Part shown: piece after piece, positions 1 to 64,000 of the stretch | Position numbering within the stretch: position 1 is the first letter of the stretch | Layout of the letters: every line of letters starts with the position of its first letter | Assembly: GCF_032051675.1 (NCBI RefSeq) | Contig: NZ_CP116968.1 | Location: 1,054,001 to 1,118,000 of the forward strand | DNA: 64,000 bases | Reading direction: 5' to 3' | Source: Candidatus Nitrospira neomarina | GTDB lineage: Bacteria; Nitrospirota; Nitrospiria; Nitrospirales; UBA8639 | The notes under the pieces: model-generated | What the model was told of the DNA's origin: nothing | The model's database searches: none | Seen by the model: only the letters and a program-made list of their open reading frames with translations | Program-made: the position numbers and the translations under genes

Positions 1-226
1 GGAAGGTCACGGTTCGATTGACGGCGTTTCCGAATTCCTCATAGGTATAGCTTCGAACCATTCCGGAATCGTCGTAATATGTTAAGTACACCTCTTTCCT
101 CAGTGCCGGATCGGCCACCCGCTGCTGAAAAAAATTCGCAAACGAAGAATAGGGGATTTCGAGGAGCGGGTTTTCGTTCCGATGGGCCTCTTGAATATGT
201 TTATTCAAGGAAATCGTTTCAATCAT
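1..226 (-). CDS. Acyl-CoA synthetase / AMP-dependent ligase, N-terminal part (cut by left edge)
   Basis: The first 75 codons of a leftward gene are visible; the rest lies outside the window. The protein starts MIETISLNKHIQEAHRNENP and contains a stretch ending YTYEEFGNAVNRTVT. That pattern (a T-Y-x-E-F followed by x-x-V-N-R) is the usual N-terminal signature of AMP-forming acyl-CoA synthetases, just before the first nucleotide-binding motif. The ATG at 226 is preceded by GAGGG at a suitable distance. The gene lies 85 bp downstream of the CADD-like oxygenase on the same strand, so the two may be co-transcribed. The substrate cannot be judged because the binding pocket and the AMP motifs are missing from the window. 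The family call is moderately sure; a related adenylating enzyme is possible. Confidence 0.55.
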   Translation of the reverse strand, partial: MIETISLNKHIQEAHRNENPLLEIPYSSFANFFQQRVADPALRKEVYLTYYDDSGMVRSYTYEEFGNAVNRTVTF

Positions 227-311
227 CCGTTTTACCCTCTAAGTACTCATCCCCGGATTAGCATGAGGTCTCGTGAGCGAAGGCCATTTTCATCCTTAAC
301 CAAGGGTTCTT

Positions 312-1079
312 TCATCGCGCATCTCCGAGTGTGACATGCCTGTTCCTGGAATGCGCCCCGTGATGGTTGGGGATGTTCATCGTGCGTTGACGCTCAAGAC
401 CCATCCAGAACCCCTCTAAATAGTTCAGAACCTGTCGGACGCCGTCGTGAAAATCCTGTTGCTCCTGAACAGAGAGTGTCCCCTGAGCAGAGCCATGTCC
501 TTCCATGGCCGCAACTGCATGCACCATGGCTTCCTCATGAGTGGATTCCAGTTCACGATGGAAGGTGAAATACCTCATATCAAGGTCGGGAAATCTTTGA
601 CGACGCAAAGCCTGTAAGCCGGGAATGAGGTGATCCCACATGGTAATTGCCATGTTTTCCAGGCCAAATGAAGCTCCCATGGCTTGTTCATGGAGTCCGC
701 TGCTGTACAATTCTTCCAACCCCTCAATATAGGCCCGGGTAGAAGGCATCATCGGTGTAGTCAGGGCTTGATGAAGATCGATGTCGAGGGAACGCAGGAA
801 ATGCCGATAGAGCAACTCATGTCTGTTCTCAGGATTTCCCTCCCCTAATTCTGAGTACAAAACCCGTGTCAATTCCTCCGCTATGGATTCGTCCTCGGTG
901 TTGACCAGTTGTGCGACAAGAATTTTTGGAAAGAACCGGGCAAAGTTATAAAACTCCACTGCAAACGCATAGAGTTCTTCATCGGATGCGACACCCTTTT
1001 TAAACCAATTTAGGTAAGAGTTGTTAATGGCACCATGATGAAGTACGAACTCCCGCATCTCCCGATAAAATCCTGACAT
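312..1079 (-). CDS. CADD-like iron-containing oxygenase (haem-oxygenase-like di-iron family)
   Basis: This 255-residue protein belongs to the helical TenA/PqqC/CADD superfamily of haem-oxygenase-like di-iron oxidases. The likely metal ligands are E80, H87, E141, H174, E178 and H181; the last three form an H-x3-E-x2-H motif, and the spacing is almost identical to chlamydial CADD (E81, H88, E142, H174, D178, H181, from memory). CADD and a Nitrosomonas relative supply p-aminobenzoate for folate, CADD apparently by consuming its own tyrosine; other members decarboxylate fatty acids or oxidise amines. Tyrosines at positions 22 and 170 fall near the CADD residues discussed for that reaction. The protein has no signal peptide, so it is cytoplasmic. 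It reads divergently from the homogentisate operon and towards an acyl-CoA synthetase 85 bp away. That partner would fit a lipid-type substrate as well as p-aminobenzoate synthesis, so the reaction is unsettled. Confidence 0.8.
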   Translation of the reverse strand: MSGFYREMREFVLHHGAINNSYLNWFKKGVASDEELYAFAVEFYNFARFFPKILVAQLVNTEDESIAEELTRVLYSELGEGNPENRHELLYRHFLRSLDIDLHQALTTPMMPSTRAYIEGLEELYSSGLHEQAMGASFGLENMAITMWDHLIPGLQALRRQRFPDLDMRYFTFHRELESTHEEAMVHAVAAMEGHGSAQGTLSVQEQQDFHDGVRQVLNYLEGFWMGLERQRTMNIPNHHGAHSRNRHVTLGDAR

Positions 1080-1167
1080 GGTGGCCTCCTTAATCGGAAC
1101 CTATAAGTAAGTCCAATTCCAGTAGCTTTCTGTGGTGATTGCCAGTCATGAATTAAATGATAAAATG

Positions 1168-1211
1168 TTATTATCATAATAAAACTTTTATAGATAACAA
1201 GCAATGATTGC
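1168..1211. promoter_or_regulatory. Palindromes in an AT-rich divergent promoter region
   Basis: The gap of about 315 bp between the two divergent genes is strikingly AT-rich from 1140 to 1310. It holds two exact palindromes: TTATTATCATAATAA at 1168-1182 (7-bp arms around a C) and GCAATGATTGC at 1201-1211 (5-bp arms around a G). Either could bind a dimeric regulator serving both directions. No cognate regulator can be assigned. Confidence 0.35.
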
Positions 1212-1262
1212 ATATAGTAAGGATATTGTAGGGACCATTTTAATTGATAATTTAATAAAAGA

Positions 1263-1297
1263 TTGCCAATGATTATTTTTTAATGGTAAGTTATAAT
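1263..1297 (+). promoter_or_regulatory. Candidate promoter of the homogentisate/methylcitrate operon
   Basis: A perfect TATAAT stands at 1292-1297, about 100 bp before the first gene. The best -35-like hexamer, TTGCCA at 1263-1268, is 23 bp away, which is too far. Paired with TAAGTT at 1287-1292 the spacing is 18 bp. The region is promoter-like but the exact elements are uncertain. Confidence 0.3.
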
Positions 1298-1394
1298 TAA
1301 TTTGCTGGCTAAGGCTAATGACAGACCGGACGACACTGAGATTTATGAGGTCTGCAGGAGCCGTTTCATATTCCTGATAGGGAAGGAGAATCCA

Positions 1395-1946
1395 ATGGGT
1401 GACACGGTTGGAATTGATCACATTACCCTTTGTGTGAATGATCTTCATGCTGCCGAACACCTGTTTAACAACATTCTCGGTTTCCGAACGATCTGGTCTG
1501 CCGATGATGTGGGATCCGACAGATCTAGCATGGACACCATTGTGGTTCAGCGGAACAACATTCGAGTGGCCCTTATGCAAGGCCGGGATAAAACCGGGAA
1601 ATCACAGATTACGGAGTTTGTCGAACGGTTTGGGCCAGGCATTCAGCATGTCGCGTTGGAAGTGGACGACATCGAAACCGTGTGCCAGGAATGGGAAGCC
1701 CATGGCGTGAAATTCAGCGGACCCGTAAAAGAAGGTCGGGATGGATTCGGTCCGCTCCGTCAGCGTTTTACGTATCCCCTTTTTCCCGGCAGTGGAATTT
1801 TCTTCGAATTGACTCAGCGTAGACAGGGACAGGAGGAGTCAAAGACTTTTGTGAAGAGCACGGTCGAGTCCTTATATCAGGATATTGAGCGGGATCAAAC
1901 GCAGGGCGTCGAACAGACCATTATTGATTTTGGGCATATCCCCTAA
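1395..1946 (+). CDS. Single-domain HPPD-like VOC dioxygenase
   Basis: A 183-residue protein of the vicinal-oxygen-chelate fold. The metal triad of 4-hydroxyphenylpyruvate dioxygenase is recognisable: H9 in GIDHITL, H85 in GIQHVAL and E138 in FFELTQR. The tail YQDIERDQ also matches the HPPD C-terminus. Full-length HPPDs have about 350 residues in two domains, whereas this one is only the catalytic C-terminal half. The ATG at 1395 follows GGAAGGAG at the right distance; an upstream in-frame ATG at 1302 lacks such a site. It opens the operon and is followed after 44 bp by homogentisate dioxygenase, so conversion of 4-hydroxyphenylpyruvate (from tyrosine) to homogentisate is the natural guess. 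The missing N-terminal domain leaves room for another substrate. Confidence 0.75.
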   Translation: MGDTVGIDHITLCVNDLHAAEHLFNNILGFRTIWSADDVGSDRSSMDTIVVQRNNIRVALMQGRDKTGKSQITEFVERFGPGIQHVALEVDDIETVCQEWEAHGVKFSGPVKEGRDGFGPLRQRFTYPLFPGSGIFFELTQRRQGQEESKTFVKSTVESLYQDIERDQTQGVEQTIIDFGHIP

Positions 1947-1990
1947 GCAAGCATGGCCATAGCGGATTCATGCTGACAGAAAGGACCCCC

Positions 1991-3097
1991 ATGTACTTAA
2001 CACGGAAAGGTCAATCGCCCCGGCAAGCGCACGTCAATATTCCATCAGGGCTGTATGAAGAGGAACATGGACGCAAAGGATTTGCCGGTCCAGCTTCCCA
2101 TCTGTATCGATCCCACCCTCCAACCAACTGGCTTCGCATCGATGGGCCTTGCCGGCCTCGCGCCTTCCAGTGCAGCGACCTGACCCCTCCAGATTTTTTT
2201 TCCGGGGAAAGCCGGCCGGTTGAAATATTACGAAGTCCGGATGTCCTGCTGTCAATTTCCCGCCGGAAAGAAACGATGCCGTATTACTTTCGCAATGCGG
2301 ATGGCGATGAAGTGCATTTTGTGCATAAAGGGCGTGGCCTGCTGGAAACCGATTACGGCGTGTTGACCTATGAACCCGGAGACTATCTGGTCATTCCCAA
2401 AGGGACCACCTACCGTATGGTGGTAGAAGAAGGACCCGGTGTCATGTTGGTTATCGAAACTTCTGAACCTGTCATGCTGCCCGAACGGGGTTTGTTGGGA
2501 CAGCACGCTCTATTTGATCCCGAGGTCCTTGTGGTCCCCGAACTTTCAGCGCCCGTCACCACACAGCCTCAACATGAATGGGAGCTTCGCATCAAACGTG
2601 ATGGAACGTTTACCAAGGTGTTTTATCCTTTTTCTCCATTGGATGTGGTCGGGTGGAAGGGAGAGGTTTGGCCAACGAAACTCAACGTTCGGGATTTTCG
2701 GCCGGTGACCAGTCCCCGCTATCACTTGCCTCCGAGCGTGCACGCGACCTTCCAGGCGGGAAGGGTGTGGATTTCAACGTTTGCCCCCAGACCGCTGGAG
2801 AGTGAGCCAGGTGCATTGAAAATTCCCTTTTATCATCGGAATACGGATTTTGATGAAGTCCTGTTTTATCACGAGGGAAATTTCTTCAGCCGGTCGGGCA
2901 TCCATCCGGGAACCCTGACCCTGCATCCTCAGGGCATCCATCATGGACCCCATCCAGGCGCAGTTGAGGCCAGTAAAACACAAACACAGACGAATGAAAT
3001 CGCGGTGATGGTGGAGTCACAGCAGCCCCTTACCGTGATGCTTGAGGCTGAGGCTGTTGAATTAAAAAACTATTCCATGAGTTGGAGCACACCATGA
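1991..3097 (+). CDS. hmgA: Homogentisate 1,2-dioxygenase (short bacterial form)
   Basis: A cupin-fold ring-cleaving enzyme of 368 residues that would open homogentisate to maleylacetoacetate. The iron-site block is visible near residues 281-318 (counting from the ATG at 1991): a YHRNTDFDE segment supplies one His and an acidic ligand, and GIHHGPHPG supplies the second His. In the human enzyme the acidic ligand lies six residues after the first His; here that place is an Asp followed directly by Glu, so which one binds iron is open. The ATG at 1991 has AAAGGA upstream; an in-frame ATG at 1970 lacks a ribosome site. The stop overlaps the start of fumarylacetoacetase (ATGA), which indicates translational coupling. 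Confidence 0.85.
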   Translation: MYLTRKGQSPRQAHVNIPSGLYEEEHGRKGFAGPASHLYRSHPPTNWLRIDGPCRPRAFQCSDLTPPDFFSGESRPVEILRSPDVLLSISRRKETMPYYFRNADGDEVHFVHKGRGLLETDYGVLTYEPGDYLVIPKGTTYRMVVEEGPGVMLVIETSEPVMLPERGLLGQHALFDPEVLVVPELSAPVTTQPQHEWELRIKRDGTFTKVFYPFSPLDVVGWKGEVWPTKLNVRDFRPVTSPRYHLPPSVHATFQAGRVWISTFAPRPLESEPGALKIPFYHRNTDFDEVLFYHEGNFFSRSGIHPGTLTLHPQGIHHGPHPGAVEASKTQTQTNEIAVMVESQQPLTVMLEAEAVELKNYSMSWSTP

Positions 3098-4077
3098 AAC
3101 TTGTCACCTTCCAGGTTCACACTCCAGTCGGAAAATTTGCACGGGTCGGAGCATTCCACCATGAGTCCATCGTGGATCTGAACATGGCGTACACGCGGAT
3201 GCTGGCGGATCAAGGGGAAGCGCAACCCTACAGGCTGGCCACATCGGAAGTCCCGTCCTCTATGCTGGAACTCCTTCAGGGGGAAGTGTCTGCGATGAAT
3301 AGAGCCCGTGAGGCCTTTCATTATATTAGTGACAACGATCATGTGGTCCATGGACCTGATGGTGAAACGATTGTCTATACCAGGGAAGAGGTTTCGTTGC
3401 TTGCGCCGATCCCTCATCCCCCTCTCCTTCGTGATTTTATTGCCTTTGAGGCGCACATCGCCGCAACTTCCAAAAAACGAGGTCAACCGATACCCCCGGA
3501 GTGGTACAACGCGCCGGTTTATTATAAAGGCAATCCACAGACCATCATTGGACCCGAAGATGATCTGGTGTGGCCGTTACAGACGCAAAAACTCGATTAT
3601 GAGCTGGAGTTGGCCTGCGTCATTGGTCGAAAGGGGAGAGATATACCGGCGGATAAGGCGTGGGACTACATTGCCGGCTATACCATCATGAATGATTTTA
3701 GTGCGCGGGATATTCAATTCCTGGAAATGGCCTGTCGGCTGGGACCCGCGAAGGGGAAGGATTTTGCCACGGCGTTGGGGCCCTGTCTGGTGACGCCGGA
3801 TGAGATTCCAGACCTGAAGCAACTCGCCATGGAGGCTCGTGTCAACGGAGAAGTCTGGTCGAAAGGGTCCTTTGGAACCATTTACTGGTCGTTCGCTCAA
3901 ATGATTGAACATGTGTCCAAGGGAGAAACGGTCTATCCCGGCGAAGTGTTCGGCTCTGGAACCGTAGGTGGGGGATGTGGATTGGAGATCAATCGGTTTT
4001 TACAGCCGGATGATGTCGTGGAGCTGGAAATTCAGCCTATTGGCAAATTGAAAACGAAGATTACCAAGGAGCATTGA
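3094..4077 (+). CDS. fahA: Fumarylacetoacetase / FAH-family hydrolase
   Basis: 327 residues. It would split fumarylacetoacetate into fumarate and acetoacetate, the last step of the homogentisate pathway. Family residues fall in place: D114, catalytic H121 (R-D-F-I-A-F-E-A-H), E170 and E172 (DYELE), D201 in the ND-FSARD block, then the KGKDFATALGP loop typical of FAH proteins. An in-frame ATG at 3082 would overlap the previous gene more; the ATG at 3094 sits in the ATGA overlap with GGAG upstream. No maleylacetoacetate isomerase gene is present in this operon, so isomerisation would be spontaneous, glutathione-driven or encoded elsewhere. Confidence 0.88.
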   Translation: MKLVTFQVHTPVGKFARVGAFHHESIVDLNMAYTRMLADQGEAQPYRLATSEVPSSMLELLQGEVSAMNRAREAFHYISDNDHVVHGPDGETIVYTREEVSLLAPIPHPPLLRDFIAFEAHIAATSKKRGQPIPPEWYNAPVYYKGNPQTIIGPEDDLVWPLQTQKLDYELELACVIGRKGRDIPADKAWDYIAGYTIMNDFSARDIQFLEMACRLGPAKGKDFATALGPCLVTPDEIPDLKQLAMEARVNGEVWSKGSFGTIYWSFAQMIEHVSKGETVYPGEVFGSGTVGGGCGLEINRFLQPDDVVELEIQPIGKLKTKITKEH

Positions 4078-4079
4078 GC

Positions 4080-4862
4080 ATGAATCTGGTGCTTGAGAAA
4101 CACAAACGCATATCGGAGTTGGTCGATTATCAACGAAAGCTCTACGCGGGTTCAAGCGTCGAAGAACGGCTTCACGCGATTGTCGGAGAATCCCCCTCCT
4201 CTTCCCTATCGAAACATGAGGTCATTCGGATACTTCGCGACTCAATGGCGGTTCTGTTCGATACGCATGTATCTGTTGTGTCGGGCCACCATACCGCGAC
4301 CTATTTAGGATTTGAGTCCATCGCACGTGATGCGGATCTGCTTGCCCTTATCAGTGCGGATATGGGCCACTGGGTACTGGGGTTGGGTCAACACCATCGA
4401 ATCGATGGACTCCTAGTGCCGGCATCGGATGCACGTTTGTTGGCAGAGGGTATCGCGACAATCGTCAGCCCTCAGATGGCAATGAGAGTAGTCTATGCGC
4501 CATTCAATCACGATACAGGAAAGATTGGGGTGGAGATTCCCGAAGGCTCGATACAAAAAGGGGAAAATTTTGTGGTGATCAATGACGTTACCGCGCGAGG
4601 GAGTTGCGTCAATAAACTCAAAACCATTGTGAACGATCATGGCGGTCATGTCGTAGGAATGATGGTGTTTGCCCGTCGGGATAGCGGACAATTTCCATTA
4701 ATGGACGACTTGATGTCTCGCTATCCATTTTACTATGGGACCAACGTGATGATGCCTCAATGGGAAATTCAGGACTGCCCGAATTGTCGAGCCGGAGAAG
4801 AATTTTTTTCCTGGAAGGAGATGCCGTCCGATCTCAGGGCAAGAGGGGATGATGCTTGCTGA
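4080..4862 (+). CDS. Phosphoribosyltransferase-like protein (orotate PRTase-like) with CPNC tail
   Basis: 260 residues. A phosphoribosyltransferase core is suggested by the segment VVINDVTARGS at residues 165-175, the place of the PRPP-binding loop, followed by a helix and a strand ending in VVGMMVFARRD as in orotate phosphoribosyltransferases. The usual pair of acidic residues is changed: Asn-Asp instead of Asp/Glu-Asp. A Cys pair, CPNC, at 233-236 near the C-terminus could hold zinc. The ATG at 4080 follows AAGGAG at 8 bp, two bases after the fah stop; its end overlaps prpD by 14 bp. Nothing in tyrosine or propionate breakdown calls for a PRPP enzyme, so it may be a regulator or CoA/nucleotide-related enzyme rather than PyrE. 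The function is unknown. Confidence 0.6.
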   Translation: MNLVLEKHKRISELVDYQRKLYAGSSVEERLHAIVGESPSSSLSKHEVIRILRDSMAVLFDTHVSVVSGHHTATYLGFESIARDADLLALISADMGHWVLGLGQHHRIDGLLVPASDARLLAEGIATIVSPQMAMRVVYAPFNHDTGKIGVEIPEGSIQKGENFVVINDVTARGSCVNKLKTIVNDHGGHVVGMMVFARRDSGQFPLMDDLMSRYPFYYGTNVMMPQWEIQDCPNCRAGEEFFSWKEMPSDLRARGDDAC

Positions 4863-6237
4863 CCGCCTCGCCGAATATGCGGAGTATTTGACCTTCCAGA
4901 ACCTTCCATCGGACGTGATCCATGAGGTGAAGCGACGGGTGTTGGATAGCCTGGCCTGTGCATATGGTGCCACCACCGCACCCCCATGCAGGATTGCCAG
5001 GCGCCTGGCGAGCCGGATGATGCTTAAAGACGGTGCAACGGTATGGGGAACCCGCCATCGAACCAGTCCGGATCTGGCCGCTTTTGCGAATGGCACGGCG
5101 GTGCGGTATCTCGACTGCAACGATACCTACCTCTCTAAGGAGCCCGCTCATCCGTCAGACAATATTCCGGCCTGTCTGGCGGTTGCCGAAAGTCTTCATG
5201 TTCATGGCCGGCAATTTATTCAATCCATCGTGCTGGCCTATGAGATCCAATGCCGTCTTTGTGACGCCGCGGCGCTGCGCCCCCGAGGATGGGATCACGT
5301 CACCTACGGAGCGTTTTCTACCGCGGTCGCCACAGCCAGGCTGCTCAAGCTCCCTAAAAAACAGATCGTGCATGCGCTCAATCTGGCGGGTATTACGGCT
5401 GGAGCACTGCGTCAGACCAGAGTGGGGGAGGTTTCCCTATGGAAAGCCTGCGCGTTTGCCAATGCAAGCAGGAACGGAATCTTCGCAGGATTTGCGGCTC
5501 GCGAGGGTATGACCGGACCGGAGGCCATGTTTGAAGGAGAAAAGGGGTTTATGAAGGTGATTTCCGGGCCATTCTCTTTACCCGAAATGGGAGGACGTCA
5601 CGGCTCTTCCTTTAAAATTCTTGACACCTACATCAAGCCCCATCCGGTGGAATATCATGCTCAGTCGGCGGTGGAGGCGGCATTCGCCATTCGGGAACAA
5701 CTGATTGCTGCGTGTGGAGAATTCCCTGTCCACCGAATCAAAGCAATTATTGTCGGCAGTGGTGATGTGGCGATCGAAATCATTGGACGGGATCAGGAAA
5801 AGTGGCATCCCAAAACCCGTGAGACTGCTGATCATAGTCTCCCCTTTTGCGTGGCAGTCGCCCTGACGGATGGAAAAATATCTCCCCGGTCATTTTCCCC
5901 GCATCACCTGAACGACACCGTTCTGTTAAATCTTATGCAAAAAATCCGTGTTGAAGAGGTTAAAGAGTTTTCCGAGCGTTATCCGGATGCCATGGCCAAC
6001 AGAATTGATGTCACCCTGATGGACGGCAGGACGTTCACGGCTCAGATTGACCATCCCAAAGGTCATCCACGACGCCCGCTCACCGATCGCGAACTGGAAT
6101 TGAAGTTTCAGAAGTTGTCTTCACGGAAAATCGGCCAGAAAGATATAACCAACGTTATCCAAACCGTGTGGGAACTGGACCGTCTGAAAGACGTGAAGGA
6201 CCTGGTGTCGGCATTGCCAGTTATGGATAGACGATGA
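4849..6237 (+). CDS. prpD: MmgE/PrpD family protein, probable 2-methylcitrate dehydratase
   Basis: 462 residues, the normal length for PrpD. The family is clear from the N-terminal helical part (VKRRVLDSLACAYGAT), the segment containing HPSDNIPACLA, and the later part rich in VEYHAQSAVEAA and ADHSLPF motifs. PrpD dehydrates 2-methylcitrate to 2-methylaconitate in propionyl-CoA oxidation; relatives act on citrate, itaconate-type or iminodisuccinate substrates, so the exact substrate is inferred from the neighbours PrpB and PrpC. The gene overlaps the phosphoribosyltransferase-like gene by 14 bp and prpB by 4 bp. Two consecutive ATGs (4849 and 4852) follow an AGAGGGG stretch, and either may be used. 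No aconitase-like AcnD or PrpF gene lies nearby. Confidence 0.85.
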   Translation: MMLADRLAEYAEYLTFQNLPSDVIHEVKRRVLDSLACAYGATTAPPCRIARRLASRMMLKDGATVWGTRHRTSPDLAAFANGTAVRYLDCNDTYLSKEPAHPSDNIPACLAVAESLHVHGRQFIQSIVLAYEIQCRLCDAAALRPRGWDHVTYGAFSTAVATARLLKLPKKQIVHALNLAGITAGALRQTRVGEVSLWKACAFANASRNGIFAGFAAREGMTGPEAMFEGEKGFMKVISGPFSLPEMGGRHGSSFKILDTYIKPHPVEYHAQSAVEAAFAIREQLIAACGEFPVHRIKAIIVGSGDVAIEIIGRDQEKWHPKTRETADHSLPFCVAVALTDGKISPRSFSPHHLNDTVLLNLMQKIRVEEVKEFSERYPDAMANRIDVTLMDGRTFTAQIDHPKGHPRRPLTDRELELKFQKLSSRKIGQKDITNVIQTVWELDRLKDVKDLVSALPVMDRR

Positions 6238-7115
6238 GTGGGAAACCAAAAACCTCGCAGAGTCCGGCGCGCCGGTTTCGAACCGAGCTTCAAGGCGACA
6301 CGTTGGCGGTTCCGGGTGTATTTAATGCGTTTTCGGCTCGATTGGTTGAGGATGCCGGTTTTCCGGCCGCATACCTGTCAGGAGCGGGTCTGGCGGCTTC
6401 CCGGGCACTACCCGATATCGGGCTGTTAACGATGACGGAGGTGGTGACAGAAACCCGGTACGTGACTCAACGGGTTCAAATTCCCATCATCGTCGATGCC
6501 GATACGGGCTTTGGAGAGAGGCATCAGGTGTATCGGACGGTTCAGGAATTAGAATCAGCCGGGGCGGTGGGCATCCAATTGGAAGATCAGGTGTTGGCAA
6601 AACGTTGCGGCCATTTGCCCGGAAAAACCCTGATTTCATGTGAGAACATGTGTCAAAAAATTCAGTCGGCAGTTGAAGCAAAACAGGATCGGGATCTAGT
6701 CATTATTGCGAGGACGGATGCCCGGGCTGTGGAAGGTCTGGATGGGGCCATTGAAAGGGCTCGAGCTTACAGGGCAGCCGGTGCGGATGCGATATTCCCA
6801 GAGGCCCTGCAGTCTGCCAAAGAATTTCAAACGGCAGCTAAAGCCCTGAAATATCCCGGAAACATTCTGGTCGCCAATATGACTGAATGGGGACAAACTC
6901 CCTATATGACCGTTAAGGAATTCTCCGGAATGGGATATCACATTGTGCTGTTCCCCATGACCGTATTTCGTGTGATGGCAAAGGAAGGCCGAGCCGCTCT
7001 CCTGGAATTACAAAAACAGGGGACCCAACAAGCTTTCCTCGACCGCATGCAAACCAGGCAGGCATTGTACGAGGTGTTGGATTATCAAAATTATGAACGT
7101 GTGCCAACGGAATGA
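6234..7115 (+). CDS. prpB: 2-methylisocitrate lyase
   Basis: 293 residues of the isocitrate-lyase/PEP-mutase barrel family. It would cleave 2-methylisocitrate to pyruvate and succinate. The signature KRCGHLPGK places the catalytic Cys at 125; D88 and D90 (VDADTGFG) and E117 bind magnesium; YLSGAG near residue 50 binds the carboxylates. All catalytic positions look intact. The ATG overlaps the prpD stop (ATGA). Downstream the spacing to prpC widens to 108 bp, with a weak inverted repeat in between, so prpC may be partly uncoupled. Confidence 0.92.
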   Translation: MSGKPKTSQSPARRFRTELQGDTLAVPGVFNAFSARLVEDAGFPAAYLSGAGLAASRALPDIGLLTMTEVVTETRYVTQRVQIPIIVDADTGFGERHQVYRTVQELESAGAVGIQLEDQVLAKRCGHLPGKTLISCENMCQKIQSAVEAKQDRDLVIIARTDARAVEGLDGAIERARAYRAAGADAIFPEALQSAKEFQTAAKALKYPGNILVANMTEWGQTPYMTVKEFSGMGYHIVLFPMTVFRVMAKEGRAALLELQKQGTQQAFLDRMQTRQALYEVLDYQNYERVPTE

Positions 7116-7168
7116 AAGAGGCGCGTTGAACCCTCCGAACTCTGGGAATGTATCTGACGGCCTCTTTT
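7116..7168 (+). terminator. Weak inverted repeat between prpB and prpC
   Basis: AAGAGGC at 7116-7122 pairs exactly with GCCTCTT at 7160-7166, followed by two more T bases. The 37-base loop makes it a poor intrinsic terminator, but it begins directly after the prpB stop and could attenuate read-through into prpC. Confidence 0.25.
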
Positions 7169-7223
7169 AACCGCCTCAGGGCACAAAATTTTCCACAGGC
7201 CTGTAAAGAAAGGCAGGTGTGTC

Positions 7224-8348
7224 ATGGAAACGGCCGTTCATAATCCCGGCCTTGACGGGGTGGTGGTGGGGGAATCAGCCATCTGCCAAATAGACGAGAC
7301 GAGGGGAAGTTTACGATATCGCGGATATGCCATTGAAGAGCTGGCCGAGCAGGCGACATTTGAAGAAGTGTCTTATTTGTTACTGCATGGAGATCTGCCG
7401 TCATCCCGCGCTCTTCAGGCGTGGCAGGCCGAGTTGGCTCATGCCGGGTCCTTACCCCCGTTCGTAAGGCAATTTCTCCAAACGGTTCCAGCTTCTGCAA
7501 ATGTCATGGATGTGCTGCGAACCGGGGTGTCGTTTCTCGGGATGATCGACCCTGAAGCTCAGGATATTTCCCATGAAGCGAATCTCCGAAAGGCCGTCCG
7601 GTTACTCGCACAAATGCCTCTCCTTCTTTCCTGGGCGAGTCGAACCCGATTCGATCATCCTTTTTTTCAAGCTCCTGCCACAAAGTCGTTTGCCCAAAGC
7701 CTCTTGTATCTGTTGACAGGGAATCTCCGGGAAGATCATGCAAAAGAACTGGAGGTCTCTCTTAATCTCTATGCCGAGCACGAATTGAACGCCTCAACGT
7801 TTGCTGGTCGGGTCACGGCCTCAACCCTGGCTGATCTTTATGGGGCTGTCACGGCGGCTATTGCGACACTCAAAGGCCCCCTTCATGGCGGTGCGAATGA
7901 AGCTGTAGCGGAGATGTTCCACGCCATTCGGGACCCGGAAAACGCGCAAGGGTGGGTCCATTCCAAATTGTCCGGGAAGGAACGGGTGATGGGGTTTGGC
8001 CATCGAGTCTTAAAACACGAGGATCCGCGTTCGGCTATCATCAAACGACGGGCGAAAGCCTTGAGTCACCATGCGGATGGGACGCGGTGGTACGAAATTG
8101 CGGAAATCATTGAACAGACGATGAAGGAAGAAAAGGGGCTTCTCCCGAATCTGGATTTTTATACGGCAGTGGTCTACCTGTTCATCGGAATTCCCAAAGA
8201 AGCCTTCACGCCTATTTTTGTCGCAAGCCGGCTGAGTGGGTGGTGTGCCCATATCATCGAACAACAGGATCACAATCGTCTGATCCGGCCACGAGCCTCC
8301 TACATCGGCCATTCGCCGCGGGAATTTCTCTTTATCGAAGATCGATAA
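7224..8348 (+). CDS. prpC: 2-methylcitrate synthase / citrate synthase family
   Basis: 374 residues, the length of the short citrate/methylcitrate synthases. It joins an acyl-CoA (propionyl-CoA in PrpC) to oxaloacetate. The catalytic triad is present: H221 (KGPLHGGANEAV), H260 (GFGHRVLKHEDPR) and D311 (LDFYTAVVY). The RGY motif near residue 33 is also typical. Sequence alone does not separate citrate from methylcitrate synthase; the place after prpD and prpB favours PrpC. A good ribosome site (GAAAGGCAGG) precedes the ATG. It is the last gene of the operon and faces a convergent regulator gene. Confidence 0.87.
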   Translation: METAVHNPGLDGVVVGESAICQIDETRGSLRYRGYAIEELAEQATFEEVSYLLLHGDLPSSRALQAWQAELAHAGSLPPFVRQFLQTVPASANVMDVLRTGVSFLGMIDPEAQDISHEANLRKAVRLLAQMPLLLSWASRTRFDHPFFQAPATKSFAQSLLYLLTGNLREDHAKELEVSLNLYAEHELNASTFAGRVTASTLADLYGAVTAAIATLKGPLHGGANEAVAEMFHAIRDPENAQGWVHSKLSGKERVMGFGHRVLKHEDPRSAIIKRRAKALSHHADGTRWYEIAEIIEQTMKEEKGLLPNLDFYTAVVYLFIGIPKEAFTPIFVASRLSGWCAHIIEQQDHNRLIRPRASYIGHSPREFLFIEDR

Positions 8349-8400
8349 GAAAAAACGCCCCTTCGCTCTGCTGTCATCAAGGGTAAGCCGAAGGAACTGT

Positions 8401-8467
8401 GCTGAGACGTGTGGCCTCAGCCATCCTTTGGTATAAGGGACTTTGGTCTCAAGAGGACCCAAAGTTC
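8401..8467. terminator. Two hairpins between convergent genes
   Basis: GCTGAG (8401-8406) pairs with CTCAGC (8416-8421), and GGACTTTGGTC (8438-8448) pairs, with one bulge, with GACCCAAAGTTC (8456-8467). Neither is followed by a clear T run on either strand. They lie in the 170-bp gap between the ends of prpC and the HTH regulator, so a shared end-of-transcript role is plausible. Confidence 0.35.
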
Positions 8468-8521
8468 GGACGAGAGCTTTCTGCCCCCTTCCGCGCAGCC
8501 GGGATGCGGCTGGAAGAAATG

Positions 8522-9493
8522 TTAGTCCTTGTCTTCACCGTATGTCCGAAGAAACCGACCGAGTTGTGTTTTGAATGGTCGTTCTCCTTGATATTCAAAG
8601 ACAAAGCGGGTTTCAAAGAGAGGGCTTGGATTTAGATCACGTAAATGGTCCGGTTTCCAGGAAATATTCAACTGGTCAATGACGGTGATAGGGATCGAAC
8701 CACTGTTGTTCATGCCCAAATCCCTGGTGGCATAGGATCGGGAAAAGATGAGAATTTCGTTATCGAATAACGCGGCATTGATTTCTTCTTTGACGCCACG
8801 GGCTCGGAATTCTGCCACCAATCGTTGATAGATGAGGGTCGTGGCGAGCTGCTCGCGAAATCCGTAAAACGCGGCAATCCCCGCGTGTCGTTGATCGTTT
8901 AATACCTGAAGACAGTCTTCGATTTGAGAGGCATCGTTCATCTGCTCTCTGTTGAAGATAAACACCCGCCGAATTTTGACTCCCCGCTGAACCGCTGCCT
9001 GATTTGCCAATAAATAACTGGGAAAGAGGGGGCCATCCCGTTTCCATATCTGCCATCGTTCCATCATCGAATTAATGGTGGACTCCACGGTATTCAGTAG
9101 TTGAATCGCTTCATTTTGAGCAATGGTGCCTTCATAGGACAGCATTTGGGATTCAAGCTGGCGAAGTTCCTGGCCTATGGCCTCCACTTTGTGGGGAATG
9201 TATCTCGGTCGTTCCGGCACATGCATCATGACATCGACGGCTGACAACGCCATGGCCCAATGGCTCTTTTCTTCGGGGGCGGCCCGGTCTTTCTGGGCAA
9301 CGATTAGGAGTTCGACAGGATTTTTTTTGAGAAGATTGGCGATTCGGATGCAAACGGTGGCATTCGGTACTTTTTTGCCGCGACGAAACCAGTTGGCCTC
9401 AGGTTGGCTCACTTTGAGTTTTTTGGCCAGGGCGTAATCGTTCGTGATGCCATAGGTTTTTTTGATCTGCTCGATAAACTTAGGAAAGTCCAT
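8522..9493 (-). CDS. Cro/C1-type HTH regulator with a long C-terminal sensor-like domain
   Basis: 323 residues. Residues 1-65 form a helix-turn-helix that pairs a DYALAKKLKVS helix with a recognition part around QPEANWFRRGKKVPN, of the type seen in small phage-like regulators. A linker with predicted helices (about 85-150) leads to an alpha/beta domain containing RGVKIRRVFIFN, reminiscent of PLD-like or nucleotidyl sensor domains that follow HTH modules; I cannot name it. No membrane segment is seen. The gene is convergent with the homogentisate/methylcitrate operon and could control it, but nothing in the sequence proves that. Confidence 0.6.
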   Translation of the reverse strand: MDFPKFIEQIKKTYGITNDYALAKKLKVSQPEANWFRRGKKVPNATVCIRIANLLKKNPVELLIVAQKDRAAPEEKSHWAMALSAVDVMMHVPERPRYIPHKVEAIGQELRQLESQMLSYEGTIAQNEAIQLLNTVESTINSMMERWQIWKRDGPLFPSYLLANQAAVQRGVKIRRVFIFNREQMNDASQIEDCLQVLNDQRHAGIAAFYGFREQLATTLIYQRLVAEFRARGVKEEINAALFDNEILIFSRSYATRDLGMNNSGSIPITVIDQLNISWKPDHLRDLNPSPLFETRFVFEYQGERPFKTQLGRFLRTYGEDKD

Positions 9494-10049
9494 GCTCGGC
9501 TCCTAAAAAATCAATCCAAATGAATCAGCGGAATACAAAAAAGGATCAATTCCACTATCGGATAAAAGACACATGCCATTCGGTGATGTGTAGAGAGTTG
9601 ATTCTAGACGAATTCATCCGGAATTTAAAATGCAGGCATCTTGAAAGGTCAAGCCGGCCTTAAGTTGGCCCCGGATAATCTGGTGATTTTGTGATGTGGG
9701 GAGAAGTATCCGTGGGTCAAGGCGAGTGATCAACGGATTATAAAAGGAAAGGGTAACTCGGGACGGGTGGGACAAAAAAATTAAGATGAAGAGCCTCCCT
9801 TTGTCGTTTCTTCTTGGGATGTTGTTCTGTTCATAGGGATGCTATCTCTGTTCATCTTCCATGATTCTTTCTGGCTCCCCCCATTCATGTGCGCTTTTTG
9901 CTTTCCGAGAATGAAGCACTGATGAGCAGTCGCCCTCATTGTTGTGAGGTGCGGCAATTTTCACCAAATTTTTGCAGGCGGTTTGTCGGCTTGGTAATGT
10001 GTAATGGCGCGCTCTAGAGAATAACCTCAATCGGCAGGAGCCTACAATC
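9494..10049. other. Gene-free region upstream of two divergent genes
   Basis: This 556-bp gap separates the divergent regulator and flavin-reductase genes and should carry both promoters. I see no open reading frame with a ribosome site, no RNA gene and no strong hairpin. The segment 9500-9610 is AT-rich and promoter-like. Confidence 0.4.
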
Positions 10050-10781
10050 ATGCAAGAGTTTAACGCCCTTGTCAGTCGAGTCAGGGATCTGACCCATGAT
10101 GTCCGTGAGTTGAAACTCACCCTGCTCGCCCCGGATGCCATCGAATTCATGGCGGGGCAGTGGATCTCTCTGAATGTCTGGAATCCAGGATTGAGACAGC
10201 ATGTCCCGCGGCAGTATTCGATTGCCTCTCCGCCAGGGCAATCCCAACAGATCACCCTTCTCTTTAACCGGGTCCCCGACGGCTCAGGCTCAAACTATTT
10301 GTTTGGCCTTCATGAAGGGGATCCCGTAACATTTCACGGGCCTAATGGATCGTTTATTCTCCAGGAGAAACCCGGACGAGACGTCGTCTTTGTGGCCACG
10401 GGAACCGGGATTGCGCCGTTCCGTTCAATGCTCTCTACCTTCTTGGAGGAACCTGGCGCTGGAACCTTGACGTTATATTGGGGCTTGCGGAGCCAGCGAG
10501 ACCTTTACTACCAACATGAATTGGAAGCTCTTGCACGGCGGCATCCGAATTTCAGTTTTATCACAATCCTGTCCAGGCCGGAAAACGGTTGGCAAGGTCC
10601 CATCGGACGCGTGACAACATTAGTAGAGAACTACGTTGCCTCAGTGAGCAATGCAACTTTTTATCTGTGCGGAAATGGCGGCATGATACGAGACACGACG
10701 GCCATTGTGAGAAAAAAAGGCCTCTGTTCCATTCGCACTGAACAATACTATGATACAGCCGGGGCCGGTACAGACGCGTGA
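10050..10781 (+). CDS. FAD-binding ferredoxin/flavodoxin reductase-type oxidoreductase
   Basis: 243 residues, two domains. The first is a flavin-binding barrel with RQYS at 54-57; the second is an NAD(P)-binding domain with GTGIAPF at 118-124 and LCGNGGMI near 216, all marks of the FNR superfamily. There is no [2Fe-2S] ferredoxin domain, so it is a two-domain reductase that passes electrons between NAD(P)H and a separate acceptor. A GGAG site precedes the ATG. It stands alone: upstream is a long gap, downstream nearly 450 bp without a gene. Its partner (ferredoxin, oxygenase or haem protein) cannot be told from context. Confidence 0.85.
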   Translation: MQEFNALVSRVRDLTHDVRELKLTLLAPDAIEFMAGQWISLNVWNPGLRQHVPRQYSIASPPGQSQQITLLFNRVPDGSGSNYLFGLHEGDPVTFHGPNGSFILQEKPGRDVVFVATGTGIAPFRSMLSTFLEEPGAGTLTLYWGLRSQRDLYYQHELEALARRHPNFSFITILSRPENGWQGPIGRVTTLVENYVASVSNATFYLCGNGGMIRDTTAIVRKKGLCSIRTEQYYDTAGAGTDA

Positions 10782-11228
10782 ATCTGTTCCGACTCTACGG
10801 ATAAAACAGGTAATGCTCATGATTGTCGAGCCAAACAACAAGTGGAGCTTTTCAGTGAACTGCCCGGCCTTTCCAGAGAGCGAACTGATGTGGTGTGTTT
10901 TGCTGAGGAATCCTCCCCAATACACACGAACTTCGTTGAGATGTGGATAGGCCACCTCACTCCAGAGGATAGCCCTTGTATTTCGTCAGTTTTGTTCTGA
11001 TGCAACTCTGGCGGTGTAGGTTGTTAAGTCACATGGGACACAATCTGGGCGTTGTGCTTATCTCTCATGAGGTCTGTCAAAAAACGACTCGCGACTCCTT
11101 GAGTTTTATCCATCTTAGCGGATGTATAACGGAATCAAGTTCGGGAACTAGGGATCGTTTTCTGAGTGCCGGATGATTCAGTCGTCGTTCGCAATAGTTG
11201 GGAGGAAAGGCGGGAGATTAACCGTCAA
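10782..11228. other. Gene-free region
   Basis: 447 bp between convergent genes. Short open frames are present but none has a ribosome site or a recognisable product, and no strong terminator hairpin was found. Confidence 0.4.
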
Positions 11229-12584
11229 TCAACTCGAAAACTCATAGCCCAAGGCCCATATGAACGCTTCATCCGATTTTTTCTTCCCTGGCTCCGGGTC
11301 GCTGTTGTATCGGTATTCGAAAGCCACTTTCAGATATAGTCTCCCATACACTTCTATGCGAGCGCCCTGCTCGGATGTCCACCGTAGGGCCGTACTTCCG
11401 CCTACTCCCAGGTCGCGAAATCCTTTTTGGCGGTGATACACCCGTATTCGATCTGCAATCAGATCATAATTCCAATCCACTGCCCATGCAGCGGTAGCGG
11501 TTTTGGTCGTCCCGGTCTCCTGAAACTTTTCGTAAACAAACGCCGGACCGATGGACCCACTTAAACCATGGCTTGGGGAATCGAAAAATTGATACCCGAG
11601 ACCCAGGCTGGTCGTACTCCGAAGATCCAATCCCTGAAACTTATCATATTCGAGGAATTCGTAACTGTTAACAAACAACCTTTTGTTAAAAAAATAGTCA
11701 TAGCCTAATGTGCCTCTGGCATTTTTTGCTGTGTTCTCTCCATCCGCCGAGGCAAAGGCATACTTACCGTTCAAGAGGCCACGGTGTCGTTCCGTCCAAA
11801 TGGTATTGTCCGTTGAGGCGTTCACAGCCGTGGTGTCCGTATTCCCCTTCGTGCGGTTACCTCCCAGATCGAAGGTTCCTTTATAGCGAAGCTCAGGAAT
11901 ATTGATGGTCTTCACACGCGCCGGCGATATGCCTTCACTGCCGCCTAATTCGGTCACAGCCGTACGGGAGGTTTTGAGAAAGTCATCTCCATTGGGTTCT
12001 CTCTCTTCCTCAAAAACTTGAACGGAAAGCGGAGTTTGAGACTGGAGTTGTTCCACCTCATCCCACTGAACCGATATATCTCCTGCATAGGCAGTTTCGA
12101 TAGTAAGGGTCTTTTCCTCCATCGAGACAATTTTTCCGATCAGATGCATGTCATTCTTGAGAGTGATTTCATCTAACTCTTCACTCTCTTCACCCATGGC
12201 ATTCTCTTTTGAGCTTTTGATAGCCTTTACGGAATTGAGGGTGATCATCAGGGGAGCCGAGTCCTGGTCTCTCAACACCTGGATTGTTCCGGACTCAGCC
12301 ATTTGGATTCGGCCTTCATAGATCTCGCCGGTATCCAGATCCACCGTGACCGCCTCTTCAGTTGTCAACCCCGTCACCTCTTTCCAACGAAGGGGAATAG
12401 GATTGTGCATACTCGCTGACGCTCTCACCCGGAGGACACCATTTGTCATGCCAAATATCTTGCCTTTGAGAATAGTGCCATCTTTCAGCGAAATCTGACC
12501 GGAGACGGCGGCATAAAGAGGACCACCCCCACTAATCAGCGCAATACTAAGTAGGACGATGAAGAGCTTCAATCTCAATGCCAT
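11229..12584 (-). CDS. DUF481 outer-membrane beta-barrel protein with three N-terminal repeats
   Basis: 451 residues. The N-terminus (MALRLKLFIVLL...PLYA) is a signal peptide. Residues of about 28-190 hold three related repeats of roughly 45 residues, each built as a strand with D-G-x-x-x-x-G-K/R-I, a second strand and a W-x-E-V or similar close. From about residue 225 the pattern TFDLGGNRTKGNTD and the alternating strands ending in ALGYEFSS match the DUF481 (YdiY-like, salt-induced) barrel. The ATG at 12584 has AAGGAA before it; an upstream in-frame ATG at 12623 lacks one. The barrel's role is unknown across the family; the repeats may bind surface glycans or peptidoglycan, which is a guess. 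Confidence 0.75.
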   Translation of the reverse strand: MALRLKLFIVLLSIALISGGGPLYAAVSGQISLKDGTILKGKIFGMTNGVLRVRASASMHNPIPLRWKEVTGLTTEEAVTVDLDTGEIYEGRIQMAESGTIQVLRDQDSAPLMITLNSVKAIKSSKENAMGEESEELDEITLKNDMHLIGKIVSMEEKTLTIETAYAGDISVQWDEVEQLQSQTPLSVQVFEEEREPNGDDFLKTSRTAVTELGGSEGISPARVKTINIPELRYKGTFDLGGNRTKGNTDTTAVNASTDNTIWTERHRGLLNGKYAFASADGENTAKNARGTLGYDYFFNKRLFVNSYEFLEYDKFQGLDLRSTTSLGLGYQFFDSPSHGLSGSIGPAFVYEKFQETGTTKTATAAWAVDWNYDLIADRIRVYHRQKGFRDLGVGGSTALRWTSEQGARIEVYGRLYLKVAFEYRYNSDPEPGKKKSDEAFIWALGYEFSS

Positions 12585-13201
12585 GAATTCCTTGGTAGAT
12601 AAAATAGCTTTGTGCGTGATCAACCGGATGCTTCATCACAAATCACGGACCATCAACAAGCACATCTATTTAAAAGTGATTTCGGACAACTTAATGAAAC
12701 ACTGTAGAAATTGGGTTTGCAACTGAAAGATTTGGCGTGAACAGAAGTTGTGATGGAGCCCACTAACAGTGAACGGTACCCGAAAAGTTTGGGATTATAG
12801 CCACAGATTCACCACAAAGCTACCCCAATAGAGTGCCAGACTGAATAAATTGTGTAACAGGCGAAAAGGGGGCATTTCACTTTTGTTCAAATGCAAAAAA
12901 GGGATAAATTTCTGCTGACGACTGGGGAGGAAAACAAAAGGTGTCGCAGAATGTATTTTGGAGAAATATAAAATGTGAATGATATGTCTTCCCGTCCCTG
13001 ATATGATTTTTTCGTTCGGTTTCAGTAATTCATGTCACCATAGGTGATAATAAGTTTCTTTGGATGATTTCATTTAACTCTGTTAACCTGCATCCGATAA
13101 CATCATATACGTGACTTTGAACTGGTGCTGATGAGGTTTACAATGCTTCAATAGTGGAAAGGACCGATCAAGCATTGAAACGGGACACAAATAAATTTTT
13201 G
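12585..13201. other. Gene-free region between divergent genes
   Basis: About 615 AT-rich bp upstream of both the DUF481 protein and a small lipoprotein. It holds a short inverted repeat, TCACC-ATA-GGTGA, near 13034. No gene was recognised. Promoters for both directions must lie here but no pair of elements stands out. Confidence 0.35.
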
Positions 13202-13594
13202 ATGAAAAATTATTGCATCATGCTTCTTTTTGTCATGTGGACCATGCCGCTAATGTCTGGATGCGCTGTGGCGTTGTTCGGTGCTGGTGCAGGGGCCGGT
13301 GTCGCAGGGGCGACCTACGTGATGGGCAAGCTGGAAGATGAAATCAATGCTCCCGTTTCAAAAGTCCAGCGGGCTGCCGTGGCCGCTTTGAAATCGTTGG
13401 AACTCCCCGTCGATAAACAACGAGGAGATAAATTAGCGGCCGAGTTGGAGTCCGAAACGGCTGATCAAAAGAAGGTATGGATTTCGATTACTTCGCTTAC
13501 ATCCTCCCGGTCAAAAGTTGTGATTCGGGTGGGACTTTTAGGAGATGAAGCCCGCTCCCGACAGATTTTACAAGCCATTCATATGCGGTTGTGA
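13202..13594 (+). CDS. Small DUF3568-like lipoprotein
   Basis: 130 residues from the ATG at 13202. Residues 1-20 are a signal peptide with the lipobox L-M-S-G-C21, so the mature protein is a lipid-anchored envelope protein. A glycine/alanine-rich stretch follows, then an alpha/beta domain (VQRAAVAALKSLELPV ... VVIRVGLLGDE) typical of the DUF3568 family. A GTG at 13154 opens the same frame further upstream but would add a non-signal leader of 16 residues; I prefer 13202 although its ribosome site is weak. The function is unknown. Confidence 0.7.
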   Translation: MKNYCIMLLFVMWTMPLMSGCAVALFGAGAGAGVAGATYVMGKLEDEINAPVSKVQRAAVAALKSLELPVDKQRGDKLAAELESETADQKKVWISITSLTSSRSKVVIRVGLLGDEARSRQILQAIHMRL

Positions 13595-13906
13595 TTTTCT
13601 CAAACCCACCTCCGTTGTCTTCGCAATGGGATGATCCCCAGCTCTGGTTATTCTTTTAAATCATTTAAAACCTTCAGACGGTTTTCCCCTTCATTCTGAA
13701 AAAGGCTTTAGCGTGAGGACTCTAAGTTAATCCCTGGATGCATTTCGTAGGGTGAGTCCGAAGAGGCTCAATATTTTAGCAATCCATAAAAAAGCTGGGG
13801 ATTCCCATGGCCTTTGTCATTTGTGCCTGTCGAATTGAAATTTCTTCCCTTTATTTACGGAATTTTGTAGGGTTAGGTTAAACCTGGAAGTTTAAAGATC
13901 CCCATT
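13595..13906. other. Gene-free region
   Basis: 312 bp between two rightward genes. No gene, RNA or convincing hairpin was recognised. Confidence 0.4.
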
Positions 13907-14578
13907 ATGTGCGGTCGCTTCACACGCAAAGAGAATTTTCAGCATTTGGCGAAACAGTTGGGCCTCAAGGTCCTCCCGCCATTGAGCCCTCGCTACAATA
14001 TTGCTCCATCGCAGTTGGTGGCCTGTGTGCGCACAAATCTTGAATCAGGACAAAGAGAATGTACGGAATTGAAGTGGGGACTGGTGCCCTCTTGGGCTAA
14101 GGACCCCAGCATCGGAAATAAGTTGATTAATGCCCGCGGTGAGACTGTGGCAGAGAAGCCGGCTTTCCGCAAAGCATTTAAACACCAACGCTGCCTGGTC
14201 CTGGCGGATGGCTTTTATGAATGGAAACAAGAAGGGAAAACAAAACAACCCTATTACGTTCGATTCAAAGATCAACGGCTCTTTGCGTTCGCGGGCTTAT
14301 GGGAACGGTGGAAGAAAAACAAGGCCGACCCTCTGGAAACCTGCACACTCATTACGACTGCTCCCAATGCAGTCATGGAATCTATCCATCATCGCATGCC
14401 GGTCATTTTAACCTCTAAAGATTATGCCGATTGGCTCGATCCATCTTTGCAATCTATTGAGCGAATCAACGCATTGCTCCGACCGTATCCACCCGAGGAA
14501 ATGGAAGCCTATCCCGTCAGTCAGCTCGTGAATAATCCAAGACATGATCGGCCTGAATGTGTGGTTCCTATTGAATGA
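13907..14578 (+). CDS. yedK: SRAP/HMCES-type abasic-site DNA-protein crosslink protein
   Basis: 223 residues. The protein begins MCGRF, placing the catalytic Cys2 at the processed N-terminus. It attacks abasic sites in single-stranded DNA to form a stable thiazolidine crosslink. Other active-site parts are visible: N31 in YNIAPSQ, E105 in DGFYEW and H161 in the IHHRMP motif. The length is normal for the family. It is a stand-alone gene, and its presence a few kilobases from the LexA-like/ImuB/DnaE2 cassette adds to the DNA-damage theme of this region. Confidence 0.95.
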   Translation: MCGRFTRKENFQHLAKQLGLKVLPPLSPRYNIAPSQLVACVRTNLESGQRECTELKWGLVPSWAKDPSIGNKLINARGETVAEKPAFRKAFKHQRCLVLADGFYEWKQEGKTKQPYYVRFKDQRLFAFAGLWERWKKNKADPLETCTLITTAPNAVMESIHHRMPVILTSKDYADWLDPSLQSIERINALLRPYPPEEMEAYPVSQLVNNPRHDRPECVVPIE

Positions 14579-15081
14579 GAGGGATAATTAGGCGTGAATT
14601 TATCTGTGAAAATGCCATCTGGAAGTTCATGGGGATATTTCTCTGGCATCGAGAGTAAGTCGAATTTGAGACCATCTGAGAAAAACGATTCCATAATTTG
14701 ATGCACATCTATTTTATGATTGGTGTGCTGTCGTACCCTCCAAGTGTAGTCATTCCCATTTTAGTAAGAGAAAGGAAAAGACCAATCCCACTTTGAAATA
14801 AGGCCGTCCTGCTCACTTCGTTTTTGGGAAGGACCCACCTTGGCCAATCTGTTTCCATTGTTCCTCATCACGCCATTTTCCTTCTTTTTGCGTTCTTTCT
14901 CTCATTGCTTCTGGGCCGTAAATGAACGGCTCCGTTCCCTTAATAACATCTTTATTAATTGAAAGACGCGTCAAACAAGGGTTTCTATCAGTTGGTCGGC
15001 GCATCCTGTCGTGGTACTTGTAAGCACATAAAGAGTTTCACCCCCGGTCAGGATAAACCACTTAAGCTCAATGGAGGTTTT
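14579..15081. other. Mostly gene-free region
   Basis: About 500 bp between two rightward genes. A leftward frame (14813-15004, 63 codons) has a protein-like C-terminal half but no ribosome site, so it is not called. No RNA gene or strong hairpin is seen. Confidence 0.35.
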
Positions 15082-15567
15082 ATGAAAAGGTACACCTTGA
15101 AGACTGCTCTGTCCTTCCCCCTGTGTATGGTGTTTTCCCTGGGGATAGGGGGGGCGTATGCGTTTGCTCAAGAATCTGCACCTTCGAATGACTCGGCAGC
15201 ATTTTCAGATGTGGGTCCTTCCCTCAAAGAACTGGGTGAAGCCCAACGGGACATAGATCGATATGAAGAAGCGCAAGACAATTTTAATGAAAATGTTGAT
15301 CAATTCATCAATGACCGAATGCGCTACAACGAAGCCAGAGCGAAATTTGATCGAGCCAGATCTATTTATGAGCAGGAAGAGCACCTGTTTAATAAAACCT
15401 ATGAAAAATTCAGCAGGGATCGTGACCGGTATTTGGAAGCACGAGATAAATTTGTGGGTGCCCGAGAGAGATTTCAAGATGCACGAAGTAATTTTTTTGG
15501 GAGTTCGATAAACGCATCTAGCCCGTCCAGTGCCGGACGAATGGAAGATAGGCCTGATGGCCGATAA
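15082..15567 (+). CDS. Secreted coiled-coil protein, function unknown
   Basis: 161 residues from the ATG at 15082, which follows ATGGAGG. A signal peptide (cleavage near AYAFAQ) leads to a long, highly charged helical region (about 50-145). There a short pattern of an aromatic residue followed by x-x-A-R recurs several times (for example RYNEARAKFDRARSIY and RYLEARDKFVGARERF), which suggests an uninterrupted coiled coil of periplasmic or surface location. The last 20 residues are Ser/Pro-rich. It precedes two BON-domain lipoproteins by 72 bp and may be part of an envelope-stress group. Confidence 0.7.
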   Translation: MKRYTLKTALSFPLCMVFSLGIGGAYAFAQESAPSNDSAAFSDVGPSLKELGEAQRDIDRYEEAQDNFNENVDQFINDRMRYNEARAKFDRARSIYEQEEHLFNKTYEKFSRDRDRYLEARDKFVGARERFQDARSNFFGSSINASSPSSAGRMEDRPDGR

Positions 15568-15639
15568 ATGACGTAGATGTTTTTTCCAGGAAATACTGAA
15601 GATTTTCTTTTTCTTTCACGAAAAAAGGAGTGATATTTC

Positions 15640-15951
15640 ATGAAACAATTACAGACGATGGGATTAGTTGCGTGTCTTTTTCTGGTTTCCTTGATGGTAG
15701 GATGCGCGGGAGGGCCTCAAAAGGAAAGTTTTGGAGAGCATATTGATGATAGCGTGATAACGACCAAGGTCAAAACGGCTCTCTTGAGTGATCCGGAAGT
15801 GTCCGGGATGGATATCAATGTGACGACTTTTAAAGGACGGGTTCAGTTAAACGGCCTTGTCAATAATGCTCAGCAAATCGACCAGGCCGCACGATTAGCA
15901 CGGGAAGTCGGTGGGGTCATGGCAGTTGAAAATAATTTGTCCATTAAGTAA
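15640..15951 (+). CDS. BON-domain lipoprotein (OsmY-like), first copy
   Basis: 103 residues. The signal peptide ends in the lipobox M-V-G-C22. The rest is a single BON domain beginning DDSVITTKVKTALL and ending GGVMAVENNLSIK. BON domains associate with phospholipid membranes and often appear under osmotic or envelope stress. A strong AAAAAAGGAG site precedes the ATG. The next gene is a diverged tandem copy. Confidence 0.9.
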   Translation: MKQLQTMGLVACLFLVSLMVGCAGGPQKESFGEHIDDSVITTKVKTALLSDPEVSGMDINVTTFKGRVQLNGLVNNAQQIDQAARLAREVGGVMAVENNLSIK

Positions 15952-16014
15952 AGAAATTCTGTCATGATCATTTCAACTGGATAGAGAGGTTTTCTCATAC
16001 GGGGAAAGATAGAG

Positions 16015-16314
16015 ATGCACATAGTTACGGGTATTGGAATCATGTTATTGATGATCTCGATGGGTTGCGCGAGCACCCCTCTTCAGGAGAGCACGGGAGA
16101 ATACCTTGATGACAGTATTATCACGACAAAGGTGAAGACCGCTCTTCTCCGATGCCCCCTGGTGTCAGGGACCGATGTTCATGTCGAAACATTTAAAAAT
16201 CGGGTGCAGTTGAGTGGGTTCGTGGATGAAATGCGGCAGGCTGAACAAGCGATATTTTTATCGAGAGAGGTTGAGGGGGTGGGGGTGGTTGAGAACCGAC
16301 TGAGTATCAAATAA
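16015..16314 (+). CDS. BON-domain lipoprotein, second copy
   Basis: 99 residues with lipobox S-M-G-C18 and one BON domain. It is plainly a duplicate of the preceding gene: both share the IDDS/LDDS-ITTKVKTALL block and the ending VEN-LSIK, and they lie 63 bp apart. An extra Cys (LLRCPL) is specific to this copy. The ATG at 16015 follows GGGAAAGATAG. Confidence 0.88.
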   Translation: MHIVTGIGIMLLMISMGCASTPLQESTGEYLDDSIITTKVKTALLRCPLVSGTDVHVETFKNRVQLSGFVDEMRQAEQAIFLSREVEGVGVVENRLSIK

Positions 16315-16381
16315 AGGGAAAATTTCCGGAAATCCTCACCGATTATAGAATGTGATCGGCGTTTGTTGGTAATATGAGTTT

Positions 16382-16960
16382 ATGCGTTGTTGGATCTTCA
16401 CCGGAGTACTGATCGCCAGTGGGTTCTTGTCAGGCCTTGAGGCTTGGGGACTGGAATTTACTGCAGACCAAATCATTAAGTTCGGTCGGCAGACTCAAAA
16501 GGCCAACCTATACTATCGGGACGACCGGTGGCGGTTGGAGCATCAGTCGATGGGTCCGGTCAATGTCACCATTGTGCGTAAAGACAAACAGCTTATGTGG
16601 CTGCTGCTCTCCCGCGTGAGACACTTCAAGACGCTTCCCTACGATCCTGCTCAGGAGCCAAAATTGAGTGAGCATCTGGAAGGAGAGATCTCGCGTGAAG
16701 AGATCGGCACGGAGACACGCGAGGGTCATCCGACGATCTTGTACGAGGTGACGGTGAAGCAGGGCGATGAGATCGATGTCTATTACCAATGGTTTGCCAC
16801 CGACATTCAGTTCCCGATGCAGTTGACCAGGAAGGACGGAAGCTGGAGTGTCGAGTATCAACATGTGAAGCTGCGGCCCGTAACCGATTATTTATTTCAA
16901 CTGCCAGTCAATTTCCAGCCCCTGGAAGAGTTTGATCCGCCGAAGAAAAAAGAATCCTAA
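16382..16960 (+). CDS. Secreted LolA/DUF4412-like protein
   Basis: 192 residues with an N-terminal signal peptide (MRCWIFTGVLIASGFLSGLEAW). The mature part is a beta-rich domain with pieces such as ADQIIKFG, IVRKDKQLMWLL and YYQWFATDIQFPMQ. This is the layout of LolA/LppX-type or DUF4412 periplasmic proteins that bind lipid chains in a half-barrel. No lipobox Cys is seen, so it is probably a soluble periplasmic protein. It closes the group of small envelope genes. The specific role is unknown. Confidence 0.6.
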   Translation: MRCWIFTGVLIASGFLSGLEAWGLEFTADQIIKFGRQTQKANLYYRDDRWRLEHQSMGPVNVTIVRKDKQLMWLLLSRVRHFKTLPYDPAQEPKLSEHLEGEISREEIGTETREGHPTILYEVTVKQGDEIDVYYQWFATDIQFPMQLTRKDGSWSVEYQHVKLRPVTDYLFQLPVNFQPLEEFDPPKKKES

Positions 16961-17160
16961 GAGCCGACGATGTCGTCACCTATTCGTTCGAAGGTGAGCT
17001 GGCCTTGCCGGCCCCCACATCTCCTTACAATTAACTTTTTGCTTGAACATAGACCCTTCCCGGTTGGCTCAGGGTAGCAATACGGTTTGGGGTTTTCCTG
17101 AACCAGGATGTGTTCGGTCCATGCTTAAATGGGGAAGTCTCTGTTTGGACAGCTTGGGTG

Positions 17161-20100
17161 TCAAACGATCACTTGCATATGCTGCACCGTCAGTGTGGTG
17201 GCGGTGAAGTCTTCCTCCACCAATCCCTCCAGAAGAAGCGGCCGTTCGTTTGTGAGTAACGGTCCGTATCGTTGGAATATTTCGGGGAACAGCGTGGCAT
17301 CGTAAAGTGCCGTGGTATCTTCCAGCGTGATAAATTCCATGGGTTTGCCATGTTTCGTCGAGGCGGCTTTTTCCGTGATCAGCCAGCCAACCATCATGAT
17401 CCGACGGCCGATATGCATAGCCATCTCTGTGGCGGGAGTGATTGGCAGGTTTTGCAAATGTCTCGCATAGAGCGTCAACGGATGACAACGGAGGGGGAAG
17501 CCGAAGAGCTCAATCTCATGCTGGATCAGCCGTTCTGTGTCATATTCATTCGGAATCGGGAGCAGACGAACGGACGGCAACAGCGGGGTGGCGTGTTGTG
17601 TAACGGATCTGGATGAGGAGATGCCAAAGGTTGGATGCTCGGCGTAAACCCGCCAGAGCAGGCCGGGGCGGGTGACCTCACCGGCAATAGCATCGAAGCA
17701 ACCTGCCAGAACCAATAACCGCGTCTGCGCCGGTTCGGGGTTGAGCCTGCTCAGAAAATCATGAAACGACTGAAACGGGCCGTGGCGGGATCGTTCTTCG
17801 AGAAGCCGATCAATGAATCCCCGTACGATGCCTTTGATTTGCATCAAGCCCATGCGGATGGTCGTTCCTTCTCCCTCATATGCCCATTCGCTGACATTGA
17901 TGTCCGGCGAGAGCACGGTCAATCCCATCCGGCGGGCTTCTGACAGATAGGCGAAGGTTGAATAAAACCCACCCTGGTTGCTGATGACGGCGGCCATGAA
18001 TTCCCCAGGATAATGGGCACGGAGATAGGCCGACTTAAATGACACCTGCGCATAACTGGCCGAATGCGGTTTACAAAAACTATAGCCGGTAAAACTCATC
18101 GTCATTGCCCATACCCGCTCGATCGTTCGCGCATCCACACCGCGCGCGCGCGCGCCGTCGACAAATTGGCGTTGATAATCGCGAAGCCGGCGTTGCTTAT
18201 GTTTTTTGCTGAGGATTTTCCTCAGTTGGTCGCCATCTTCCACGGAAAATCCCGCCAGACCCATGGCTACTTTGGTCACGTCTTCCTGATACACCATGAT
18301 GCCGTGGGTTTCCCCGAGCACGTCTTCCACTAACGGATGCAGGGGACGATAGGCGCCGCCATGCGCCCGCCGGACAAATTCTTGAATGAACCGGTTTGCG
18401 GCGGGACGAATCAACGATGAGACGATGACGAGATACTCAAAGACGTCCGCATGCATGCGCCGATCTGCCGGCATGCCCGTCCAGAGTTTTTTGAGAAGCA
18501 GTCGGGTGGCAGGCGATTCGATGTAAAAACATCCAATTGTCTCCCCCTGTTGAATGAGCTGTTGCGTTTTGGGGTCGGTTAATGGGTCCCAGGTGGCATA
18601 GTCGATGTGGCGGCCGGTGTGTTTTGCAATTGCCGCAAGGGCATCCCGAATGACGGCTAAGGATCGATTGCCCAGGAGATCGATTTTGACCAGGCCGGCA
18701 TCTTCCGTTTGATCCTTTTCCCATTGGATGACCGGAACACCCTTTGCGGCCACTTCCACTGGGACATAGCGGCGGAGATCGTCAGGAACAATCACGATGC
18801 CCCCGCAATGCAGCGACAGATGACGAAACCGTCCCTGAAGTTGAAGGGCGAGTCTGACGATTTCAGGCCATGGCTCGCGCAAATCGGTGAACGCCGAGGC
18901 CTCATCAAGATGTGAGTGTGGTTTTTTGCCATTGTGGGGTCTTGAAGACGGCGAAGATGGAAGAGAGCGAGGCGTTCCATTTTCTCCAATATTGGAAAGG
19001 CGGGGAGTCTGCCGAAGCGCGGATTGGCTGCATGGGGAGACAGAGGACTCTTGAGTCGGAAAATCGGTGAGCGGGAGGCGAGTCAGCAGTCGACTCACCT
19101 GTTGAATTTCCGCCGGAGGCATGCCATAGACTTTGGCGACTTCCCGCACGGCTGCCCGAAGCGCCAGCGTATTCTGATTGGCCACCATGCCGGCCTGCCG
19201 GCTGCCATAGCGCGCAAAGACAAAATCCACAATGCGGTCCCGCTCATCCCAGGGAAAATCCACGTCGATATCCGGCGGATCGTGACGCCCGGGATTTAAA
19301 AAGCGTTCAAAAAACAGATTGTGCCGGATGGGATCCACATGCGTAATCCCCAGGCAATAGGACACGATGGATGCCGCCGCCGATCCCCGGCCACAGGTGC
19401 GAGGCGCCTGGCGGACAATCTCCTCAACCACCAGAAAATAATGAGCGTAGCCTTTATCCCGGATGACGCCCAGTTCGCGTTCGATACGATCAGTCACGAC
19501 CGATGTCAGTGAGCCGTACCGCCATCGGGCCCCGTCGTAAGTCTTCTCGCGTAGCAGAGTGAAGGCATGTGGGTCGGAGAGCTGGCGAAAATTCGGAAAA
19601 ATCGTCTCTTTGAACGACCACTCGGTCTGGCAGTGCTGCGCGATCTTCCAGGTATTGGCTATCGCGTGAGGCACATGGGGAAACTGTGAATCCAGTATCG
19701 AAGGCGGCATCAACCAATGATGGGGTGCACAGCATGCCTCCGGCGGTAATTGAGAGAGGGTGGTATTGAAGGCGATCGCGCGGAGAATTTGATGGAGGGG
19801 GAACTCCTGCGGGGTTACAAAATGCACCCGGTTGGTTGCGACAGGAGGAAGGCGTGTGCGCCGGCTAAAGGCCAGGGCCTGGTGCATGAGCGCGCCTGGC
19901 GATAGCTCTACATACAGATCGCTAAGTGAGTGCCGTTTCCAGGCCGTCAGTGCAGAAAGATCATCAGAGAGAATGATCAGGCCTTTTCGGTGTTCCTGAA
20001 CCGAGGCGATGCAGTCAAAGTCGTCATCGCAATGGCGTTGGGAAAGCAGGCGGCAAAGGTTGGTATAGCCAAAAGAATCTTTGACCAGGAGCACGGCGCG

Positions 20101-20319
20101 GTGCCGGTTGTGGGTCAGTTCGGCTCCCAGGATCGGGCGTAAGCCATGGGCCTGGGCGACCTCGATAAAGCGAATGGCACCATACAGACCATTCGTGTCG
20201 GTCAGGGCAAGTGTCTCGGCTCCCTGTCCCTTTGCCGTCTGGCACAAGGTTTCCAGTGAGGACACTCCTTGCATCGGGGAGTACTCCGAATGAACGTGTA
20301 AATGGACAAAGGCTGACAT
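17161..20319 (-). CDS. dnaE2: Error-prone DNA polymerase III alpha subunit DnaE2
   Basis: 1052 residues from the ATG at 20319 (a TTG at 20334 would add five). The N-terminal PHP domain shows HLHVHSEYSP; the polymerase active site shows PDIDVDF near residue 350 and KIDLLGNRSLAVI near 540. The C-terminal OB-fold ends the protein. The shorter length and the ImuB neighbour mark it as DnaE2, the damage-inducible translesion enzyme, rather than replicative DnaE. Odd feature: a Ser/Pro-rich insertion of about 55 residues near 420-473, without similarity to the core. The gene lies 266 bp downstream of imuB on the same strand. Confidence 0.93.
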   Translation of the reverse strand: MSAFVHLHVHSEYSPMQGVSSLETLCQTAKGQGAETLALTDTNGLYGAIRFIEVAQAHGLRPILGAELTHNRHRAVLLVKDSFGYTNLCRLLSQRHCDDDFDCIASVQEHRKGLIILSDDLSALTAWKRHSLSDLYVELSPGALMHQALAFSRRTRLPPVATNRVHFVTPQEFPLHQILRAIAFNTTLSQLPPEACCAPHHWLMPPSILDSQFPHVPHAIANTWKIAQHCQTEWSFKETIFPNFRQLSDPHAFTLLREKTYDGARWRYGSLTSVVTDRIERELGVIRDKGYAHYFLVVEEIVRQAPRTCGRGSAAASIVSYCLGITHVDPIRHNLFFERFLNPGRHDPPDIDVDFPWDERDRIVDFVFARYGSRQAGMVANQNTLALRAAVREVAKVYGMPPAEIQQVSRLLTRLPLTDFPTQESSVSPCSQSALRQTPRLSNIGENGTPRSLPSSPSSRPHNGKKPHSHLDEASAFTDLREPWPEIVRLALQLQGRFRHLSLHCGGIVIVPDDLRRYVPVEVAAKGVPVIQWEKDQTEDAGLVKIDLLGNRSLAVIRDALAAIAKHTGRHIDYATWDPLTDPKTQQLIQQGETIGCFYIESPATRLLLKKLWTGMPADRRMHADVFEYLVIVSSLIRPAANRFIQEFVRRAHGGAYRPLHPLVEDVLGETHGIMVYQEDVTKVAMGLAGFSVEDGDQLRKILSKKHKQRRLRDYQRQFVDGARARGVDARTIERVWAMTMSFTGYSFCKPHSASYAQVSFKSAYLRAHYPGEFMAAVISNQGGFYSTFAYLSEARRMGLTVLSPDINVSEWAYEGEGTTIRMGLMQIKGIVRGFIDRLLEERSRHGPFQSFHDFLSRLNPEPAQTRLLVLAGCFDAIAGEVTRPGLLWRVYAEHPTFGISSSRSVTQHATPLLPSVRLLPIPNEYDTERLIQHEIELFGFPLRCHPLTLYARHLQNLPITPATEMAMHIGRRIMMVGWLITEKAASTKHGKPMEFITLEDTTALYDATLFPEIFQRYGPLLTNERPLLLEGLVEEDFTATTLTVQHMQVIV

Positions 20320-20363
20320 GAAATAATGCGGCAATAATGGTAAATTGCGTACCCATTTTTAAT

Positions 20364-20532
20364 TAAAGTATTGCTTTACTTTCTGTCCATGTTGATAACC
20401 TGTTGATTGAAGTAATGCCTTATTTTTTCTGTCTGTGGATAACTCAGCAGTTAAAGTTTTTGATTAATTTTTATCATTTAAAAATGCAAAAATCCTATTA
20501 TTCATTGGTTATTTTGCATGTTAAGTAATGCC
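20364..20532. repeat. Imperfect 44-bp direct repeats with DnaA-box-like sites between imuB and dnaE2
   Basis: Two imperfect copies with a 44-bp period start at 20366 and 20410 (both AAGTA-x-TGC-x-TTA, then CTGTC and GATAAC); a shorter third copy, AAGTAATGCC, starts at 20523. The second copy contains TGTGGATAA (20434-20442), the exact complement of a consensus DnaA box; the first has TGTTGATAA with one change. The first copy also contains AAAGTA-N6-TACTTT (20365-20382), a possible operator for dnaE2. The region is AT-rich. Confidence 0.5.
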
Positions 20533-20600
20533 GTAAAAATGAGGGTGATCATGCCACAGAGGTGTGAGCATCGCTTGAGAATTTTTCAAGATTCACCTAT

Positions 20601-21806
20601 TCAATCTAAACGAGAGGCCAGGTGTGAGCGTCCCCATTGAATGACTTTCATGCCGAACCGGGTATGCAAACGATCAAGGGCTAATGCCAATCGATGGGGA
20701 CGGGGAAGTGCCTGAGGTTCTTCCGGGTCATGTGATGGGAAGAGCGATAGTTGTTCGGGTGGAGGACGAAAGCTATTACTTCGAATGGTCAGTGAGCGCA
20801 CGCGGACGCGTCGTTGAAAGCACCGACGGAATAAGGTCTGAGCTGATGGAAGCATATCAACCTCCCAATGTGTGGGTGTGGATAAGACAGATGAATGGTG
20901 AACCGTGAGCTGATCGCTAGAGAGCAGCGTCAGCCTGAGGCGATGACACAGGCGCTGTCGCCGACGTAGATCATGGCAGAGAGAATCCAGAAGGCATGAC
21001 AGGCCTCCAAGGAGCCGGTCGTAGTCAATCGTATCCGGCTCAAAGAGATAGGAATGGGTCAGCGATAATGAGGCCTCAGGAGCCACGACCGGCAAAAAAT
21101 CAATCCCTCGTGCCCACTGGTAGAGCCGGTGGCCCCATCGACCGCAGACGGTTTCCAAGGCTTCCAAACTCACGTCGCTCACGTCGCCGATGGTCTGTAG
21201 ATTCAAATCGGTCAAGCGTGTGTGGAGTGCGGACCCTCCAGGACCTTGTAGTCCGGGAAGTATTGAGACGGGTAACGGTGATAAAAAGTCCTGTTCGGAG
21301 CCTGCCCGGACATCACAGAGTTGGGGCGGCGTGAGGATGGAGCTGGCCATTTGCGCGACAAGCTTATTGGTCCCGATACCAGCGACGGCTTGTAGCCCAA
21401 GTCGCGATGTCAGATCGCGCTCTAAACGCATCGTGGTGTCACAGGTTGCGCCAAAGAGTCGAGTGGTGCCGGTCAAATCTAAATAAAAATGTCCAGGCCT
21501 AAACGACTCCCAAATGGGTGCGATCGGTATCATGCACGACACGAGGGCATGATGGGCCTGGGCGACACGAGTAGGGTTGGGAGGCACGAGTCGAAGCGAG
21601 GGACAGCGTCGTCTGGCCCGATCGGCCTGAAGTCCGGGTATGACTCCGGCGTCTTCAGCTTCGGGAGAAACTTCACGGATGATGGCACGGGACGCATGGG
21701 CAGAAGCCACGGCGACAGGTCTGGTGCGTAAGGAGGGGGCGTCGAGGCGTGCCAGGGCCACTTCGAATCGAGGAATACATAAACAGACAATTTGACGGTC
21801 CATCAT
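20601..21806 (-). CDS. imuB: ImuB, inactive Y-family polymerase-like mutasome hub
   Basis: 401 residues of the UmuC/DinB fold. The catalytic acidic residues of real Y-family polymerases appear to be missing: the first motif reads LCIPRFEVALA instead of a D-x-D type sequence, and the second reads ESFRPGHFYLDL instead of S-x-D-E-x-Y-L-D. This matches ImuB, which tethers DnaE2 to the sliding clamp. A clamp-binding motif, QLSLF, is present at 352-356. The gene begins 7 bp after the LexA-like gene, so the two are one operon; dnaE2 follows after 266 bp. The usual partner ImuA is absent here. Confidence 0.9.
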   Translation of the reverse strand: MMDRQIVCLCIPRFEVALARLDAPSLRTRPVAVASAHASRAIIREVSPEAEDAGVIPGLQADRARRRCPSLRLVPPNPTRVAQAHHALVSCMIPIAPIWESFRPGHFYLDLTGTTRLFGATCDTTMRLERDLTSRLGLQAVAGIGTNKLVAQMASSILTPPQLCDVRAGSEQDFLSPLPVSILPGLQGPGGSALHTRLTDLNLQTIGDVSDVSLEALETVCGRWGHRLYQWARGIDFLPVVAPEASLSLTHSYLFEPDTIDYDRLLGGLSCLLDSLCHDLRRRQRLCHRLRLTLLSSDQLTVHHSSVLSTPTHWEVDMLPSAQTLFRRCFQRRVRVRSLTIRSNSFRPPPEQLSLFPSHDPEEPQALPRPHRLALALDRLHTRFGMKVIQWGRSHLASRLD

Positions 21807-21813
21807 TTTTCAT

Positions 21814-22356
21814 CTAGCCACAATGCCGAATGACTCCGATCACCACTCCTTCAATCACAAATTCATCCTGCGGAGTCACCAGAATCGGAGCCATGGTTGC
21901 GTTCGCCGGATGCAGTTCTATTTGCTCTTCTTTGTTGTAATATTTCTTAATCGTCGCCTCCTGATTCACCAGTGCGACCACGGTTTGTCCATTTCGCGCC
22001 ATTCGTTGCTTGTGTACAATCACCAGGTCACCTGGCAGGATGCCTTCATCCCGCATCGATTCACCTTTCACTCGTAATGCGAAATTGTCTCCCGTTCGCA
22101 GCATGGAAGGTGGAACCTCTACCAGCTCAGTTTGGGGAATGGGCTCAATCGGGTTGCCGGCCGCGACGATGCCGGCCATGGGAATCTGTGTCGGAGAATC
22201 CAGTTGAGAGAGGATAGCTTCGACCACTCCAGGAATCCGACGCATTCCGCATTCATAGCGGGTAATGGTCATACGAGTGGTGCGGAGACGTTCAGCTAGT
22301 TGGGTTTGGGTTAATCCCAGGCGTTGCCGGATCTGTTTGAAGGCTTCAGGTGTCAT
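21814..22356 (-). CDS. LexA-like S24 autoprotease repressor with Cro/C1-type HTH
   Basis: 180 residues. The N-terminus (1-50) is a Cro/C1 helix-turn-helix (LTQTQLAERLRTTRMTITRYE), not the winged helix of classical LexA. The C-terminus is an S24 peptidase: cleavage site A66-G67 in GIVAAGNP, nucleophile S100 in KGESMRDEGI and base K137 in ATIKKYY. By family knowledge, RecA filaments on damaged DNA trigger self-cleavage and release the operon. Its start is immediately preceded by a 19-bp palindrome and has no ribosome site, so it may be translated from a leaderless message. Operon with imuB. Confidence 0.88.
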   Translation of the reverse strand: MTPEAFKQIRQRLGLTQTQLAERLRTTRMTITRYECGMRRIPGVVEAILSQLDSPTQIPMAGIVAAGNPIEPIPQTELVEVPPSMLRTGDNFALRVKGESMRDEGILPGDLVIVHKQRMARNGQTVVALVNQEATIKKYYNKEEQIELHPANATMAPILVTPQDEFVIEGVVIGVIRHCG

Positions 22357-22373
22357 GTAACCAATGGTTACAT
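22355..22373. promoter_or_regulatory. Candidate operator overlapping the LexA-like start codon
   Basis: ATGTAACCAATGGTTACAT is a perfect palindrome with 8-bp arms and a 3-bp centre. Its left end overlaps the start codon of the LexA-like gene (complement of 22354-22356). A dimer bound here would block both transcription and access to the start, which fits autorepression. The only similar core in the window, at 48621-48632, lies inside a coding region and has no central spacer. Confidence 0.55.
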
Positions 22374-22637
22374 TCTGACATGGGAGGTGTCAAGAGAGGT
22401 GGTTGCCACCGACCCACTCATGACTACATCGAGTGCAAATATTGTAAGCATTTGATTATTAATTGTTTTTTAATAAATCACTCATGCTGAATAGGGCGGG
22501 TCTCTCATGCCATCTAGGGACAGTTTCCGGGAATGTCACTATTAGGGCAGTTCATCGTGGGAAGACAGGTCAGCACTGTTTCCTGGTTACGAACTAAGAA
22601 GTAATCAGGATCCACCCTAGAAAAATGGGCACATATT

Positions 22638-22687
22638 CATGCCGGCGCATCCCGCAGGTCCTATGGAGGCATGTTGCTGCCGGCATG
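22638..22687 (+). promoter_or_regulatory. Hairpin in the leader of the TerC-family gene
   Basis: CATGCCGGC (22638-22646) pairs perfectly with GCCGGCATG (22679-22687) around a 32-base loop, 44 bp before the start codon. TerC genes often carry a yybP-ykoY manganese riboswitch in this place, but I cannot match that consensus here. It may be another leader structure. Confidence 0.35.
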
Positions 22688-22730
22688 GCTCAACGCATTT
22701 GATGATTAAAAGAAAGAAGAGGAGAATCTG

Positions 22731-23474
22731 ATGTTTGAATGGCTGACAAGTCCTGAAGCATGGATCGCATTAGGCACGTTAACCGCGTTAGAAATTGTCC
22801 TGGGGATCGATAACATTATCTTCATCTCCATCCTTGTCGGACGTCTTCCCGAGAATCAGCGGGGGTTTGCCAGAAGAGCAGGGCTTGGTCTCGCCATGGT
22901 GGCACGCCTGGGATTGCTGTTTTCGATTTCATGGGTCATGGGGTTAACCGAACCCTTGGTGACGGTGTTCACCCACCCGATTTCAGGGCGCGATATTATT
23001 CTGATCGGCGGTGGATTGTTTCTCATGGCGAAAGCCACGCATGAAATTCATAACAGCCTGGAAGGGCTGGAAGAAGAGAGCAGTCACACGATTGTGGCTG
23101 CCAGTTTGGGAATGGTTCTTGTCCAGATTGCGGTTTTGGATATTGTGTTTTCCCTGGATTCGGTGATCACCGCGGTCGGTCTGGTTGATCAGGTTTCTCT
23201 CATGGCGATCGCCATCATCCTGGCCGTGCTCGTGATGCTGATAGCCGCAAAAGCGATTGGAGATTTTGTCGATGAGCATCCGACCATTAAAGTTCTTGCG
23301 CTATCATTTCTCATTCTCGTGGGTGTGACCCTGATGGTGGAGGGATTCGAGGTGCATGTCCCGAAGGGCTATATTTATTTTGCCATGGCGTTTTCCGTCA
23401 CCGTAGAAATGCTCAATATTCGCATGCGGAAAAAACGGACCCCGGTCAAACTGTACAAGACGCTTTCCGAATAG
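22731..23474 (+). CDS. TerC-family integral membrane protein
   Basis: 247 residues with about seven membrane spans. Two conserved acidic motifs inside helices identify the family: GIDNIIF near residue 26 and SLDSVITAVG near residue 142. TerC/YkoY proteins move manganese or other divalent cations out of the cytoplasm, often to load exported metalloenzymes; tellurite resistance gave the name. This is the compact form with a short tail and no CBS or CorC domains. The AAGAGGAGAA site before the ATG is strong. The gene is preceded by a leader hairpin. Confidence 0.88.
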   Translation: MFEWLTSPEAWIALGTLTALEIVLGIDNIIFISILVGRLPENQRGFARRAGLGLAMVARLGLLFSISWVMGLTEPLVTVFTHPISGRDIILIGGGLFLMAKATHEIHNSLEGLEEESSHTIVAASLGMVLVQIAVLDIVFSLDSVITAVGLVDQVSLMAIAIILAVLVMLIAAKAIGDFVDEHPTIKVLALSFLILVGVTLMVEGFEVHVPKGYIYFAMAFSVTVEMLNIRMRKKRTPVKLYKTLSE

Positions 23475-23481
23475 CCGGAAA

Positions 23482-23561
23482 TACGCGGACGCCACAGGCC
23501 GCGTATAAGGTCCTTCGCGGAAGAGGGGAGAGGAGATGAGCGCGGCCACACGTCTGTGTGG
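23482..23561. terminator. Two hairpins between convergent terC and marR genes
   Basis: TACGCGG (23482-23488) pairs exactly with CCGCGTA (23499-23505), and CCACAC (23546-23551) with GTGTGG (23556-23561) around a 4-base loop. They lie between two convergent stops. Neither is followed by a long T run, so they are candidate ends for either transcript rather than textbook terminators. Confidence 0.45.
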
Positions 23562-23594
23562 GGGGAAGTCCCAGATGATGTGGTGCAATATGCG

Positions 23595-24161
23595 CTATTG
23601 CGGATATTGGTGCTCGCGGCAGATCAATTGAATGTCTTGCACACTTAACGGTTCTCGTGTCAAACCGCAGACATACCCGTTCTTCTCATGATCTTCATTG
23701 AAGCGACAGGTGTGGCAGGCCCCAAAAGCCTTTCGTCCATGGACCTGCTGCATTCCTCGCAGGATTGAGCGCAACGCAGAAGTCAGTTCAGCGATTTTTA
23801 TTGAATCCGTCTTCGCCAGTGCCGGTTCCAGGCTTCTGGTGAGAAGGGCTTTTTTTACGAGATTGCTTCCTTTGGTGGTCGGCGCAAGGCGTACGATTCG
23901 TTTGTCCTCATTATCCGCCTGCTTCCGCAGGAATCCCTTCTGCTCTAAAACCTTGAGCGATTGTGAGACGGTTCCCTTCGTGAGTCCCAGATACTCCGCC
24001 ACGGCTTGCGGCGTATTTGAATAGCGATTGCATTGCGTCAAATACGTCAGCGCTTCCATCTGCACGGGTTGTAATCCGTAACGCAGGCCAAACGCCCGTG
24101 CCTCCATCCGTTGCAGGTTGCACAATCGCTCTAAGACATCATTGGCTTCTTGGGCGCTCAT
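23595..24161 (-). CDS. MarR-family regulator with a four-cysteine C-terminal tail
   Basis: 188 residues. Residues of about 10-140 form a MarR winged helix (LGLTKGTVSQSLKVLEQKGFLRK is the recognition area). The extra tail carries C149, C152, C165 and C181 (C-x2-C-x12-C-x15-C), with H150 and H184 nearby. This could hold an Fe-S cluster or zinc, which would make it a redox or metal sensor. The start lies 8 bp from a perfect 17-bp palindrome shared with the divergent thioredoxin-like gene, so self- and divergent control are likely. The signal it senses is unknown. Confidence 0.82.
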   Translation of the reverse strand: MSAQEANDVLERLCNLQRMEARAFGLRYGLQPVQMEALTYLTQCNRYSNTPQAVAEYLGLTKGTVSQSLKVLEQKGFLRKQADNEDKRIVRLAPTTKGSNLVKKALLTRSLEPALAKTDSIKIAELTSALRSILRGMQQVHGRKAFGACHTCRFNEDHEKNGYVCGLTREPLSVQDIQLICREHQYPQ

Positions 24162-24169
24162 AGGTCAAT

Positions 24170-24186
24170 TGTATCGTCTCGATACA
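24170..24186. promoter_or_regulatory. Perfect palindrome, probable MarR operator
   Basis: TGTATCGTCTCGATACA has perfect 7-bp arms and a 3-bp centre; outer TCAA and TTGA extend the symmetry. It lies 8 bp upstream of the MarR gene and ends 3 bp before the -35 box of the divergent promoter, a classic position for a dimeric repressor controlling both directions. Confidence 0.7.
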
Positions 24187-24189
24187 GAT

Positions 24190-24218
24190 TTGACAAATGC
24201 GAATATCGCTGTTACATT
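24190..24218 (+). promoter_or_regulatory. Sigma70 promoter of the thioredoxin-like/globin genes
   Basis: A perfect TTGACA (24190-24195) is separated by exactly 17 bp from TACATT (24213-24218). It lies between the palindrome and the thioredoxin-like start at 24272. Confidence 0.6.
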
Positions 24219-24271
24219 CCATTTGGTTTCGACTCAATACCAATTTTCATCTTTACAAAAGGAGACAGGTT

Positions 24272-24514
24272 ATGAAGAAAGCTGTATTTTATCATGCAGG
24301 GTGCCCGGTCTGTGTGTCCGCGGAAACCATGGTGACTCAGGCCATTGATCGTCAGCAGTACAATCTGGAAATCGTCCATTTTGCACAAACCCCGGATCGT
24401 GTGGGTGAGGCCGAAACGGCAGGGGTGAAGTCTGTTCCTGCCCTGGTGTTAGAGGGGCAGGTATTTCACGTGAATTTTGGGGCATCCATGGACGACGTGA
24501 AAGCCAGTATTTAA
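24272..24514 (+). CDS. Small thioredoxin-like protein with CPVC motif
   Basis: 80 residues, the size of glutaredoxin-type proteins. It starts MKKAVFYHAGCPVC, with the redox pair C11 and C14, and has the cis-proline segment KSVPALVLEG near residue 57. There is no signal peptide, so it is cytoplasmic. AAAGGAG precedes the ATG at 24272; an in-frame ATG at 24197 lies within the promoter and is rejected. It reads divergently from the MarR regulator and is followed by an exported globin after 86 bp, so it probably belongs to a redox-responsive operon. Confidence 0.85.
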   Translation: MKKAVFYHAGCPVCVSAETMVTQAIDRQQYNLEIVHFAQTPDRVGEAETAGVKSVPALVLEGQVFHVNFGASMDDVKASI

Positions 24515-24600
24515 GGCGAAAGACTTATTCACGGGAGTGAGACGGTTTGCAGGATAGCCTGGACGTCGACTCCCGGTTATCAATGAAAGGAGAAAATCGT

Positions 24601-25059
24601 ATGCGTTCATGGGTGAGGAATGTCTGTTTCGGGTTCGCTGTAGGGTTGTTCCTGAGTGGGGCGGCCTGTTCAACGGTTGAACCCCCGGCAGGAAAGGACA
24701 CTGCATCGTTGTACGACCGGTTAGGAGGAAAGCCGGCTATCACGGCGGTCATCGATGAATTTGTGGGCAATGTTGCTAACGATGCCCGTATTAATGATCG
24801 CTTTGCCACTACCGATATTCCCAAACTGAAGGGACATCTGGTGGATCAAGTCTGTGAAAGGACTGGTGGACCCTGCACCTACACGGGCAGGGACATGAAA
24901 ACGACGCATGCGGGAATGCGCATTACCAATGCCGACTTTACGGCGATGGTTGAGGACCTGGTCTCTGCACTCAATACGTTCCAAGTTCCGCAAACGGAAC
25001 AGAAGGAGTTACTTGGGCTGCTCGGGTCCATGAAACCTGATATTGTCAAAATTCCATAA
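24601..25059 (+). CDS. Exported truncated haemoglobin (group 1-like), possible lipoprotein
   Basis: 152 residues. An N-terminal membrane/signal segment ends in SGAAC23, which could be a weak lipobox or a signal-peptidase I site. The mature part begins SLYDRLGGKPAITAVIDEF, the standard start of truncated haemoglobins, and contains MKTTHAGMRIT with the likely proximal haem ligand H103. Cytoplasmic globins of this class bind oxygen or NO; an envelope location is less usual. AAAGGAG precedes the ATG. A strong hairpin 30 bp after the stop closes the unit. Confidence 0.82.
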   Translation: MRSWVRNVCFGFAVGLFLSGAACSTVEPPAGKDTASLYDRLGGKPAITAVIDEFVGNVANDARINDRFATTDIPKLKGHLVDQVCERTGGPCTYTGRDMKTTHAGMRITNADFTAMVEDLVSALNTFQVPQTEQKELLGLLGSMKPDIVKIP

Positions 25060-25089
25060 TTCTGTCGGGGATAATTGGTTTGGCATAGC

Positions 25090-25135
25090 CTTGGGAGGAT
25101 GTGCCTCATCCTCCCAAGTACCCTGGTTCTTTTTT
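25090..25135 (+). terminator. Intrinsic-terminator-like hairpin after the globin gene
   Basis: CTTGGGAGGAT (25090-25100) pairs perfectly with ATCCTCCCAAG (25108-25118) over 11 bp with a 7-base loop. A T-rich tract follows ten bases later (TTCTTTTTT), slightly far for a textbook terminator. Confidence 0.65.
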
Positions 25136-25235
25136 AGTGAGCACACCGGCGGGTTCTTGCGGCAGAGTCAGCTATTCCTGAGGATGGCTGCGTGACCGCC
25201 CCGAGAGATCACGATTCAAAAAAGGAGAGTGAGAA

Positions 25236-26105
25236 GTGACAAAAGTTTTGCCATCCGAAATGGGAGTCATTCAGTCGTTGTGGCGCTACCCAGTCAAGTC
25301 GATGAGAGGTGAAGCCTTATCCCTTGCTCAGGTTACCGGTCACGGACTTATCGGGGATCGTGCCTATGCCATCCTGGATCGTGCCGATGGCAAAGTGGCC
25401 ACGGCCAAAAATCCGAAAAAATGGCCCGATATGTTTGCTTTCCAGGCAACGTTTTTGGAGCCGTCTGGAGATAAAGAATCTGGATCTCGCATCCGCATCA
25501 CGATGTCTGACGGCACAATGGTGACCAGTGAGCAAACGGATCTGTCCCAAGTCCTTTCCAAAGCTTTGAACCGTGAGGTTACCCTGGCGCTCATCGAAAA
25601 TGGGAAGGTGACCGGGGTCCAATCAGCTATGCCTGAAACCTGGATTGCGCAGTCTGAGGAATATTGGCCCGACATGGATGGTCGCGAGAAACGGGACACC
25701 GTTACGGATTTCCCTCTTCCGACCGGCACGTTTTTCGATGCCGCGATGGTACACCTTCTGACCACGGGCACGCTTAATCAGCTTCGTGAGGCGTATCCGG
25801 AGGGGCATTTTGAGGTGCCGCGGTTTCGACCGAACGTTGTTGTGGACACTGGAGCTGATGAGCAAGGCTTTATCGAACAGGGGTGGATTGGTCAGACGCT
25901 AGGCATTGGAGAAAACGTGCGGCTGAAGATTACCGGCTCATGCGGTCGGTGTGTCATGACGACGTTAGCGCAAGGAAAACTTCCAAAGGACCCAGGGATT
26001 TTACGAACGGCGGTCCAACATAATCTTGGTAATGTCGGGGTCTATGCTTCAGTCATACAGGGTGGCCCGATTCGAATCGGGGATGGTGTCCGATTGGAGA
26101 AATGA
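25236..26105 (+). CDS. MOSC-domain protein with N-terminal beta-barrel
   Basis: 289 residues. The N-terminal MOSC_N barrel starts IQSLWRYPVKSMRGE and the C-terminal MOSC domain carries the conserved Cys in the RCVMTTL block near residue 240. MOSC proteins bind molybdenum cofactor or transfer sulfur, as in the amidoxime-reducing (mARC/YcbX) group; the absence of a C-terminal ferredoxin domain is closer to YiiM/MOSC_N single reductase forms. It starts with GTG at 25236 after AAAAAGGAG. A decayed second copy lies at 27060. Confidence 0.85.
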   Translation: MTKVLPSEMGVIQSLWRYPVKSMRGEALSLAQVTGHGLIGDRAYAILDRADGKVATAKNPKKWPDMFAFQATFLEPSGDKESGSRIRITMSDGTMVTSEQTDLSQVLSKALNREVTLALIENGKVTGVQSAMPETWIAQSEEYWPDMDGREKRDTVTDFPLPTGTFFDAAMVHLLTTGTLNQLREAYPEGHFEVPRFRPNVVVDTGADEQGFIEQGWIGQTLGIGENVRLKITGSCGRCVMTTLAQGKLPKDPGILRTAVQHNLGNVGVYASVIQGGPIRIGDGVRLEK

Positions 26106-26376
26106 GTGATTTGTGAAGGTATGTGTGCCTGTGTCGGTGTGAAAGAGCATCAACGCCACCGGACTCGTGTTGGAAGTATCAGAAGCTGGAAATTCCCCTT
26201 TGACTCTCCAACGGTTGACGAAGTCAGAGCTTATTGAGGGGTGACCGCGAAGGTTTTTGAGCTGGCCATGTCAACGGGTTCAAGTGTATCTCCTGAGTTG
26301 GTATTGAGTTTTTTCTCTCATTCAACCCGCTTATTGGTGTTCGTGGTTTTTGAGTTTTTCAGCATGCATCCGTAAG

Positions 26377-26967
26377 ATGCGTGTGAAAATGACTTTTTCT
26401 CTTATCACCGATCCTAAGAAAAAGCTGCTTTCCATCATTGCGTTCTTTCTCCTGCTGTATGTGATAGTTGCACTGACCGGCCTGCGATCCCACCTGTCGC
26501 CTGATGTCATTCAGGCCTTATTTTTTGCGTATCCGGTTTGGGGTCTTGTGCTGTTTTGTCTGGCCTTCAGCTTCGGCAATCTGTTGTATGTGCCAGGATG
26601 GATCTTTTTAGTCGGGGCCGTCTTTGCGTTGGGAAAAGAATGGGGTGGGGTTGCGACCTTGATGGCCGCGATGTGTTCTTCGACGATCAGTTTTTTTCTG
26701 ATTCGTGCGGTTGGTGGGACGGCGCTTCGCAGCTTCAATCATCGGTGGGCCGACAAGATTTTCTCGCATCTGGATGACCGTCCAATTTTATCGGTGGCGT
26801 TCTTGCGGCTGCTGTTTCAGACCTTGCCCGCTCTAAATTATGCCCTGGCCCTTGCCGACATTCGCTTTCGCGATTATCTGGTTGGAACTGCTTTAGGATT
26901 GCCCCTTCCTATTTTTCTGTATTGTTACTTTTTCGAACTGATTTTCCAGCATCTTCTGAGTGGGTAA
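26377..26967 (+). CDS. TVP38/TMEM64-type (DedA/VTT) membrane protein
   Basis: 196 residues from the ATG at 26377 (a second ATG at 26389 is equally possible; ribosome sites are weak). It has several membrane helices and the conserved core of VTT proteins: a glycine-proline block (LLYVPGWIFLVGAVFALG), then an F-L-R-L and P-A-L-N-Y-A-L area. Such proteins act in lipid scrambling or undecaprenyl-phosphate recycling. It is a single gene between a MOSC gene and a MOSC fragment. A related VTT domain is fused to a phospholipase D in this window (32647-34839). Confidence 0.78.
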   Translation: MRVKMTFSLITDPKKKLLSIIAFFLLLYVIVALTGLRSHLSPDVIQALFFAYPVWGLVLFCLAFSFGNLLYVPGWIFLVGAVFALGKEWGGVATLMAAMCSSTISFFLIRAVGGTALRSFNHRWADKIFSHLDDRPILSVAFLRLLFQTLPALNYALALADIRFRDYLVGTALGLPLPIFLYCYFFELIFQHLLSG

Positions 26968-27059
26968 GCGGGCATCGACATGGGTGGATCGTGATAAGGT
27001 TGCCAAGAAATCATTGGTTATGGGTATGGCGAAGGGTATATTTATAAGAGAAGTGAAAC

Positions 27060-27199
27060 GTGTCGGAAGTCCCCAAACCTGGAATTACCAGCATTCAGCC
27101 GTTGTGGCGCTCTACCGTCAAGTCGATGAAAGGCGAGCCCTTCTCTTGCCCAGGACAATTCCCCTGGGCTATGACAGCTTTCTTTCAAAGGCCCATTAG
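27060..27199 (+). pseudogene. Decayed fragment of a second MOSC gene
   Basis: From a GTG at 27060 the frame reads PGITSIQPLWRSTVKSMKGE, clearly a copy of the MOSC_N start (MGVIQSLWRYPVKSMRGE) of the intact gene at 25236. After this point the frame shifts: the continuing similarity (LGYDSF for IGDRAY) lies in another frame and ends at a stop near 27199. The rest of the gene is gone. It is probably a duplication or horizontally shared paralogue that was lost. Confidence 0.75.
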
Positions 27200-27422
27200 T
27201 CGAACTGACACGGCATTTCAAAAATTCTCTAAAAAATTCTGAGCGAGCAACAAATAAAGCAGGCTTTGATAAATGACCTCATTCTCCATGACATGCCCCG
27301 AGAGGACGTTCCTAGCCACAGCGTGCTTCTTGGATGTCGCGATTATTATGGTGGTCATTAAGGAAGCTATCAACGAATCGTTGCCTGACCCTGCATTTCT
27401 CTCCCACATCTGATCCACAAAT

Positions 27423-28361
27423 ATGATTACTGAATTTATCGTGACGGAGGGTGAAACCCGCAAGCGCCTTGATCAATTTTTGGTCAACCGTGAGCGGGAC
27501 ATATCCCGTTCACGGTTACAACGCTTGATTGAGTTGGGACGGATCCGTGTCAATGACAGGATGGTCAAGCCGAGTCACACCATTAAACCAGGCGATCACA
27601 TTACGATGGATGTTCCCCAGCCGGGACCCCTCCTGGTCGACGGGAAGGCTATGACATTGGATATCTTACACGAGGATGAAGTTCTCCTGGTGTTGAACAA
27701 GCCTGCGGGTGTGGTGGTGCATCCCGCGGCAGGGAACTGGGAGGGCACCGTGATCAATGCGCTGTTGGCCCATATTCCCAAGCAGGCCGATGCAGAAATG
27801 ATCATTGAGAAAAGAGCGGTTCCACGGCTGGTTCATCGACTGGATAAGGACACCTCCGGAGTGATGGTGGTCGCCAAAACCGATCATGCCCATCGTACTC
27901 TGGCGGCACAGTTTGAACAACACTCGATCAATCGGATCTATGAGGCATTCGTCTGGGGGGTACCCCGGCAGGAGCAGGGGGTGATGGAGTTGCCCATCGG
28001 GCGGGATCGGGGAGAACCGAAAAAGGTTTCATCCAACACCGCACAGCCACAACGAGCGGTCACGGAGTATCGGGTGGAACAGGTGTTTGGTGACCTGGCC
28101 TCACAGGTCGTGTTGTTCCCACGCACAGGGCGTACACATCAGCTTCGGGTTCATTTGGCGTCCTTAGGGTGTCCCATTTTGGGGGATGAAACGTATGGCG
28201 GTCAGAAAGTATGCCGGATTACGGAGATCGACATTCCACGGGTGATGCTCCATGCACGCACATTAGGATTCCAACATCCCGTATCCGGGGTATTTCAGGA
28301 ATATTCCGTAGGCTGTCCGTTGGACATGCAAGGGATCTGTCAGTCGTTACTCAATAAATAA
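27423..28361 (+). CDS. rluD: 23S rRNA pseudouridine synthase, RluD type
   Basis: 312 residues. An S4 RNA-binding domain occupies about 11-70, followed by the RluA-family catalytic domain with the signature HRLDKDTSG (catalytic D141). It isomerises specific uridines of the large ribosomal RNA. The length and S4 domain match RluD, though RluA-family members can be confused without a phylogeny. It is isolated, with long flanking gaps. Confidence 0.88.
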   Translation: MITEFIVTEGETRKRLDQFLVNRERDISRSRLQRLIELGRIRVNDRMVKPSHTIKPGDHITMDVPQPGPLLVDGKAMTLDILHEDEVLLVLNKPAGVVVHPAAGNWEGTVINALLAHIPKQADAEMIIEKRAVPRLVHRLDKDTSGVMVVAKTDHAHRTLAAQFEQHSINRIYEAFVWGVPRQEQGVMELPIGRDRGEPKKVSSNTAQPQRAVTEYRVEQVFGDLASQVVLFPRTGRTHQLRVHLASLGCPILGDETYGGQKVCRITEIDIPRVMLHARTLGFQHPVSGVFQEYSVGCPLDMQGICQSLLNK

Positions 28362-28676
28362 TTGTACGTTGTAATGTTCTTGTTCCTCTCCTGGGTATTT
28401 CATTGATTCCCATCAAGTTTTTTCTCATCTGACATTTACAATCGAAAGAGATCCCAGAAAAGAGTTTTATCTGACTTGAGCTGTCATGGGGTGGACAGGT
28501 TGATTCTGGGGATTTCCGTAATCAATACATATCGAGAAAGAATGTTTGGCTTGGCCCTATCGATAGGCGATTCCGTTGAAACTGCCGCATAAATTCTATG
28601 CGGGCATGAACGGGCATTTCGCATTCACTGGAGCTTTAAAAAACAAGGGCTTTGGCAATTTCAATAAAATTGGGAA
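28362..28676. other. Gene-free region with one hairpin, between convergent genes
   Basis: 315 bp. A hairpin CCGCATA-AATTC-TATGCGG (28585-28603, 7-bp stem) is the only structure seen. No T run follows it. It may end either convergent transcript. Confidence 0.4.
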
Positions 28677-29831
28677 TCACGCTTGGCGGACAGATTTGGC
28701 TTTATGTTGGATGGTAAGAATAATAAATTCAGCAGGTTTGAGTGGAGCGAACCCGATCATGATGTTGACGTTCCCGGCAGTTTGGTCAGCGGATGAAATG
28801 GTATCCGGTCCGCATTTGACAAAATAGGCCTCCTGGGATTTTTGTCCTTGAAAGGCCCCCTGCCGGAAGAGTGATTGGAGAAATACGTCAATTGGTTGCC
28901 GAATGTGAGCCCACAAGGTTTGGTCGTTCGGTTCATCTACTACCCACCCTAATCCCTGTTGTATGCTTGATTCTAGAAACAATGCCAGACGCCGGATGGA
29001 AAGATACCGCCACTCTCTGTTGGATGACAGGGTTCGTGCACCCCACGCGACAACCTGTGACGGAGAGGTTTGCCGGATTGGATTGATACCCAATTGAGCG
29101 AGTTGTCCCATTTCCGGTTCCGTCAGTGTCTGCTCGATACCCTGAACGCCATGAAGGATGGCCGTCTTTCCTGCCGGGGCTTTCCATACTCCTCGTTGTT
29201 GATCCGTCCTGACCCATACCCCAGCCATGGCTCCGCTGGCAGGGATGTGCAGAGGTGCTTTCTTTAGTGGCTGAGGGCCTTGGACATGCGGAACGTACAT
29301 GGCCACATTTGGATGGTGAATGCCCGTTTGCTGATTTACCCAGGTGGTCAGAGCCCTGACCGTTTGTCGAGGGGCATCGCGTTGAGGGACATCCAGGACA
29401 TACATCGCACGGTGTTTGGTAACAAAAGCAATGGCTGCGTGCATGACTTTGGTCGCATGGGGATCCGGGAGCTCTTTGGTTTGAGGAATAAACAAAATAT
29501 TGAAATCCCCTATGCGGTCGAGAAGGGAAAGGCCTTGGAGAAATGGGGACCCGCCTTTGATCGGTTTCGATCCAATACCTACCACCCAAATGGCCTTTCC
29601 ACCATTGTCAAAAAACTGTTTGATGCAAAGGGAGGAAAGGGCTGGTTTTTCAAGCCCCCCATATTCTTTCTCAAATGCTTCCCATGTCAGGACCTGTTGT
29701 GGAGACGTCATCGACCCTTTGGGAAATGAGCCGATGATGGCCGCGGTTGAAGTGGACGCCGCTTCGATTACAGGAGGGACGAACGATGGTTTGTGTATAG
29801 ATGCGCCCGGAATCGAGTGAGTTTTTTTCAT
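28677..29831 (-). CDS. Phage-type contractile tail sheath protein, stand-alone
   Basis: 384 residues. Sheath hallmarks run along the whole length: an N-terminal IPGASIHKP...STSTAAIIGSFPKG block, FFDNGGKAIWVVGI, the C-terminal ARTL...EWRYLSIRRLALFLESSIQQGLGW block, then EPNDQTLW, and PLKPAEFIILTIQ. It is shorter than T4- or P2-type sheaths because the central surface domain is small, resembling sheaths of compact injection systems. No tube, baseplate, spike or ATPase gene lies beside it. A polytopic membrane protein lies 63 bp upstream on the same strand. A tail remnant, or one part of a dispersed contractile injection system, are the options. Confidence 0.88.
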   Translation of the reverse strand: MKKTHSIPGASIHKPSFVPPVIEAASTSTAAIIGSFPKGSMTSPQQVLTWEAFEKEYGGLEKPALSSLCIKQFFDNGGKAIWVVGIGSKPIKGGSPFLQGLSLLDRIGDFNILFIPQTKELPDPHATKVMHAAIAFVTKHRAMYVLDVPQRDAPRQTVRALTTWVNQQTGIHHPNVAMYVPHVQGPQPLKKAPLHIPASGAMAGVWVRTDQQRGVWKAPAGKTAILHGVQGIEQTLTEPEMGQLAQLGINPIRQTSPSQVVAWGARTLSSNREWRYLSIRRLALFLESSIQQGLGWVVDEPNDQTLWAHIRQPIDVFLQSLFRQGAFQGQKSQEAYFVKCGPDTISSADQTAGNVNIMIGFAPLKPAEFIILTIQHKAKSVRQA

Positions 29832-29894
29832 AAGAAATTGTGTTATCTCCTTCTGTGGAACTTAGTACTCAGGAGGAACAGCGTATTATAACCT

Positions 29895-31019
29895 TCATCG
29901 GCTTGCTAGGGTTTCCGCATAGGGCTCTCCTCGACGGAACTGATTTTCCAAAAAAAAGGCTGCGACGGTCAGACATTGCAACCCAAACGGCAAATAACCG
30001 GCATAGCCCAGGATCGGCATTTCCCCCATCTGGAGTGCGTGGACGTAGGGTATTGAATATTCCCAATGGACGAGGCTATAAGCATTCCACATCTCCCAAA
30101 ATCCTCCACAGACCAAGGCTGCCAAACCGGAAAGGACCACGGGACTCCAGTTTCCTTGAGTCAATGGTGACAGAATGCTAGGTACCCTCCGAATTATTTG
30201 TATGCCTATCATGATCAGAAGCGGGCTCACCCAGAGAAGAGAAAATAGCAGCGTGGGCCAGATCCCAATCATCAGAAGCCCGAAACAACCAAGGCTGAAC
30301 ATCAGCCATCCGGTGTTGGGGGCATTCACTGACGAGATGGCCAGCCAATTTTCAAATGGTACCCTTATCCAGGAAACGGAAGACAGGTATTCATAAGTAC
30401 CCAGAACGGCGGGTAGAACCGTCGAAAATGAAAGAGTGAACCAGGCATAGGTTAGAAGCAAGGAGGTTGGTGCCAGGCCCACATAGTGCCAGTTTTGTAC
30501 ATATTGATTGAGGTATTCAAACATCCACCAGAAGCCCGCGCTGAGGAGAAAGAGTTTGAAAAGATAAGCGGGCTGATTGGTGATCATGCACCTGCCGGTT
30601 TGAGAAAAACTTAAGGCATTGATGACCACGATGTAGCCGAGCCAGAGCAGGGGAAACGTGTAGGGTTGCCATTCTAGGAACCAGGAAAAACGCGACCAGG
30701 AGAGGATTGAAGCGAAAGTCGTCCATCCTACGGCCATCCAACCCCACCAGGGAAACCGTTTGCCGGAAGTGGGAGGAAATGTGTGGTGACGCACGCTTGT
30801 GCTCAAACGCAAAAGAAAAGGTGTCAGCGTTCCAACAATGATCAGGGTCGACAGTCCAAATATGGGCCAGGAAAGAGAGGCGTCTCCCGGCTGTAGGGGA
30901 ATGGGTAAAAGAGTCAAATCGTGAGGAAGAGCTTGGCCAGATAAGACCATACCCAGAGGAGGCAGCCCAAGAAGCAAAAAAATAAAGATGGTGCCGTTGA
31001 TGACCTTTGTGGAAGACAT
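29895..31019 (-). CDS. Polytopic membrane protein with internal repeat, function unknown
   Basis: 374 residues with about nine to ten hydrophobic helices. Two similar segments point to an internal duplication: one contains F-W-W-M-F-E-Y-L-N-Q-Y with N-W-H-Y after it, the second G-F-W-E-M-W-N-A-Y with H-W-E-Y. Each offers conserved Glu, Asn, Trp and Tyr at a membrane edge. I do not recognise the family; the layout recalls lycopene-cyclase-like or other isoprenoid enzymes, which is a guess. ATG at 31019 is chosen over a GTG at 31064. It is upstream of and co-directional with the tail-sheath gene. Confidence 0.6.
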   Translation of the reverse strand: MSSTKVINGTIFIFLLLGLPPLGMVLSGQALPHDLTLLPIPLQPGDASLSWPIFGLSTLIIVGTLTPFLLRLSTSVRHHTFPPTSGKRFPWWGWMAVGWTTFASILSWSRFSWFLEWQPYTFPLLWLGYIVVINALSFSQTGRCMITNQPAYLFKLFLLSAGFWWMFEYLNQYVQNWHYVGLAPTSLLLTYAWFTLSFSTVLPAVLGTYEYLSSVSWIRVPFENWLAISSVNAPNTGWLMFSLGCFGLLMIGIWPTLLFSLLWVSPLLIMIGIQIIRRVPSILSPLTQGNWSPVVLSGLAALVCGGFWEMWNAYSLVHWEYSIPYVHALQMGEMPILGYAGYLPFGLQCLTVAAFFLENQFRRGEPYAETLASR

Positions 31020-31167
31020 GGGAGTGTAATAAAACAGATATCTGCGTGTAGCGATTACAGGCACAGATGAAGCCCTGGTTCAGCTTAAACCAGACCGGAC
31101 TTCAGAGCCACCGGTAAAGAATCTGAGTCAAGATGGAATAGTCTTGGTGAGACCCGGCTGAATTCTT

Positions 31168-31479
31168 TTACCGTCTTTCCAGCCCGCACTTCCAGCATGT
31201 CGTGAATTCTTTCTGATGCAATTCCCCGCATCCGGAACAGGTCCATTGCGTTGTTTCAAGAGGTTTAGCCTGCTCCCAGTCTTTGAGTAAGGTCCGGGCG
31301 CGATCAAAATCCTCGTTTTTCAGCACCCACAGTTCCGGGAAGACTTCAACAAAAGGCACTTCGCCTCCAAGCATGGTTGAGCGCTGGTTTTTGATCGTAG
31401 ACGGTATCTGTGCTTGATCCAACAGTTCTTTCCGGGATTCCACGTCGATGAGATTTTGTGAAACATACAGTCTTTGCAT
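31168..31479 (-). CDS. DUF2007 protein with C-terminal zinc ribbon
   Basis: 103 residues from the ATG at 31479. The N-terminal part, MQRLYVSQNLIDVESRKELLDQ and following, is the ferredoxin-like DUF2007 domain (putative signal-transducing protein). The C-terminus WTCSGCGE...TTCWKCG is a four-Cys zinc ribbon of the RanBP2-like type. An upstream in-frame start at 31521 would add 14 residues lacking family similarity. The partner protein is unknown. Confidence 0.8.
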   Translation of the reverse strand: MQRLYVSQNLIDVESRKELLDQAQIPSTIKNQRSTMLGGEVPFVEVFPELWVLKNEDFDRARTLLKDWEQAKPLETTQWTCSGCGELHQKEFTTCWKCGLERR

Positions 31480-31765
31480 CGTGTAGGTATCCGTTTTAGA
31501 TACGAGAGAATGAGTGGACAACCAGTGTTTTCTTTAGGCTATCGTTCAGACCGCAGATAATACATGCCGGTCAAGTAAGAATGTGACCAGGGTAGGATAC
31601 CATAAACTGTTCACGAGGCGAATTCCGCCATTCCGTGGGCCGACATAACAAGTTCATCGATACCGCGACCAATCTTCCAAATCATCTAATCTACTTTGGG
31701 GTGTTGAATAATAAGGATGTTCAAGGGAAAATTTGCGCAGGATTAGATTCCTCATCAAAGGCTAC

Positions 31766-31913
31766 GGGTCGGTTCAAAAAAGCATGCCCTGAGTCTTTCC
31801 GAAGGGTCCGTCCAGCAAGGCCGCAGCCGTTTTAACGCGCGGAGCGTACGCTTAGTACGTGAGCACGGGAAAATGGCGAGAACGCCGCTGGCGGTTTTTT
31901 TTTCAACAGACCC
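31766..31913. mobile_element. 148-bp MITE-like repeat with terminal inverted repeats
   Basis: The ends are GGGTCGGTTCAAAAAA (31766-31781) and its near-complement at 31898-31913; 14 of 16 bases agree. The element contains no gene, is GC-rich inside (CAGCAAGGCCGCAG, GTACGCTTAGTACG), and is flanked by TAC on both sides, a possible 3-bp target duplication. Its right part, GGCG followed by nine T, can also serve as a terminator. I recall similar repeats scattered in Nitrospira genomes. No transposase is near. Confidence 0.6.
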
Positions 31914-31966
31914 TACTTGTAAATAGCATGTGAAAGTAGGATGCCATCGATTTCTTACTCCTTCCA

Positions 31967-32650
31967 TTAAATTTGGATGATCGCTTTAAGGGGTAGATGA
32001 TCCGAGGCTTTTCTGGCCAGAGGGGTATCATGAACCTGGAGACTGATTAGGGCCTGTAGAGGATGGACCCATATTCGATCCAAGGCAAAAACGGGAAAAC
32101 GGGCGGGGAAAGTGGCCGGTTCCGGAATATGACCAAACCATTTTCTTAACCAATGCAAGGGGCGTCCCCATAGATACCATTCATTCAGGTCTCCCATTAA
32201 AATGGATAATCCCGGAAACGGTTCCTGTAATGTTTCCAGTAGAGCCATCATCTGTGTGCGACGTTCCTTAGGTCTTAATCCAAGATGTGTAGCAATAATG
32301 CGAAGTGCGTTCTGTGAAGGGTAAAATCTGGCATCAATGGCTCCGCGAGGCTCTCGGCCGGGGACGCTAATATCCATGTGTTTTACATGGCTGGCCGGCA
32401 AACGTGTGAGAAGGACATTGCCATAGTTTCCCTTATGCCTCGTCAGTGTCGGTCCCGGGATCGAGTGCAATCCCGTTTTCTTTCCGATCCATGTCACCAT
32501 TTTAAAATCGGGACTGCACGTTTGAAATTCCTGTAAGGCGTAAATATCTGCGTTGATTTCCGACACCACCTGAACGGTCAGGTCAGGATCGTATTTTCCT
32601 CCACGACCTACCCAACTATGGATATTATAAGTACAAAGGGTAACCTTCAT
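31967..32650 (-). CDS. Endonuclease/exonuclease/phosphatase family hydrolase
   Basis: 227 residues. Family motifs: TYNIHSWVG at the N-terminus, DIYALQEFQ (metal-binding Glu), GDLNEW and the C-terminal SDHLPL with the catalytic His. It is a Mg-dependent phosphodiesterase; substrates in this family range from DNA to phosphoinositides. The start overlaps the stop of the PLD-VTT gene by 4 bp, so the two are translated together. That pairing, seen widely, suggests a role in phospholipid head-group turnover rather than DNA repair. Confidence 0.87.
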
Positions 32651-34839
32651 GAGAAATTTTGTCGATGTATTGAGCTTTCTCCTGATGAGACCGGGGACTT
32701 TCTACGAGATGCCCGTTTTTTTAACAACCTGGCCATGAACCAGGCTCCAACAGCCATTAATCCCATTACCCCTATCAGGAGCAAAATAGTTGATAGAGTC
32801 GGTTGTTGGATGGTGGCTGCTACACGATCGATTAAAATCGCCAATGCTACCATCCCGGGAATCATGCCCATGATCGTTCCGATCATAAAGTCCCGAAGTC
32901 CGATATGCGATGCTCCCGCTAGCATATTGACAATGGTAAAAGGTCCAACCGGCAACATGTGCGCAAACACCATACTCAAGAGACCGCGTTCTCCAAAGTA
33001 TTGACTTATCCGATTCATTTTTTCCCCTCCCAATCGTCTGAGCTTCTCTTTCCCTAACCAACTGCCTATTCCATAGGTTAATCCGGCCCCGAGGGCCGAA
33101 CCAATTAAGGCATAGACGAAACCCATCCATGGTCCAAAGGCCAAAAAGCTGATGATGATCAAGGCGGTTATGGGAAACATCACCATGCTTCCGACGAGAA
33201 AACATGCTAAGACGAAGAGGGGGGCCCAAGGATGGTTTTTAATATCTTTCAGATAATTCGCCACCGTCCACACATCCACCAATTCTCCAAGAGGAGTCCA
33301 TTTCCAGGCGGCTGCCAGAAGACCAAGACCTCCCAGTACAATCGCAATGCCGATTAATTGGCGTATTGCCACTCGCCGGTCTTTCGGATGAACAAAATGG
33401 CTGATGATCATGTCCGGATTCATGGGTTTTTCCGGGTCGATCAGTGTCGAGTCCGGCACCCACGGTTCCAGGGTTGACAAGAGATTCAGATCAAATGGCT
33501 TGAGAATATGTTCGGATCTCTGAAGATGCTGCATACTTTGAAGCAAGGATTCTTCTGAATGCAGACTGTTTTTCAAGGTATGTGGAGATAGCCCCATGTG
33601 CTCACCCAATAGCCGGTGGCGAAAATCTTGAATAGCTTCCCGTATATCCTGACGGTCATTGGCTGCAATGGTCAAATCGCATTCGGAATCAAGCGCCATC
33701 GAACGATTGGTTAAATTAGCCGATCCGATTCGCACAATCGTATCATCGACAATTAAGACTTTACTGTGAAGGCCGAGGCAGTGTTCTTGGAAAGCGGGAC
33801 AATCCGGATACACAACCAGAAGGCGCTTGTACTGATCGGCACGCGAGAGTTGACGCAATACCCTCGTTCTCAGCACATCCATGGTCATTTGTTCCAACCA
33901 GTCTCCGCCATCTTGTCGCAGAATGATCAGAATTTCCGGACCCTCCGGATCTTGCAGACGCTCAGATAATGCTTGTTGGATAATATGTGAAGTCAGGAAT
34001 TGATTTTCTATATAAATGAAATGGCGCGCGCTTTTGATGCTATCGATATACAATTGTTGGACTTCACATACACCGTTTCGATCTTGAAAGGCCGGAAGCG
34101 TTCTGGAAATTGCCACCTTGACCTTGTGCATGTCCGGTTTTATCCAGGCTGGCCACAGTTCGGAAGACGTCGCTGAACGTTCCAGAGGCGGGAGGGGTTG
34201 TCTCGTGGCTTCAATCCAGCGTTCTTCAAACATTTCTCCCAATGCTTGCGCTACCTGACCCTCCACCATGATCTGGACATCATGAAAAGGAGGATAGGAA
34301 GACCCATCAGCGTTTATGCGACGGCGATCATGCATTCGGTGCTCGGATGTATCCCAACGGGATTCGGCCAAATCCAACCCTCCCACAAAGGCCAGGTCAT
34401 TATCGATAATCACGACTTTTTGATGATGACATCCGCCTTGCGGATGCTGACCATCCATGTGGACAGACAGTCTCTCATGAGATTGCCAGGGGACGCTGAA
34501 TGTCGGTATCCATTCCCGTTCCATGGCATAGACCATCGCAAAATCCCAGGCAAGTACATGAATGTGAAGACTAGGTCGTTGCCGAACGAGATAAAGGAGT
34601 AGTTCACCCAACACCGTGGGCGCCGGGTTTGAGAGAGAAGAAGCCTTCTCGTCACGAATTAAATTTACCCGACTATCGATATCCCACCCCAATATGTGGA
34701 CAGAATGCCGGGCACCGACCACGGAATCATAAAAGGCGCGGTAGTAGGATTCTGCATCAATTAGGAATGCGACGCGCTCTGCCTGTTCGACTTTCCAACA
34801 GTTCAGACCAGGTTGAAAAAATGTTGTCATGGTCTCCAT
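32647..34839 (-). CDS. Phospholipase D / VTT (DedA-like) fusion membrane protein
   Basis: About 730 residues. The N-terminal two-thirds carries two PLD catalytic motifs, H-x-K-x4-D: HQKVVIID near residue 140 and HSKVLIVD near residue 360, each followed by the expected G-G/S-x-N/D-L block. The C-terminal third (about 500-710) is a membrane region with the VTT core [19 protein letters not shown]. It probably cleaves or transfers phosphatidyl groups at the membrane and moves the lipid. The ATG at 34839 is preferred to a GTG at 34857; ATG at 34830 is possible. Operon with the downstream EEP hydrolase. Confidence 0.88.
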
Positions 34840-34985
34840 GTCCGGTTTGATCCACACACGATCGTGAAACGGCGTTTCCCTGAGTGTACAAGATTCAACT
34901 CATCAGCTGAATTCGACAAAAGTTTTATCTTATGCCGGAAGGTATACAAACTCAGGGCAGATGGAGGGATGCCTTACATGGTGAG

Positions 34986-35813
34986 TTAAGACTCCGAGTA
35001 GAATATGAGCTGGATGCCGATAATGAGGATAAATATGGACCAGAGAATTTTCAGGAGGGATCCTAACGGGAAGGAAATGGAAGAGGAAATCTGTGTCCGC
35101 GGCAGCAACTCTCCGGTGAACCAGGCGAGTCCACCCGCCAAGGCCAATGTGCCCATGATGTTATGGTGGGTCTGAATGTCATGGCCGCCTGGGTGAAGGC
35201 CATGCATGTGGCGGAACAACATAAGACCACCGACCAGTGCAAAAACAGGCAGAAGTGACCGCCAGAACACATGAGAAAATTTCCCAGCCCCAATGAACCC
35301 TTCCACCAGGCCGACAGCCAGGGCCAGGATGCCGAATATTTTGTGTTGCAGCATTTCAGGATCTTTTCCGGATAAGGTTTCGGCTAATGTCCACGGACCA
35401 ATGGGCCATGCCAAATGATCGCTCCAGGTCAATAGGAAGATTCCTGACCCTATTAGTGAACCTGGCAACAGCCAACGAACCCACATGAATGCCTGCCAGC
35501 CCATTATTCTTTGCCATTCACTGAAACCCATCAGAATGACACCGACTCCAACGAACGCATGGTTGAATTCGCTATAGGCAATGCCTTCCGGGGAGCCTTC
35601 CCATTGTCCGGCCTGCGGAGCAGCGTCCTGATGGTGGACGGTGTGATTATGGTGAGTTTCTTCCTCCGAAATGTTGTGTGGTTCGGCCCAGGCGGAAGGT
35701 GGTCCAATGTACAGCTCGTGGTGTATTGGGTCCCCTAGGCCTAGAATAAGCAGTAACCCGACAAAAACCCGATAGAGCCAGGTAAACAGGACAGGAGAAG
35801 GCATGATGCTCAC
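34986..35813 (-). CDS. Histidine-rich polytopic membrane protein, function unknown
   Basis: About 275 residues. After a signal-like first helix there is a His-rich soluble stretch (EETHHNHTVHHQD), then five to six helices with conserved His at membrane edges: EFNHAFVGVG, EMLQHKIFG and the cluster RHMHGLHPGGHDIQTHHN. These suggest binding of copper or haem, as in CopD-like or cytochrome b-type proteins. I cannot assign a family. A GTG at 35813 has GAGGA close by; ATG at 35804 is the alternative, and the frame also opens at a TTG (35855). The gene is monocistronic. Confidence 0.55.
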   Translation of the reverse strand: MSIMPSPVLFTWLYRVFVGLLLILGLGDPIHHELYIGPPSAWAEPHNISEEETHHNHTVHHQDAAPQAGQWEGSPEGIAYSEFNHAFVGVGVILMGFSEWQRIMGWQAFMWVRWLLPGSLIGSGIFLLTWSDHLAWPIGPWTLAETLSGKDPEMLQHKIFGILALAVGLVEGFIGAGKFSHVFWRSLLPVFALVGGLMLFRHMHGLHPGGHDIQTHHNIMGTLALAGGLAWFTGELLPRTQISSSISFPLGSLLKILWSIFILIIGIQLIFYSES

Positions 35814-36003
35814 GTGTTCCTCACTGAAGATTTTCTGTTGGTCATGGTTTTTCAATGTGGGAGGGTTGGAGAATGCTATCTTGCTGAAACTGGAAATTAG
35901 GCTTCGAGCATTTCGTTAAATATGATTGATCATAGCGCGTATTCAGAGTATGGATGGGTACTGTCTGATGGTGTGCGGTGGTTTTAACCTGGGAAAAAGC
36001 ATT

Positions 36004-37206
36004 CTACTGTGGTGCCCTTCGATCCATCCGTTCTGCATGGGAGAAAGTGACCAATTCCTTTCCTTGTAGGCTCTGCTGAACCAACTGGGGAATGTCGAGG
36101 GCTTGCTCGACTTTGAGGATATGGGGTAGCTGGCATCGTGTTTGTGGATGTTTTGGGACAAAGAGGGTGCAGCAGTCTTGGTCCGGTTCGATGGAGGTCT
36201 CAAACGATCCCAGCGCTTGAGCCTGTTGCGTGATTTCCAACTTATCCATTCCGATGAGCGGACGAAGAATGGGAAGTGACGTGGCTTCGTTAATGACAGA
36301 AATATTTTCCGGTGTTTGGGACGCCACCTGACCCAGACTGTCTCCGGTCGCGAGGGCCCATGCCTCCTCCTGCTCGGCAATGCATGTGGCGATGCGGAGC
36401 ATCAAGCGACGGTAAAGCACCACGCGTACGGGTGGCGGTGTGGTGATGACGATTTGGCTTTGAATATCCCCAAAGGGAATGAGATGAAGGCGGGAAGACA
36501 GTTGGTACTTCGTAAGCAAGGCGACCTGATCGCGGACTTTTTCCTCAGAAACCCGTGAGAGATATGGCCGACCGTGAAAATGTACAAAGACGGCTTTACA
36601 GCCACGTTTCATCATGCGATAGGCTGCCACTGGAGAATCGATACCACCGGAAATGAGGCAAATGACTTTTCCTCCGGTCCCCGTCGGTAGTCCCCCGGGT
36701 CCCGCCACCCGTTGACAGGAGTAATAGGCGTAGGGCGGGACTAACTCGACCAAAATCGTCATATCGGGGTGTGAAAGGTTGACTCGCTTGCCGGTATGGT
36801 CGGCGACGGCGCCCCCGATTTCTCGTTCCACGTCCATTGAAGTTTTGACGAATCGCTTGTCTGCCCGTTTGGCACTGACCCGAAAGGTGGCATAGGGATG
36901 TGTGGGCAGGTGCGCAATGATCGCGTCTTTGAGAACCGTGAGATCGGATTGGTCGTAAGCCAATGGCACGGCTCTGGTCAAAGAAAAATTGACGATACCG
37001 AATACGCGCTTGACCTGTTCCTGCAAGCGAGGCCACGCCGCCTCATCCTCGAAGCTCACCCGTATTCGTCCCTGGAGTGCTTCGACATGCACATGTGCCA
37101 GGGGTTTCAGGGCTCCTCGCAGATGGTGGACTAACCGGTATTCGAAATATTTCCGGTTGCCTCCCTTAAGGGCGAGTTCATGATAATGCACTAAGACATG
37201 AAGCAT
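36004..37206 (-). CDS. thiI: tRNA 4-thiouridine sulfurtransferase ThiI
   Basis: 400 residues from the ATG at 37206. A ferredoxin-like and THUMP region (about 1-160) binds tRNA, and the PP-loop SGGIDSPVAAY near residue 185 activates the uridine with ATP. The enzyme makes 4-thiouridine at position 8 of tRNA and can feed thiamine thiazole synthesis. There is no C-terminal rhodanese domain, so sulfur must come from another carrier; a C-C pair in DQDCCTLF may take part. Its start overlaps the trxB stop by one base (TAATG), tying it to thioredoxin reductase. Confidence 0.92.
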   Translation of the reverse strand: MLHVLVHYHELALKGGNRKYFEYRLVHHLRGALKPLAHVHVEALQGRIRVSFEDEAAWPRLQEQVKRVFGIVNFSLTRAVPLAYDQSDLTVLKDAIIAHLPTHPYATFRVSAKRADKRFVKTSMDVEREIGGAVADHTGKRVNLSHPDMTILVELVPPYAYYSCQRVAGPGGLPTGTGGKVICLISGGIDSPVAAYRMMKRGCKAVFVHFHGRPYLSRVSEEKVRDQVALLTKYQLSSRLHLIPFGDIQSQIVITTPPPVRVVLYRRLMLRIATCIAEQEEAWALATGDSLGQVASQTPENISVINEATSLPILRPLIGMDKLEITQQAQALGSFETSIEPDQDCCTLFVPKHPQTRCQLPHILKVEQALDIPQLVQQSLQGKELVTFSHAERMDRRAPQ

Positions 37207-38129
37207 TAGTGGAGTGATTCTAGATATTTCTCGGCGTCGATGGCCGCCATGCATCCCGATCCGGCCGCCGTAATGGCCTGGCGATAATGTGAATCCTGCA
37301 CATCACCTGATGCAAAAACGCCGGGGATGTTGGTGGTAGACCGATATGGCTGAGTGCGGATGTAGCCTTGCTCGTCCATATCGAGGAGTCCGGTAAACAG
37401 GCTGGTGTTCGGTGTATGGCCGATGGCCACGAAGACGCCAGATAACGGAATCTCTTCAACCTGGTTGGTTTGTACGTTGCGGATCCGGATGCCTTTCACG
37501 ACCTCATCACCCATGACCTCTTCAAGAGTACTATTCCATTGAAAGGCGATCTTTTCATTGTTGATGGCCCGGTCCTGCATGATTTTTGATGCGCGCAATT
37601 TATCGCGACGATGAACGAGGGTGACTTTTGTCGCGAATTTGGTCAGAAATGTCGCTTCTTCCACGGCGCTGTCACCGCCGCCGATGACCGCAATCTCTTT
37701 GCCACGAAAAAAGAATCCGTCGCAGGTGGCACATGTCGAGACACCATGACCCATGAGGCGGCTTTCGGAGGGCAGACCCAGTAAATTGGCCGAGGCCCCG
37801 GTCGCAATAATCAGAGTTCGGGTTTCCAGAGTGACTTCGTCGTCAACCGTGACCTGAAAGGGGCGCACCTGGAGATCGACCTTGGTGACATGCCCCTGGC
37901 GAAATTGCGTGCCGAATCGTTCGGCTTGGGCCCGCATGTCTTGGATGAGTTGAGGTCCCATGATGCCTTTGGGGAATCCGGGAAAATTTTCCACATCGGT
38001 GGTGATGGTTAATTGTCCGCCGGGTTGCGAACCATCAATGAGCAAGGGGGAAAGATTGGCTCGAGCGGTATAGACGGCGGCGGTTAATCCAGCCGGGCCC
38101 GATCCCAGAATAATGACGTCATGCACCAT
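37206..38129 (-). CDS. trxB: Thioredoxin reductase
   Basis: 307 residues, normal length. FAD-binding GSGPAGLTAAVY at the N-terminus, the redox pair in CATCDGFFF near residue 137, NAD(P)-binding GGGDSAVEEA directly after it, and the C-terminal GVFASGDVQD. It reduces thioredoxin with NADPH. It lies 38 bp after coaE and is coupled to thiI downstream. Confidence 0.95.
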   Translation of the reverse strand: MVHDVIILGSGPAGLTAAVYTARANLSPLLIDGSQPGGQLTITTDVENFPGFPKGIMGPQLIQDMRAQAERFGTQFRQGHVTKVDLQVRPFQVTVDDEVTLETRTLIIATGASANLLGLPSESRLMGHGVSTCATCDGFFFRGKEIAVIGGGDSAVEEATFLTKFATKVTLVHRRDKLRASKIMQDRAINNEKIAFQWNSTLEEVMGDEVVKGIRIRNVQTNQVEEIPLSGVFVAIGHTPNTSLFTGLLDMDEQGYIRTQPYRSTTNIPGVFASGDVQDSHYRQAITAAGSGCMAAIDAEKYLESLH

Positions 38130-38167
38130 GCGTGGACTCCTTACAGTTAGACATGTAGGTGAACGGT

Positions 38168-38806
38168 CTATGGGGTATTGAGGCTGCGGCGGGCCGTTCG
38201 TGACCTCGCCTCATTGACATATGTCCTATACAATGACCGGACCGCATGGCGCAACCGGGTACGTGACCATGTACCATCCAATACGGCGTCGGCATAGTCG
38301 AGCTTGTGACGAAGGAGCATTTGTTGTCTGATTCGCCGGAGGGCTCTGGCCTTGGTCAGGCCATCACGACGGCAGGCACGGGCGAGTTGAGTGGCCCGGT
38401 CGGCGGTGACCACGATGACATGATCCATACGCCTGTGTGCACCGGCTTCCAATAATAACGCAGCATCATAAATGATAACCGCATGAGGATCTTCGTGTCG
38501 CATGCTTTTTACCTGTTTGGCCTGCTCTCGGGCCACACGGGGATGAATGATCGCTTGCAAAACGTGTAATTTCTTAGGGGATTTAAACACGATATCGGCG
38601 AGAGCATGGCGATTGATGGTGCGGTCTTTGGCAAGCACTTTCGTTCCGAATTCCTTGACGATATCCCTCCAAGCCGGTTTTCCAGGTTTGACAACGGCTC
38701 TGGCCAGTTCGTCGGCGTCAATAATCCTTGCTCCAAGGGATTGAAATATCTTGGCGACGGTCGTTTTTCCTGATGCCAATCCTCCAGTTAACCCGACGAC
38801 GACCAT
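38168..38806 (-). CDS. coaE: Dephospho-CoA kinase
   Basis: 212 residues from the ATG at 38806, beginning MVVVGLTGGLASGKTT with the P-loop. The DADELAR block and the R-x-x-x-Q-x-x-R-R-I lid-type region (ALRRIRQQM) are typical. It performs the last step of coenzyme A synthesis. An in-frame ATG at 38821 and an ORF opening at 38863 are less likely because the family starts just before the P-loop. The C-terminus is Arg-rich. Confidence 0.92.
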   Translation of the reverse strand: MVVVGLTGGLASGKTTVAKIFQSLGARIIDADELARAVVKPGKPAWRDIVKEFGTKVLAKDRTINRHALADIVFKSPKKLHVLQAIIHPRVAREQAKQVKSMRHEDPHAVIIYDAALLLEAGAHRRMDHVIVVTADRATQLARACRRDGLTKARALRRIRQQMLLRHKLDYADAVLDGTWSRTRLRHAVRSLYRTYVNEARSRTARRSLNTP

Positions 38807-38958
38807 AGCCAACCATAGCATAGGGGGTGGGGGGCGACAATAAATGAGGGAAAATTTCGGCACCAGCTTGACCCTGCCAAACCCCTTGGGTTATTGACTC
38901 GATGAGAGTCCTTTCCATTGGTTAAGCCGATCGACGGCCAAGAGTATGACAGGGGAGA

Positions 38959-40023
38959 ATGAACACCGTGAGAGTTCAAGACATGCCGACCACCATTCGA
39001 CTAGTTTTCTTTTTATGTGCTCTGATTCTATGTGTCCTGCCTGGATTGGCGTCTGCCAATACGGAGGAACTTGCGCCCTCTGAGGCCGTTGTCTCGTCGG
39101 TATGGCAGGTTGCCTTGGATGGATCAGGGCATTTCACCTCGATTCAAGAAGCGATTGATCAGGCTGCATCAGGTGATACGATTTTGATTAAACGGGGAGC
39201 CTATGCCGAAGATGTTACTGTGCATAGCAAGGAGGGTTTGTCGATCATCGGTGAAGGCATGGATCTGGTCGTTTTGACCGGGAAAAAGCGTGTCGGGACT
39301 CTTCATATTGGTAAATGGCCGTATGGGGCAACGAATGTGACGATCCAAGATCTGTCCGTGATTCAACATGGAGGATTGGGAGTTGGCATTTTTAATGGCA
39401 GTGGCGTGCGATTAACACGGATTCGTGTCAATGGAATGGTGTTTAGTCAACAGGTGCAGGATGTTCTTTTGGAAGATTGTGTGATTGGTGATAGTGAGAC
39501 AACAGGAGTGGCATTTGCGGATTCTACAGGCACCCTATCGGGCAATCTGATTTACCATAATGATCATGGCGTGGCTATCGGAGGCAACTCTGATGTGACC
39601 CTCAGACAGAATGTGATAACACGAAGTCTGTATGAAGCCGTGTTGATGACTGATCAGTCCAAAGCCCGGTTGATTCAAAATACCCTGGCTCAGAACGGAG
39701 GTGGGGCGGCTTTTCATGACGATGCGCAAGCCGATGTGCAGGGAAATATTATCAGTCAGAGCGCAGTAGGCTTTTTATTTTTTCCGGGAAGTCACACCAC
39801 GCTGGCCTTTAACGCCTTGTCAGGCAACCAGGGGGATTATGTCATGACCGGCACTCCACCCACACCGGCTCCGGATCGGGCAGGGAAAACCGATGTACAA
39901 TTTGCTCCAGGATTTGTCAGTCCTGAAAAGGGGGATTTTCGTCTTCAGTCCGATTCTTCCATGATCCAGGTTGGTGCCTTTCCATATTTAGGGGCTCTGC
40001 CTCCGGTTTCTTCCAACCCATAA
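38959..40023 (+). CDS. Secreted right-handed beta-helix protein (NosD/pectin-lyase-like fold)
   Basis: 354 residues. A signal peptide ends near LASANTEE. The segment SGHFTSIQEAIDQAASGDTI is the standard entry of pectin-lyase-like beta-helix proteins, followed by repeated short strands of about 22 residues with stacked N, G and V/I positions (GNLIYHNDHGVAIGGNS, QNVITRSLYEAVLM). It probably binds or modifies a polysaccharide in the envelope. Catalytic residues of known lyases cannot be picked out. The ATG at 38959 follows GGGGAG closely; 38983 is an alternative. Confidence 0.75.
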   Translation: MNTVRVQDMPTTIRLVFFLCALILCVLPGLASANTEELAPSEAVVSSVWQVALDGSGHFTSIQEAIDQAASGDTILIKRGAYAEDVTVHSKEGLSIIGEGMDLVVLTGKKRVGTLHIGKWPYGATNVTIQDLSVIQHGGLGVGIFNGSGVRLTRIRVNGMVFSQQVQDVLLEDCVIGDSETTGVAFADSTGTLSGNLIYHNDHGVAIGGNSDVTLRQNVITRSLYEAVLMTDQSKARLIQNTLAQNGGGAAFHDDAQADVQGNIISQSAVGFLFFPGSHTTLAFNALSGNQGDYVMTGTPPTPAPDRAGKTDVQFAPGFVSPEKGDFRLQSDSSMIQVGAFPYLGALPPVSSNP

Positions 40024-40307
40024 ATTCCTTTTCAGCTTCGTCTGTCCAAGTGTCTGCGGCCGTTTCTTCGAGAGGTCTCACTGCATGATTGGACGAGTCT
40101 TTTTCAACACTCCATGACTTTTCTTCGGTTGGTTTTTGTCACGCATGTGAGAATGAGAAGACCGAATATTTACAACCTTTGAGAGTCCTCTTTGTGGAGG
40201 GACATCGTTGGAGCAGAAATCTCTAACCTGCCCCTTCCTCGCCTCGCACCAAGGCTTTGCACACAGACACAGGGATTCTGCACATCGCGGAACTACAATA
40301 TGTTGGA

Positions 40308-41057
40308 TTAGGGTTTTTGCTTGGGACGGAGAATCAATTGAGCATGCTCCGCATCCAGCGTCACGAGAAAGTGTTTAAGGAAGGACATGCCGAGCAGACC
40401 CTCGATGTGTTCCGGAATATCCGGGAGATCGTGAAGGGCTACGGCGACATTGGTGGCCCGTGCGGTTCCGACCGTGATGGAAGAGAGATAATTCATGTTG
40501 ACTTGGACTGACCCTCCTGCGGTATTGACAGTCAAGAGTTCATTGTCGGTTGTTCCCAGGATTCCGAGATCAATGGCGACCTGAGTCGAGAGGACTGTCA
40601 TGGAGGCACCGGTATCCACAATGAGTTGGGCCTGTCGTTCTTGATTCAACATGACAGAAACGACAAATGACCCTCCACTTCTGGTGAGGGGTATGGTGAT
40701 TTCCTGATTAACAGGTCTGTCCTGCTCTTCCTCATTATTCAACGAAGACACCTGAGTAGAAATCTGGGTGTCAGGAGGTGCCGGGTCAGGAATGGACTTG
40801 GGGATTGCTTGAAGTGTTGCAGTCGTGGATGACGCTTGATTGCTGAGAGAAGGGCTTTGTGTTGGCAATAGCGTGCAGTTAAATAGTTGGGCTGGATTGT
40901 CTGTTAACACGCGTGTTCCGGATTTATCAAAACAGTCATATGTGGCCGAATGCCCCGGAGACACCAATAGGGCAGTGTATACCATCAATCCTGGCACCCA
41001 CCAAAAGGTGGTGTGGTGAAGATTTTTGAGAAACGAAACGCGGCGACATGTATACAT
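40308..41057 (-). CDS. Membrane-anchored retropepsin-like aspartic protease
   Basis: 249 residues. An N-terminal anchor (about 19-36), a DUF4124-like piece with two Cys (C42, C61), a Pro/Ser-rich linker, and a retropepsin domain with the catalytic motif IVDTGASMTVLS (D148) and a later GLLGMSFL. Such single-domain enzymes work as dimers. Its active site should face the periplasm. It sits 48 bp after the last gene of the secretion/pilus operon and may process an exported substrate of that machine; that link rests on position only. Confidence 0.82.
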   Translation of the reverse strand: MYTCRRVSFLKNLHHTTFWWVPGLMVYTALLVSPGHSATYDCFDKSGTRVLTDNPAQLFNCTLLPTQSPSLSNQASSTTATLQAIPKSIPDPAPPDTQISTQVSSLNNEEEQDRPVNQEITIPLTRSGGSFVVSVMLNQERQAQLIVDTGASMTVLSTQVAIDLGILGTTDNELLTVNTAGGSVQVNMNYLSSITVGTARATNVAVALHDLPDIPEHIEGLLGMSFLKHFLVTLDAEHAQLILRPKQKP

Positions 41058-41105
41058 AATGGAAAAAGAATACCAAGATGCGGGGGGAAAACGCTATGAA
41101 GGCAA

Positions 41106-41702
41106 TTAACCGCTGGTATCGGGTGTTAAGGGAATGGTGGCCTGCACATGCGAGCCGGTTTCCAACACCTGGGTGGACAGAACTATGGTTTCTGGTTCGA
41201 TCCTGTTCACCTGCACCCGACCTTCCAACATCTCTCCCTGTTTGACGATATAGATGGCCTGCCCATTGGTGAGAAATGCCTGACTTTCACCCCCTTTGGT
41301 TAAATACCCCAGGAACCGGAATTGGTTAAGTTGTTCCCGTGCCCGTTGCCCTGCAAGATCGGCCATAGAGGGACCTGGGGGTGGCGGTTGGGGCGGAGCT
41401 GGGGAGGGGGCTGTTTTGGCAGGGCGAGAAGTGGGGACTTTGTCAATTTTTTTTTGTTGGGCGACTTGGGACATGTCTAGAGGTGCAAAGATGTTACGGG
41501 GTAGAGAAAATTTTGCGGTTTGGCGAGGGTTAGAAAATGCCGGATCTAACTTCAGGTCTTTAATCGGGGGAAGGGGGGCTCCGGACGTGGCCGAGGAAGG
41601 CAGGGAATCTGTTGGGGCGGAGTCCCACATTTGGAAAATCGACACCATTCCCCAGGCCAATAATAAGCCTCCTAACACCAGCCATTTTCGTTGATTCGTC
41701 AT
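41106..41702 (-). CDS. PilP/GspC-like inner-membrane lipoprotein-type component
   Basis: 198 residues with one N-terminal helix (about 8-25), a long Pro/Ser/Ala-rich linker (about 30-125), and a small C-terminal beta domain containing FRFLGYLTKGGESQAFLTNG...YIVKQGEML, the pattern of PilP and the GspC homology region. It links the inner-membrane platform to the secretin. The start overlaps the PilO stop by one base. Confidence 0.75.
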   Translation of the reverse strand: MTNQRKWLVLGGLLLAWGMVSIFQMWDSAPTDSLPSSATSGAPLPPIKDLKLDPAFSNPRQTAKFSLPRNIFAPLDMSQVAQQKKIDKVPTSRPAKTAPSPAPPQPPPPGPSMADLAGQRAREQLNQFRFLGYLTKGGESQAFLTNGQAIYIVKQGEMLEGRVQVNRIEPETIVLSTQVLETGSHVQATIPLTPDTSG

Positions 41703-42274
41703 TAGGCTTTTGTTTTTTTAACCGGTTCAGGGAATTCTTTCAGAAAGGTGGAGACCTTCAGTTTAAAGATAACCCCTTTTTGTTTTTTAGAGGTTTCAAC
41801 GGACAGTTTTTCAATAAAAAGATAGGGCCAGCGCTGTTCCAGTTCGAAAATGAATTTTCGAATAGCTTCATAGGGGCCTGCAGCTTCAAACGCAAACGTG
41901 CCTTTTGTGGCCAGTTTATGGGGGAGGGGTCTGAAGTCGTATCCCATGCCAGGAATTTGTACGTGATTTTGTTTTGCCAAATCGGCAATGTCTAAACTTA
42001 AATCTGTGAATTCACCGGAATCTGGAAGCGCATTCCACATGGTGGATAGAATGGTTTGGGTCTCCCGGGCTGTCTGCATGGTTGTCTGTGTATGCAAGGA
42101 CGCTTGATTCAGGGCCGTGATGTGTTGAAACCGGTCCTGGGCCGGATAAAAGATGAAGGCAAACATCCCGACCGATGACAATCCGGCAAGGACCGTCACG
42201 ATAAACAGCGGACCTAAATATTTTGAAATCCGAATCGTCGTTTTTGATCCTTGTATGATCTGGAAAGAATTCAT
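41702..42274 (-). CDS. pilO: PilO-like inner-membrane platform protein
   Basis: 190 residues: a short cytoplasmic tail, one transmembrane helix (about 21-43), a coiled coil, and a ferredoxin-like domain (GPYEAIRKFIFELEQRWPYLFIEKL). This is the PilO/GspM layout. It pairs with PilN across the periplasm. The gene overlaps PilN by 4 bp. Confidence 0.8.
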   Translation of the reverse strand: MNSFQIIQGSKTTIRISKYLGPLFIVTVLAGLSSVGMFAFIFYPAQDRFQHITALNQASLHTQTTMQTARETQTILSTMWNALPDSGEFTDLSLDIADLAKQNHVQIPGMGYDFRPLPHKLATKGTFAFEAAGPYEAIRKFIFELEQRWPYLFIEKLSVETSKKQKGVIFKLKVSTFLKEFPEPVKKTKA

Positions 42275-42885
42275 CGTTGCTTGGGAACCCCTGTCAGGTG
42301 AGAAGTTGGGTGTCGGGCATCATAGGTGACGGTGAGCGAAAATACGCTATGTGAGTCCCCTTGCTCCTCTTTGGTAGTTTTTGTGGAATGCTGCGATAAC
42401 AACACATTCTGAAAAGCTGCGTGCTTCTCTAACTGGTGAATGAGTCGATTGAGGTCGGGTAAAGACGCCGCCGATCCTTGGAGAAGGATGGTGTCGGTTT
42501 TTTCATCGAGAGAAACTGAGTTCAGGGTGATATCCGAAGGAATCGCTGTTTCCAGATCCGTCAATAATTGTGTCCAGGAAAATCCCACCCGTTCACGAAC
42601 CTGTTTCACAAAAGTGACTTTTGAGGGAATGCTTCGAATGGCCTGGTGCGAAAGGTCAAGTCCGGCTGCCCTGGCTTGGGCGACCAATTGTTGGTTAGCC
42701 GTCTCGACACCGGCGGCTTGCTCTTCTAGGACATCAATCTGTTCATGTAATGCGTTTCCCTCCCACCAGAATGAAGCCGTAAGGGCGAGGGCCCCGGCGG
42801 TGAGAAGGGTGAGTCCGAGTTGGGACAATTGAAGAAGAGAAATACCGGGTGCAGATAGATTTCTATGTACACGTGGGATCATCAT
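42271..42885 (-). CDS. pilN: PilN-like inner-membrane platform protein
   Basis: 204 residues. One transmembrane helix (about 17-40), a coiled coil (LHEQIDVLEEQAAGVETANQ), then a domain with FSWTQLLTDLETAIPSDITLNSVSL, characteristic of PilN/GspL-C proteins. It overlaps PilM and PilO by 4 bp each, which indicates strict co-translation. Confidence 0.82.
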   Translation of the reverse strand: MMIPRVHRNLSAPGISLLQLSQLGLTLLTAGALALTASFWWEGNALHEQIDVLEEQAAGVETANQQLVAQARAAGLDLSHQAIRSIPSKVTFVKQVRERVGFSWTQLLTDLETAIPSDITLNSVSLDEKTDTILLQGSAASLPDLNRLIHQLEKHAAFQNVLLSQHSTKTTKEEQGDSHSVFSLTVTYDARHPTSHLTGVPKQR

Positions 42886-44066
42886 GCCACCATGAGACTG
42901 GCATAGCCTGGCAATGCCGCTTCTTCCTGGTGGCTCACCGCCAGGTGTGTATTTAAGAGATGAAAATGTGAGGCCGGGGATAGGGAGGTGATTCGAATGT
43001 GAGGCTCATGTCCTCCACTGGCCTTCAGGGTCTGTTGAATGTGGTCGAGAGGCGGCATAAGGCTCTGTCCGAGGGTTAAATCAGTGGTCATGAACAAATT
43101 AACCGGGGAAGATGCCGTGGCAGCAGATACGGGAAACATCTCGAAATAATATTGCAATGTGGCCAGGATTTCCTTTTCCACCTTCATTGCGGTGTATGAA
43201 GGGTAGGGAGTAGTTCCTGTGGGGTAATCTTGGTGTGCGTCAGAAGAGGGATTCCCTGACGATGTCGGACGATGATCTCTGGTCTCCCCGTGCTTCTCCG
43301 ACTCAGGATCCAGTGAAGGCCCCTGATGATCATGGGTCTCCGTTTTGATGGCAAGAGCTTTCGTGCGAATGAAGCGTGGGCTGCCATCCTGAAAGGCCAG
43401 AAATGTAAATCCCCAATGACTGATGAAGAGGAAAATGAATGGTGGCGGATGAAAGGTCCCAGAAGAGTTTTCAGCCGTGAGCCGGTCCTGGATGTTGGGG
43501 CAGTACAGATCAAAGACATCGAGCCCCGACATTCCAACAGCCGTTGGGATGAGATCTGCCTCTAAGCACAGGTTCTCATATTGTTCAATAATTTCATGGC
43601 GAATGGCCGTGCCTAACACTCTGACATGTTCTGTGGTATCCGGGGGAAGTGCATCCCTGACCGAGGTGGGCACATAGAGACCGAAGGCCAGCCGTGATTG
43701 GGAGGTATCCAGTTTAAGGTCCTGTTGAAAACGCCAATTCACCAGTGCCGTCTGCTCCGGTTTTTTTGTGGGAAAGGATGCAAAATCAAAAATGCTTGTC
43801 CGGGCGCATATATCCGGGAGACTGAGTGCAATGGAAATTGGGCGACGATAGGGCTTGGCCAGGGCCTTGAGTTGAGTAAGAAACTCATCGGTATTGGAAA
43901 TATTGAGTTTGGTCGAAGAGAGGCTAAGGACTCCCGGGGAAAGCGGGAGTCTGGCGATGTGTCGGAGCGAGCTTTTACGCCAATGTTTTTTGATTTCCAC
44001 CAGGCAGAGCTCTTCATCAGAAAGAGAGAGCGCGACGGTGGGTGCCGAGATGGGAAAAAAATGCAT
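42882..44066 (-). CDS. pilM: PilM-like actin-fold platform protein (diverged)
   Basis: 394 residues. The N-terminal part (PTVALSLSDEELCLVEIKK) and VNWRFQQDLKLD block match PilM, the cytoplasmic actin-like partner of PilN. The centre holds a long polar, His/Pro-rich insertion (about 240-295), not usual for PilM. Nucleotide-binding motifs are hard to see, so binding may be lost. It overlaps gspE by one base. Confidence 0.72.
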   Translation of the reverse strand: MHFFPISAPTVALSLSDEELCLVEIKKHWRKSSLRHIARLPLSPGVLSLSSTKLNISNTDEFLTQLKALAKPYRRPISIALSLPDICARTSIFDFASFPTKKPEQTALVNWRFQQDLKLDTSQSRLAFGLYVPTSVRDALPPDTTEHVRVLGTAIRHEIIEQYENLCLEADLIPTAVGMSGLDVFDLYCPNIQDRLTAENSSGTFHPPPFIFLFISHWGFTFLAFQDGSPRFIRTKALAIKTETHDHQGPSLDPESEKHGETRDHRPTSSGNPSSDAHQDYPTGTTPYPSYTAMKVEKEILATLQYYFEMFPVSAATASSPVNLFMTTDLTLGQSLMPPLDHIQQTLKASGGHEPHIRITSLSPASHFHLLNTHLAVSHQEEAALPGYASLMVA

Positions 44067-45793
44067 TAGATTTCCTCGATCGGAGTGACCCGATTAATTT
44101 CTTTGAGCGTCGTTTCTCCTCGGTAGACTTTCTCAAGGGCTGCTTGCCGTAGCGAGGTCATGCCCTGAGCCATCGCCGCCGTGCGAATTTCTGAAATAGA
44201 TTTCTCATTTAAAATCATTTCCTTGATGGAGTCGGTCATATCCAAAAATTCTGTAATGGCTTTTCGACCTCGGAAACCTAACCCGTGGCATTCATTGCAT
44301 CCTTTCCCTTCGAAAAAGGTCAGGTGTTTCACGTCTTCATATTCAATGCCGGATTCCTGGCATTGCTCAGGATGTATCTGAACGGGGATCCTGCAGGTTG
44401 GGCAGATGGATCGCACCAGGCGTTGGGCGAGAATGCAACTTAAGGAAGCCACGAAATTGTACGACTCAATGCCCATATTCACAAACCGGCTAATGACATC
44501 AAAGGCATTATTCGCATGCACGGTAGAAAAGACCAAATGCCCGGTGAGTGCCGATTGAATGGCAATTTGTGCCGTCTCTAAATCCCGAATTTCTCCTACC
44601 ATAATTTTATCAGGATCATGCCGCAAAATGGATCGAAGCCCTCTGGCAAATGTGAGCCCCTTTTTTTCATTGACGGGAATTTGAACGATCCCCTTTAATT
44701 GATATTCCACCGGATCTTCAATGGTAATGATCTTATCTTCGTCGGAGTGCACCTCATTGATCGCGGCATACAAGGTCGTCGTTTTTCCGCTTCCTGTGGG
44801 TCCGGTCACCAGCACCATGCCATAGGGACGGGTGATGGCTCGACGGAATCGGCGAAGGTCTTCTCCGGTATACCCCAGGGCTTCCAGGCGCAGCCCCTGG
44901 ACCCCTGCTGATATATGTTGTTTATCCAGAATTCTGATGACCACCGATTCTCCGAACACACTTGGCAAGATGGAGACCCGGAAATCAATGGTTCGGTGAT
45001 TCAGCAGCAGCTTGAACCGACCATCTTGCGGCGTACGACGTTCCGCAATGTCGAGTTCAGACATGATTTTGAGCCTGGAAATGAGAGAGGGGTGAATGCC
45101 GGTATCAAACGGATCCATGGCTAAATAGAGAACGCCATCAATCCGGAACTTGACCTCCACCGTGCGTTCCGTGGGCTCAATATGAATGTCACTCGCCTGC
45201 TTTTGCAAGGCGGTTAAGATAATCGTATTGACCAGTTTGACGACCGGGCTGAGGTCCTTGGTGATCCTTTCAACGGAGAGGATTTCTTCGCCTTTCTCGT
45301 CTTCTTTAATCAGCACTGGATCCAATTCCGCTTTGATGCGTGTGAGCACCTGGCTATTACCTTCACTATTGCTCAAGGCTTCAACGATAGCCGAGTGAGT
45401 TGTCACCACTAATCGCAACTCAAATCCCAATTGGTGCTCCAATTCATCGATCATACGCAGGTCTTGTGGTTTTGCGAGAGCGATGGTCAGAATCTGGCCT
45501 TCTTGTTCAATGGGCACGAATTCATACCGATGCATGAGTTCGACCGGAATGGTCTCCATGAGCGGTGAGGGGATACGGAATTCCTTAAGCGTATTCCATG
45601 GTAAACCATATTGATCAGCCAGGACTTGGCCGATCACCTCTTCGGTGTGGGTGCCTCGTTCTAACAAAATGGTGGGAATAGTCTGATTGGTTGATCGGGC
45701 CGTTTCGATCAACGTCTCTTTTTCCCGTTCCAGGATGAGCCCCTTTTCGACCAGGAGGTCTTCGAAGGGCATGCGTTTAACTGGTGTGGTCAT
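44066..45793 (-). CDS. gspE: GspE/PilB-type assembly ATPase
   Basis: 575 residues. An N-terminal MshEN-type domain (about 10-140) is followed by the secretion ATPase core: Walker A GPTGSGKTTT at 331-340, Asp box and Walker B (DPDKIMVGEIRD), His box (TGHLVFSTVHANN) and a four-Cys zinc site (CPTC...CNECHG). It powers pilus or pseudopilus assembly. Its MshEN domain may respond to cyclic-di-GMP, as in MshE; the residues need checking. It starts 31 bp after gspF. Confidence 0.93.
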   Translation of the reverse strand: MTTPVKRMPFEDLLVEKGLILEREKETLIETARSTNQTIPTILLERGTHTEEVIGQVLADQYGLPWNTLKEFRIPSPLMETIPVELMHRYEFVPIEQEGQILTIALAKPQDLRMIDELEHQLGFELRLVVTTHSAIVEALSNSEGNSQVLTRIKAELDPVLIKEDEKGEEILSVERITKDLSPVVKLVNTIILTALQKQASDIHIEPTERTVEVKFRIDGVLYLAMDPFDTGIHPSLISRLKIMSELDIAERRTPQDGRFKLLLNHRTIDFRVSILPSVFGESVVIRILDKQHISAGVQGLRLEALGYTGEDLRRFRRAITRPYGMVLVTGPTGSGKTTTLYAAINEVHSDEDKIITIEDPVEYQLKGIVQIPVNEKKGLTFARGLRSILRHDPDKIMVGEIRDLETAQIAIQSALTGHLVFSTVHANNAFDVISRFVNMGIESYNFVASLSCILAQRLVRSICPTCRIPVQIHPEQCQESGIEYEDVKHLTFFEGKGCNECHGLGFRGRKAITEFLDMTDSIKEMILNEKSISEIRTAAMAQGMTSLRQAALEKVYRGETTLKEINRVTPIEEI

Positions 45794-45823
45794 AATTTTT
45801 TTCTCGTTGAGGTCACTGGGTCG

Positions 45824-47029
45824 TTACACCGCTCCGGCCATTTGGAAAATAGGAAGATAGAGGGCAATGACCACCCCTCCTAAAATAACGCCAATCAGAA
45901 TGATGAACATAGGCTCGATCCATGTCATCAGTCGAGATAATTGAAAATCCAATTCTCCTTCATGAAATTCGGCGACCTCAAAAAGCATGGCTTCCAGTGA
46001 ACCGGTCGTTTCACCGACTTCAACCATTTCCAGGGTGAGGCGAGGGAGAAAGTTTTCTTTTTTTAATGCTGCGGAGAGGCTGGTACCTTCCCGAACATGA
46101 ACAATGACTGATTGGAGCGCTTTGGCAAAGACTTTATTGGGCATGGATTTCGCTGTGACTTGCAGGGCCGATAACAACGGGATTCCGCCTCCAAGAATGG
46201 TTGACAGTGTTCTGGCTAAACGAATCACTTGATTTTTTAAAAACAAGGGCCCAAGTATCGGGGCATGGAGAAATAACCAATGTATTTGCCATTGACCTTG
46301 AGGGGTGTTTTTCCACCAATAGATCACCATTCCCCCAACCCCCAGGAAAATCAGCAGTCCGATCATCCATTGAGTGGCGGAATGGGTCAGGTCAATTAAG
46401 AGCTGGGTGGCCCAGGGCAATTCCACGCGACTTTCTTGGTAAACTTCGGCAAATGACGGAAGCACAAAAAATAACAGACCCATGGTCACCAAGAGACCAA
46501 ACCCCAATAAAAATATAGGATAAATGGTCGCTTTCACGACTTTTTCCCGAACCCCAATAAGCATTTTTAAATAGGCAATATATCGGCTGAGCACTTCAGG
46601 GAGGTTGCCAGCCTGCTCCCCGGCTCGTAAGGAAGCTTGATAGAGTTCCGGAAAGTAGGTTGGGTGATGGGTCATGGCTTCGGAAATGGCCGATCCTCCT
46701 CGAATATGCTCTCGTACGGATTGCAGAGCTTGTTGAAACCCCACCTGGGTGTTTCGTTCTGCCAGAAGATCAAAGCACCGCAACATGGGCAATCCGGCTT
46801 TGAGCAGGGCTAAAAATTCCTGATTGAAAATCAGGAAATCTCTCAGTGCTAAAGGACGTTGCCGTTTTTTTCGTGAGACGATCTGCCTGGCGCCAGAGCC
46901 TGCCAGGTCCAGAACAAGCAGTCCTTGAGCCTCGAGTTGAGAGCGAAGGCTTTGAGATGTTTCGCCGTCCCCATCGGTTTCAATAATCGTTCCATCCGGA
47001 CGAGCGGCTTTGTAATGAAACCGGGGCAC
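45824..47029 (-). CDS. gspF: GspF/PilC-type inner-membrane platform protein
   Basis: 401 residues with the two T2SS_F domains of helices around three membrane spans. Motifs: FLALLKAGLPMLRCFDLL in the first half, LARTLSTILGGGIPLLSALQV in the second, and the terminal GGVVIALYLPIFQM. The length is normal. It overlaps the LysM lipoprotein gene by one base. Confidence 0.93.
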   Translation of the reverse strand: MPRFHYKAARPDGTIIETDGDGETSQSLRSQLEAQGLLVLDLAGSGARQIVSRKKRQRPLALRDFLIFNQEFLALLKAGLPMLRCFDLLAERNTQVGFQQALQSVREHIRGGSAISEAMTHHPTYFPELYQASLRAGEQAGNLPEVLSRYIAYLKMLIGVREKVVKATIYPIFLLGFGLLVTMGLLFFVLPSFAEVYQESRVELPWATQLLIDLTHSATQWMIGLLIFLGVGGMVIYWWKNTPQGQWQIHWLFLHAPILGPLFLKNQVIRLARTLSTILGGGIPLLSALQVTAKSMPNKVFAKALQSVIVHVREGTSLSAALKKENFLPRLTLEMVEVGETTGSLEAMLFEVAEFHEGELDFQLSRLMTWIEPMFIILIGVILGGVVIALYLPIFQMAGAV

Positions 47030-47961
47030 TAGGGTGACTCAGGTAAATGAGGATTGCCAAGTGAGAGTATATGTTTTGGCTCAGGGGCACTTTCCACACG
47101 ATTGTCCTGTACGGGAAGGCTTTCATGTTGTACCGGTTCAACCAGGGCCTCTGGGATGGCAGGAGAATCCGCTGGCTCACTTGAATGCCTCGAAGTGCTT
47201 ACCGCGTTCGGCTGAGAGGCCATCGGAGAGGTGACCTGAATTTTGAATCCGGTCATAATCACGTCGGAATCGAGGTCATTCCATTCATGTAATTGGGCAA
47301 TGGAGACATCATACATTTGGGATAATTTCCAGAGGGAGTCGCCACTTTGAATGACGATCCGTCCTTGGGAATCCGGCATGCGTTTATTCACGGACACGGA
47401 TGGTGGTTTGGGCATTGAGTGTTTTGTTTGCAGGGGTTGTCCCTTACCTGAGGACTTGTGGAGTTCCTGTTTAATCAACGTGATATCAGAGGAAAGCTGT
47501 TTCATGCTCGCCATAATGTGCTGGAATGATTGGTTGAGGATTTGAATATCCGACACGAGCTGCGTGGTATCCGGCATGCTGGCAACCTGGCCCTCAAGTT
47601 CCATGTTGTGTTTTCGCAGTTGATCTCGCTCGGCCTGAGTGTCCAGAAGTTCTCCACGAATATGTTGCAGCTCAAGCCCTTGATCCTGTTCCCGATGCTG
47701 AATGGATTGCGTATGGCCTCTCAGCGATTGCAGTTCACCTGCTTGTTTGGCCATGAGAATTTTTAATGCCCCTAGTTCAGCCCGTAAGTTTTCATTTTCT
47801 ATCCTGGCTTCCTGAAGGAGCACCTGTTGGTGAGAATTCTGGGAGACATACTCTATCGATGAATCGACCGCGACCGGTTTGGTCGGTTTTTGAGCACAGC
47901 CGCCTAAAATCAGGATAAATGTTCCGCTCAGAATCATGTGCGTCCAATGTTTACATTTCAT
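47029..47961 (-). CDS. Coiled-coil LysM lipoprotein of the secretion cluster
   Basis: 310 residues. Signal peptide with lipobox L-G-G-C22, a coiled coil (about 45-160), and a LysM domain (SGDSLWKLSQMYDVSIAQLHEW) that should bind peptidoglycan; the tail is Pro/Ser-rich. It probably anchors the machine to the cell wall, a role like FimV/TsaP, by inference. It lies between the pilin genes and gspF in a tight operon. Confidence 0.82.
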   Translation of the reverse strand: MKCKHWTHMILSGTFILILGGCAQKPTKPVAVDSSIEYVSQNSHQQVLLQEARIENENLRAELGALKILMAKQAGELQSLRGHTQSIQHREQDQGLELQHIRGELLDTQAERDQLRKHNMELEGQVASMPDTTQLVSDIQILNQSFQHIMASMKQLSSDITLIKQELHKSSGKGQPLQTKHSMPKPPSVSVNKRMPDSQGRIVIQSGDSLWKLSQMYDVSIAQLHEWNDLDSDVIMTGFKIQVTSPMASQPNAVSTSRHSSEPADSPAIPEALVEPVQHESLPVQDNRVESAPEPKHILSLGNPHLPESP

Positions 47962-47968
47962 TTGCTAC

Positions 47969-48376
47969 CTACCATTCTGTATAGGGAGTGCCATCCAGCG
48001 CTTCGCCGGCACTCCCACTTTTAACATCAAATATTCCAGCAGGAGAGTCCTCGCCCTCCTCCTGTTCTTCATAAATTTCGGTCCATGTGGTCGAGGAGTG
48101 GGTAAAAGGATCCACGGGAATGGCCCGAAGATACTTCTCTTCCACCAGGTCCTCTAAGGTCGCCGGATATTCCTTTCTGTCCGCATAAAATTGATCAATA
48201 ACCGCTCGCATGGTGAATAAATTCTGCTTCAGAGCCGCTTCCTTGGCTTTTATTGCCGTATGTTGAAACGTGGGAATCGCGATGGAAACCAGAATCCCCA
48301 CGATTGCCACGACAATCATGAGCTCGAGTAAAGTGTAGCCCTTTTTGCCAAAAACTACAAAGTGGGTCATTACCAT
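47969..48376 (-). CDS. Type II/IV pseudopilin, GspG-like
   Basis: 135 residues. Prepilin motif GKKG-YTLLELMIVVAIVGILVSIAIP with Glu at +5 after the cleavage site, then a helix with KEAALKQNLFTMRAVIDQFYAD, typical of the major pseudopilin GspG; it ends DGTPYTEW. It overlaps the upstream pilin gene by 7 bp; ATG at 48370 is an equally good start. Confidence 0.9.
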   Translation of the reverse strand: MVMTHFVVFGKKGYTLLELMIVVAIVGILVSIAIPTFQHTAIKAKEAALKQNLFTMRAVIDQFYADRKEYPATLEDLVEEKYLRAIPVDPFTHSSTTWTEIYEEQEEGEDSPAGIFDVKSGSAGEALDGTPYTEW

Positions 48377-48939
48377 TCACGATAGGGGGTCCCGTCAATT
48401 GCCTTTTTTTCGCTGGTGGTATAGATGTCAAAGACATCTTCCCCGCACCACCGGGATTCGTCTGGTTCATCCTGGAAACACCGGAGCCCCCATTCCGTGG
48501 TCTCTGTTATTGGATCCAAGGGGATTTTCCGGAGGTATCGTTTAATTTCCGATTGCTCCCCGAGTTGGGCTTTTTCGCCGGTTAATTTCACCTTTAGGAG
48601 AGTTTCTAAGGTCTTAGGGTAACCGGTTACTCCCGTGGACTCTTGGCACGTCGTCACGTTTTCCACGCAGAGTTTTCCCGTACGCACAGTCCCATCTCTC
48701 GCCCAATCCTGTTGAAATGCATCAATAGCGGTTCGTACCGTTCGTAAGGTGTGGCGAAGCTCCAACTCTTGCGACCGTTTAATGCTGACTTTCGCAATGG
48801 GTAGGGCGACGGAGGCTAATATGAACATAATGACCAACGTGACCAAGAGTTCGATTAAGGTTACCCCCTCTTGAGCCGGCGAGGATTTATTCCACCAACA
48901 CTCTGCCATGTTCCACCATGACCGGGATAGATTGGCCAT
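48370..48939 (-). CDS. Second pseudopilin, GspG/OxpG-like
   Basis: 189 residues. Leader cleavage site EG-VTLIELLVTLVI with Glu at +5. The C-terminal half has several Cys (CVENVTTCQES, RCFQDEPDESRWCGED), so disulfides are likely after export. Both this and the next pseudopilin end with DGTPYREW/TEW. It starts inside the end of the secretin gene; an ATG at 48909 would give a more usual short leader. Confidence 0.85.
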   Translation of the reverse strand: MANLSRSWWNMAECWWNKSSPAQEGVTLIELLVTLVIMFILASVALPIAKVSIKRSQELELRHTLRTVRTAIDAFQQDWARDGTVRTGKLCVENVTTCQESTGVTGYPKTLETLLKVKLTGEKAQLGEQSEIKRYLRKIPLDPITETTEWGLRCFQDEPDESRWCGEDVFDIYTTSEKKAIDGTPYREW

Positions 48940-51271
48940 TGGCTCCCAAGAACGTTGATTGTTGAATGTGAATGTTTGAGTTTCCAGTCCCGGTGGCTTC
49001 GAACGTCACCGTGGCAAGTGAGCCACTCCCTTGGACGGCTGTTTCCTCCTGACCCATTTGAAGAACCAATTGTCCTAAATGTGGCACGGCGGAAACGGTC
49101 ATACTTGGAACCATCTGCTGAGATGTCCATACTGTCCCTTCATTGGCCTGCGCAAAGGAAAGCACCGCTGGGTCATAGGTCAGCGTGAGAGAGGTTTTTC
49201 CGACCGATGACAGGTTTTCCCCTTGAATGGTGATGGATATTTGATCTCCGACTTTAACTGACGTAGCGGTCGGCAGGACTTGTAGACGTGGTCTATCGGT
49301 CATAGACGGGGATGCATCCACCGAGCCTGGTTCCACGGATGTTGAAAGGGGTGTCTTACCCTCAGTTAATGAGGAGTCTTTGGGGAACGCTGTCGATTCG
49401 GAAGAATCGGTCGTGTCTGGGAGCAAGTCCTGGGTGTTCAGAAGAGACACAGCCGGATTAGGTTGTGAAAACATCGGCTTCGTGCTGTACTGGTTGCTTG
49501 TGCCTGACCACATCGTGTGCTTCGCTAATTGTGGCGGTGTGACGCTGCGGACGATGTGCGGTGTAATGACCAAAATGACTTCGGTCACAACTTTATTGGT
49601 ATTGGTGTTACTAAAGAGTTCCCCAAGGACGGGAATGTCATCGACTCCGGGTACGGAATCCCGCGTCTTTGTGTTGTCCTCTGAAAGGAGCCCGCCGAGA
49701 ACGACAGTTTCACCATCCCGCATATTGAGCGCCGTGTCCGCGGTACGGGTTCCAAACTTGAATTGGGTAATTAGGGGAGAAGCTTGAAGAATGACCCGCT
49801 CGCCGAGCCGTGTGACTTCTATTTGCAATCGAAGGGAAATGGTTCTGTTTAAATGCACGGTCGGTTCAACGGTAAGTTTGATGCCCGTATCCTTAAACTC
49901 AATGGAGGTCACGGTTGAAGTCGTAGGAACGGCACCCGTGGACGCCTGTCCCGGTAAGACATTGGTGGTTGAGAGAAGAATGGGCTGCTTATCTCCGACA
50001 TTGATGGAAGCCTTTTCATTATTGAGCACTCTGAGTTTAGGCGAAGCCAGAGTTTTGGCCTGAGACTCCTGTTTGAAAAAATTCAATAACACACTGCTGG
50101 GAAATCGAAATAGGAAAGACTCCTGACCAATGTCTGTCAATTGTTTGAACGAAAATGTTGATGGAAGGGAAAAGGCGGCGGAATTCGGAGACTCAGTGCC
50201 TGGTGGGAAAATACCAAATCCCGCCTCTTTGGCAAACTGTAAACCCAGGTTTTGGGTGTTGGTACGGTTGACTTCCAAAACCTCCACTTCAAAAAGGACT
50301 TCCGAGTCGTTACGATCATTGGCCAGGATGATCTGTTCCGCCAGACCGACTTTGTCCGGTTCGTCCCGGATGACCACCGTGTTCAAGGGCTCGTTCACAT
50401 AGACGCGTTTCGTTTCTAAAATCGTACGAAGCAAGTTCGCCATGTCTTTGGCTTTCGCATTGGAGAGATAAAATGTGCGAATTTGCAGGTCATCATATTG
50501 CTCCCGTTTTTGTTTGGTATCGGGGATGACCAGGAGCCGGTCAGGGCCTACCCGCTTGGCAAACAGTTGATTGGTCGTCAAAATGAGATTCAAGGCTTCA
50601 TCAAACGGCGTGTCCTTCGTGAAAATAGTCACCAGGTCATCTCGCACATCCTTATCGAATAAAATATCGATATTGGCGGTTCTTGCTAAAATTTCAAAGA
50701 CTTGTTTGAGTCGGGTATTCTGGAAGCGAAGGGTTACGGGCTCCGCCGAGCCACCGATGGCTTGCGTGGCTTTCTGCAATTGGACCACTCTGGTGATGCC
50801 TTCAACAGCTTCTACCAGACCGTGATCCAATTCGACGGCGGATTCATAGAGTTGCAAAGACTCGTCATATCGTCCGAGACTTTCCATACTTTTGGCGTCC
50901 AATAAGATTTGTTGGGCTGTTTTGGAACGCCAGACATCGTTGAGGGCTGTATGGTACTCATTCTTTTCAGGATCAAGCCCTACAGCTATTTGGAATTCCT
51001 GAAGAGCTTCTCCAACTTTCTGCTCTTTCAACATTTGCTTCCCACGGGAGAAATGTTGTTCTGCCGCCCGGAGTTTTACCCTTTTCAGTTTTTCATTAAG
51101 TTCGGTATTAAAGGGGTCTATTCGAACGGCTTCCCGGTAGGCCGCCACGGCCCCGTCGAAATCGCCCTTTTGCTCAAGTTCATCTCCAAGCTGGGTTTCA
51201 CGAAGAGTGCAGGACATCAGAGCCATCATTAAGACCATGGCCAACAGGCAAAACGAATTCAATCTAAGCAT
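48887..51271 (-). CDS. gspD: Secretin (GspD/PilQ-type) lipoprotein with TPR and cohesin-like domains
   Basis: 794 residues. Lipobox A-L-M-S-C21; tetratricopeptide repeats (about 25-160); an STN/N0 domain (VTLRFQNTRLKQVFEILA); an N1 domain (FYLSNAKAKDMANLL); the secretin core (about 350-590, including RDGETVVLGGLL and VPGVDDIPVLGELF); then a Pro/Ser-rich linker and a beta-sandwich tail (about 680-794) resembling cohesin (VGDQISITIQGENL, LTLTYDPAVLSF). The outer-membrane pore thus has both a periplasmic TPR arm and an extra tail. The arrangement is known in Geobacter-type systems, from memory. Confidence 0.9.
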   Translation of the reverse strand: MLRLNSFCLLAMVLMMALMSCTLRETQLGDELEQKGDFDGAVAAYREAVRIDPFNTELNEKLKRVKLRAAEQHFSRGKQMLKEQKVGEALQEFQIAVGLDPEKNEYHTALNDVWRSKTAQQILLDAKSMESLGRYDESLQLYESAVELDHGLVEAVEGITRVVQLQKATQAIGGSAEPVTLRFQNTRLKQVFEILARTANIDILFDKDVRDDLVTIFTKDTPFDEALNLILTTNQLFAKRVGPDRLLVIPDTKQKREQYDDLQIRTFYLSNAKAKDMANLLRTILETKRVYVNEPLNTVVIRDEPDKVGLAEQIILANDRNDSEVLFEVEVLEVNRTNTQNLGLQFAKEAGFGIFPPGTESPNSAAFSLPSTFSFKQLTDIGQESFLFRFPSSVLLNFFKQESQAKTLASPKLRVLNNEKASINVGDKQPILLSTTNVLPGQASTGAVPTTSTVTSIEFKDTGIKLTVEPTVHLNRTISLRLQIEVTRLGERVILQASPLITQFKFGTRTADTALNMRDGETVVLGGLLSEDNTKTRDSVPGVDDIPVLGELFSNTNTNKVVTEVILVITPHIVRSVTPPQLAKHTMWSGTSNQYSTKPMFSQPNPAVSLLNTQDLLPDTTDSSESTAFPKDSSLTEGKTPLSTSVEPGSVDASPSMTDRPRLQVLPTATSVKVGDQISITIQGENLSSVGKTSLTLTYDPAVLSFAQANEGTVWTSQQMVPSMTVSAVPHLGQLVLQMGQEETAVQGSGSLATVTFEATGTGNSNIHIQQSTFLGANGQSIPVMVEHGRVLVE

Positions 51272-51604
51272 TGGAACCTTCGCTATATTTTATGAGAATG
51301 ACGGGGGGGTAAGACAGAAGAAATCAAAAAACCTCCTGAACATAGCATATCTGTCAAGTTCGAGCTAGAGATACCTGCTCGTTTCTTTAAGCTACTCTAA
51401 TTTCTGTATCGGATATCTCTTCGTCAATATTGAGCCTGGAAATTTTTTCAGAAAATAAAAGGGTGTGTTTAGGTAGGTCTTAACGAGCCATGGGAAGGTT
51501 TTTATACGCTCCATGGGGGATTACCGCTCCTTGAAGTACCCGAGGGATGTTGGAATAAGAGCATTATCACACATAATCGTTACGGAAACTCTAATGGTTT
51601 AATC
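51272..51604. other. Gene-free region
   Basis: 333 bp between the upstream pseudopilin-like gene and the secretin gene. It probably contains the main promoter of the secretion operon on the leftward strand, but no clear boxes stand out. No gene was seen. Confidence 0.35.
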
Positions 51605-52246
51605 CTACTGAAAAGTTGGGGTTTCCTCTGCTGGGGCTTCTGTTGATGGAGCCTGAACCGGGGAAGTTGTCGAAGGAGTATCACCTAGGGAAGTTTCCCC
51701 TGAAGGAGATGTGTTCGGTGGGGGAGCACAGTTGGTCGGCGCATTGGGATTGAGCGGGTTGACCTGGCAGTTGGTGCTTCCCTTGGCTTCGAAGCGGATG
51801 GCTTGGTACGTCTTGGCACCCTTGAAGATATCCTGGTTATATGGGGTCTCGGTGCTGGTACTTCTGACTCCGTGAATCTCCTGGCCGATTTTTATTAGCG
51901 CAAACTTGTTTCCGGTTATGGGATCGGCGTAGGCCTTCCGGAGATACCGTTTGGGTGATTTCTTCGTTAATTCTTCAAGCGTTCGCGGCCATTGGTTGGG
52001 TCGTGTGGCCTTTTGAAATTCCCAGTCCCTCACAAATCGCTCAATGGCTATGGCAATACTGGTCCCACGAAATTGTAGCTCAGCCTCTCGATCCCGTTGC
52101 ATGATGACCGACCACTGTTGAGTGACTTCCATGGTGGAAATGGACATGACGACAACCAGCATCATGACGAAGAGGTAGGTGACCCCATTCTGGTTCGCGA
52201 GAGAGGCCATCCGGTTTTCCGAATATTCCTTGAAAAATTTTCTCAT
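51605..52246 (-). CDS. Atypical pseudopilin lacking Glu5
   Basis: 213 residues (ATG at 52210 would give 201). The N-terminus has the hydrophobic prepilin-like helix NG-VTYLFVMMLVVVMSISTMEV; the residue at +5 after the supposed cleavage is Phe, not Glu. A domain with RDREAELQFRGTSIAIAIERF and GNKFALIKIG matches pseudopilin-type proteins, followed by a Pro/Thr-rich tail with Cys. In type II systems the tip component GspK also lacks Glu5, so a tip role is conceivable. Confidence 0.7.
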   Translation of the reverse strand: MRKFFKEYSENRMASLANQNGVTYLFVMMLVVVMSISTMEVTQQWSVIMQRDREAELQFRGTSIAIAIERFVRDWEFQKATRPNQWPRTLEELTKKSPKRYLRKAYADPITGNKFALIKIGQEIHGVRSTSTETPYNQDIFKGAKTYQAIRFEAKGSTNCQVNPLNPNAPTNCAPPPNTSPSGETSLGDTPSTTSPVQAPSTEAPAEETPTFQ

Positions 52247-52312
52247 TGCTGTCTGCGCGTGGGGGTGCCGGCATCAGTTTTATGACCACTGTGCCATGGG
52301 GTTGGGTGTGGG

Positions 52313-52702
52313 TTACTTGCGGATAATCAGCCGTCTTCGTCCTTTCTCTGTTATGAGCACCCAACCAAATATTAAAAAGGCGGCACCAAAGGTATCGGCA
52401 ACGAGATCCAAAATGTCAGCCTGACGCTGAGGGACAAACCATTGATGGATCTCATCGGAAATCCCGAACGCAATGACGCAGATGATAGCAAGGCCCATAT
52501 TTCCCGCGTGCGGGGTCGTATATTTGAATGCACGATAGAGCAAAATCCCGAGTACGCCATATTCGCAGGCATGTAAAAATTTATCATTAATATTGAACAT
52601 AAAGGAAGGGAGGTGGAGGTGTTGGCCAGGATTGGATTGAGAGGAGAGATACACAATAGCGAGCGCATAGAGGATCACTGGTCCCCAATACTTCAATATC
52701 AC
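52313..52702 (-). CDS. VanZ-family membrane protein
   Basis: 129 residues with four helices. Signature blocks: DKFLHACEYGVLGILLYRAF and SDEIHQWFVPQRQADILDLVADTFGA. VanZ-like proteins are named after a teicoplanin-resistance factor; most bacterial members have no known role. Located 67 bp downstream of nothing obvious on its strand and 66 bp upstream of the atypical pseudopilin. Confidence 0.9.
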   Translation of the reverse strand: MILKYWGPVILYALAIVYLSSQSNPGQHLHLPSFMFNINDKFLHACEYGVLGILLYRAFKYTTPHAGNMGLAIICVIAFGISDEIHQWFVPQRQADILDLVADTFGAAFLIFGWVLITEKGRRRLIIRK

Positions 52703-52779
52703 AAATGGTTTTGATATGGTTTGGGTCGGAGAAATCTGACACGTCCTTGTTTAATGGTGGCGTAATTCTTAAATGATAA

Positions 52780-53472
52780 TCAGTTGGGCCGGGGAATGAA
52801 ATACCGTACGTCTTCGATTTGCACGACGGGCAAGATCATCCCGTCCCCTTTCTGATCATGAGAAAAACTATAGATGAGTGATTCATCGGCAACCAGAGTA
52901 CCAAAAAAAAGGACGCCGATGGCTATTTGCTCACCCTTTTGTTGCTGACTCCGAATTTGCTTGGCCGATTCCAGAGAGGGGATGGCCACCAGATAGTCGG
53001 GCAATCCCATGGGCTTAAAGCGAACTATCCCCCATGATGTGGATGTGAGTTCTGGGCCAAGGGCCACCAAAAATCCCTCGTATTCGGGCATATATCTACG
53101 GAGAAAGCCTGACCATAAGAAGGCAATGGGTTGTTGAAGGATGTCCTTGTGAATAAGGCGCGCCTCGTCTCGTGCGCGGTTGAGTTGAAACAGGCGTTCG
53201 CTTTCCTCCGTGTGATCCAGGCTTTGTAAGGTGTGCCAATCTGGCGGGTGGCCTTCAAGTTCCTGAAGGAATTGTTCCTGTTCTTTTGGAAGCAGGAGGG
53301 GTCGGATATTCTTAGGAATTAGTTGGTGCAAGGACTGGCTTTCCAGTTGGATAAGGGGTTGGATTCCTTTAGCCATGGGAGGTTGTCCGCTGACCTGATC
53401 CGGAACCTGGAGCCCTACCCATAAATTAAATAACCCGAGAGCAAAAAATAAGGTATTTGGGCTCCTTTTCAT
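52780..53472 (-). CDS. Secreted protein of unknown function
   Basis: 230 residues from the ATG at 53472, where a signal-like helix begins (KRSPNTLFFALGLFNLWVGLQ). The frame is open further upstream and would overlap tenA, which argues for the later start. The mature part is mixed helix (EQEQFLQELEGHPPDWHTL, LNRARDEARL) and a beta domain (GIVRFKPMGLPDYLVAIPS). No family was recognised. It sits between tenA and vanZ. Confidence 0.6.
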   Translation of the reverse strand: MKRSPNTLFFALGLFNLWVGLQVPDQVSGQPPMAKGIQPLIQLESQSLHQLIPKNIRPLLLPKEQEQFLQELEGHPPDWHTLQSLDHTEESERLFQLNRARDEARLIHKDILQQPIAFLWSGFLRRYMPEYEGFLVALGPELTSTSWGIVRFKPMGLPDYLVAIPSLESAKQIRSQQQKGEQIAIGVLFFGTLVADESLIYSFSHDQKGDGMILPVVQIEDVRYFIPRPN

Positions 53473-53579
53473 GTGTTGGCGTTCTCGGAGACAGGGGTTG
53501 GGTGAAAGAAAGCTCAGGGTTTTGGACTGGGTGGATTTAGCCCACGTCATGGTATGAAAAGATAAACACACCCAATCGG

Positions 53580-54248
53580 CTATATGGGCCATTTTTCTTC
53601 CCGCCAGGCCATATCCCAAAACATCCATTCGTATTGCGAACTGATGAGAAAGGCTTCCTCCATCCTGCCTTTTTCAGCCCTGCCTGCGGTTTTCGCGCAG
53701 CGATCGACGACTTCGCGCATCCATCGGGTGACTTCTGCAAATTCGGGTGACCCATACAGCTGCAACCATTCATAATACGGATGAGAGGGCTTGGGTGTTG
53801 CCTTTTCCAAGAGGTGGTGTCCGACTTCACAATAGACCCATGCACAGGGGAGAGCCACCACCGTAATTTCCCCGAGTGTCCCGGTTTGTGCCACGCTTCT
53901 CATATGGCGACAATAGGCATAATTTGTTGGAGAAAGGGGGGTGGATCGCATGTCTTTGGGGGAAAGAGCCCATTGTTTTCCATACGATTCATGAAGCCCT
54001 CGTTCGACGGTTATCGTGTCTTCAACGAGTTTGGCAAACCGAAGGGCCGTCTCTCCATCCGTCGCTTTAGCCGATCCAAGCGCAAAAACTCTGGCCAATT
54101 CTTCTAAATACCTTGCATCTTGAAGGATGTAATATTGAAACTTTTTTGCCGGTAACGTGCCTTTGCCCAGTGCCACGACGAAGGGATGTTTGAACTGGGC
54201 TGCCCAAATAGGCGCTGCACGATCTCGTAATTGTTCTGAGAAGGTCAT
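53580..54248 (-). CDS. tenA: TenA-family thiaminase II / aminopyrimidine aminohydrolase
   Basis: 222 residues. Catalytic residues match the B. subtilis enzyme nearly one to one: D44, Y47, Y112, C135 (VALPCAWVY) and E207 (SSQYEWMFWD). It salvages the pyrimidine half of degraded thiamine. The intact Cys marks the classical TenA-C group. It lies 40 bp after the lipoprotein thiol peroxidase gene on the same strand. It has the same fold as the CADD-like oxygenase at the left end but no iron ligands. Confidence 0.93.
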   Translation of the reverse strand: MTFSEQLRDRAAPIWAAQFKHPFVVALGKGTLPAKKFQYYILQDARYLEELARVFALGSAKATDGETALRFAKLVEDTITVERGLHESYGKQWALSPKDMRSTPLSPTNYAYCRHMRSVAQTGTLGEITVVALPCAWVYCEVGHHLLEKATPKPSHPYYEWLQLYGSPEFAEVTRWMREVVDRCAKTAGRAEKGRMEEAFLISSQYEWMFWDMAWREEKWPI

Positions 54249-54288
54249 GAGAGTCCGTGGTGAATTTTTCTTAACGTGTGTGGGGCCA

Positions 54289-54942
54289 CTAGTTTTGTAG
54301 AACGGAGCGAGCCACTTGAAAGGCTTTATCCATATCCGGCATATGGCCGAGATCAGGAGTGACCTGGAGATAGCGGATCACATTATTCGCATCGACGACC
54401 ATGACGGCTCGTGCCAGAACATGCGGCCCCTCCAACAGTAATCCGTGGGAAGCACCAAACTCTCCGCCTCGATAATCGGACAGAAATTTAACATTGGTAA
54501 TGCCTGCTTCCTTCGCAAATCGTTCTTGAGCGAAAGGGGTATCAATACTGATGGTGATCAGTTGCACCTGTTGATCAAGACCCTGGTTTTTCTCACTCAG
54601 ATAATGCGTTTGTTGTTCGCACACTTTCGTGTCCAGGGAAGGCACGATATTGATAATGCGGACTTTCCCTTGCGTTTCATGAATGTTGACGAGTGATAAA
54701 TCGCCTTTTGCCAATGGGACCGCACGTAGAGTCTCTCCGGCTTTCACTTCACTGCCACTCAGCGGCAAAGGGGCGCCTCGAAATAGAATGGTCGAACCCT
54801 CTCCTGTTCTGGCGCTTTCTTTGTCAACTGGAATGTTTTTGTAGGAAAATTCGTGTCCCGATTGACCATTAAGGGTCGAACAACCCGGCAACGAAACAGC
54901 CGTTAAAATGAGAAGTAACGAAATAAGCGAAATTTTTGGCAT
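54289..54942 (-). CDS. tpx: Lipoprotein thiol peroxidase (Tpx-like) lacking the resolving cysteine
   Basis: 217 residues. The lipobox S-L-P-G-C21 predicts a lipid anchor in the envelope; Tpx proteins are normally soluble and about 165 residues. The peroxidatic site PSLDTKVCEQQT is intact (C108). The resolving Cys, normally in a R-F-C segment, is Ala143 (FAQERFAKEAG), and no other Cys is present in the mature protein besides the anchor. It would have to work as a one-Cys enzyme using an external thiol. Confidence 0.88.
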   Translation of the reverse strand: MPKISLISLLLILTAVSLPGCSTLNGQSGHEFSYKNIPVDKESARTGEGSTILFRGAPLPLSGSEVKAGETLRAVPLAKGDLSLVNIHETQGKVRIINIVPSLDTKVCEQQTHYLSEKNQGLDQQVQLITISIDTPFAQERFAKEAGITNVKFLSDYRGGEFGASHGLLLEGPHVLARAVMVVDANNVIRYLQVTPDLGHMPDMDKAFQVARSVLQN

Positions 54943-55052
54943 AATGATGCTCCTTCTATCCGGATCGGTGCTCCGAGCTTTTGGGGCCGTGGTGTGTAAA
55001 CACTATCATTTTCTTGCAAGCTTAGGGTGATAACCTGTTGGGTAATGTTTCT

Positions 55053-56006
55053 TCAGGATTTTCGTTCTAAAAATGAGAGGATGTATTGATTCACGATAGT
55101 GGGTGCTTCCCATTGTGCAAGGTGGCCGGCCTCAGGGATGACATGCCATTCAACATGCGGTAACTGGTCTTTTACCCGTTCACCGACCTGGAGTGGAAAC
55201 ACCCCATCATGCTCCCCCCACAAGAGCAGGACCTGATGAGCAATCTTTTGAAGCCTTTTTCCATATTGTCCCTCCCATGTCTTGATATTGTCCATTAAAG
55301 AATAGAGGGGGGCAAGAAAGTCGCCCCTCTGGCGATTATGAAATGAACGGTCAATGATAGTAGGGGAAATGAGTGCTGAATTATAAATGATTTCTTTGAG
55401 AATATATTCCGTGGTCCTTTTTCCTGCCATCCAATTTCCCAATTTGGCGAGCCAGAGGGGAGGGCGGTGATGGAGAAAGCTCTGGTAATGCGGGGAAGCG
55501 ATACTGTTTTCCACCTGGGCAGGAAATCCAGAAATAAGCACAAGTCGTTCCACACGTTCCGGATAGTCAAGGGCCATGGCCATCGCCAACCCGGCTCCCA
55601 TGGAATTTCCGACCAAGGTGGCTCGTGGAATATTGAGGGTATCCATGAATTCCCGGAAAAACTCCAAGAGGTATTTTGGTGTGTACGCGCCTTCCGGTTT
55701 ATCAGAGAGCCCAGAGCCGAGTAAATCCAGGATGATAACCCGATGAGTTTGGGACAAAACAGAATATTGATGTTCCCATTGCCACATCGACCCGCCAAAT
55801 CCATGGATAAGGATAAGCGGTGGACCTTGCCCGACGTCAAGATAGGCAATGCGATGGGTGTTGACTCTGGCGATCTGATAGGGCACACGTTGGATCAGTT
55901 CGATTCCGGAAGGGAGTGCCCTGAGAGAGGAACAACCCAAGATCGTCAAGCATCCAAGTGAAACCATGAAAAGGAGGAAGGATCGAAAGTCAGAACGGCC
56001 CTGCAT
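55053..56006 (-). CDS. Alpha/beta-hydrolase lipoprotein
   Basis: 317 residues. Lipobox T-I-L-G-C25. The fold shows the oxyanion motif HGFGGS, the nucleophile S135 in GNSMGAG, the acid in WGEHDGVFP and the base His in EAGHLAQWEAP. It resembles the epoxide-hydrolase/C-C hydrolase type; as a lipoprotein it should act on envelope esters or peptides. It starts 2 bp after the pyruvate carboxylase B stop on the same strand, so co-transcription is certain to likely. Confidence 0.87.
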   Translation of the reverse strand: MQGRSDFRSFLLFMVSLGCLTILGCSSLRALPSGIELIQRVPYQIARVNTHRIAYLDVGQGPPLILIHGFGGSMWQWEHQYSVLSQTHRVIILDLLGSGLSDKPEGAYTPKYLLEFFREFMDTLNIPRATLVGNSMGAGLAMAMALDYPERVERLVLISGFPAQVENSIASPHYQSFLHHRPPLWLAKLGNWMAGKRTTEYILKEIIYNSALISPTIIDRSFHNRQRGDFLAPLYSLMDNIKTWEGQYGKRLQKIAHQVLLLWGEHDGVFPLQVGERVKDQLPHVEWHVIPEAGHLAQWEAPTIVNQYILSFLERKS

Positions 56007-56008
56007 TA

Positions 56009-57964
56009 TTATTCCAGATGAATCAGCGTTTCATCAGGATTCACTTCATCCCCTTCTCTCACGTAGATGGTGATGACCGACCCGGCAATAGGCGATTGGA
56101 CGCGATTTTCCATTTTCATGGCTTCCACCACCAACAGAGAATCACCGACGTTGACACTTGAACCCTCGGTCACCAGGACCTTGACCACCCGGCCAGGCAT
56201 GGGTGTGGTCACGTCCCCGGGTTGTGATGGCTTGGGACGTTTTTCCGTCTTTGATGTGTGGGATGGTGGAGGGTCAGGTGAGCCGGCTAAGACTTCTTGA
56301 ATCGGTTCGAGATATACTTCTTCAAGTTTGTCATTCACCTTAATATAATAGGGTTTCACGCCGTCAACCGTCTGTCCGGATCCCGATACCCGAATATGAT
56401 AGGCTTCCCCGTGAACCGTCACGTTAAATTCTACCGGGGCTAAATGAAGATCGTGAGCCACAGCCGGACCACTCTCCGAGGAGTCATGAAGAGGTTCGGG
56501 TTTTAGCTCTCCTCGCTCCCGTTCATCAAAAAATTGCAACGCCACGGATGGGAGCAGTGCATAGGAGACAATGTCTTCTTCAGCCATCTCTCGCCCAACG
56601 AGTTCCTGTTTTGCATCGTCCAGTTCAGGGTCAAGGTTGTCAGCGGGACGACCGGACACGGGGACATCACCTTCCAAAGCTTTTTGTCGTATCTTGGAGT
56701 TGAGGGTGCCCGGTGGTTTCCCATACAAACCTTGAAAGTAATTTTTGGTTTCATTGGTAATCACTTTATAGCGTTCACCGGTTAAAATATTCAGCGTCGC
56801 TTGCGTTCCGACAATTTGGCTGGTGGGGGTGACGAGGGGAGGATACCCCATGTCTTTTCGCACGCGTGGGATTTCTTCCAGCACTTCTTTGATTTTCCCC
56901 AGGGCATTTTGCTCGGCCAATTGGGCTGCCAAATTCGAGAGCATTCCACCAGGCACTTGGGAGAGAAGAATGTCCGTGTCGACACCGGTAAAATCGCTTT
57001 CAAATTGGCGATAGCGTTTTCGGGCCTTGCGTAATTTATCCGCAGCCGGAGCAATTTGCTCAAGATTCAATTTCGTGTCATACGGTGTGTTCCGCAGGGC
57101 GGCAATAAACGATTCGGTTGGAGGGTGGGAGGTACCGCCGGAAAGGGGAGATAAGGCGGTATCCAGAATATCCAACCCGCCCATAATCGCCATCAGGGAA
57201 GACATGGAAGCCATACCGGAGGTGTAATGTGTGTGCAGGTGAATGGGGACCCGGACCGTGGCCTTTAATCGTGAAATCAATTCATAGGCTTCAAAGGGAG
57301 GAAGGAGTCCGGCCATATCTTTGATGCAAATGGTGTCTGCCCCCAGATCTTCGAGTTGTTTGGCTTGTTCCACAAAATGATTCAGACTGTGGACCGGACT
57401 GACGGTATAACAAATGGTTGCTTCGATATGCTTGCCACACGCTTTCACCACTTCCATGGCCGGCCTGATATTTCTGATGTCATTCAGTGCATCAAAGATT
57501 CTGAAGACATCAATGCCGTTTTGAGCGGACAATTCAATGAATTTTTCAAGGACGTCGTCAGCATAGTGTCGATATCCCACAAGGTTTTGCCCACGCAAAA
57601 GCATTTGAAGACGGGTTTTCGGCATGGCCTCCCGGAAAGCTCGTAGGCGCTCCCAGGGGTCTTCCTTAAGAAACCGGAGGCAGGAATCGAAGGTGGCACC
57701 ACCCCACACTTCTAGTGACCAAAATCCGACTTCGTCTAATTCGGATGCCACAGATAAGAGATCCTCTGTGCGCATGCGGGTTGCCAAAAGAGATTGGTGT
57801 CCATCCCGAAGAGCCACATCGGTTAAAAAGACCTGTCGCTTCGGAGATGCTTCGATATCCAGAGCGGGAGCGGCATCCAATTTTGTCCGGGTAGGGACGG
57901 GACGACTGGGTTTCCTGCTTTTATCAGAGTGTGTGGATTTTCGTGACATAAGGCGACCTTTCAC
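56009..57964 (-). CDS. pycB: Pyruvate carboxylase subunit B (carboxyltransferase plus biotin carrier)
   Basis: 651 residues. A DRE-TIM-type carboxyltransferase (TDVALRDGHQSLLATRMR, HLHTHYTSG) is followed by the conserved PYC_OADA domain and a biotinyl domain with EAMKMEN, biotin on K617. Its match to oxaloacetate decarboxylase alpha is equal by sequence; the biotin carboxylase gene 36 bp upstream argues for the two-subunit pyruvate carboxylase, which replenishes oxaloacetate. That fits a carbon-fixing Nitrospira-like cell using the reductive TCA cycle. Confidence 0.9.
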   Translation of the reverse strand: MKGRLMSRKSTHSDKSRKPSRPVPTRTKLDAAPALDIEASPKRQVFLTDVALRDGHQSLLATRMRTEDLLSVASELDEVGFWSLEVWGGATFDSCLRFLKEDPWERLRAFREAMPKTRLQMLLRGQNLVGYRHYADDVLEKFIELSAQNGIDVFRIFDALNDIRNIRPAMEVVKACGKHIEATICYTVSPVHSLNHFVEQAKQLEDLGADTICIKDMAGLLPPFEAYELISRLKATVRVPIHLHTHYTSGMASMSSLMAIMGGLDILDTALSPLSGGTSHPPTESFIAALRNTPYDTKLNLEQIAPAADKLRKARKRYRQFESDFTGVDTDILLSQVPGGMLSNLAAQLAEQNALGKIKEVLEEIPRVRKDMGYPPLVTPTSQIVGTQATLNILTGERYKVITNETKNYFQGLYGKPPGTLNSKIRQKALEGDVPVSGRPADNLDPELDDAKQELVGREMAEEDIVSYALLPSVALQFFDERERGELKPEPLHDSSESGPAVAHDLHLAPVEFNVTVHGEAYHIRVSGSGQTVDGVKPYYIKVNDKLEEVYLEPIQEVLAGSPDPPPSHTSKTEKRPKPSQPGDVTTPMPGRVVKVLVTEGSSVNVGDSLLVVEAMKMENRVQSPIAGSVITIYVREGDEVNPDETLIHLE

Positions 57965-58000
57965 ATGTGCAACGGGATCACAACGTTATCATGATGGTGG

Positions 58001-59419
58001 TTATAATCCTTCGAACGCGGCGATGGCTGCGGACAGGGCAATAACCAGATCCTCCGGTTCTTCTGCTTCCTCATATTCAAAGAGTTCTGGATGGCGTTCA
58101 AGATAGGAGGTGTCAAATCGCCCGGCTCGAAAATCCGGTTCTTCCATGAGCTTTGTCATAAATGGAATAGTGGTTTTGACCCCCCGCAGGACGAATTCTT
58201 CGAGTGAGCGATGAGTTCGGCGAACCGTTTCGTCCCAGGTTCGACCATGAACCGTCAACTTGGCTAACAGAGCATCATAATACGGAGGGACGGTATAATC
58301 TTTGTACACCGCTCCGTCAATGCGGACACCAACGCCGCCAGGAGATAAATAGGCCGTAATTTTTCCCGACGAGGGTCGAAATCCGTTTTGGGGATCTTCC
58401 GCATTCACCCGACATTGAATGGCATACCCCTGGAGATTGACCTCATGCTGCCCGAAGACCAGAGGGCGTCCTGCGGCAATCCATAGTTGGGATTGCACAA
58501 TATCAACCGTGGTAATCTGTTCCGTGACAGTGTGTTCCACTTGGATGCGGGGGTTCATTTCCATGAAATAATATCGTCCATCGGGATCTAACAAAAACTC
58601 CACGGTCCCGGCATTATAAAACTGGGCGGCGCGAGCCATAGCAATGGCCGCTTCTCCCATTTCCGCCCGTAGTCGAGGGGTTAACACAAGTGACGGGGCG
58701 ATTTCTATCAGTTTTTGATGGCGCCGCTGAATCGAACAATCACGTTCTCCCAGGTGAATCACATAGCCGTTTTTGTCTGCCAGTAATTGAAATTCAATAT
58801 GGTGTGGTCGTTCCACATATTTTTCAAGAAATAATTCCCCGTTTCCAAAGGCTGCCAGAGCTTCACGGGCTCCCGCCTCCATGGCCTCTTGTAATTCATC
58901 ATCCGAACGCACAACGCGGAGGCCTCGCCCTCCACCTCCGGCGCTGGCTTTGACCATAACGGGGTATCCCGCCTTATGGGAGAACGTGAGTGCCTCTTCT
59001 AGAGTACCCACACTGCTATCTGTCCCTGGAACAACGGGGACGCCAATTTTAATGGCCAGTGCTCGAGCCTGGACCTTATCGCCCAGTAGTTCAAGTGAAT
59101 GAGGAGATGGGCCAATAAAGAGAATGCCGGCTTCTTCGCAGATCCGGGCAAAATCGGCATTTTCTGCTAAAAATCCATATCCTGGGTGAATGGCATCCGC
59201 TCGAATACGCTTCGCCAATCCTACAATTTGTCGAGCATCAAGGTAACCTTGCACAGGGCCCGGACCGACTAAATACGCTTCATTGGCTTTTTTGACGTAA
59301 ATGGCGGTGGCATCACTTTCTGAATAAATCGCCGCCGTGGCAATGCCGAATTCTCGACATGCCCGGATGACCCGCATCGCAATTTCTCCTCGATTGGCAA
59401 CTAAAACTTTTTTTAACAT
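58001..59419 (-). CDS. pycA: Pyruvate carboxylase subunit A (biotin carboxylase)
   Basis: 472 residues from the ATG at 59419 (MLKKVLVANRGEIAMRV). ATP-grasp domain with KASAGGGGRGLRVV and the catalytic EMNPRIQVEHTVTE. It carboxylates biotin on the partner subunit with bicarbonate and ATP. Nothing separates it from an acetyl-CoA carboxylase biotin carboxylase except the neighbouring pycB, 36 bp downstream. An ORF opening at 59455 is less likely. Confidence 0.92.
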   Translation of the reverse strand: MLKKVLVANRGEIAMRVIRACREFGIATAAIYSESDATAIYVKKANEAYLVGPGPVQGYLDARQIVGLAKRIRADAIHPGYGFLAENADFARICEEAGILFIGPSPHSLELLGDKVQARALAIKIGVPVVPGTDSSVGTLEEALTFSHKAGYPVMVKASAGGGGRGLRVVRSDDELQEAMEAGAREALAAFGNGELFLEKYVERPHHIEFQLLADKNGYVIHLGERDCSIQRRHQKLIEIAPSLVLTPRLRAEMGEAAIAMARAAQFYNAGTVEFLLDPDGRYYFMEMNPRIQVEHTVTEQITTVDIVQSQLWIAAGRPLVFGQHEVNLQGYAIQCRVNAEDPQNGFRPSSGKITAYLSPGGVGVRIDGAVYKDYTVPPYYDALLAKLTVHGRTWDETVRRTHRSLEEFVLRGVKTTIPFMTKLMEEPDFRAGRFDTSYLERHPELFEYEEAEEPEDLVIALSAAIAAFEGL

Positions 59420-59541
59420 TCGATTCTGTGTTGTGTCGTAATAATTTGAAATCAATGACCGTGGCAGGTGATGCTCCGGTCTTTTTCACGAGGCTGAGAT
59501 GGTATCAGAAGATGGACGACCGAATCAGGGTTTTCCGCCAA

Positions 59542-60438
59542 TTATTGACTGGTAAGAAGTGGATAAAATTTCCCTTTTCGCATCAGGTTTTGGCCTTCCC
59601 GTGAGAGAGCAAATTGTTCAAAGGCCAGGGCCTGAGGTGAAGGTTGGGCATTTGTGATGAGCATCACGGGTCGTTGGAGTGGATAGCGATTATCCAGTAC
59701 CGTTTGTACTTCAGGCTCCACGCGATTAATAAACAGAAGATTGATCGCGACTCCATCCTCTTTCGCCCGGAGAGCCGGAGTCATGGATACAAACGTGATT
59801 CCCTCAAGATTTCCACTTACTGCTTTAATGGCCTCATCCTCGGTTCCCGCTCTAAAGGCGGAACGCGGGATCCCATCCGGAATACCTAATATTTTTTCGA
59901 AACCCTGTCGAATATTTTCATTCGTGGTTCGATTGATGAGCACAATTTTGGTTTGAGGGGCTTCCTCATAGACCTGAGACCAATACCGGATTTTTCCGGA
60001 AAAGACATCCGCAACCTGCTGGGTGGTCATTTCTTTCACGGGGTTTGAAAAATTCGTTAAGACAGCGACGCCGTCTCTGGCAATTGCCGTAGATCTGAGG
60101 GAAGGAACCTCTTCCCCCGTAATGCCAATGTCGGCTTCGTTAAGTTCGATAGTTCGGATTGGCTTGGCATTGGGATGCCAAAATATATCAACGGAAACAG
60201 AAGGATGGCGGGACTCAAATTCCGCAGCCAGAATTTCCAGGAGATATCGCTCTGGTCCATTTCCAACGATAAGAATGGTCCCTGAAATCGGAGATGGAGC
60301 CGTAAGGGGAGGCTCTGAATTAGGAGATTCTTTTGAATGAACAGGGGCCATTGGAAGAATGAGTCCCCAGAGAAAACCTATCCCGACCACAAAAGAAACC
60401 TTGCCAACTATATTGTTAAAGAGCCGGGTGGCCGCCAT
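59542..60438 (-). CDS. PstS-like periplasmic substrate-binding protein
   Basis: 298 residues. A signal helix (GKVSFVVGIGFLWGLILPM) precedes a type II periplasmic-binding fold with the pattern ADIGITGEEV, VADVFSGKIRYWSQV and INRTTNENIRQGFEKI, as in phosphate-binding PstS relatives. No pstC/A/B genes lie near, so it may be an orphan binding protein or a phosphate-sensing component. ATG at 60438 is one choice; 60465 is also in frame. Confidence 0.78.
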   Translation of the reverse strand: MAATRLFNNIVGKVSFVVGIGFLWGLILPMAPVHSKESPNSEPPLTAPSPISGTILIVGNGPERYLLEILAAEFESRHPSVSVDIFWHPNAKPIRTIELNEADIGITGEEVPSLRSTAIARDGVAVLTNFSNPVKEMTTQQVADVFSGKIRYWSQVYEEAPQTKIVLINRTTNENIRQGFEKILGIPDGIPRSAFRAGTEDEAIKAVSGNLEGITFVSMTPALRAKEDGVAINLLFINRVEPEVQTVLDNRYPLQRPVMLITNAQPSPQALAFEQFALSREGQNLMRKGKFYPLLTSQ

Positions 60439-60623
60439 ATTTCTTAGGTTCCTTAGCAAGAACAACCGTTGCGCAAGTGGTCGAAACTACAGAAAAAGTT
60501 ATCACCAAGAATAAAAAACGGGCACATCTTTCCGGTTTATGGAAATAAATGTCAAGGGGAGAGGAATGGGGAAGTGAGAAAATCTTGGGCGATCACCATT
60601 CAAAGGGCCGCCCAAGCTTTACC

Positions 60624-60917
60624 CTATTCTCCTCCGGAGGGTTGGGAATTGGCTTCGGTCGGGGCCGCGCGCTGGCCCATAATTGGGGGGAGTTTGGAAA
60701 ACTTATCCATTCGTTCATTCAGCATATTATAGGCTTTGCCTTCAGCGAATCCTGGTTTATGTGTTCCCACAATTTTTGACGCAAACGAGGACATAATTCG
60801 TCGGCTTTGGGTGGTATTGCATTTTGGGCAAAGCGTTTCTTCCGGTTTTACGCTCAGGGCTTGCATGGCCTCATAATGATGATCGCACCCTTCGCAGACA
60901 TATTCATACAATGGCAT
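60624..60917 (-). CDS. FmdB-family zinc-ribbon protein
   Basis: 97 residues. It begins MPLYEYVCEGCDHHYE with zinc ligands C8 and C11, then C30 and C33 (CPKC). FmdB-type regulators are short proteins of unclear function first linked to formamidase genes. The tail is polar. An AAAGGAG site lies before the ATG. It ends the leftward series and lies divergent to a short rightward gene. Confidence 0.9.
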   Translation of the reverse strand: MPLYEYVCEGCDHHYEAMQALSVKPEETLCPKCNTTQSRRIMSSFASKIVGTHKPGFAEGKAYNMLNERMDKFSKLPPIMGQRAAPTEANSQPSGGE

Positions 60918-61045
60918 ACATAACTCCTTTGAAATTATACGAGGATGAACATGAATAATATCTCCGTTAGAGTTTGAGTATATCGAAGATTATATTGACG
61001 TGGCCAATAGCTAATTGAGGTGTGTCTGAAATTGTTCAGAAAAGA

Positions 61046-61075
61046 TTGACGGCAAGTTTATGATTTCACTATAAT
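61046..61075 (+). promoter_or_regulatory. Sigma70 promoter of a 59-residue gene
   Basis: TTGACG (61046-61051), 18-bp spacer, TATAAT (61070-61075). Transcription should start near 61082, about 37 bp before the small gene's ATG. It is among the best promoters visible in the window. Confidence 0.7.
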
Positions 61076-61118
61076 TTTTCGTTGGTCTTATTACAGACAA
61101 TTTTTGGAGGAATGAGTC

Positions 61119-61298
61119 ATGTCGGTGTTAATTCGGAAATTTAAATTGCCCACTGGAATGGTCAAGGAAGAGCGCATCGACGATCCAGATCGCATTGAGC
61201 GGTATATGCAGTTTTTTGATAAAGAGCAGCAAGCTAAGCTTGATGCCGGCCAAAAGGTTTTTTTAGACAAAGATGAATGGCAATTTGTTGATAACTGA
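61119..61298 (+). CDS. Small conserved-looking protein, function unknown
   Basis: 59 residues, too short for usual gene thresholds. It begins MSVLIRKFKLPTGMVKEERI and ends EWQFVDN. A perfect GGAGG lies 6 bp before the ATG and a strong promoter 44 bp upstream. The composition is acidic and Lys-rich with an Asp/Glu-rich middle. No family recognised. Expression signals make it a real gene. Confidence 0.75.
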   Translation: MSVLIRKFKLPTGMVKEERIDDPDRIERYMQFFDKEQQAKLDAGQKVFLDKDEWQFVDN

Positions 61299-61416
61299 AT
61301 TCCTGCAGGGCAGGCTCCCTCTCCGTTATACTCCGACCAGGTTGTTCCCACGTCAAATGTTGATCGTGTCTGTGGGGCAGGCTCGGCTTACCACTCAGTG
61401 AAGGAGCATCACGACT

Positions 61417-61620
61417 ATGGGGTATTGGATCCATTTGAAACGATCACTTGATGAAGCGATGATCCATCGGGATCGTTGCCCGGAGGTGCCTTCAGGCCCG
61501 CATCGGTCTGACTTTTGGGAGGGTGGGTGGACCGAATATCCGGATAAGGATACGGCTCTGGAATATTTGGAAAATACTGACGCATCCCAGCAACTCAAAT
61601 GTCCCTTATGTAAACCGTAA
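61417..61620 (+). CDS. Small hypothetical protein with CPLC tail
   Basis: 67 residues. AAGGAG precedes the ATG by 10 bp. The protein is aromatic-rich (FWEGGWTEYPD) and ends LKCPLCKP; with the earlier C21 it may bind zinc. It lies 118 bp after the 59-residue gene on the same strand, perhaps in one transcript. The function is unknown. Confidence 0.65.
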   Translation: MGYWIHLKRSLDEAMIHRDRCPEVPSGPHRSDFWEGGWTEYPDKDTALEYLENTDASQQLKCPLCKP

Positions 61621-61685
61621 CTCGTGTTTGCAGATAATCGGTTCATCAGTCTGTGAACAGGATTCTTCCGTATTAATTTTTTTGT

Positions 61686-62120
61686 ATGGCTGAGAAGTTT
61701 GCAAATGCCCGGTGGGTCAAGGAGGGATTTTTAGACAATCGGATTGGCGGATCCGTTATTGGACAAATTACCTTTGCCGGGCTTGAGACTGTGGATGTGT
61801 ATTTAGTAGGTGATTTTGTTGGAGAGATTGCCGGAAAGGTGATTGGTTTTCGTAATCCGCGCTTTTTAGATGATCCTCAGGCAGGAGAATCGTTATATGA
61901 TTTTTCCGTCCCTCAATTAGGAAAAGTCAGTCTTATGTCGTTTGATCCGCATCCTCTTCTTGAACCCCATCCCTACTTTGAATGGTTTTCTACTCATCAA
62001 CAACATTATCGCATTGAGCTGCAGCCGGATGAGGCGTGGCTCCTGTCTGAAGTTGAACAAGATGCTGTGGAGGACCAGGCTCAGCGGATCCGGCAAGAGC
62101 TAACACCTCTCCTGCCATGA
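61686..62120 (+). CDS. Hypothetical protein
   Basis: 144 residues. There is no signal peptide or membrane helix. A beta-rich first half (GQITFAGLETVDVYLVGDFVGEIAGKVIGFRNP) is followed by a polar helical tail. No family recognised. The ATG at 61686 lacks a classic ribosome site (upstream is T-rich). Codon use and composition resemble the neighbours. It lies 66 bp after the CPLC gene. Confidence 0.6.
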   Translation: MAEKFANARWVKEGFLDNRIGGSVIGQITFAGLETVDVYLVGDFVGEIAGKVIGFRNPRFLDDPQAGESLYDFSVPQLGKVSLMSFDPHPLLEPHPYFEWFSTHQQHYRIELQPDEAWLLSEVEQDAVEDQAQRIRQELTPLLP

Positions 62121-62289
62121 ACAGATGTGAGTGTGTGTTGTGTCCTTGTGTTACCCTAAGGCCATGGATGAAAATTTTATGGTAATAGGTGGTCTCAGGA
62201 AAATGATCTGTGCATATGGACCAGTCACGCCACCTATGTTCGTTATTGATTGATTGACTCACTCTTTTTCCATTCGTAGAATGCCCGCC

Positions 62290-63327
62290 ATGAATGATCG
62301 ATTTTTAAAAGCCTGCTTGCGTCAGCCCGTAGACCGAACCCCTGTTTGGTTTATGCGGCAAGCGGGCCGATACATGGAAGAATACCAGGCTATCCGACGC
62401 AAGCATTCTATTTTGGAGGTATGCAAAACGCCTGCGTTAGCTGCCGAGGTCACGCTGCAACCTATCAATCGCTTTGATCTGGATGCGGCCATCATTTTTG
62501 CGGATATTTTATTGCCCCTCCAAGCCATGGGATTAAACCTGGAATTTATTGAGGGAAAGGGTCCGGTCATTGATAACCCGATACGCGGTGAGATGGGTAT
62601 TGTGGATCTGCGTCCGGTCGATGGCGAGGCGTTTGCCTATGCCGGAGAAGCCATTCGCCAGACACTTCAGGCTCTCGATAATCGAGTTCCGTTACTGGGA
62701 TTTGCCGGAGCGCCGTTTACATTAGCCAGTTACGCCATTGAAGGCGGAAGCTCGCGGGACTATGCCCGAACCAAGAACTTAATGTTCTCCCAGCCGACCG
62801 TGTGGCATCAATTGATGTCCAAACTATCCGTGGTTGTCGTGGAGTATTTACGAGTACAAAGTCGAGCAGGCGCACAAGCCATTCAACTCTTTGACAGTTG
62901 GGTCGGTTGTTTAAGTCCTGGCGATTATGAAGAATATGTCCTTCCTCATGTGCAAAATATTTTTTCTGCCTTACGGGTTGAGGGAATTCCCCTCATCTAT
63001 TTTGGAACGGGAACGACCGGTCTTCTTCCGCTGATGCGAAAGGCGGGAAGCGATGTGATGGGTGTCGACTGGCGAGTTCGTTTGGATGAAGCATGGGGCA
63101 CTATCGGGTTTGATGTGAGTATTCAAGGTAATCTGGATCCCCTGGTTCTGTTCGCCCCGGAAAAAGAAATTGAGCGTCGTGTGAAGGATATTATGCTGCA
63201 AGCTGGCGGCAGACCCGGTCACATTTTCAATTTGGGTCACGGCATTCTTCCTAATACCCCTTTACACAGCGTTGAGTTTGCCATTGAATGTGTTCGCCGG
63301 TATTCCACGGCTTCTTCACGTGAATGA
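62290..63327 (+). CDS. hemE: Uroporphyrinogen decarboxylase
   Basis: 346 residues from the ATG at 62290 (62281 also in frame). Signatures: RTPVWFMRQAGRYMEEY at the N-terminus and GFAGAPFTLASYAIEGGSS near residue 140; the catalytic Asp lies in FADILLP. It turns uroporphyrinogen III into coproporphyrinogen III in haem synthesis. The next gene, 109 bp downstream, is the protoporphyrinogen oxidase, so this is a haem-synthesis pair. Confidence 0.95.
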   Translation: MNDRFLKACLRQPVDRTPVWFMRQAGRYMEEYQAIRRKHSILEVCKTPALAAEVTLQPINRFDLDAAIIFADILLPLQAMGLNLEFIEGKGPVIDNPIRGEMGIVDLRPVDGEAFAYAGEAIRQTLQALDNRVPLLGFAGAPFTLASYAIEGGSSRDYARTKNLMFSQPTVWHQLMSKLSVVVVEYLRVQSRAGAQAIQLFDSWVGCLSPGDYEEYVLPHVQNIFSALRVEGIPLIYFGTGTTGLLPLMRKAGSDVMGVDWRVRLDEAWGTIGFDVSIQGNLDPLVLFAPEKEIERRVKDIMLQAGGRPGHIFNLGHGILPNTPLHSVEFAIECVRRYSTASSRE

Positions 63328-63436
63328 TGTAGCGGTACTTTTCCTCCGTCGGATGTTTCCCTCCCTCCATGAATACCTGTTTATTTCAATGTCTTAGCCT
63401 CATACATGCATTGCCTTTCTGATTGCTTGGGACTTC

Positions 63437-64000
63437 ATGAGGAAAATTCCATACCAAGTGGTGATTGTCGGAGGGGGAATATCCGGACTGGCCACGGCCT
63501 ATGCTCTCACGGAGGAGAGTGCGACAACACAGACACCCGTGCAATGCACAGTCGTGGAACGAGAGCCTCGGTGGGGTGGAAAAATTCTGACACATGTGAC
63601 GGACAACTATTTGATCGAAGGTGGCCCTGACTCGTTCCTGACTTCCAAACCATGGGCTCTAGAATTGTGCCGCACGTTAGGACTTCAGGATCAGTTGATT
63701 TCTACCAACCCCCAACACAATCAGACATTTTCATTTTGCCGTGGAGCATTGCGAGAACTCCCACAAGGCTTATTGGCCTTTCGACCCAGACGGGTTGATA
63801 CGCTTGTTTCCAGCGGGCTCCTAACCTGGGGGGGGATGCTTCGCATGGCTGCCGAACGGTTTTGGCCAAAGCAGAATCCTCGGCCATCAGATGAATCTTT
63901 GGGAGAGTTTTTTCGTCGACGATTTGGCACCGAAGCCTTTGAGTATTTAATCGAACCATTGGTGGCAGGCATCTATGCCGGGGATGCTGATGAACTCAGT
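63437..64000 (+). CDS. hemG: Protoporphyrinogen/coproporphyrinogen oxidase, HemY/HemG type (cut by right edge)
   Basis: 188 codons visible; the C-terminus is beyond the window. The start reads MRKIPYQVVIVGGGISGLAT, a dinucleotide-binding motif, followed by VVEREPRWGGKILT and the GGPDSF motif of the FAD-dependent protoporphyrinogen oxidases; FEYLIEPLVAGIYAGD is the family-specific segment. It performs a late step of haem synthesis, next to hemE. The start ATG has only weak upstream pairing. Confidence 0.92.
   Translation, partial: MRKIPYQVVIVGGGISGLATAYALTEESATTQTPVQCTVVEREPRWGGKILTHVTDNYLIEGGPDSFLTSKPWALELCRTLGLQDQLISTNPQHNQTFSFCRGALRELPQGLLAFRPRRVDTLVSSGLLTWGGMLRMAAERFWPKQNPRPSDESLGEFFRRRFGTEAFEYLIEPLVAGIYAGDADELS

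What the first reader, a model, noticed from the sequence alone, without database searches (positions are those of the whole stretch)
28677..31019. Lone contractile tail sheath next to an unknown membrane protein
A well-preserved compact sheath protein stands without tube, baseplate or ATPase genes, 63 bp downstream of a polytopic membrane protein. A stand-alone sheath is hard to explain unless other parts are elsewhere or it has been repurposed.
Basis: partly seen in the sequence, partly recalled or inferred. Interest (0 to 1): 0.5.

Follow-up and report, generated by a model that had tools for sequence, protein, structure and literature searches.

The report
Orphan contractile sheath without its machine
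This Nitrospirota bacterium keeps an intact, selected gene for the outer sheath of a phage-tail-like injection machine although the other machine parts looked for are missing, and a parallel case in another bacterial genus suggests that such a leftover sheath can be kept for a second job.

Summary
ORF 28677-29831(-) is a complete 384-residue contractile sheath (AlphaFold2 pLDDT 86.5; best structural match the Streptomyces coelicolor injection-system sheath, Z 38.7). The single-contig 4.8 Mb genome has no other sheath and no tube, gp25, spike, baseplate-J or cap match; control genomes do match. It does not look decaying: dN/dS is 0.19-0.34 among six syntenic orthologs, like the neighbouring rluD. 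Thirteen lone sheaths of one Nitrospirota family form one clade (100/100) nested among sheaths of extracellular contractile injection systems (eCIS). They sit beside unrelated housekeeping genes (rluD, trpA, secF). The neighbouring membrane protein is probably no partner: it occurs in many genomes without the sheath, and the rluD/membrane-gene site exists without it. Achromobacter shows a likely route independently: ten species carry a compact sheath at the site where others have a long sheath followed by an eCIS cluster; scraps of lost cluster genes remain in some. The best reading is a domesticated eCIS sheath that no longer injects and probably works in the cytoplasm as a self-associating or protein-binding scaffold; that role is inferred. 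Slow decay and a decoy role remain possible. I found no published description in the open-access library searched.

The parts
28677..29831 (-). Lone compact contractile-sheath gene, 384 aa: low-confidence N-arm (1-15), subtilisin-like and C-terminal sheath domains, putative attachment helix (residues 304-323, assigned by place in the model), C-terminal arm strand (370-377)
29895..31064 (-). Polytopic membrane protein, 389 aa, frequent in the family, no Pfam/NCBIfam/PHROG match; neighbour, probably not a partner
27423..28361 (+). RluD-type pseudouridine synthase, convergent neighbour that marks the locus; also beside the lone sheath in G027, there on the same strand
29832..29894 (.). 63-bp gap with an AAGGAG stretch before the sheath ATG; no consensus promoter or terminator inside

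Best explanation
The gene is a domesticated sheath protein of an extracellular contractile injection system (eCIS). Shown: it is a full sheath by sequence and predicted fold, the tube, baseplate, spike and cap families that would go with it are not found in the genome, the gene is under purifying selection, and its family is one clade nested among eCIS sheaths and lying beside housekeeping genes. Inferred: an ancestral eCIS was lost except for the sheath, which lacks the large outer domain at about residue 90; Achromobacter shows such a reduction with intermediates. Inferred, less certain: without tube and baseplate it cannot inject; expressed from housekeeping neighbourhoods, it acts in the cytoplasm as a self-associating or protein-binding scaffold. 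The conserved C-terminal domain, attachment helix and C-arm would be the working surfaces, while the N-terminal arm that knits successive discs is under weak constraint in the family.
For: Fold: AlphaFold2 pLDDT 86.5, pTM 0.87; Foldseek TM 0.80 and VIA Z 38.7 to the Streptomyces coelicolor CIS sheath. No machine: one sheath; no tube, gp25, spike, baseplate J or cap, with G024, G016, G240 and G187 positive for tube, gp25, baseplate J and cap. Tube absent in 11 of 15 lone-clade genomes, gp25 in 14 of 15. Selection: dN/dS 0.19-0.34 over 15 sheath pairs, rluD 0.20-0.36 over 15 pairs; 114 differences to G029 fall 27/25/62 by codon position, and neutral placement leaves no stop in only 23 of 2000 runs (2 of 2000 for G037). 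Descent: the 13 lone sheaths in the 64-row tree form one clade, 100/100, nested in eCIS sheaths. Position of 15: rluD locus 8, 3' of trpA 3, 3' of secF 2, upstream of rluD 1, elsewhere 1. Independent parallel: Achromobacter compact sheaths, dN/dS 0.135-0.415, at the collinear site of the eCIS cluster.
Against: Patchy: 15 of 48 family genomes carry the clade (a fragment in G038 may be a sixteenth). The G033 ortholog is disrupted, and G044 has a stop in the N-terminal stretch. Four of the 15 genomes hold some tube-like gene, G023 with a separate eCIS. The Nitrospirota loci keep no eCIS scraps beside the sheath, so their reduction is inferred by analogy. Of the eight outside rows first labelled orphans, three (L084, L116, L122) come from genomes with a tube match, and the Achromobacter genome G420 has a gp25 match on another contig. 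Compact sheaths also occur inside complete CIS clusters, so compactness itself is no sign of domestication. Loss of the N-arm motif in the window's own subclade argues against an ordinary sheath polymer. No expression or biochemical data.
Confidence: 0.72

Rival explanations
1. Slowly decaying remnant: the eCIS was lost and the sheath is merely the last gene to go.
For: G033 is disrupted and G044 lacks the N-terminal arm; carriage is patchy; Achromobacter compact sheaths have higher dN/dS (0.135-0.415) than full-length ones (0.035-0.081).
Against: dN/dS far under 1 and like rluD; mostly intact frames at 44-51% identity to the window, some in other genera; neutral placement almost always makes stops; presence at different operon ends is unlike a remnant.
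Confidence: 0.12
2. Decoy or dominant-negative: the lone sheath poisons the assembly of foreign contractile tails (phage or CIS) in the cell.
For: Keeps the C-arm and the putative attachment helix that meet neighbours and tube, with a poorly constrained N-arm, a plausible chain terminator; patchy carriage would fit defence.
Against: Phage sheaths are distant: the ten listed of 269 phage records match at 25-28% identity, and 0 of 269 cover 80% of the query; no PADLOC match; neighbours are housekeeping genes.
Confidence: 0.08
3. Part of a scattered contractile machine whose tube and baseplate are too diverged to recognise, or are supplied by phages or plasmids.
For: G043 has a lone tube-like gene and G031/G044 a protein with two tube-like domains.
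Against: The window genome and ten other lone-clade genomes have no tube match although the same profile finds tubes at E 1e-28 to 1e-48 in relatives; four further CIS profiles also fail in the window genome.
Confidence: 0.06
4. Functional two-gene unit with the upstream membrane protein.
For: 63-bp spacing, same strand, neighbours in the window's subclade.
Against: The membrane gene is in 30 of 48 genomes and away from the sheath in G021, G023, G028, G044 and G045; the sheath lies next to trpA or secF elsewhere.
Confidence: 0.02

Closest known systems
Cytoplasmic CIS of Streptomyces (S. coelicolor; S. lividans SlpS)
   Same: Nearest solved sheath structures; a CIS found inside the producing cell. 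In S. lividans a sheath protein binds ribosomal protein S16 directly (PMC10286715, abstract and passages), a precedent for a sheath with a cytoplasmic partner.
   Different: Streptomyces has sheath-tube modules and baseplates (entry titles; passages); here the sheath is alone.
eCIS such as AlgoCIS, Afp, PVC
   Same: Homologous sheath, nesting among eCIS sheaths; attachment helix and handshake as described for AlgoCIS (PMC8894135, passages).
   Different: No tube, gp25, spike, baseplate J or cap match.
R-type bacteriocin sheaths (diffocin CD1363, pyocin R2)
   Same: Two-domain sheath of similar size; [quoted passage not shown]
   Different: Those belong to tailocins with tube and baseplate; identity to them here is 14% and 23%.
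Polysheath of recombinant phage sheath gp053
   Same: Shows that a sheath alone can self-assemble into tubes (PMC6357053, abstract in search listing only).
   Different: Recombinant expression of a phage protein; not a bacterial gene kept on its own.

Membership tests
Contractile tail sheath (Pfam Phage_sheath_1 / Phage_sheath_1C) | C-terminal sheath domain above the curated cut-off | tested here: met
   43.7 bits against 26.9
Contractile tail sheath (Pfam Phage_sheath_1 / Phage_sheath_1C) | Subtilisin-like sheath domain above the curated cut-off | tested here: inconclusive
   29.2 bits against 31.4; structure supports it
Contractile tail sheath (Pfam Phage_sheath_1 / Phage_sheath_1C) | Sheath fold over nearly the whole chain | tested here: met
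   Z 38.7, 332 residues aligned, rmsd 2.7 to 9gts
Contractile tail sheath (Pfam Phage_sheath_1 / Phage_sheath_1C) | N- and C-terminal arms of the inter-subunit handshake conserved | tested here: inconclusive
   C-arm kept (identity 0.83 against 0.96), N-arm (1-24) not (0.23 against 0.77), 7 diverse lone rows of 13 against 19 eCIS rows
Contractile tail sheath (Pfam Phage_sheath_1 / Phage_sheath_1C) | Polymerises and contracts | not testable with these tools
   needs biochemistry or cryo-EM
Complete extracellular contractile injection system | Tube protein (PF06841) | tested here: not met
   none in own genome at E up to 1
Complete extracellular contractile injection system | Baseplate gp25 (PF04965) and baseplate J (PF04865) | tested here: not met
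   none in own genome
Complete extracellular contractile injection system | Spike (PF04717) and cap (PF14065) | tested here: not met
   none in own genome
Complete extracellular contractile injection system | CIS-type AAA ATPase | not tested
   no genome-wide search was made
Type VI secretion sheath TssC/VipB | TssC profile above the curated cut-off | tested here: not met
   17.1 bits against 25
Prophage gene | Other phage structural genes nearby | tested here: not met
   seven neighbours scanned match housekeeping or unknown-function Pfam families or nothing; no CIS homolog in the window but the sheath; other window ORFs were not scanned against phage families

The most novel reading that the evidence does not exclude
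Bacteria repeatedly domesticate the sheath of a lost injection machine: the outer domain is deleted in frame, the rest of the cluster goes, and the bare sheath is kept as a steadily made cytoplasmic protein, perhaps a scaffold on the translation or secretion apparatus, as hinted by its places beside rluD and secDF and by the S16-binding sheath of Streptomyces lividans.
Probability: 0.3. Interest if true: 0.78.

Novelty: new variant of a known kind. Interest (0 to 1): 0.58.

Why it matters
A recent metagenome survey reports that all its CIS clusters hold at least four structural genes (PMC12210884, passages), so sheaths that survive alone may escape counts of that kind (inference). If selected, a bare sheath means that part of an injection machine does something useful by itself. 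That makes testable whether sheath proteins have cytoplasmic partners in general, and it gives a route by which such machines are taken apart and reused.

Tried and rejected
Pairing with the membrane protein: rejected by its distribution and by sheath-free sites. Its predicted model is only fair (pLDDT 64.8), so I did not search with it. Pfam, PHROG, NCBIfam and PADLOC gave no family for it.

Phage origin: the phage collection gave only distant, partial matches.

One origin for all lone sheaths: the eight rows from outside the clade need 7 changes on the tree, of which starred branches force at least 3, so separate events are likely; three of them sit on long branches whose place is unsure, and three (L084, L116, L122) come from genomes with a tube match. 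I chose the 64 rows of that tree from the sheaths found; G038, G043, G033, G015, G018 and G016 and many eCIS sheaths were left out.

N-arm loss as a trait of the whole clade: only partly true. L038, L040, L034 and G043 keep PGVYI[EQ]E, L035 has PGVDIQE, the six rluD-locus rows have PGAS[IV]H, L037 and L039 are degenerate and L036 lacks it.

Two sheath genes in G043: first suspected, then rejected; the fragments next to rluD and to the membrane gene overlap at 98.6% identity.

A consensus promoter or terminator between membrane gene and sheath: none.

Literature: nine searches and passages of six papers (with 96, 74, 86, 87) showed no description of a lone, selected sheath; the library holds open-licence papers only.

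A notebook entry counted the tube as absent in 12 of 15 genomes; the correct count is 11 of 15 plus G231.

Full report
What is there. The window is part of a single 4.8 Mb contig (G000). Its relatives are Nitrospirota: contigs of Nitrospirales bacterium NPIRA02 and of two Nitrospirota MAGs have the same lengths as contigs of G023, G045 and G043. ORF 28677-29831(-) encodes 384 residues and matches sheath profiles (Pfam; PHROG) and solved eCIS sheaths. A membrane-protein gene ends 63 bp upstream, and a convergent rluD lies downstream. The predicted structure is confident (pLDDT 86.5, pTM 0.87; residues 1-15 under 50). It aligns over 332 residues to the sheath of the Streptomyces coelicolor injection system (Z 38.7, rmsd 2.7; Foldseek TM 0.80).

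The machine is missing. The genome has one sheath match and no tube, gp25 or spike match even at E 1. Across genomes, tube matches are absent in 11 of the 15 that carry this sheath clade. The four exceptions are G023, which has a separate eCIS; G043, with a lone 149-residue tube-like gene on a short contig; and G031 and G044, where two tube-like stretches lie in one frame. The G031 protein has an N-terminus that looks like a twin-arginine signal (my reading); the G044 one was not read. gp25 is absent in 14 of 15, G023 excepted. Baseplate J and cap proteins are absent in the six lone-clade genomes tested, G000, G029, G047, G021, G028 and G027, and in G231. The four control genomes G024, G016, G240 and G187 matched. 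The spike was searched in the own genome only, and an ATPase not at all.

It is selected, not rotting. For six orthologs at the rluD locus dN/dS is 0.19-0.34 (15 pairs); rluD itself gives 0.20-0.36 (15 pairs) and the membrane gene 0.21-0.35 (10 pairs). Differences concentrate in third codon positions, and random placement of the same number of changes leaves the frame without stops in 23 of 2000 runs for G029 and 2 of 2000 for G037. Against this, the G033 ortholog is disrupted and lies over two contig ends, and G044 has a stop in the N-terminal stretch, so that its frame starts at about column 16 of the family alignment.

Distribution and place. A search of 48 family genomes found matches in 20. 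By identity and length I assign 15 of these to the lone clade; G038 has an end-of-contig fragment, and G024, G016, G018 and G015 match at 36-43% identity (G024 and G016 have CIS genes beside the sheath; G018 and G015 were not examined). Eight of the 15 lie at the rluD locus; three directly 3' of trpA (gaps of 31 and 33 bp in G045 and G031); two directly 3' of secF (69 and 104 bp); one 32 bp upstream of rluD; one elsewhere (gaps from ORF coordinates). The names trpA, secF and neighbours are my reading of the sequences; only rluD was checked by Pfam. The 13 near-complete proteins form one clade with 100/100 support among 64 sheaths.

The membrane protein looks like a bystander. It is present in 30 of 48 genomes. 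In G042, G032, G039 and G045 rluD and the membrane gene face each other with no sheath between (in G042 and G045 a small unrelated ORF lies there), and in G045 the sheath is at trpA instead.

What is kept and what is lost. Comparing 7 diverse lone sheaths with 19 eCIS sheaths, overall identity is 0.47 and 0.54. The N-terminal 24 residues fall to 0.23 against 0.77, while the C-arm (361-372) stays at 0.83 against 0.96. In sheaths the arms knit subunits together and a helix of domain I holds the tube (PMC6088184, passages; PMC8894135, passages). I assign that helix to residues 304-323 from its place in the model (inference). The large outer domain that many eCIS sheaths carry at about residue 90 is absent.

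An independent parallel. In 43 genomes of the genus of L128 (Achromobacter, by its record title), 17 match the compact sheath found there; one of them, G449, only distantly (24%). Ten match along nearly the whole compact protein and six in two pieces inside frames of 772-842 residues. I fetched all ten compact loci and four of the six long ones; the ones compared lie at the same, collinear site. The four long loci each have a full tube gene next to the sheath. In one of them, G455, I also found baseplate-J and eCIS-core matches downstream. Nine compact and four long sheaths were compared; L215 was dropped because the script's motif missed it, and its frame is open. 371 alignment columns are missing from all nine compact forms, which lie on one side of a branch. 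dN/dS is 0.135-0.415 in the compact and 0.035-0.081 in the long forms, so constraint is relaxed but present. The stop reported inside the G445 match lies two residues before its end. Scraps of 29 and 41 aligned residues from the start of the tube gene follow the sheath in two of ten compact loci, L214 and L215. Scraps of the eCIS-core frame lie in four, L208, L210, L211 and L216. G420 itself has no tube match but one gp25 match on another contig, not examined. Further compact sheaths, in a gammaproteobacterial MAG, an acidobacterial MAG and a Lysobacter, lie in genomes without a tube match; three other candidates (L084, L116, L122) lie in genomes with one.

Interpretation. The simplest account is domestication: an eCIS was lost and the compact sheath was kept for another use. 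What it does is open. A sheath can self-assemble alone (PMC6357053, abstract in the search listing), although recombinant diffocin sheath stayed monomeric (PMC6088184, passages). A Streptomyces lividans sheath protein binds ribosomal protein S16 (PMC10286715, abstract and passages). The housekeeping neighbourhoods would fit steady expression, but this is inference. I favour a cytoplasmic scaffold or binding protein (about 0.3 for that specific role, 0.72 for the domesticated, non-injecting sheath).

Limits. Many of the genomes are fragmented drafts without names, in which parts could be missing, but the window genome, G029, G021, G028 and G047 have at most seven contigs. The literature library holds open-licence papers only, so 'not in print' means not found in the nine searches listed.

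Noticed in passing
L161-L167 and L170 (Nitrospirota family f2 genomes): Short frames of 128-153 residues that match only the C-terminal domain of the sheath; the ORF maps of six of these loci showed no CIS cluster to the eye. Possibly another reuse of sheath pieces.
   Followed up: partly
L225:5476-6672(-) (G031); similar match at G044:C74:13024-13779: A 398-residue protein with two tube-like (gp19) stretches and a twin-arginine-like N-terminus (my reading); no sheath was seen on its contig.
   Followed up: partly
L227:2308-2757 (G043:C92): A lone 149-residue tube-like gene on a 4 kb contig.
   Followed up: partly
L047 (G023:C6): An eCIS lies next to the trp operon, the operon after which three other genomes carry the lone sheath; its own sheath is not the close relative in the tree.
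   Followed up: partly
L208-L222: Achromobacter: compact sheath in some species and long sheath with eCIS genes in others at one locus, with scraps of eCIS genes beside some compact ones.
   Followed up: yes
L160:8619-9815(-) (G231): A separate lone sheath of 398 residues beside a 191-residue unknown protein; the genome has no tube, gp25, baseplate J or cap match.
   Followed up: partly
window 17161-22356: DnaE-type polymerase, ImuB-like and LexA-like genes in a row, as in SOS mutagenesis cassettes (recalled, not searched).
   Followed up: no
window 29895-31064: Polytopic membrane protein in 30 of 48 family genomes without any Pfam, PHROG or NCBIfam match.
   Followed up: partly
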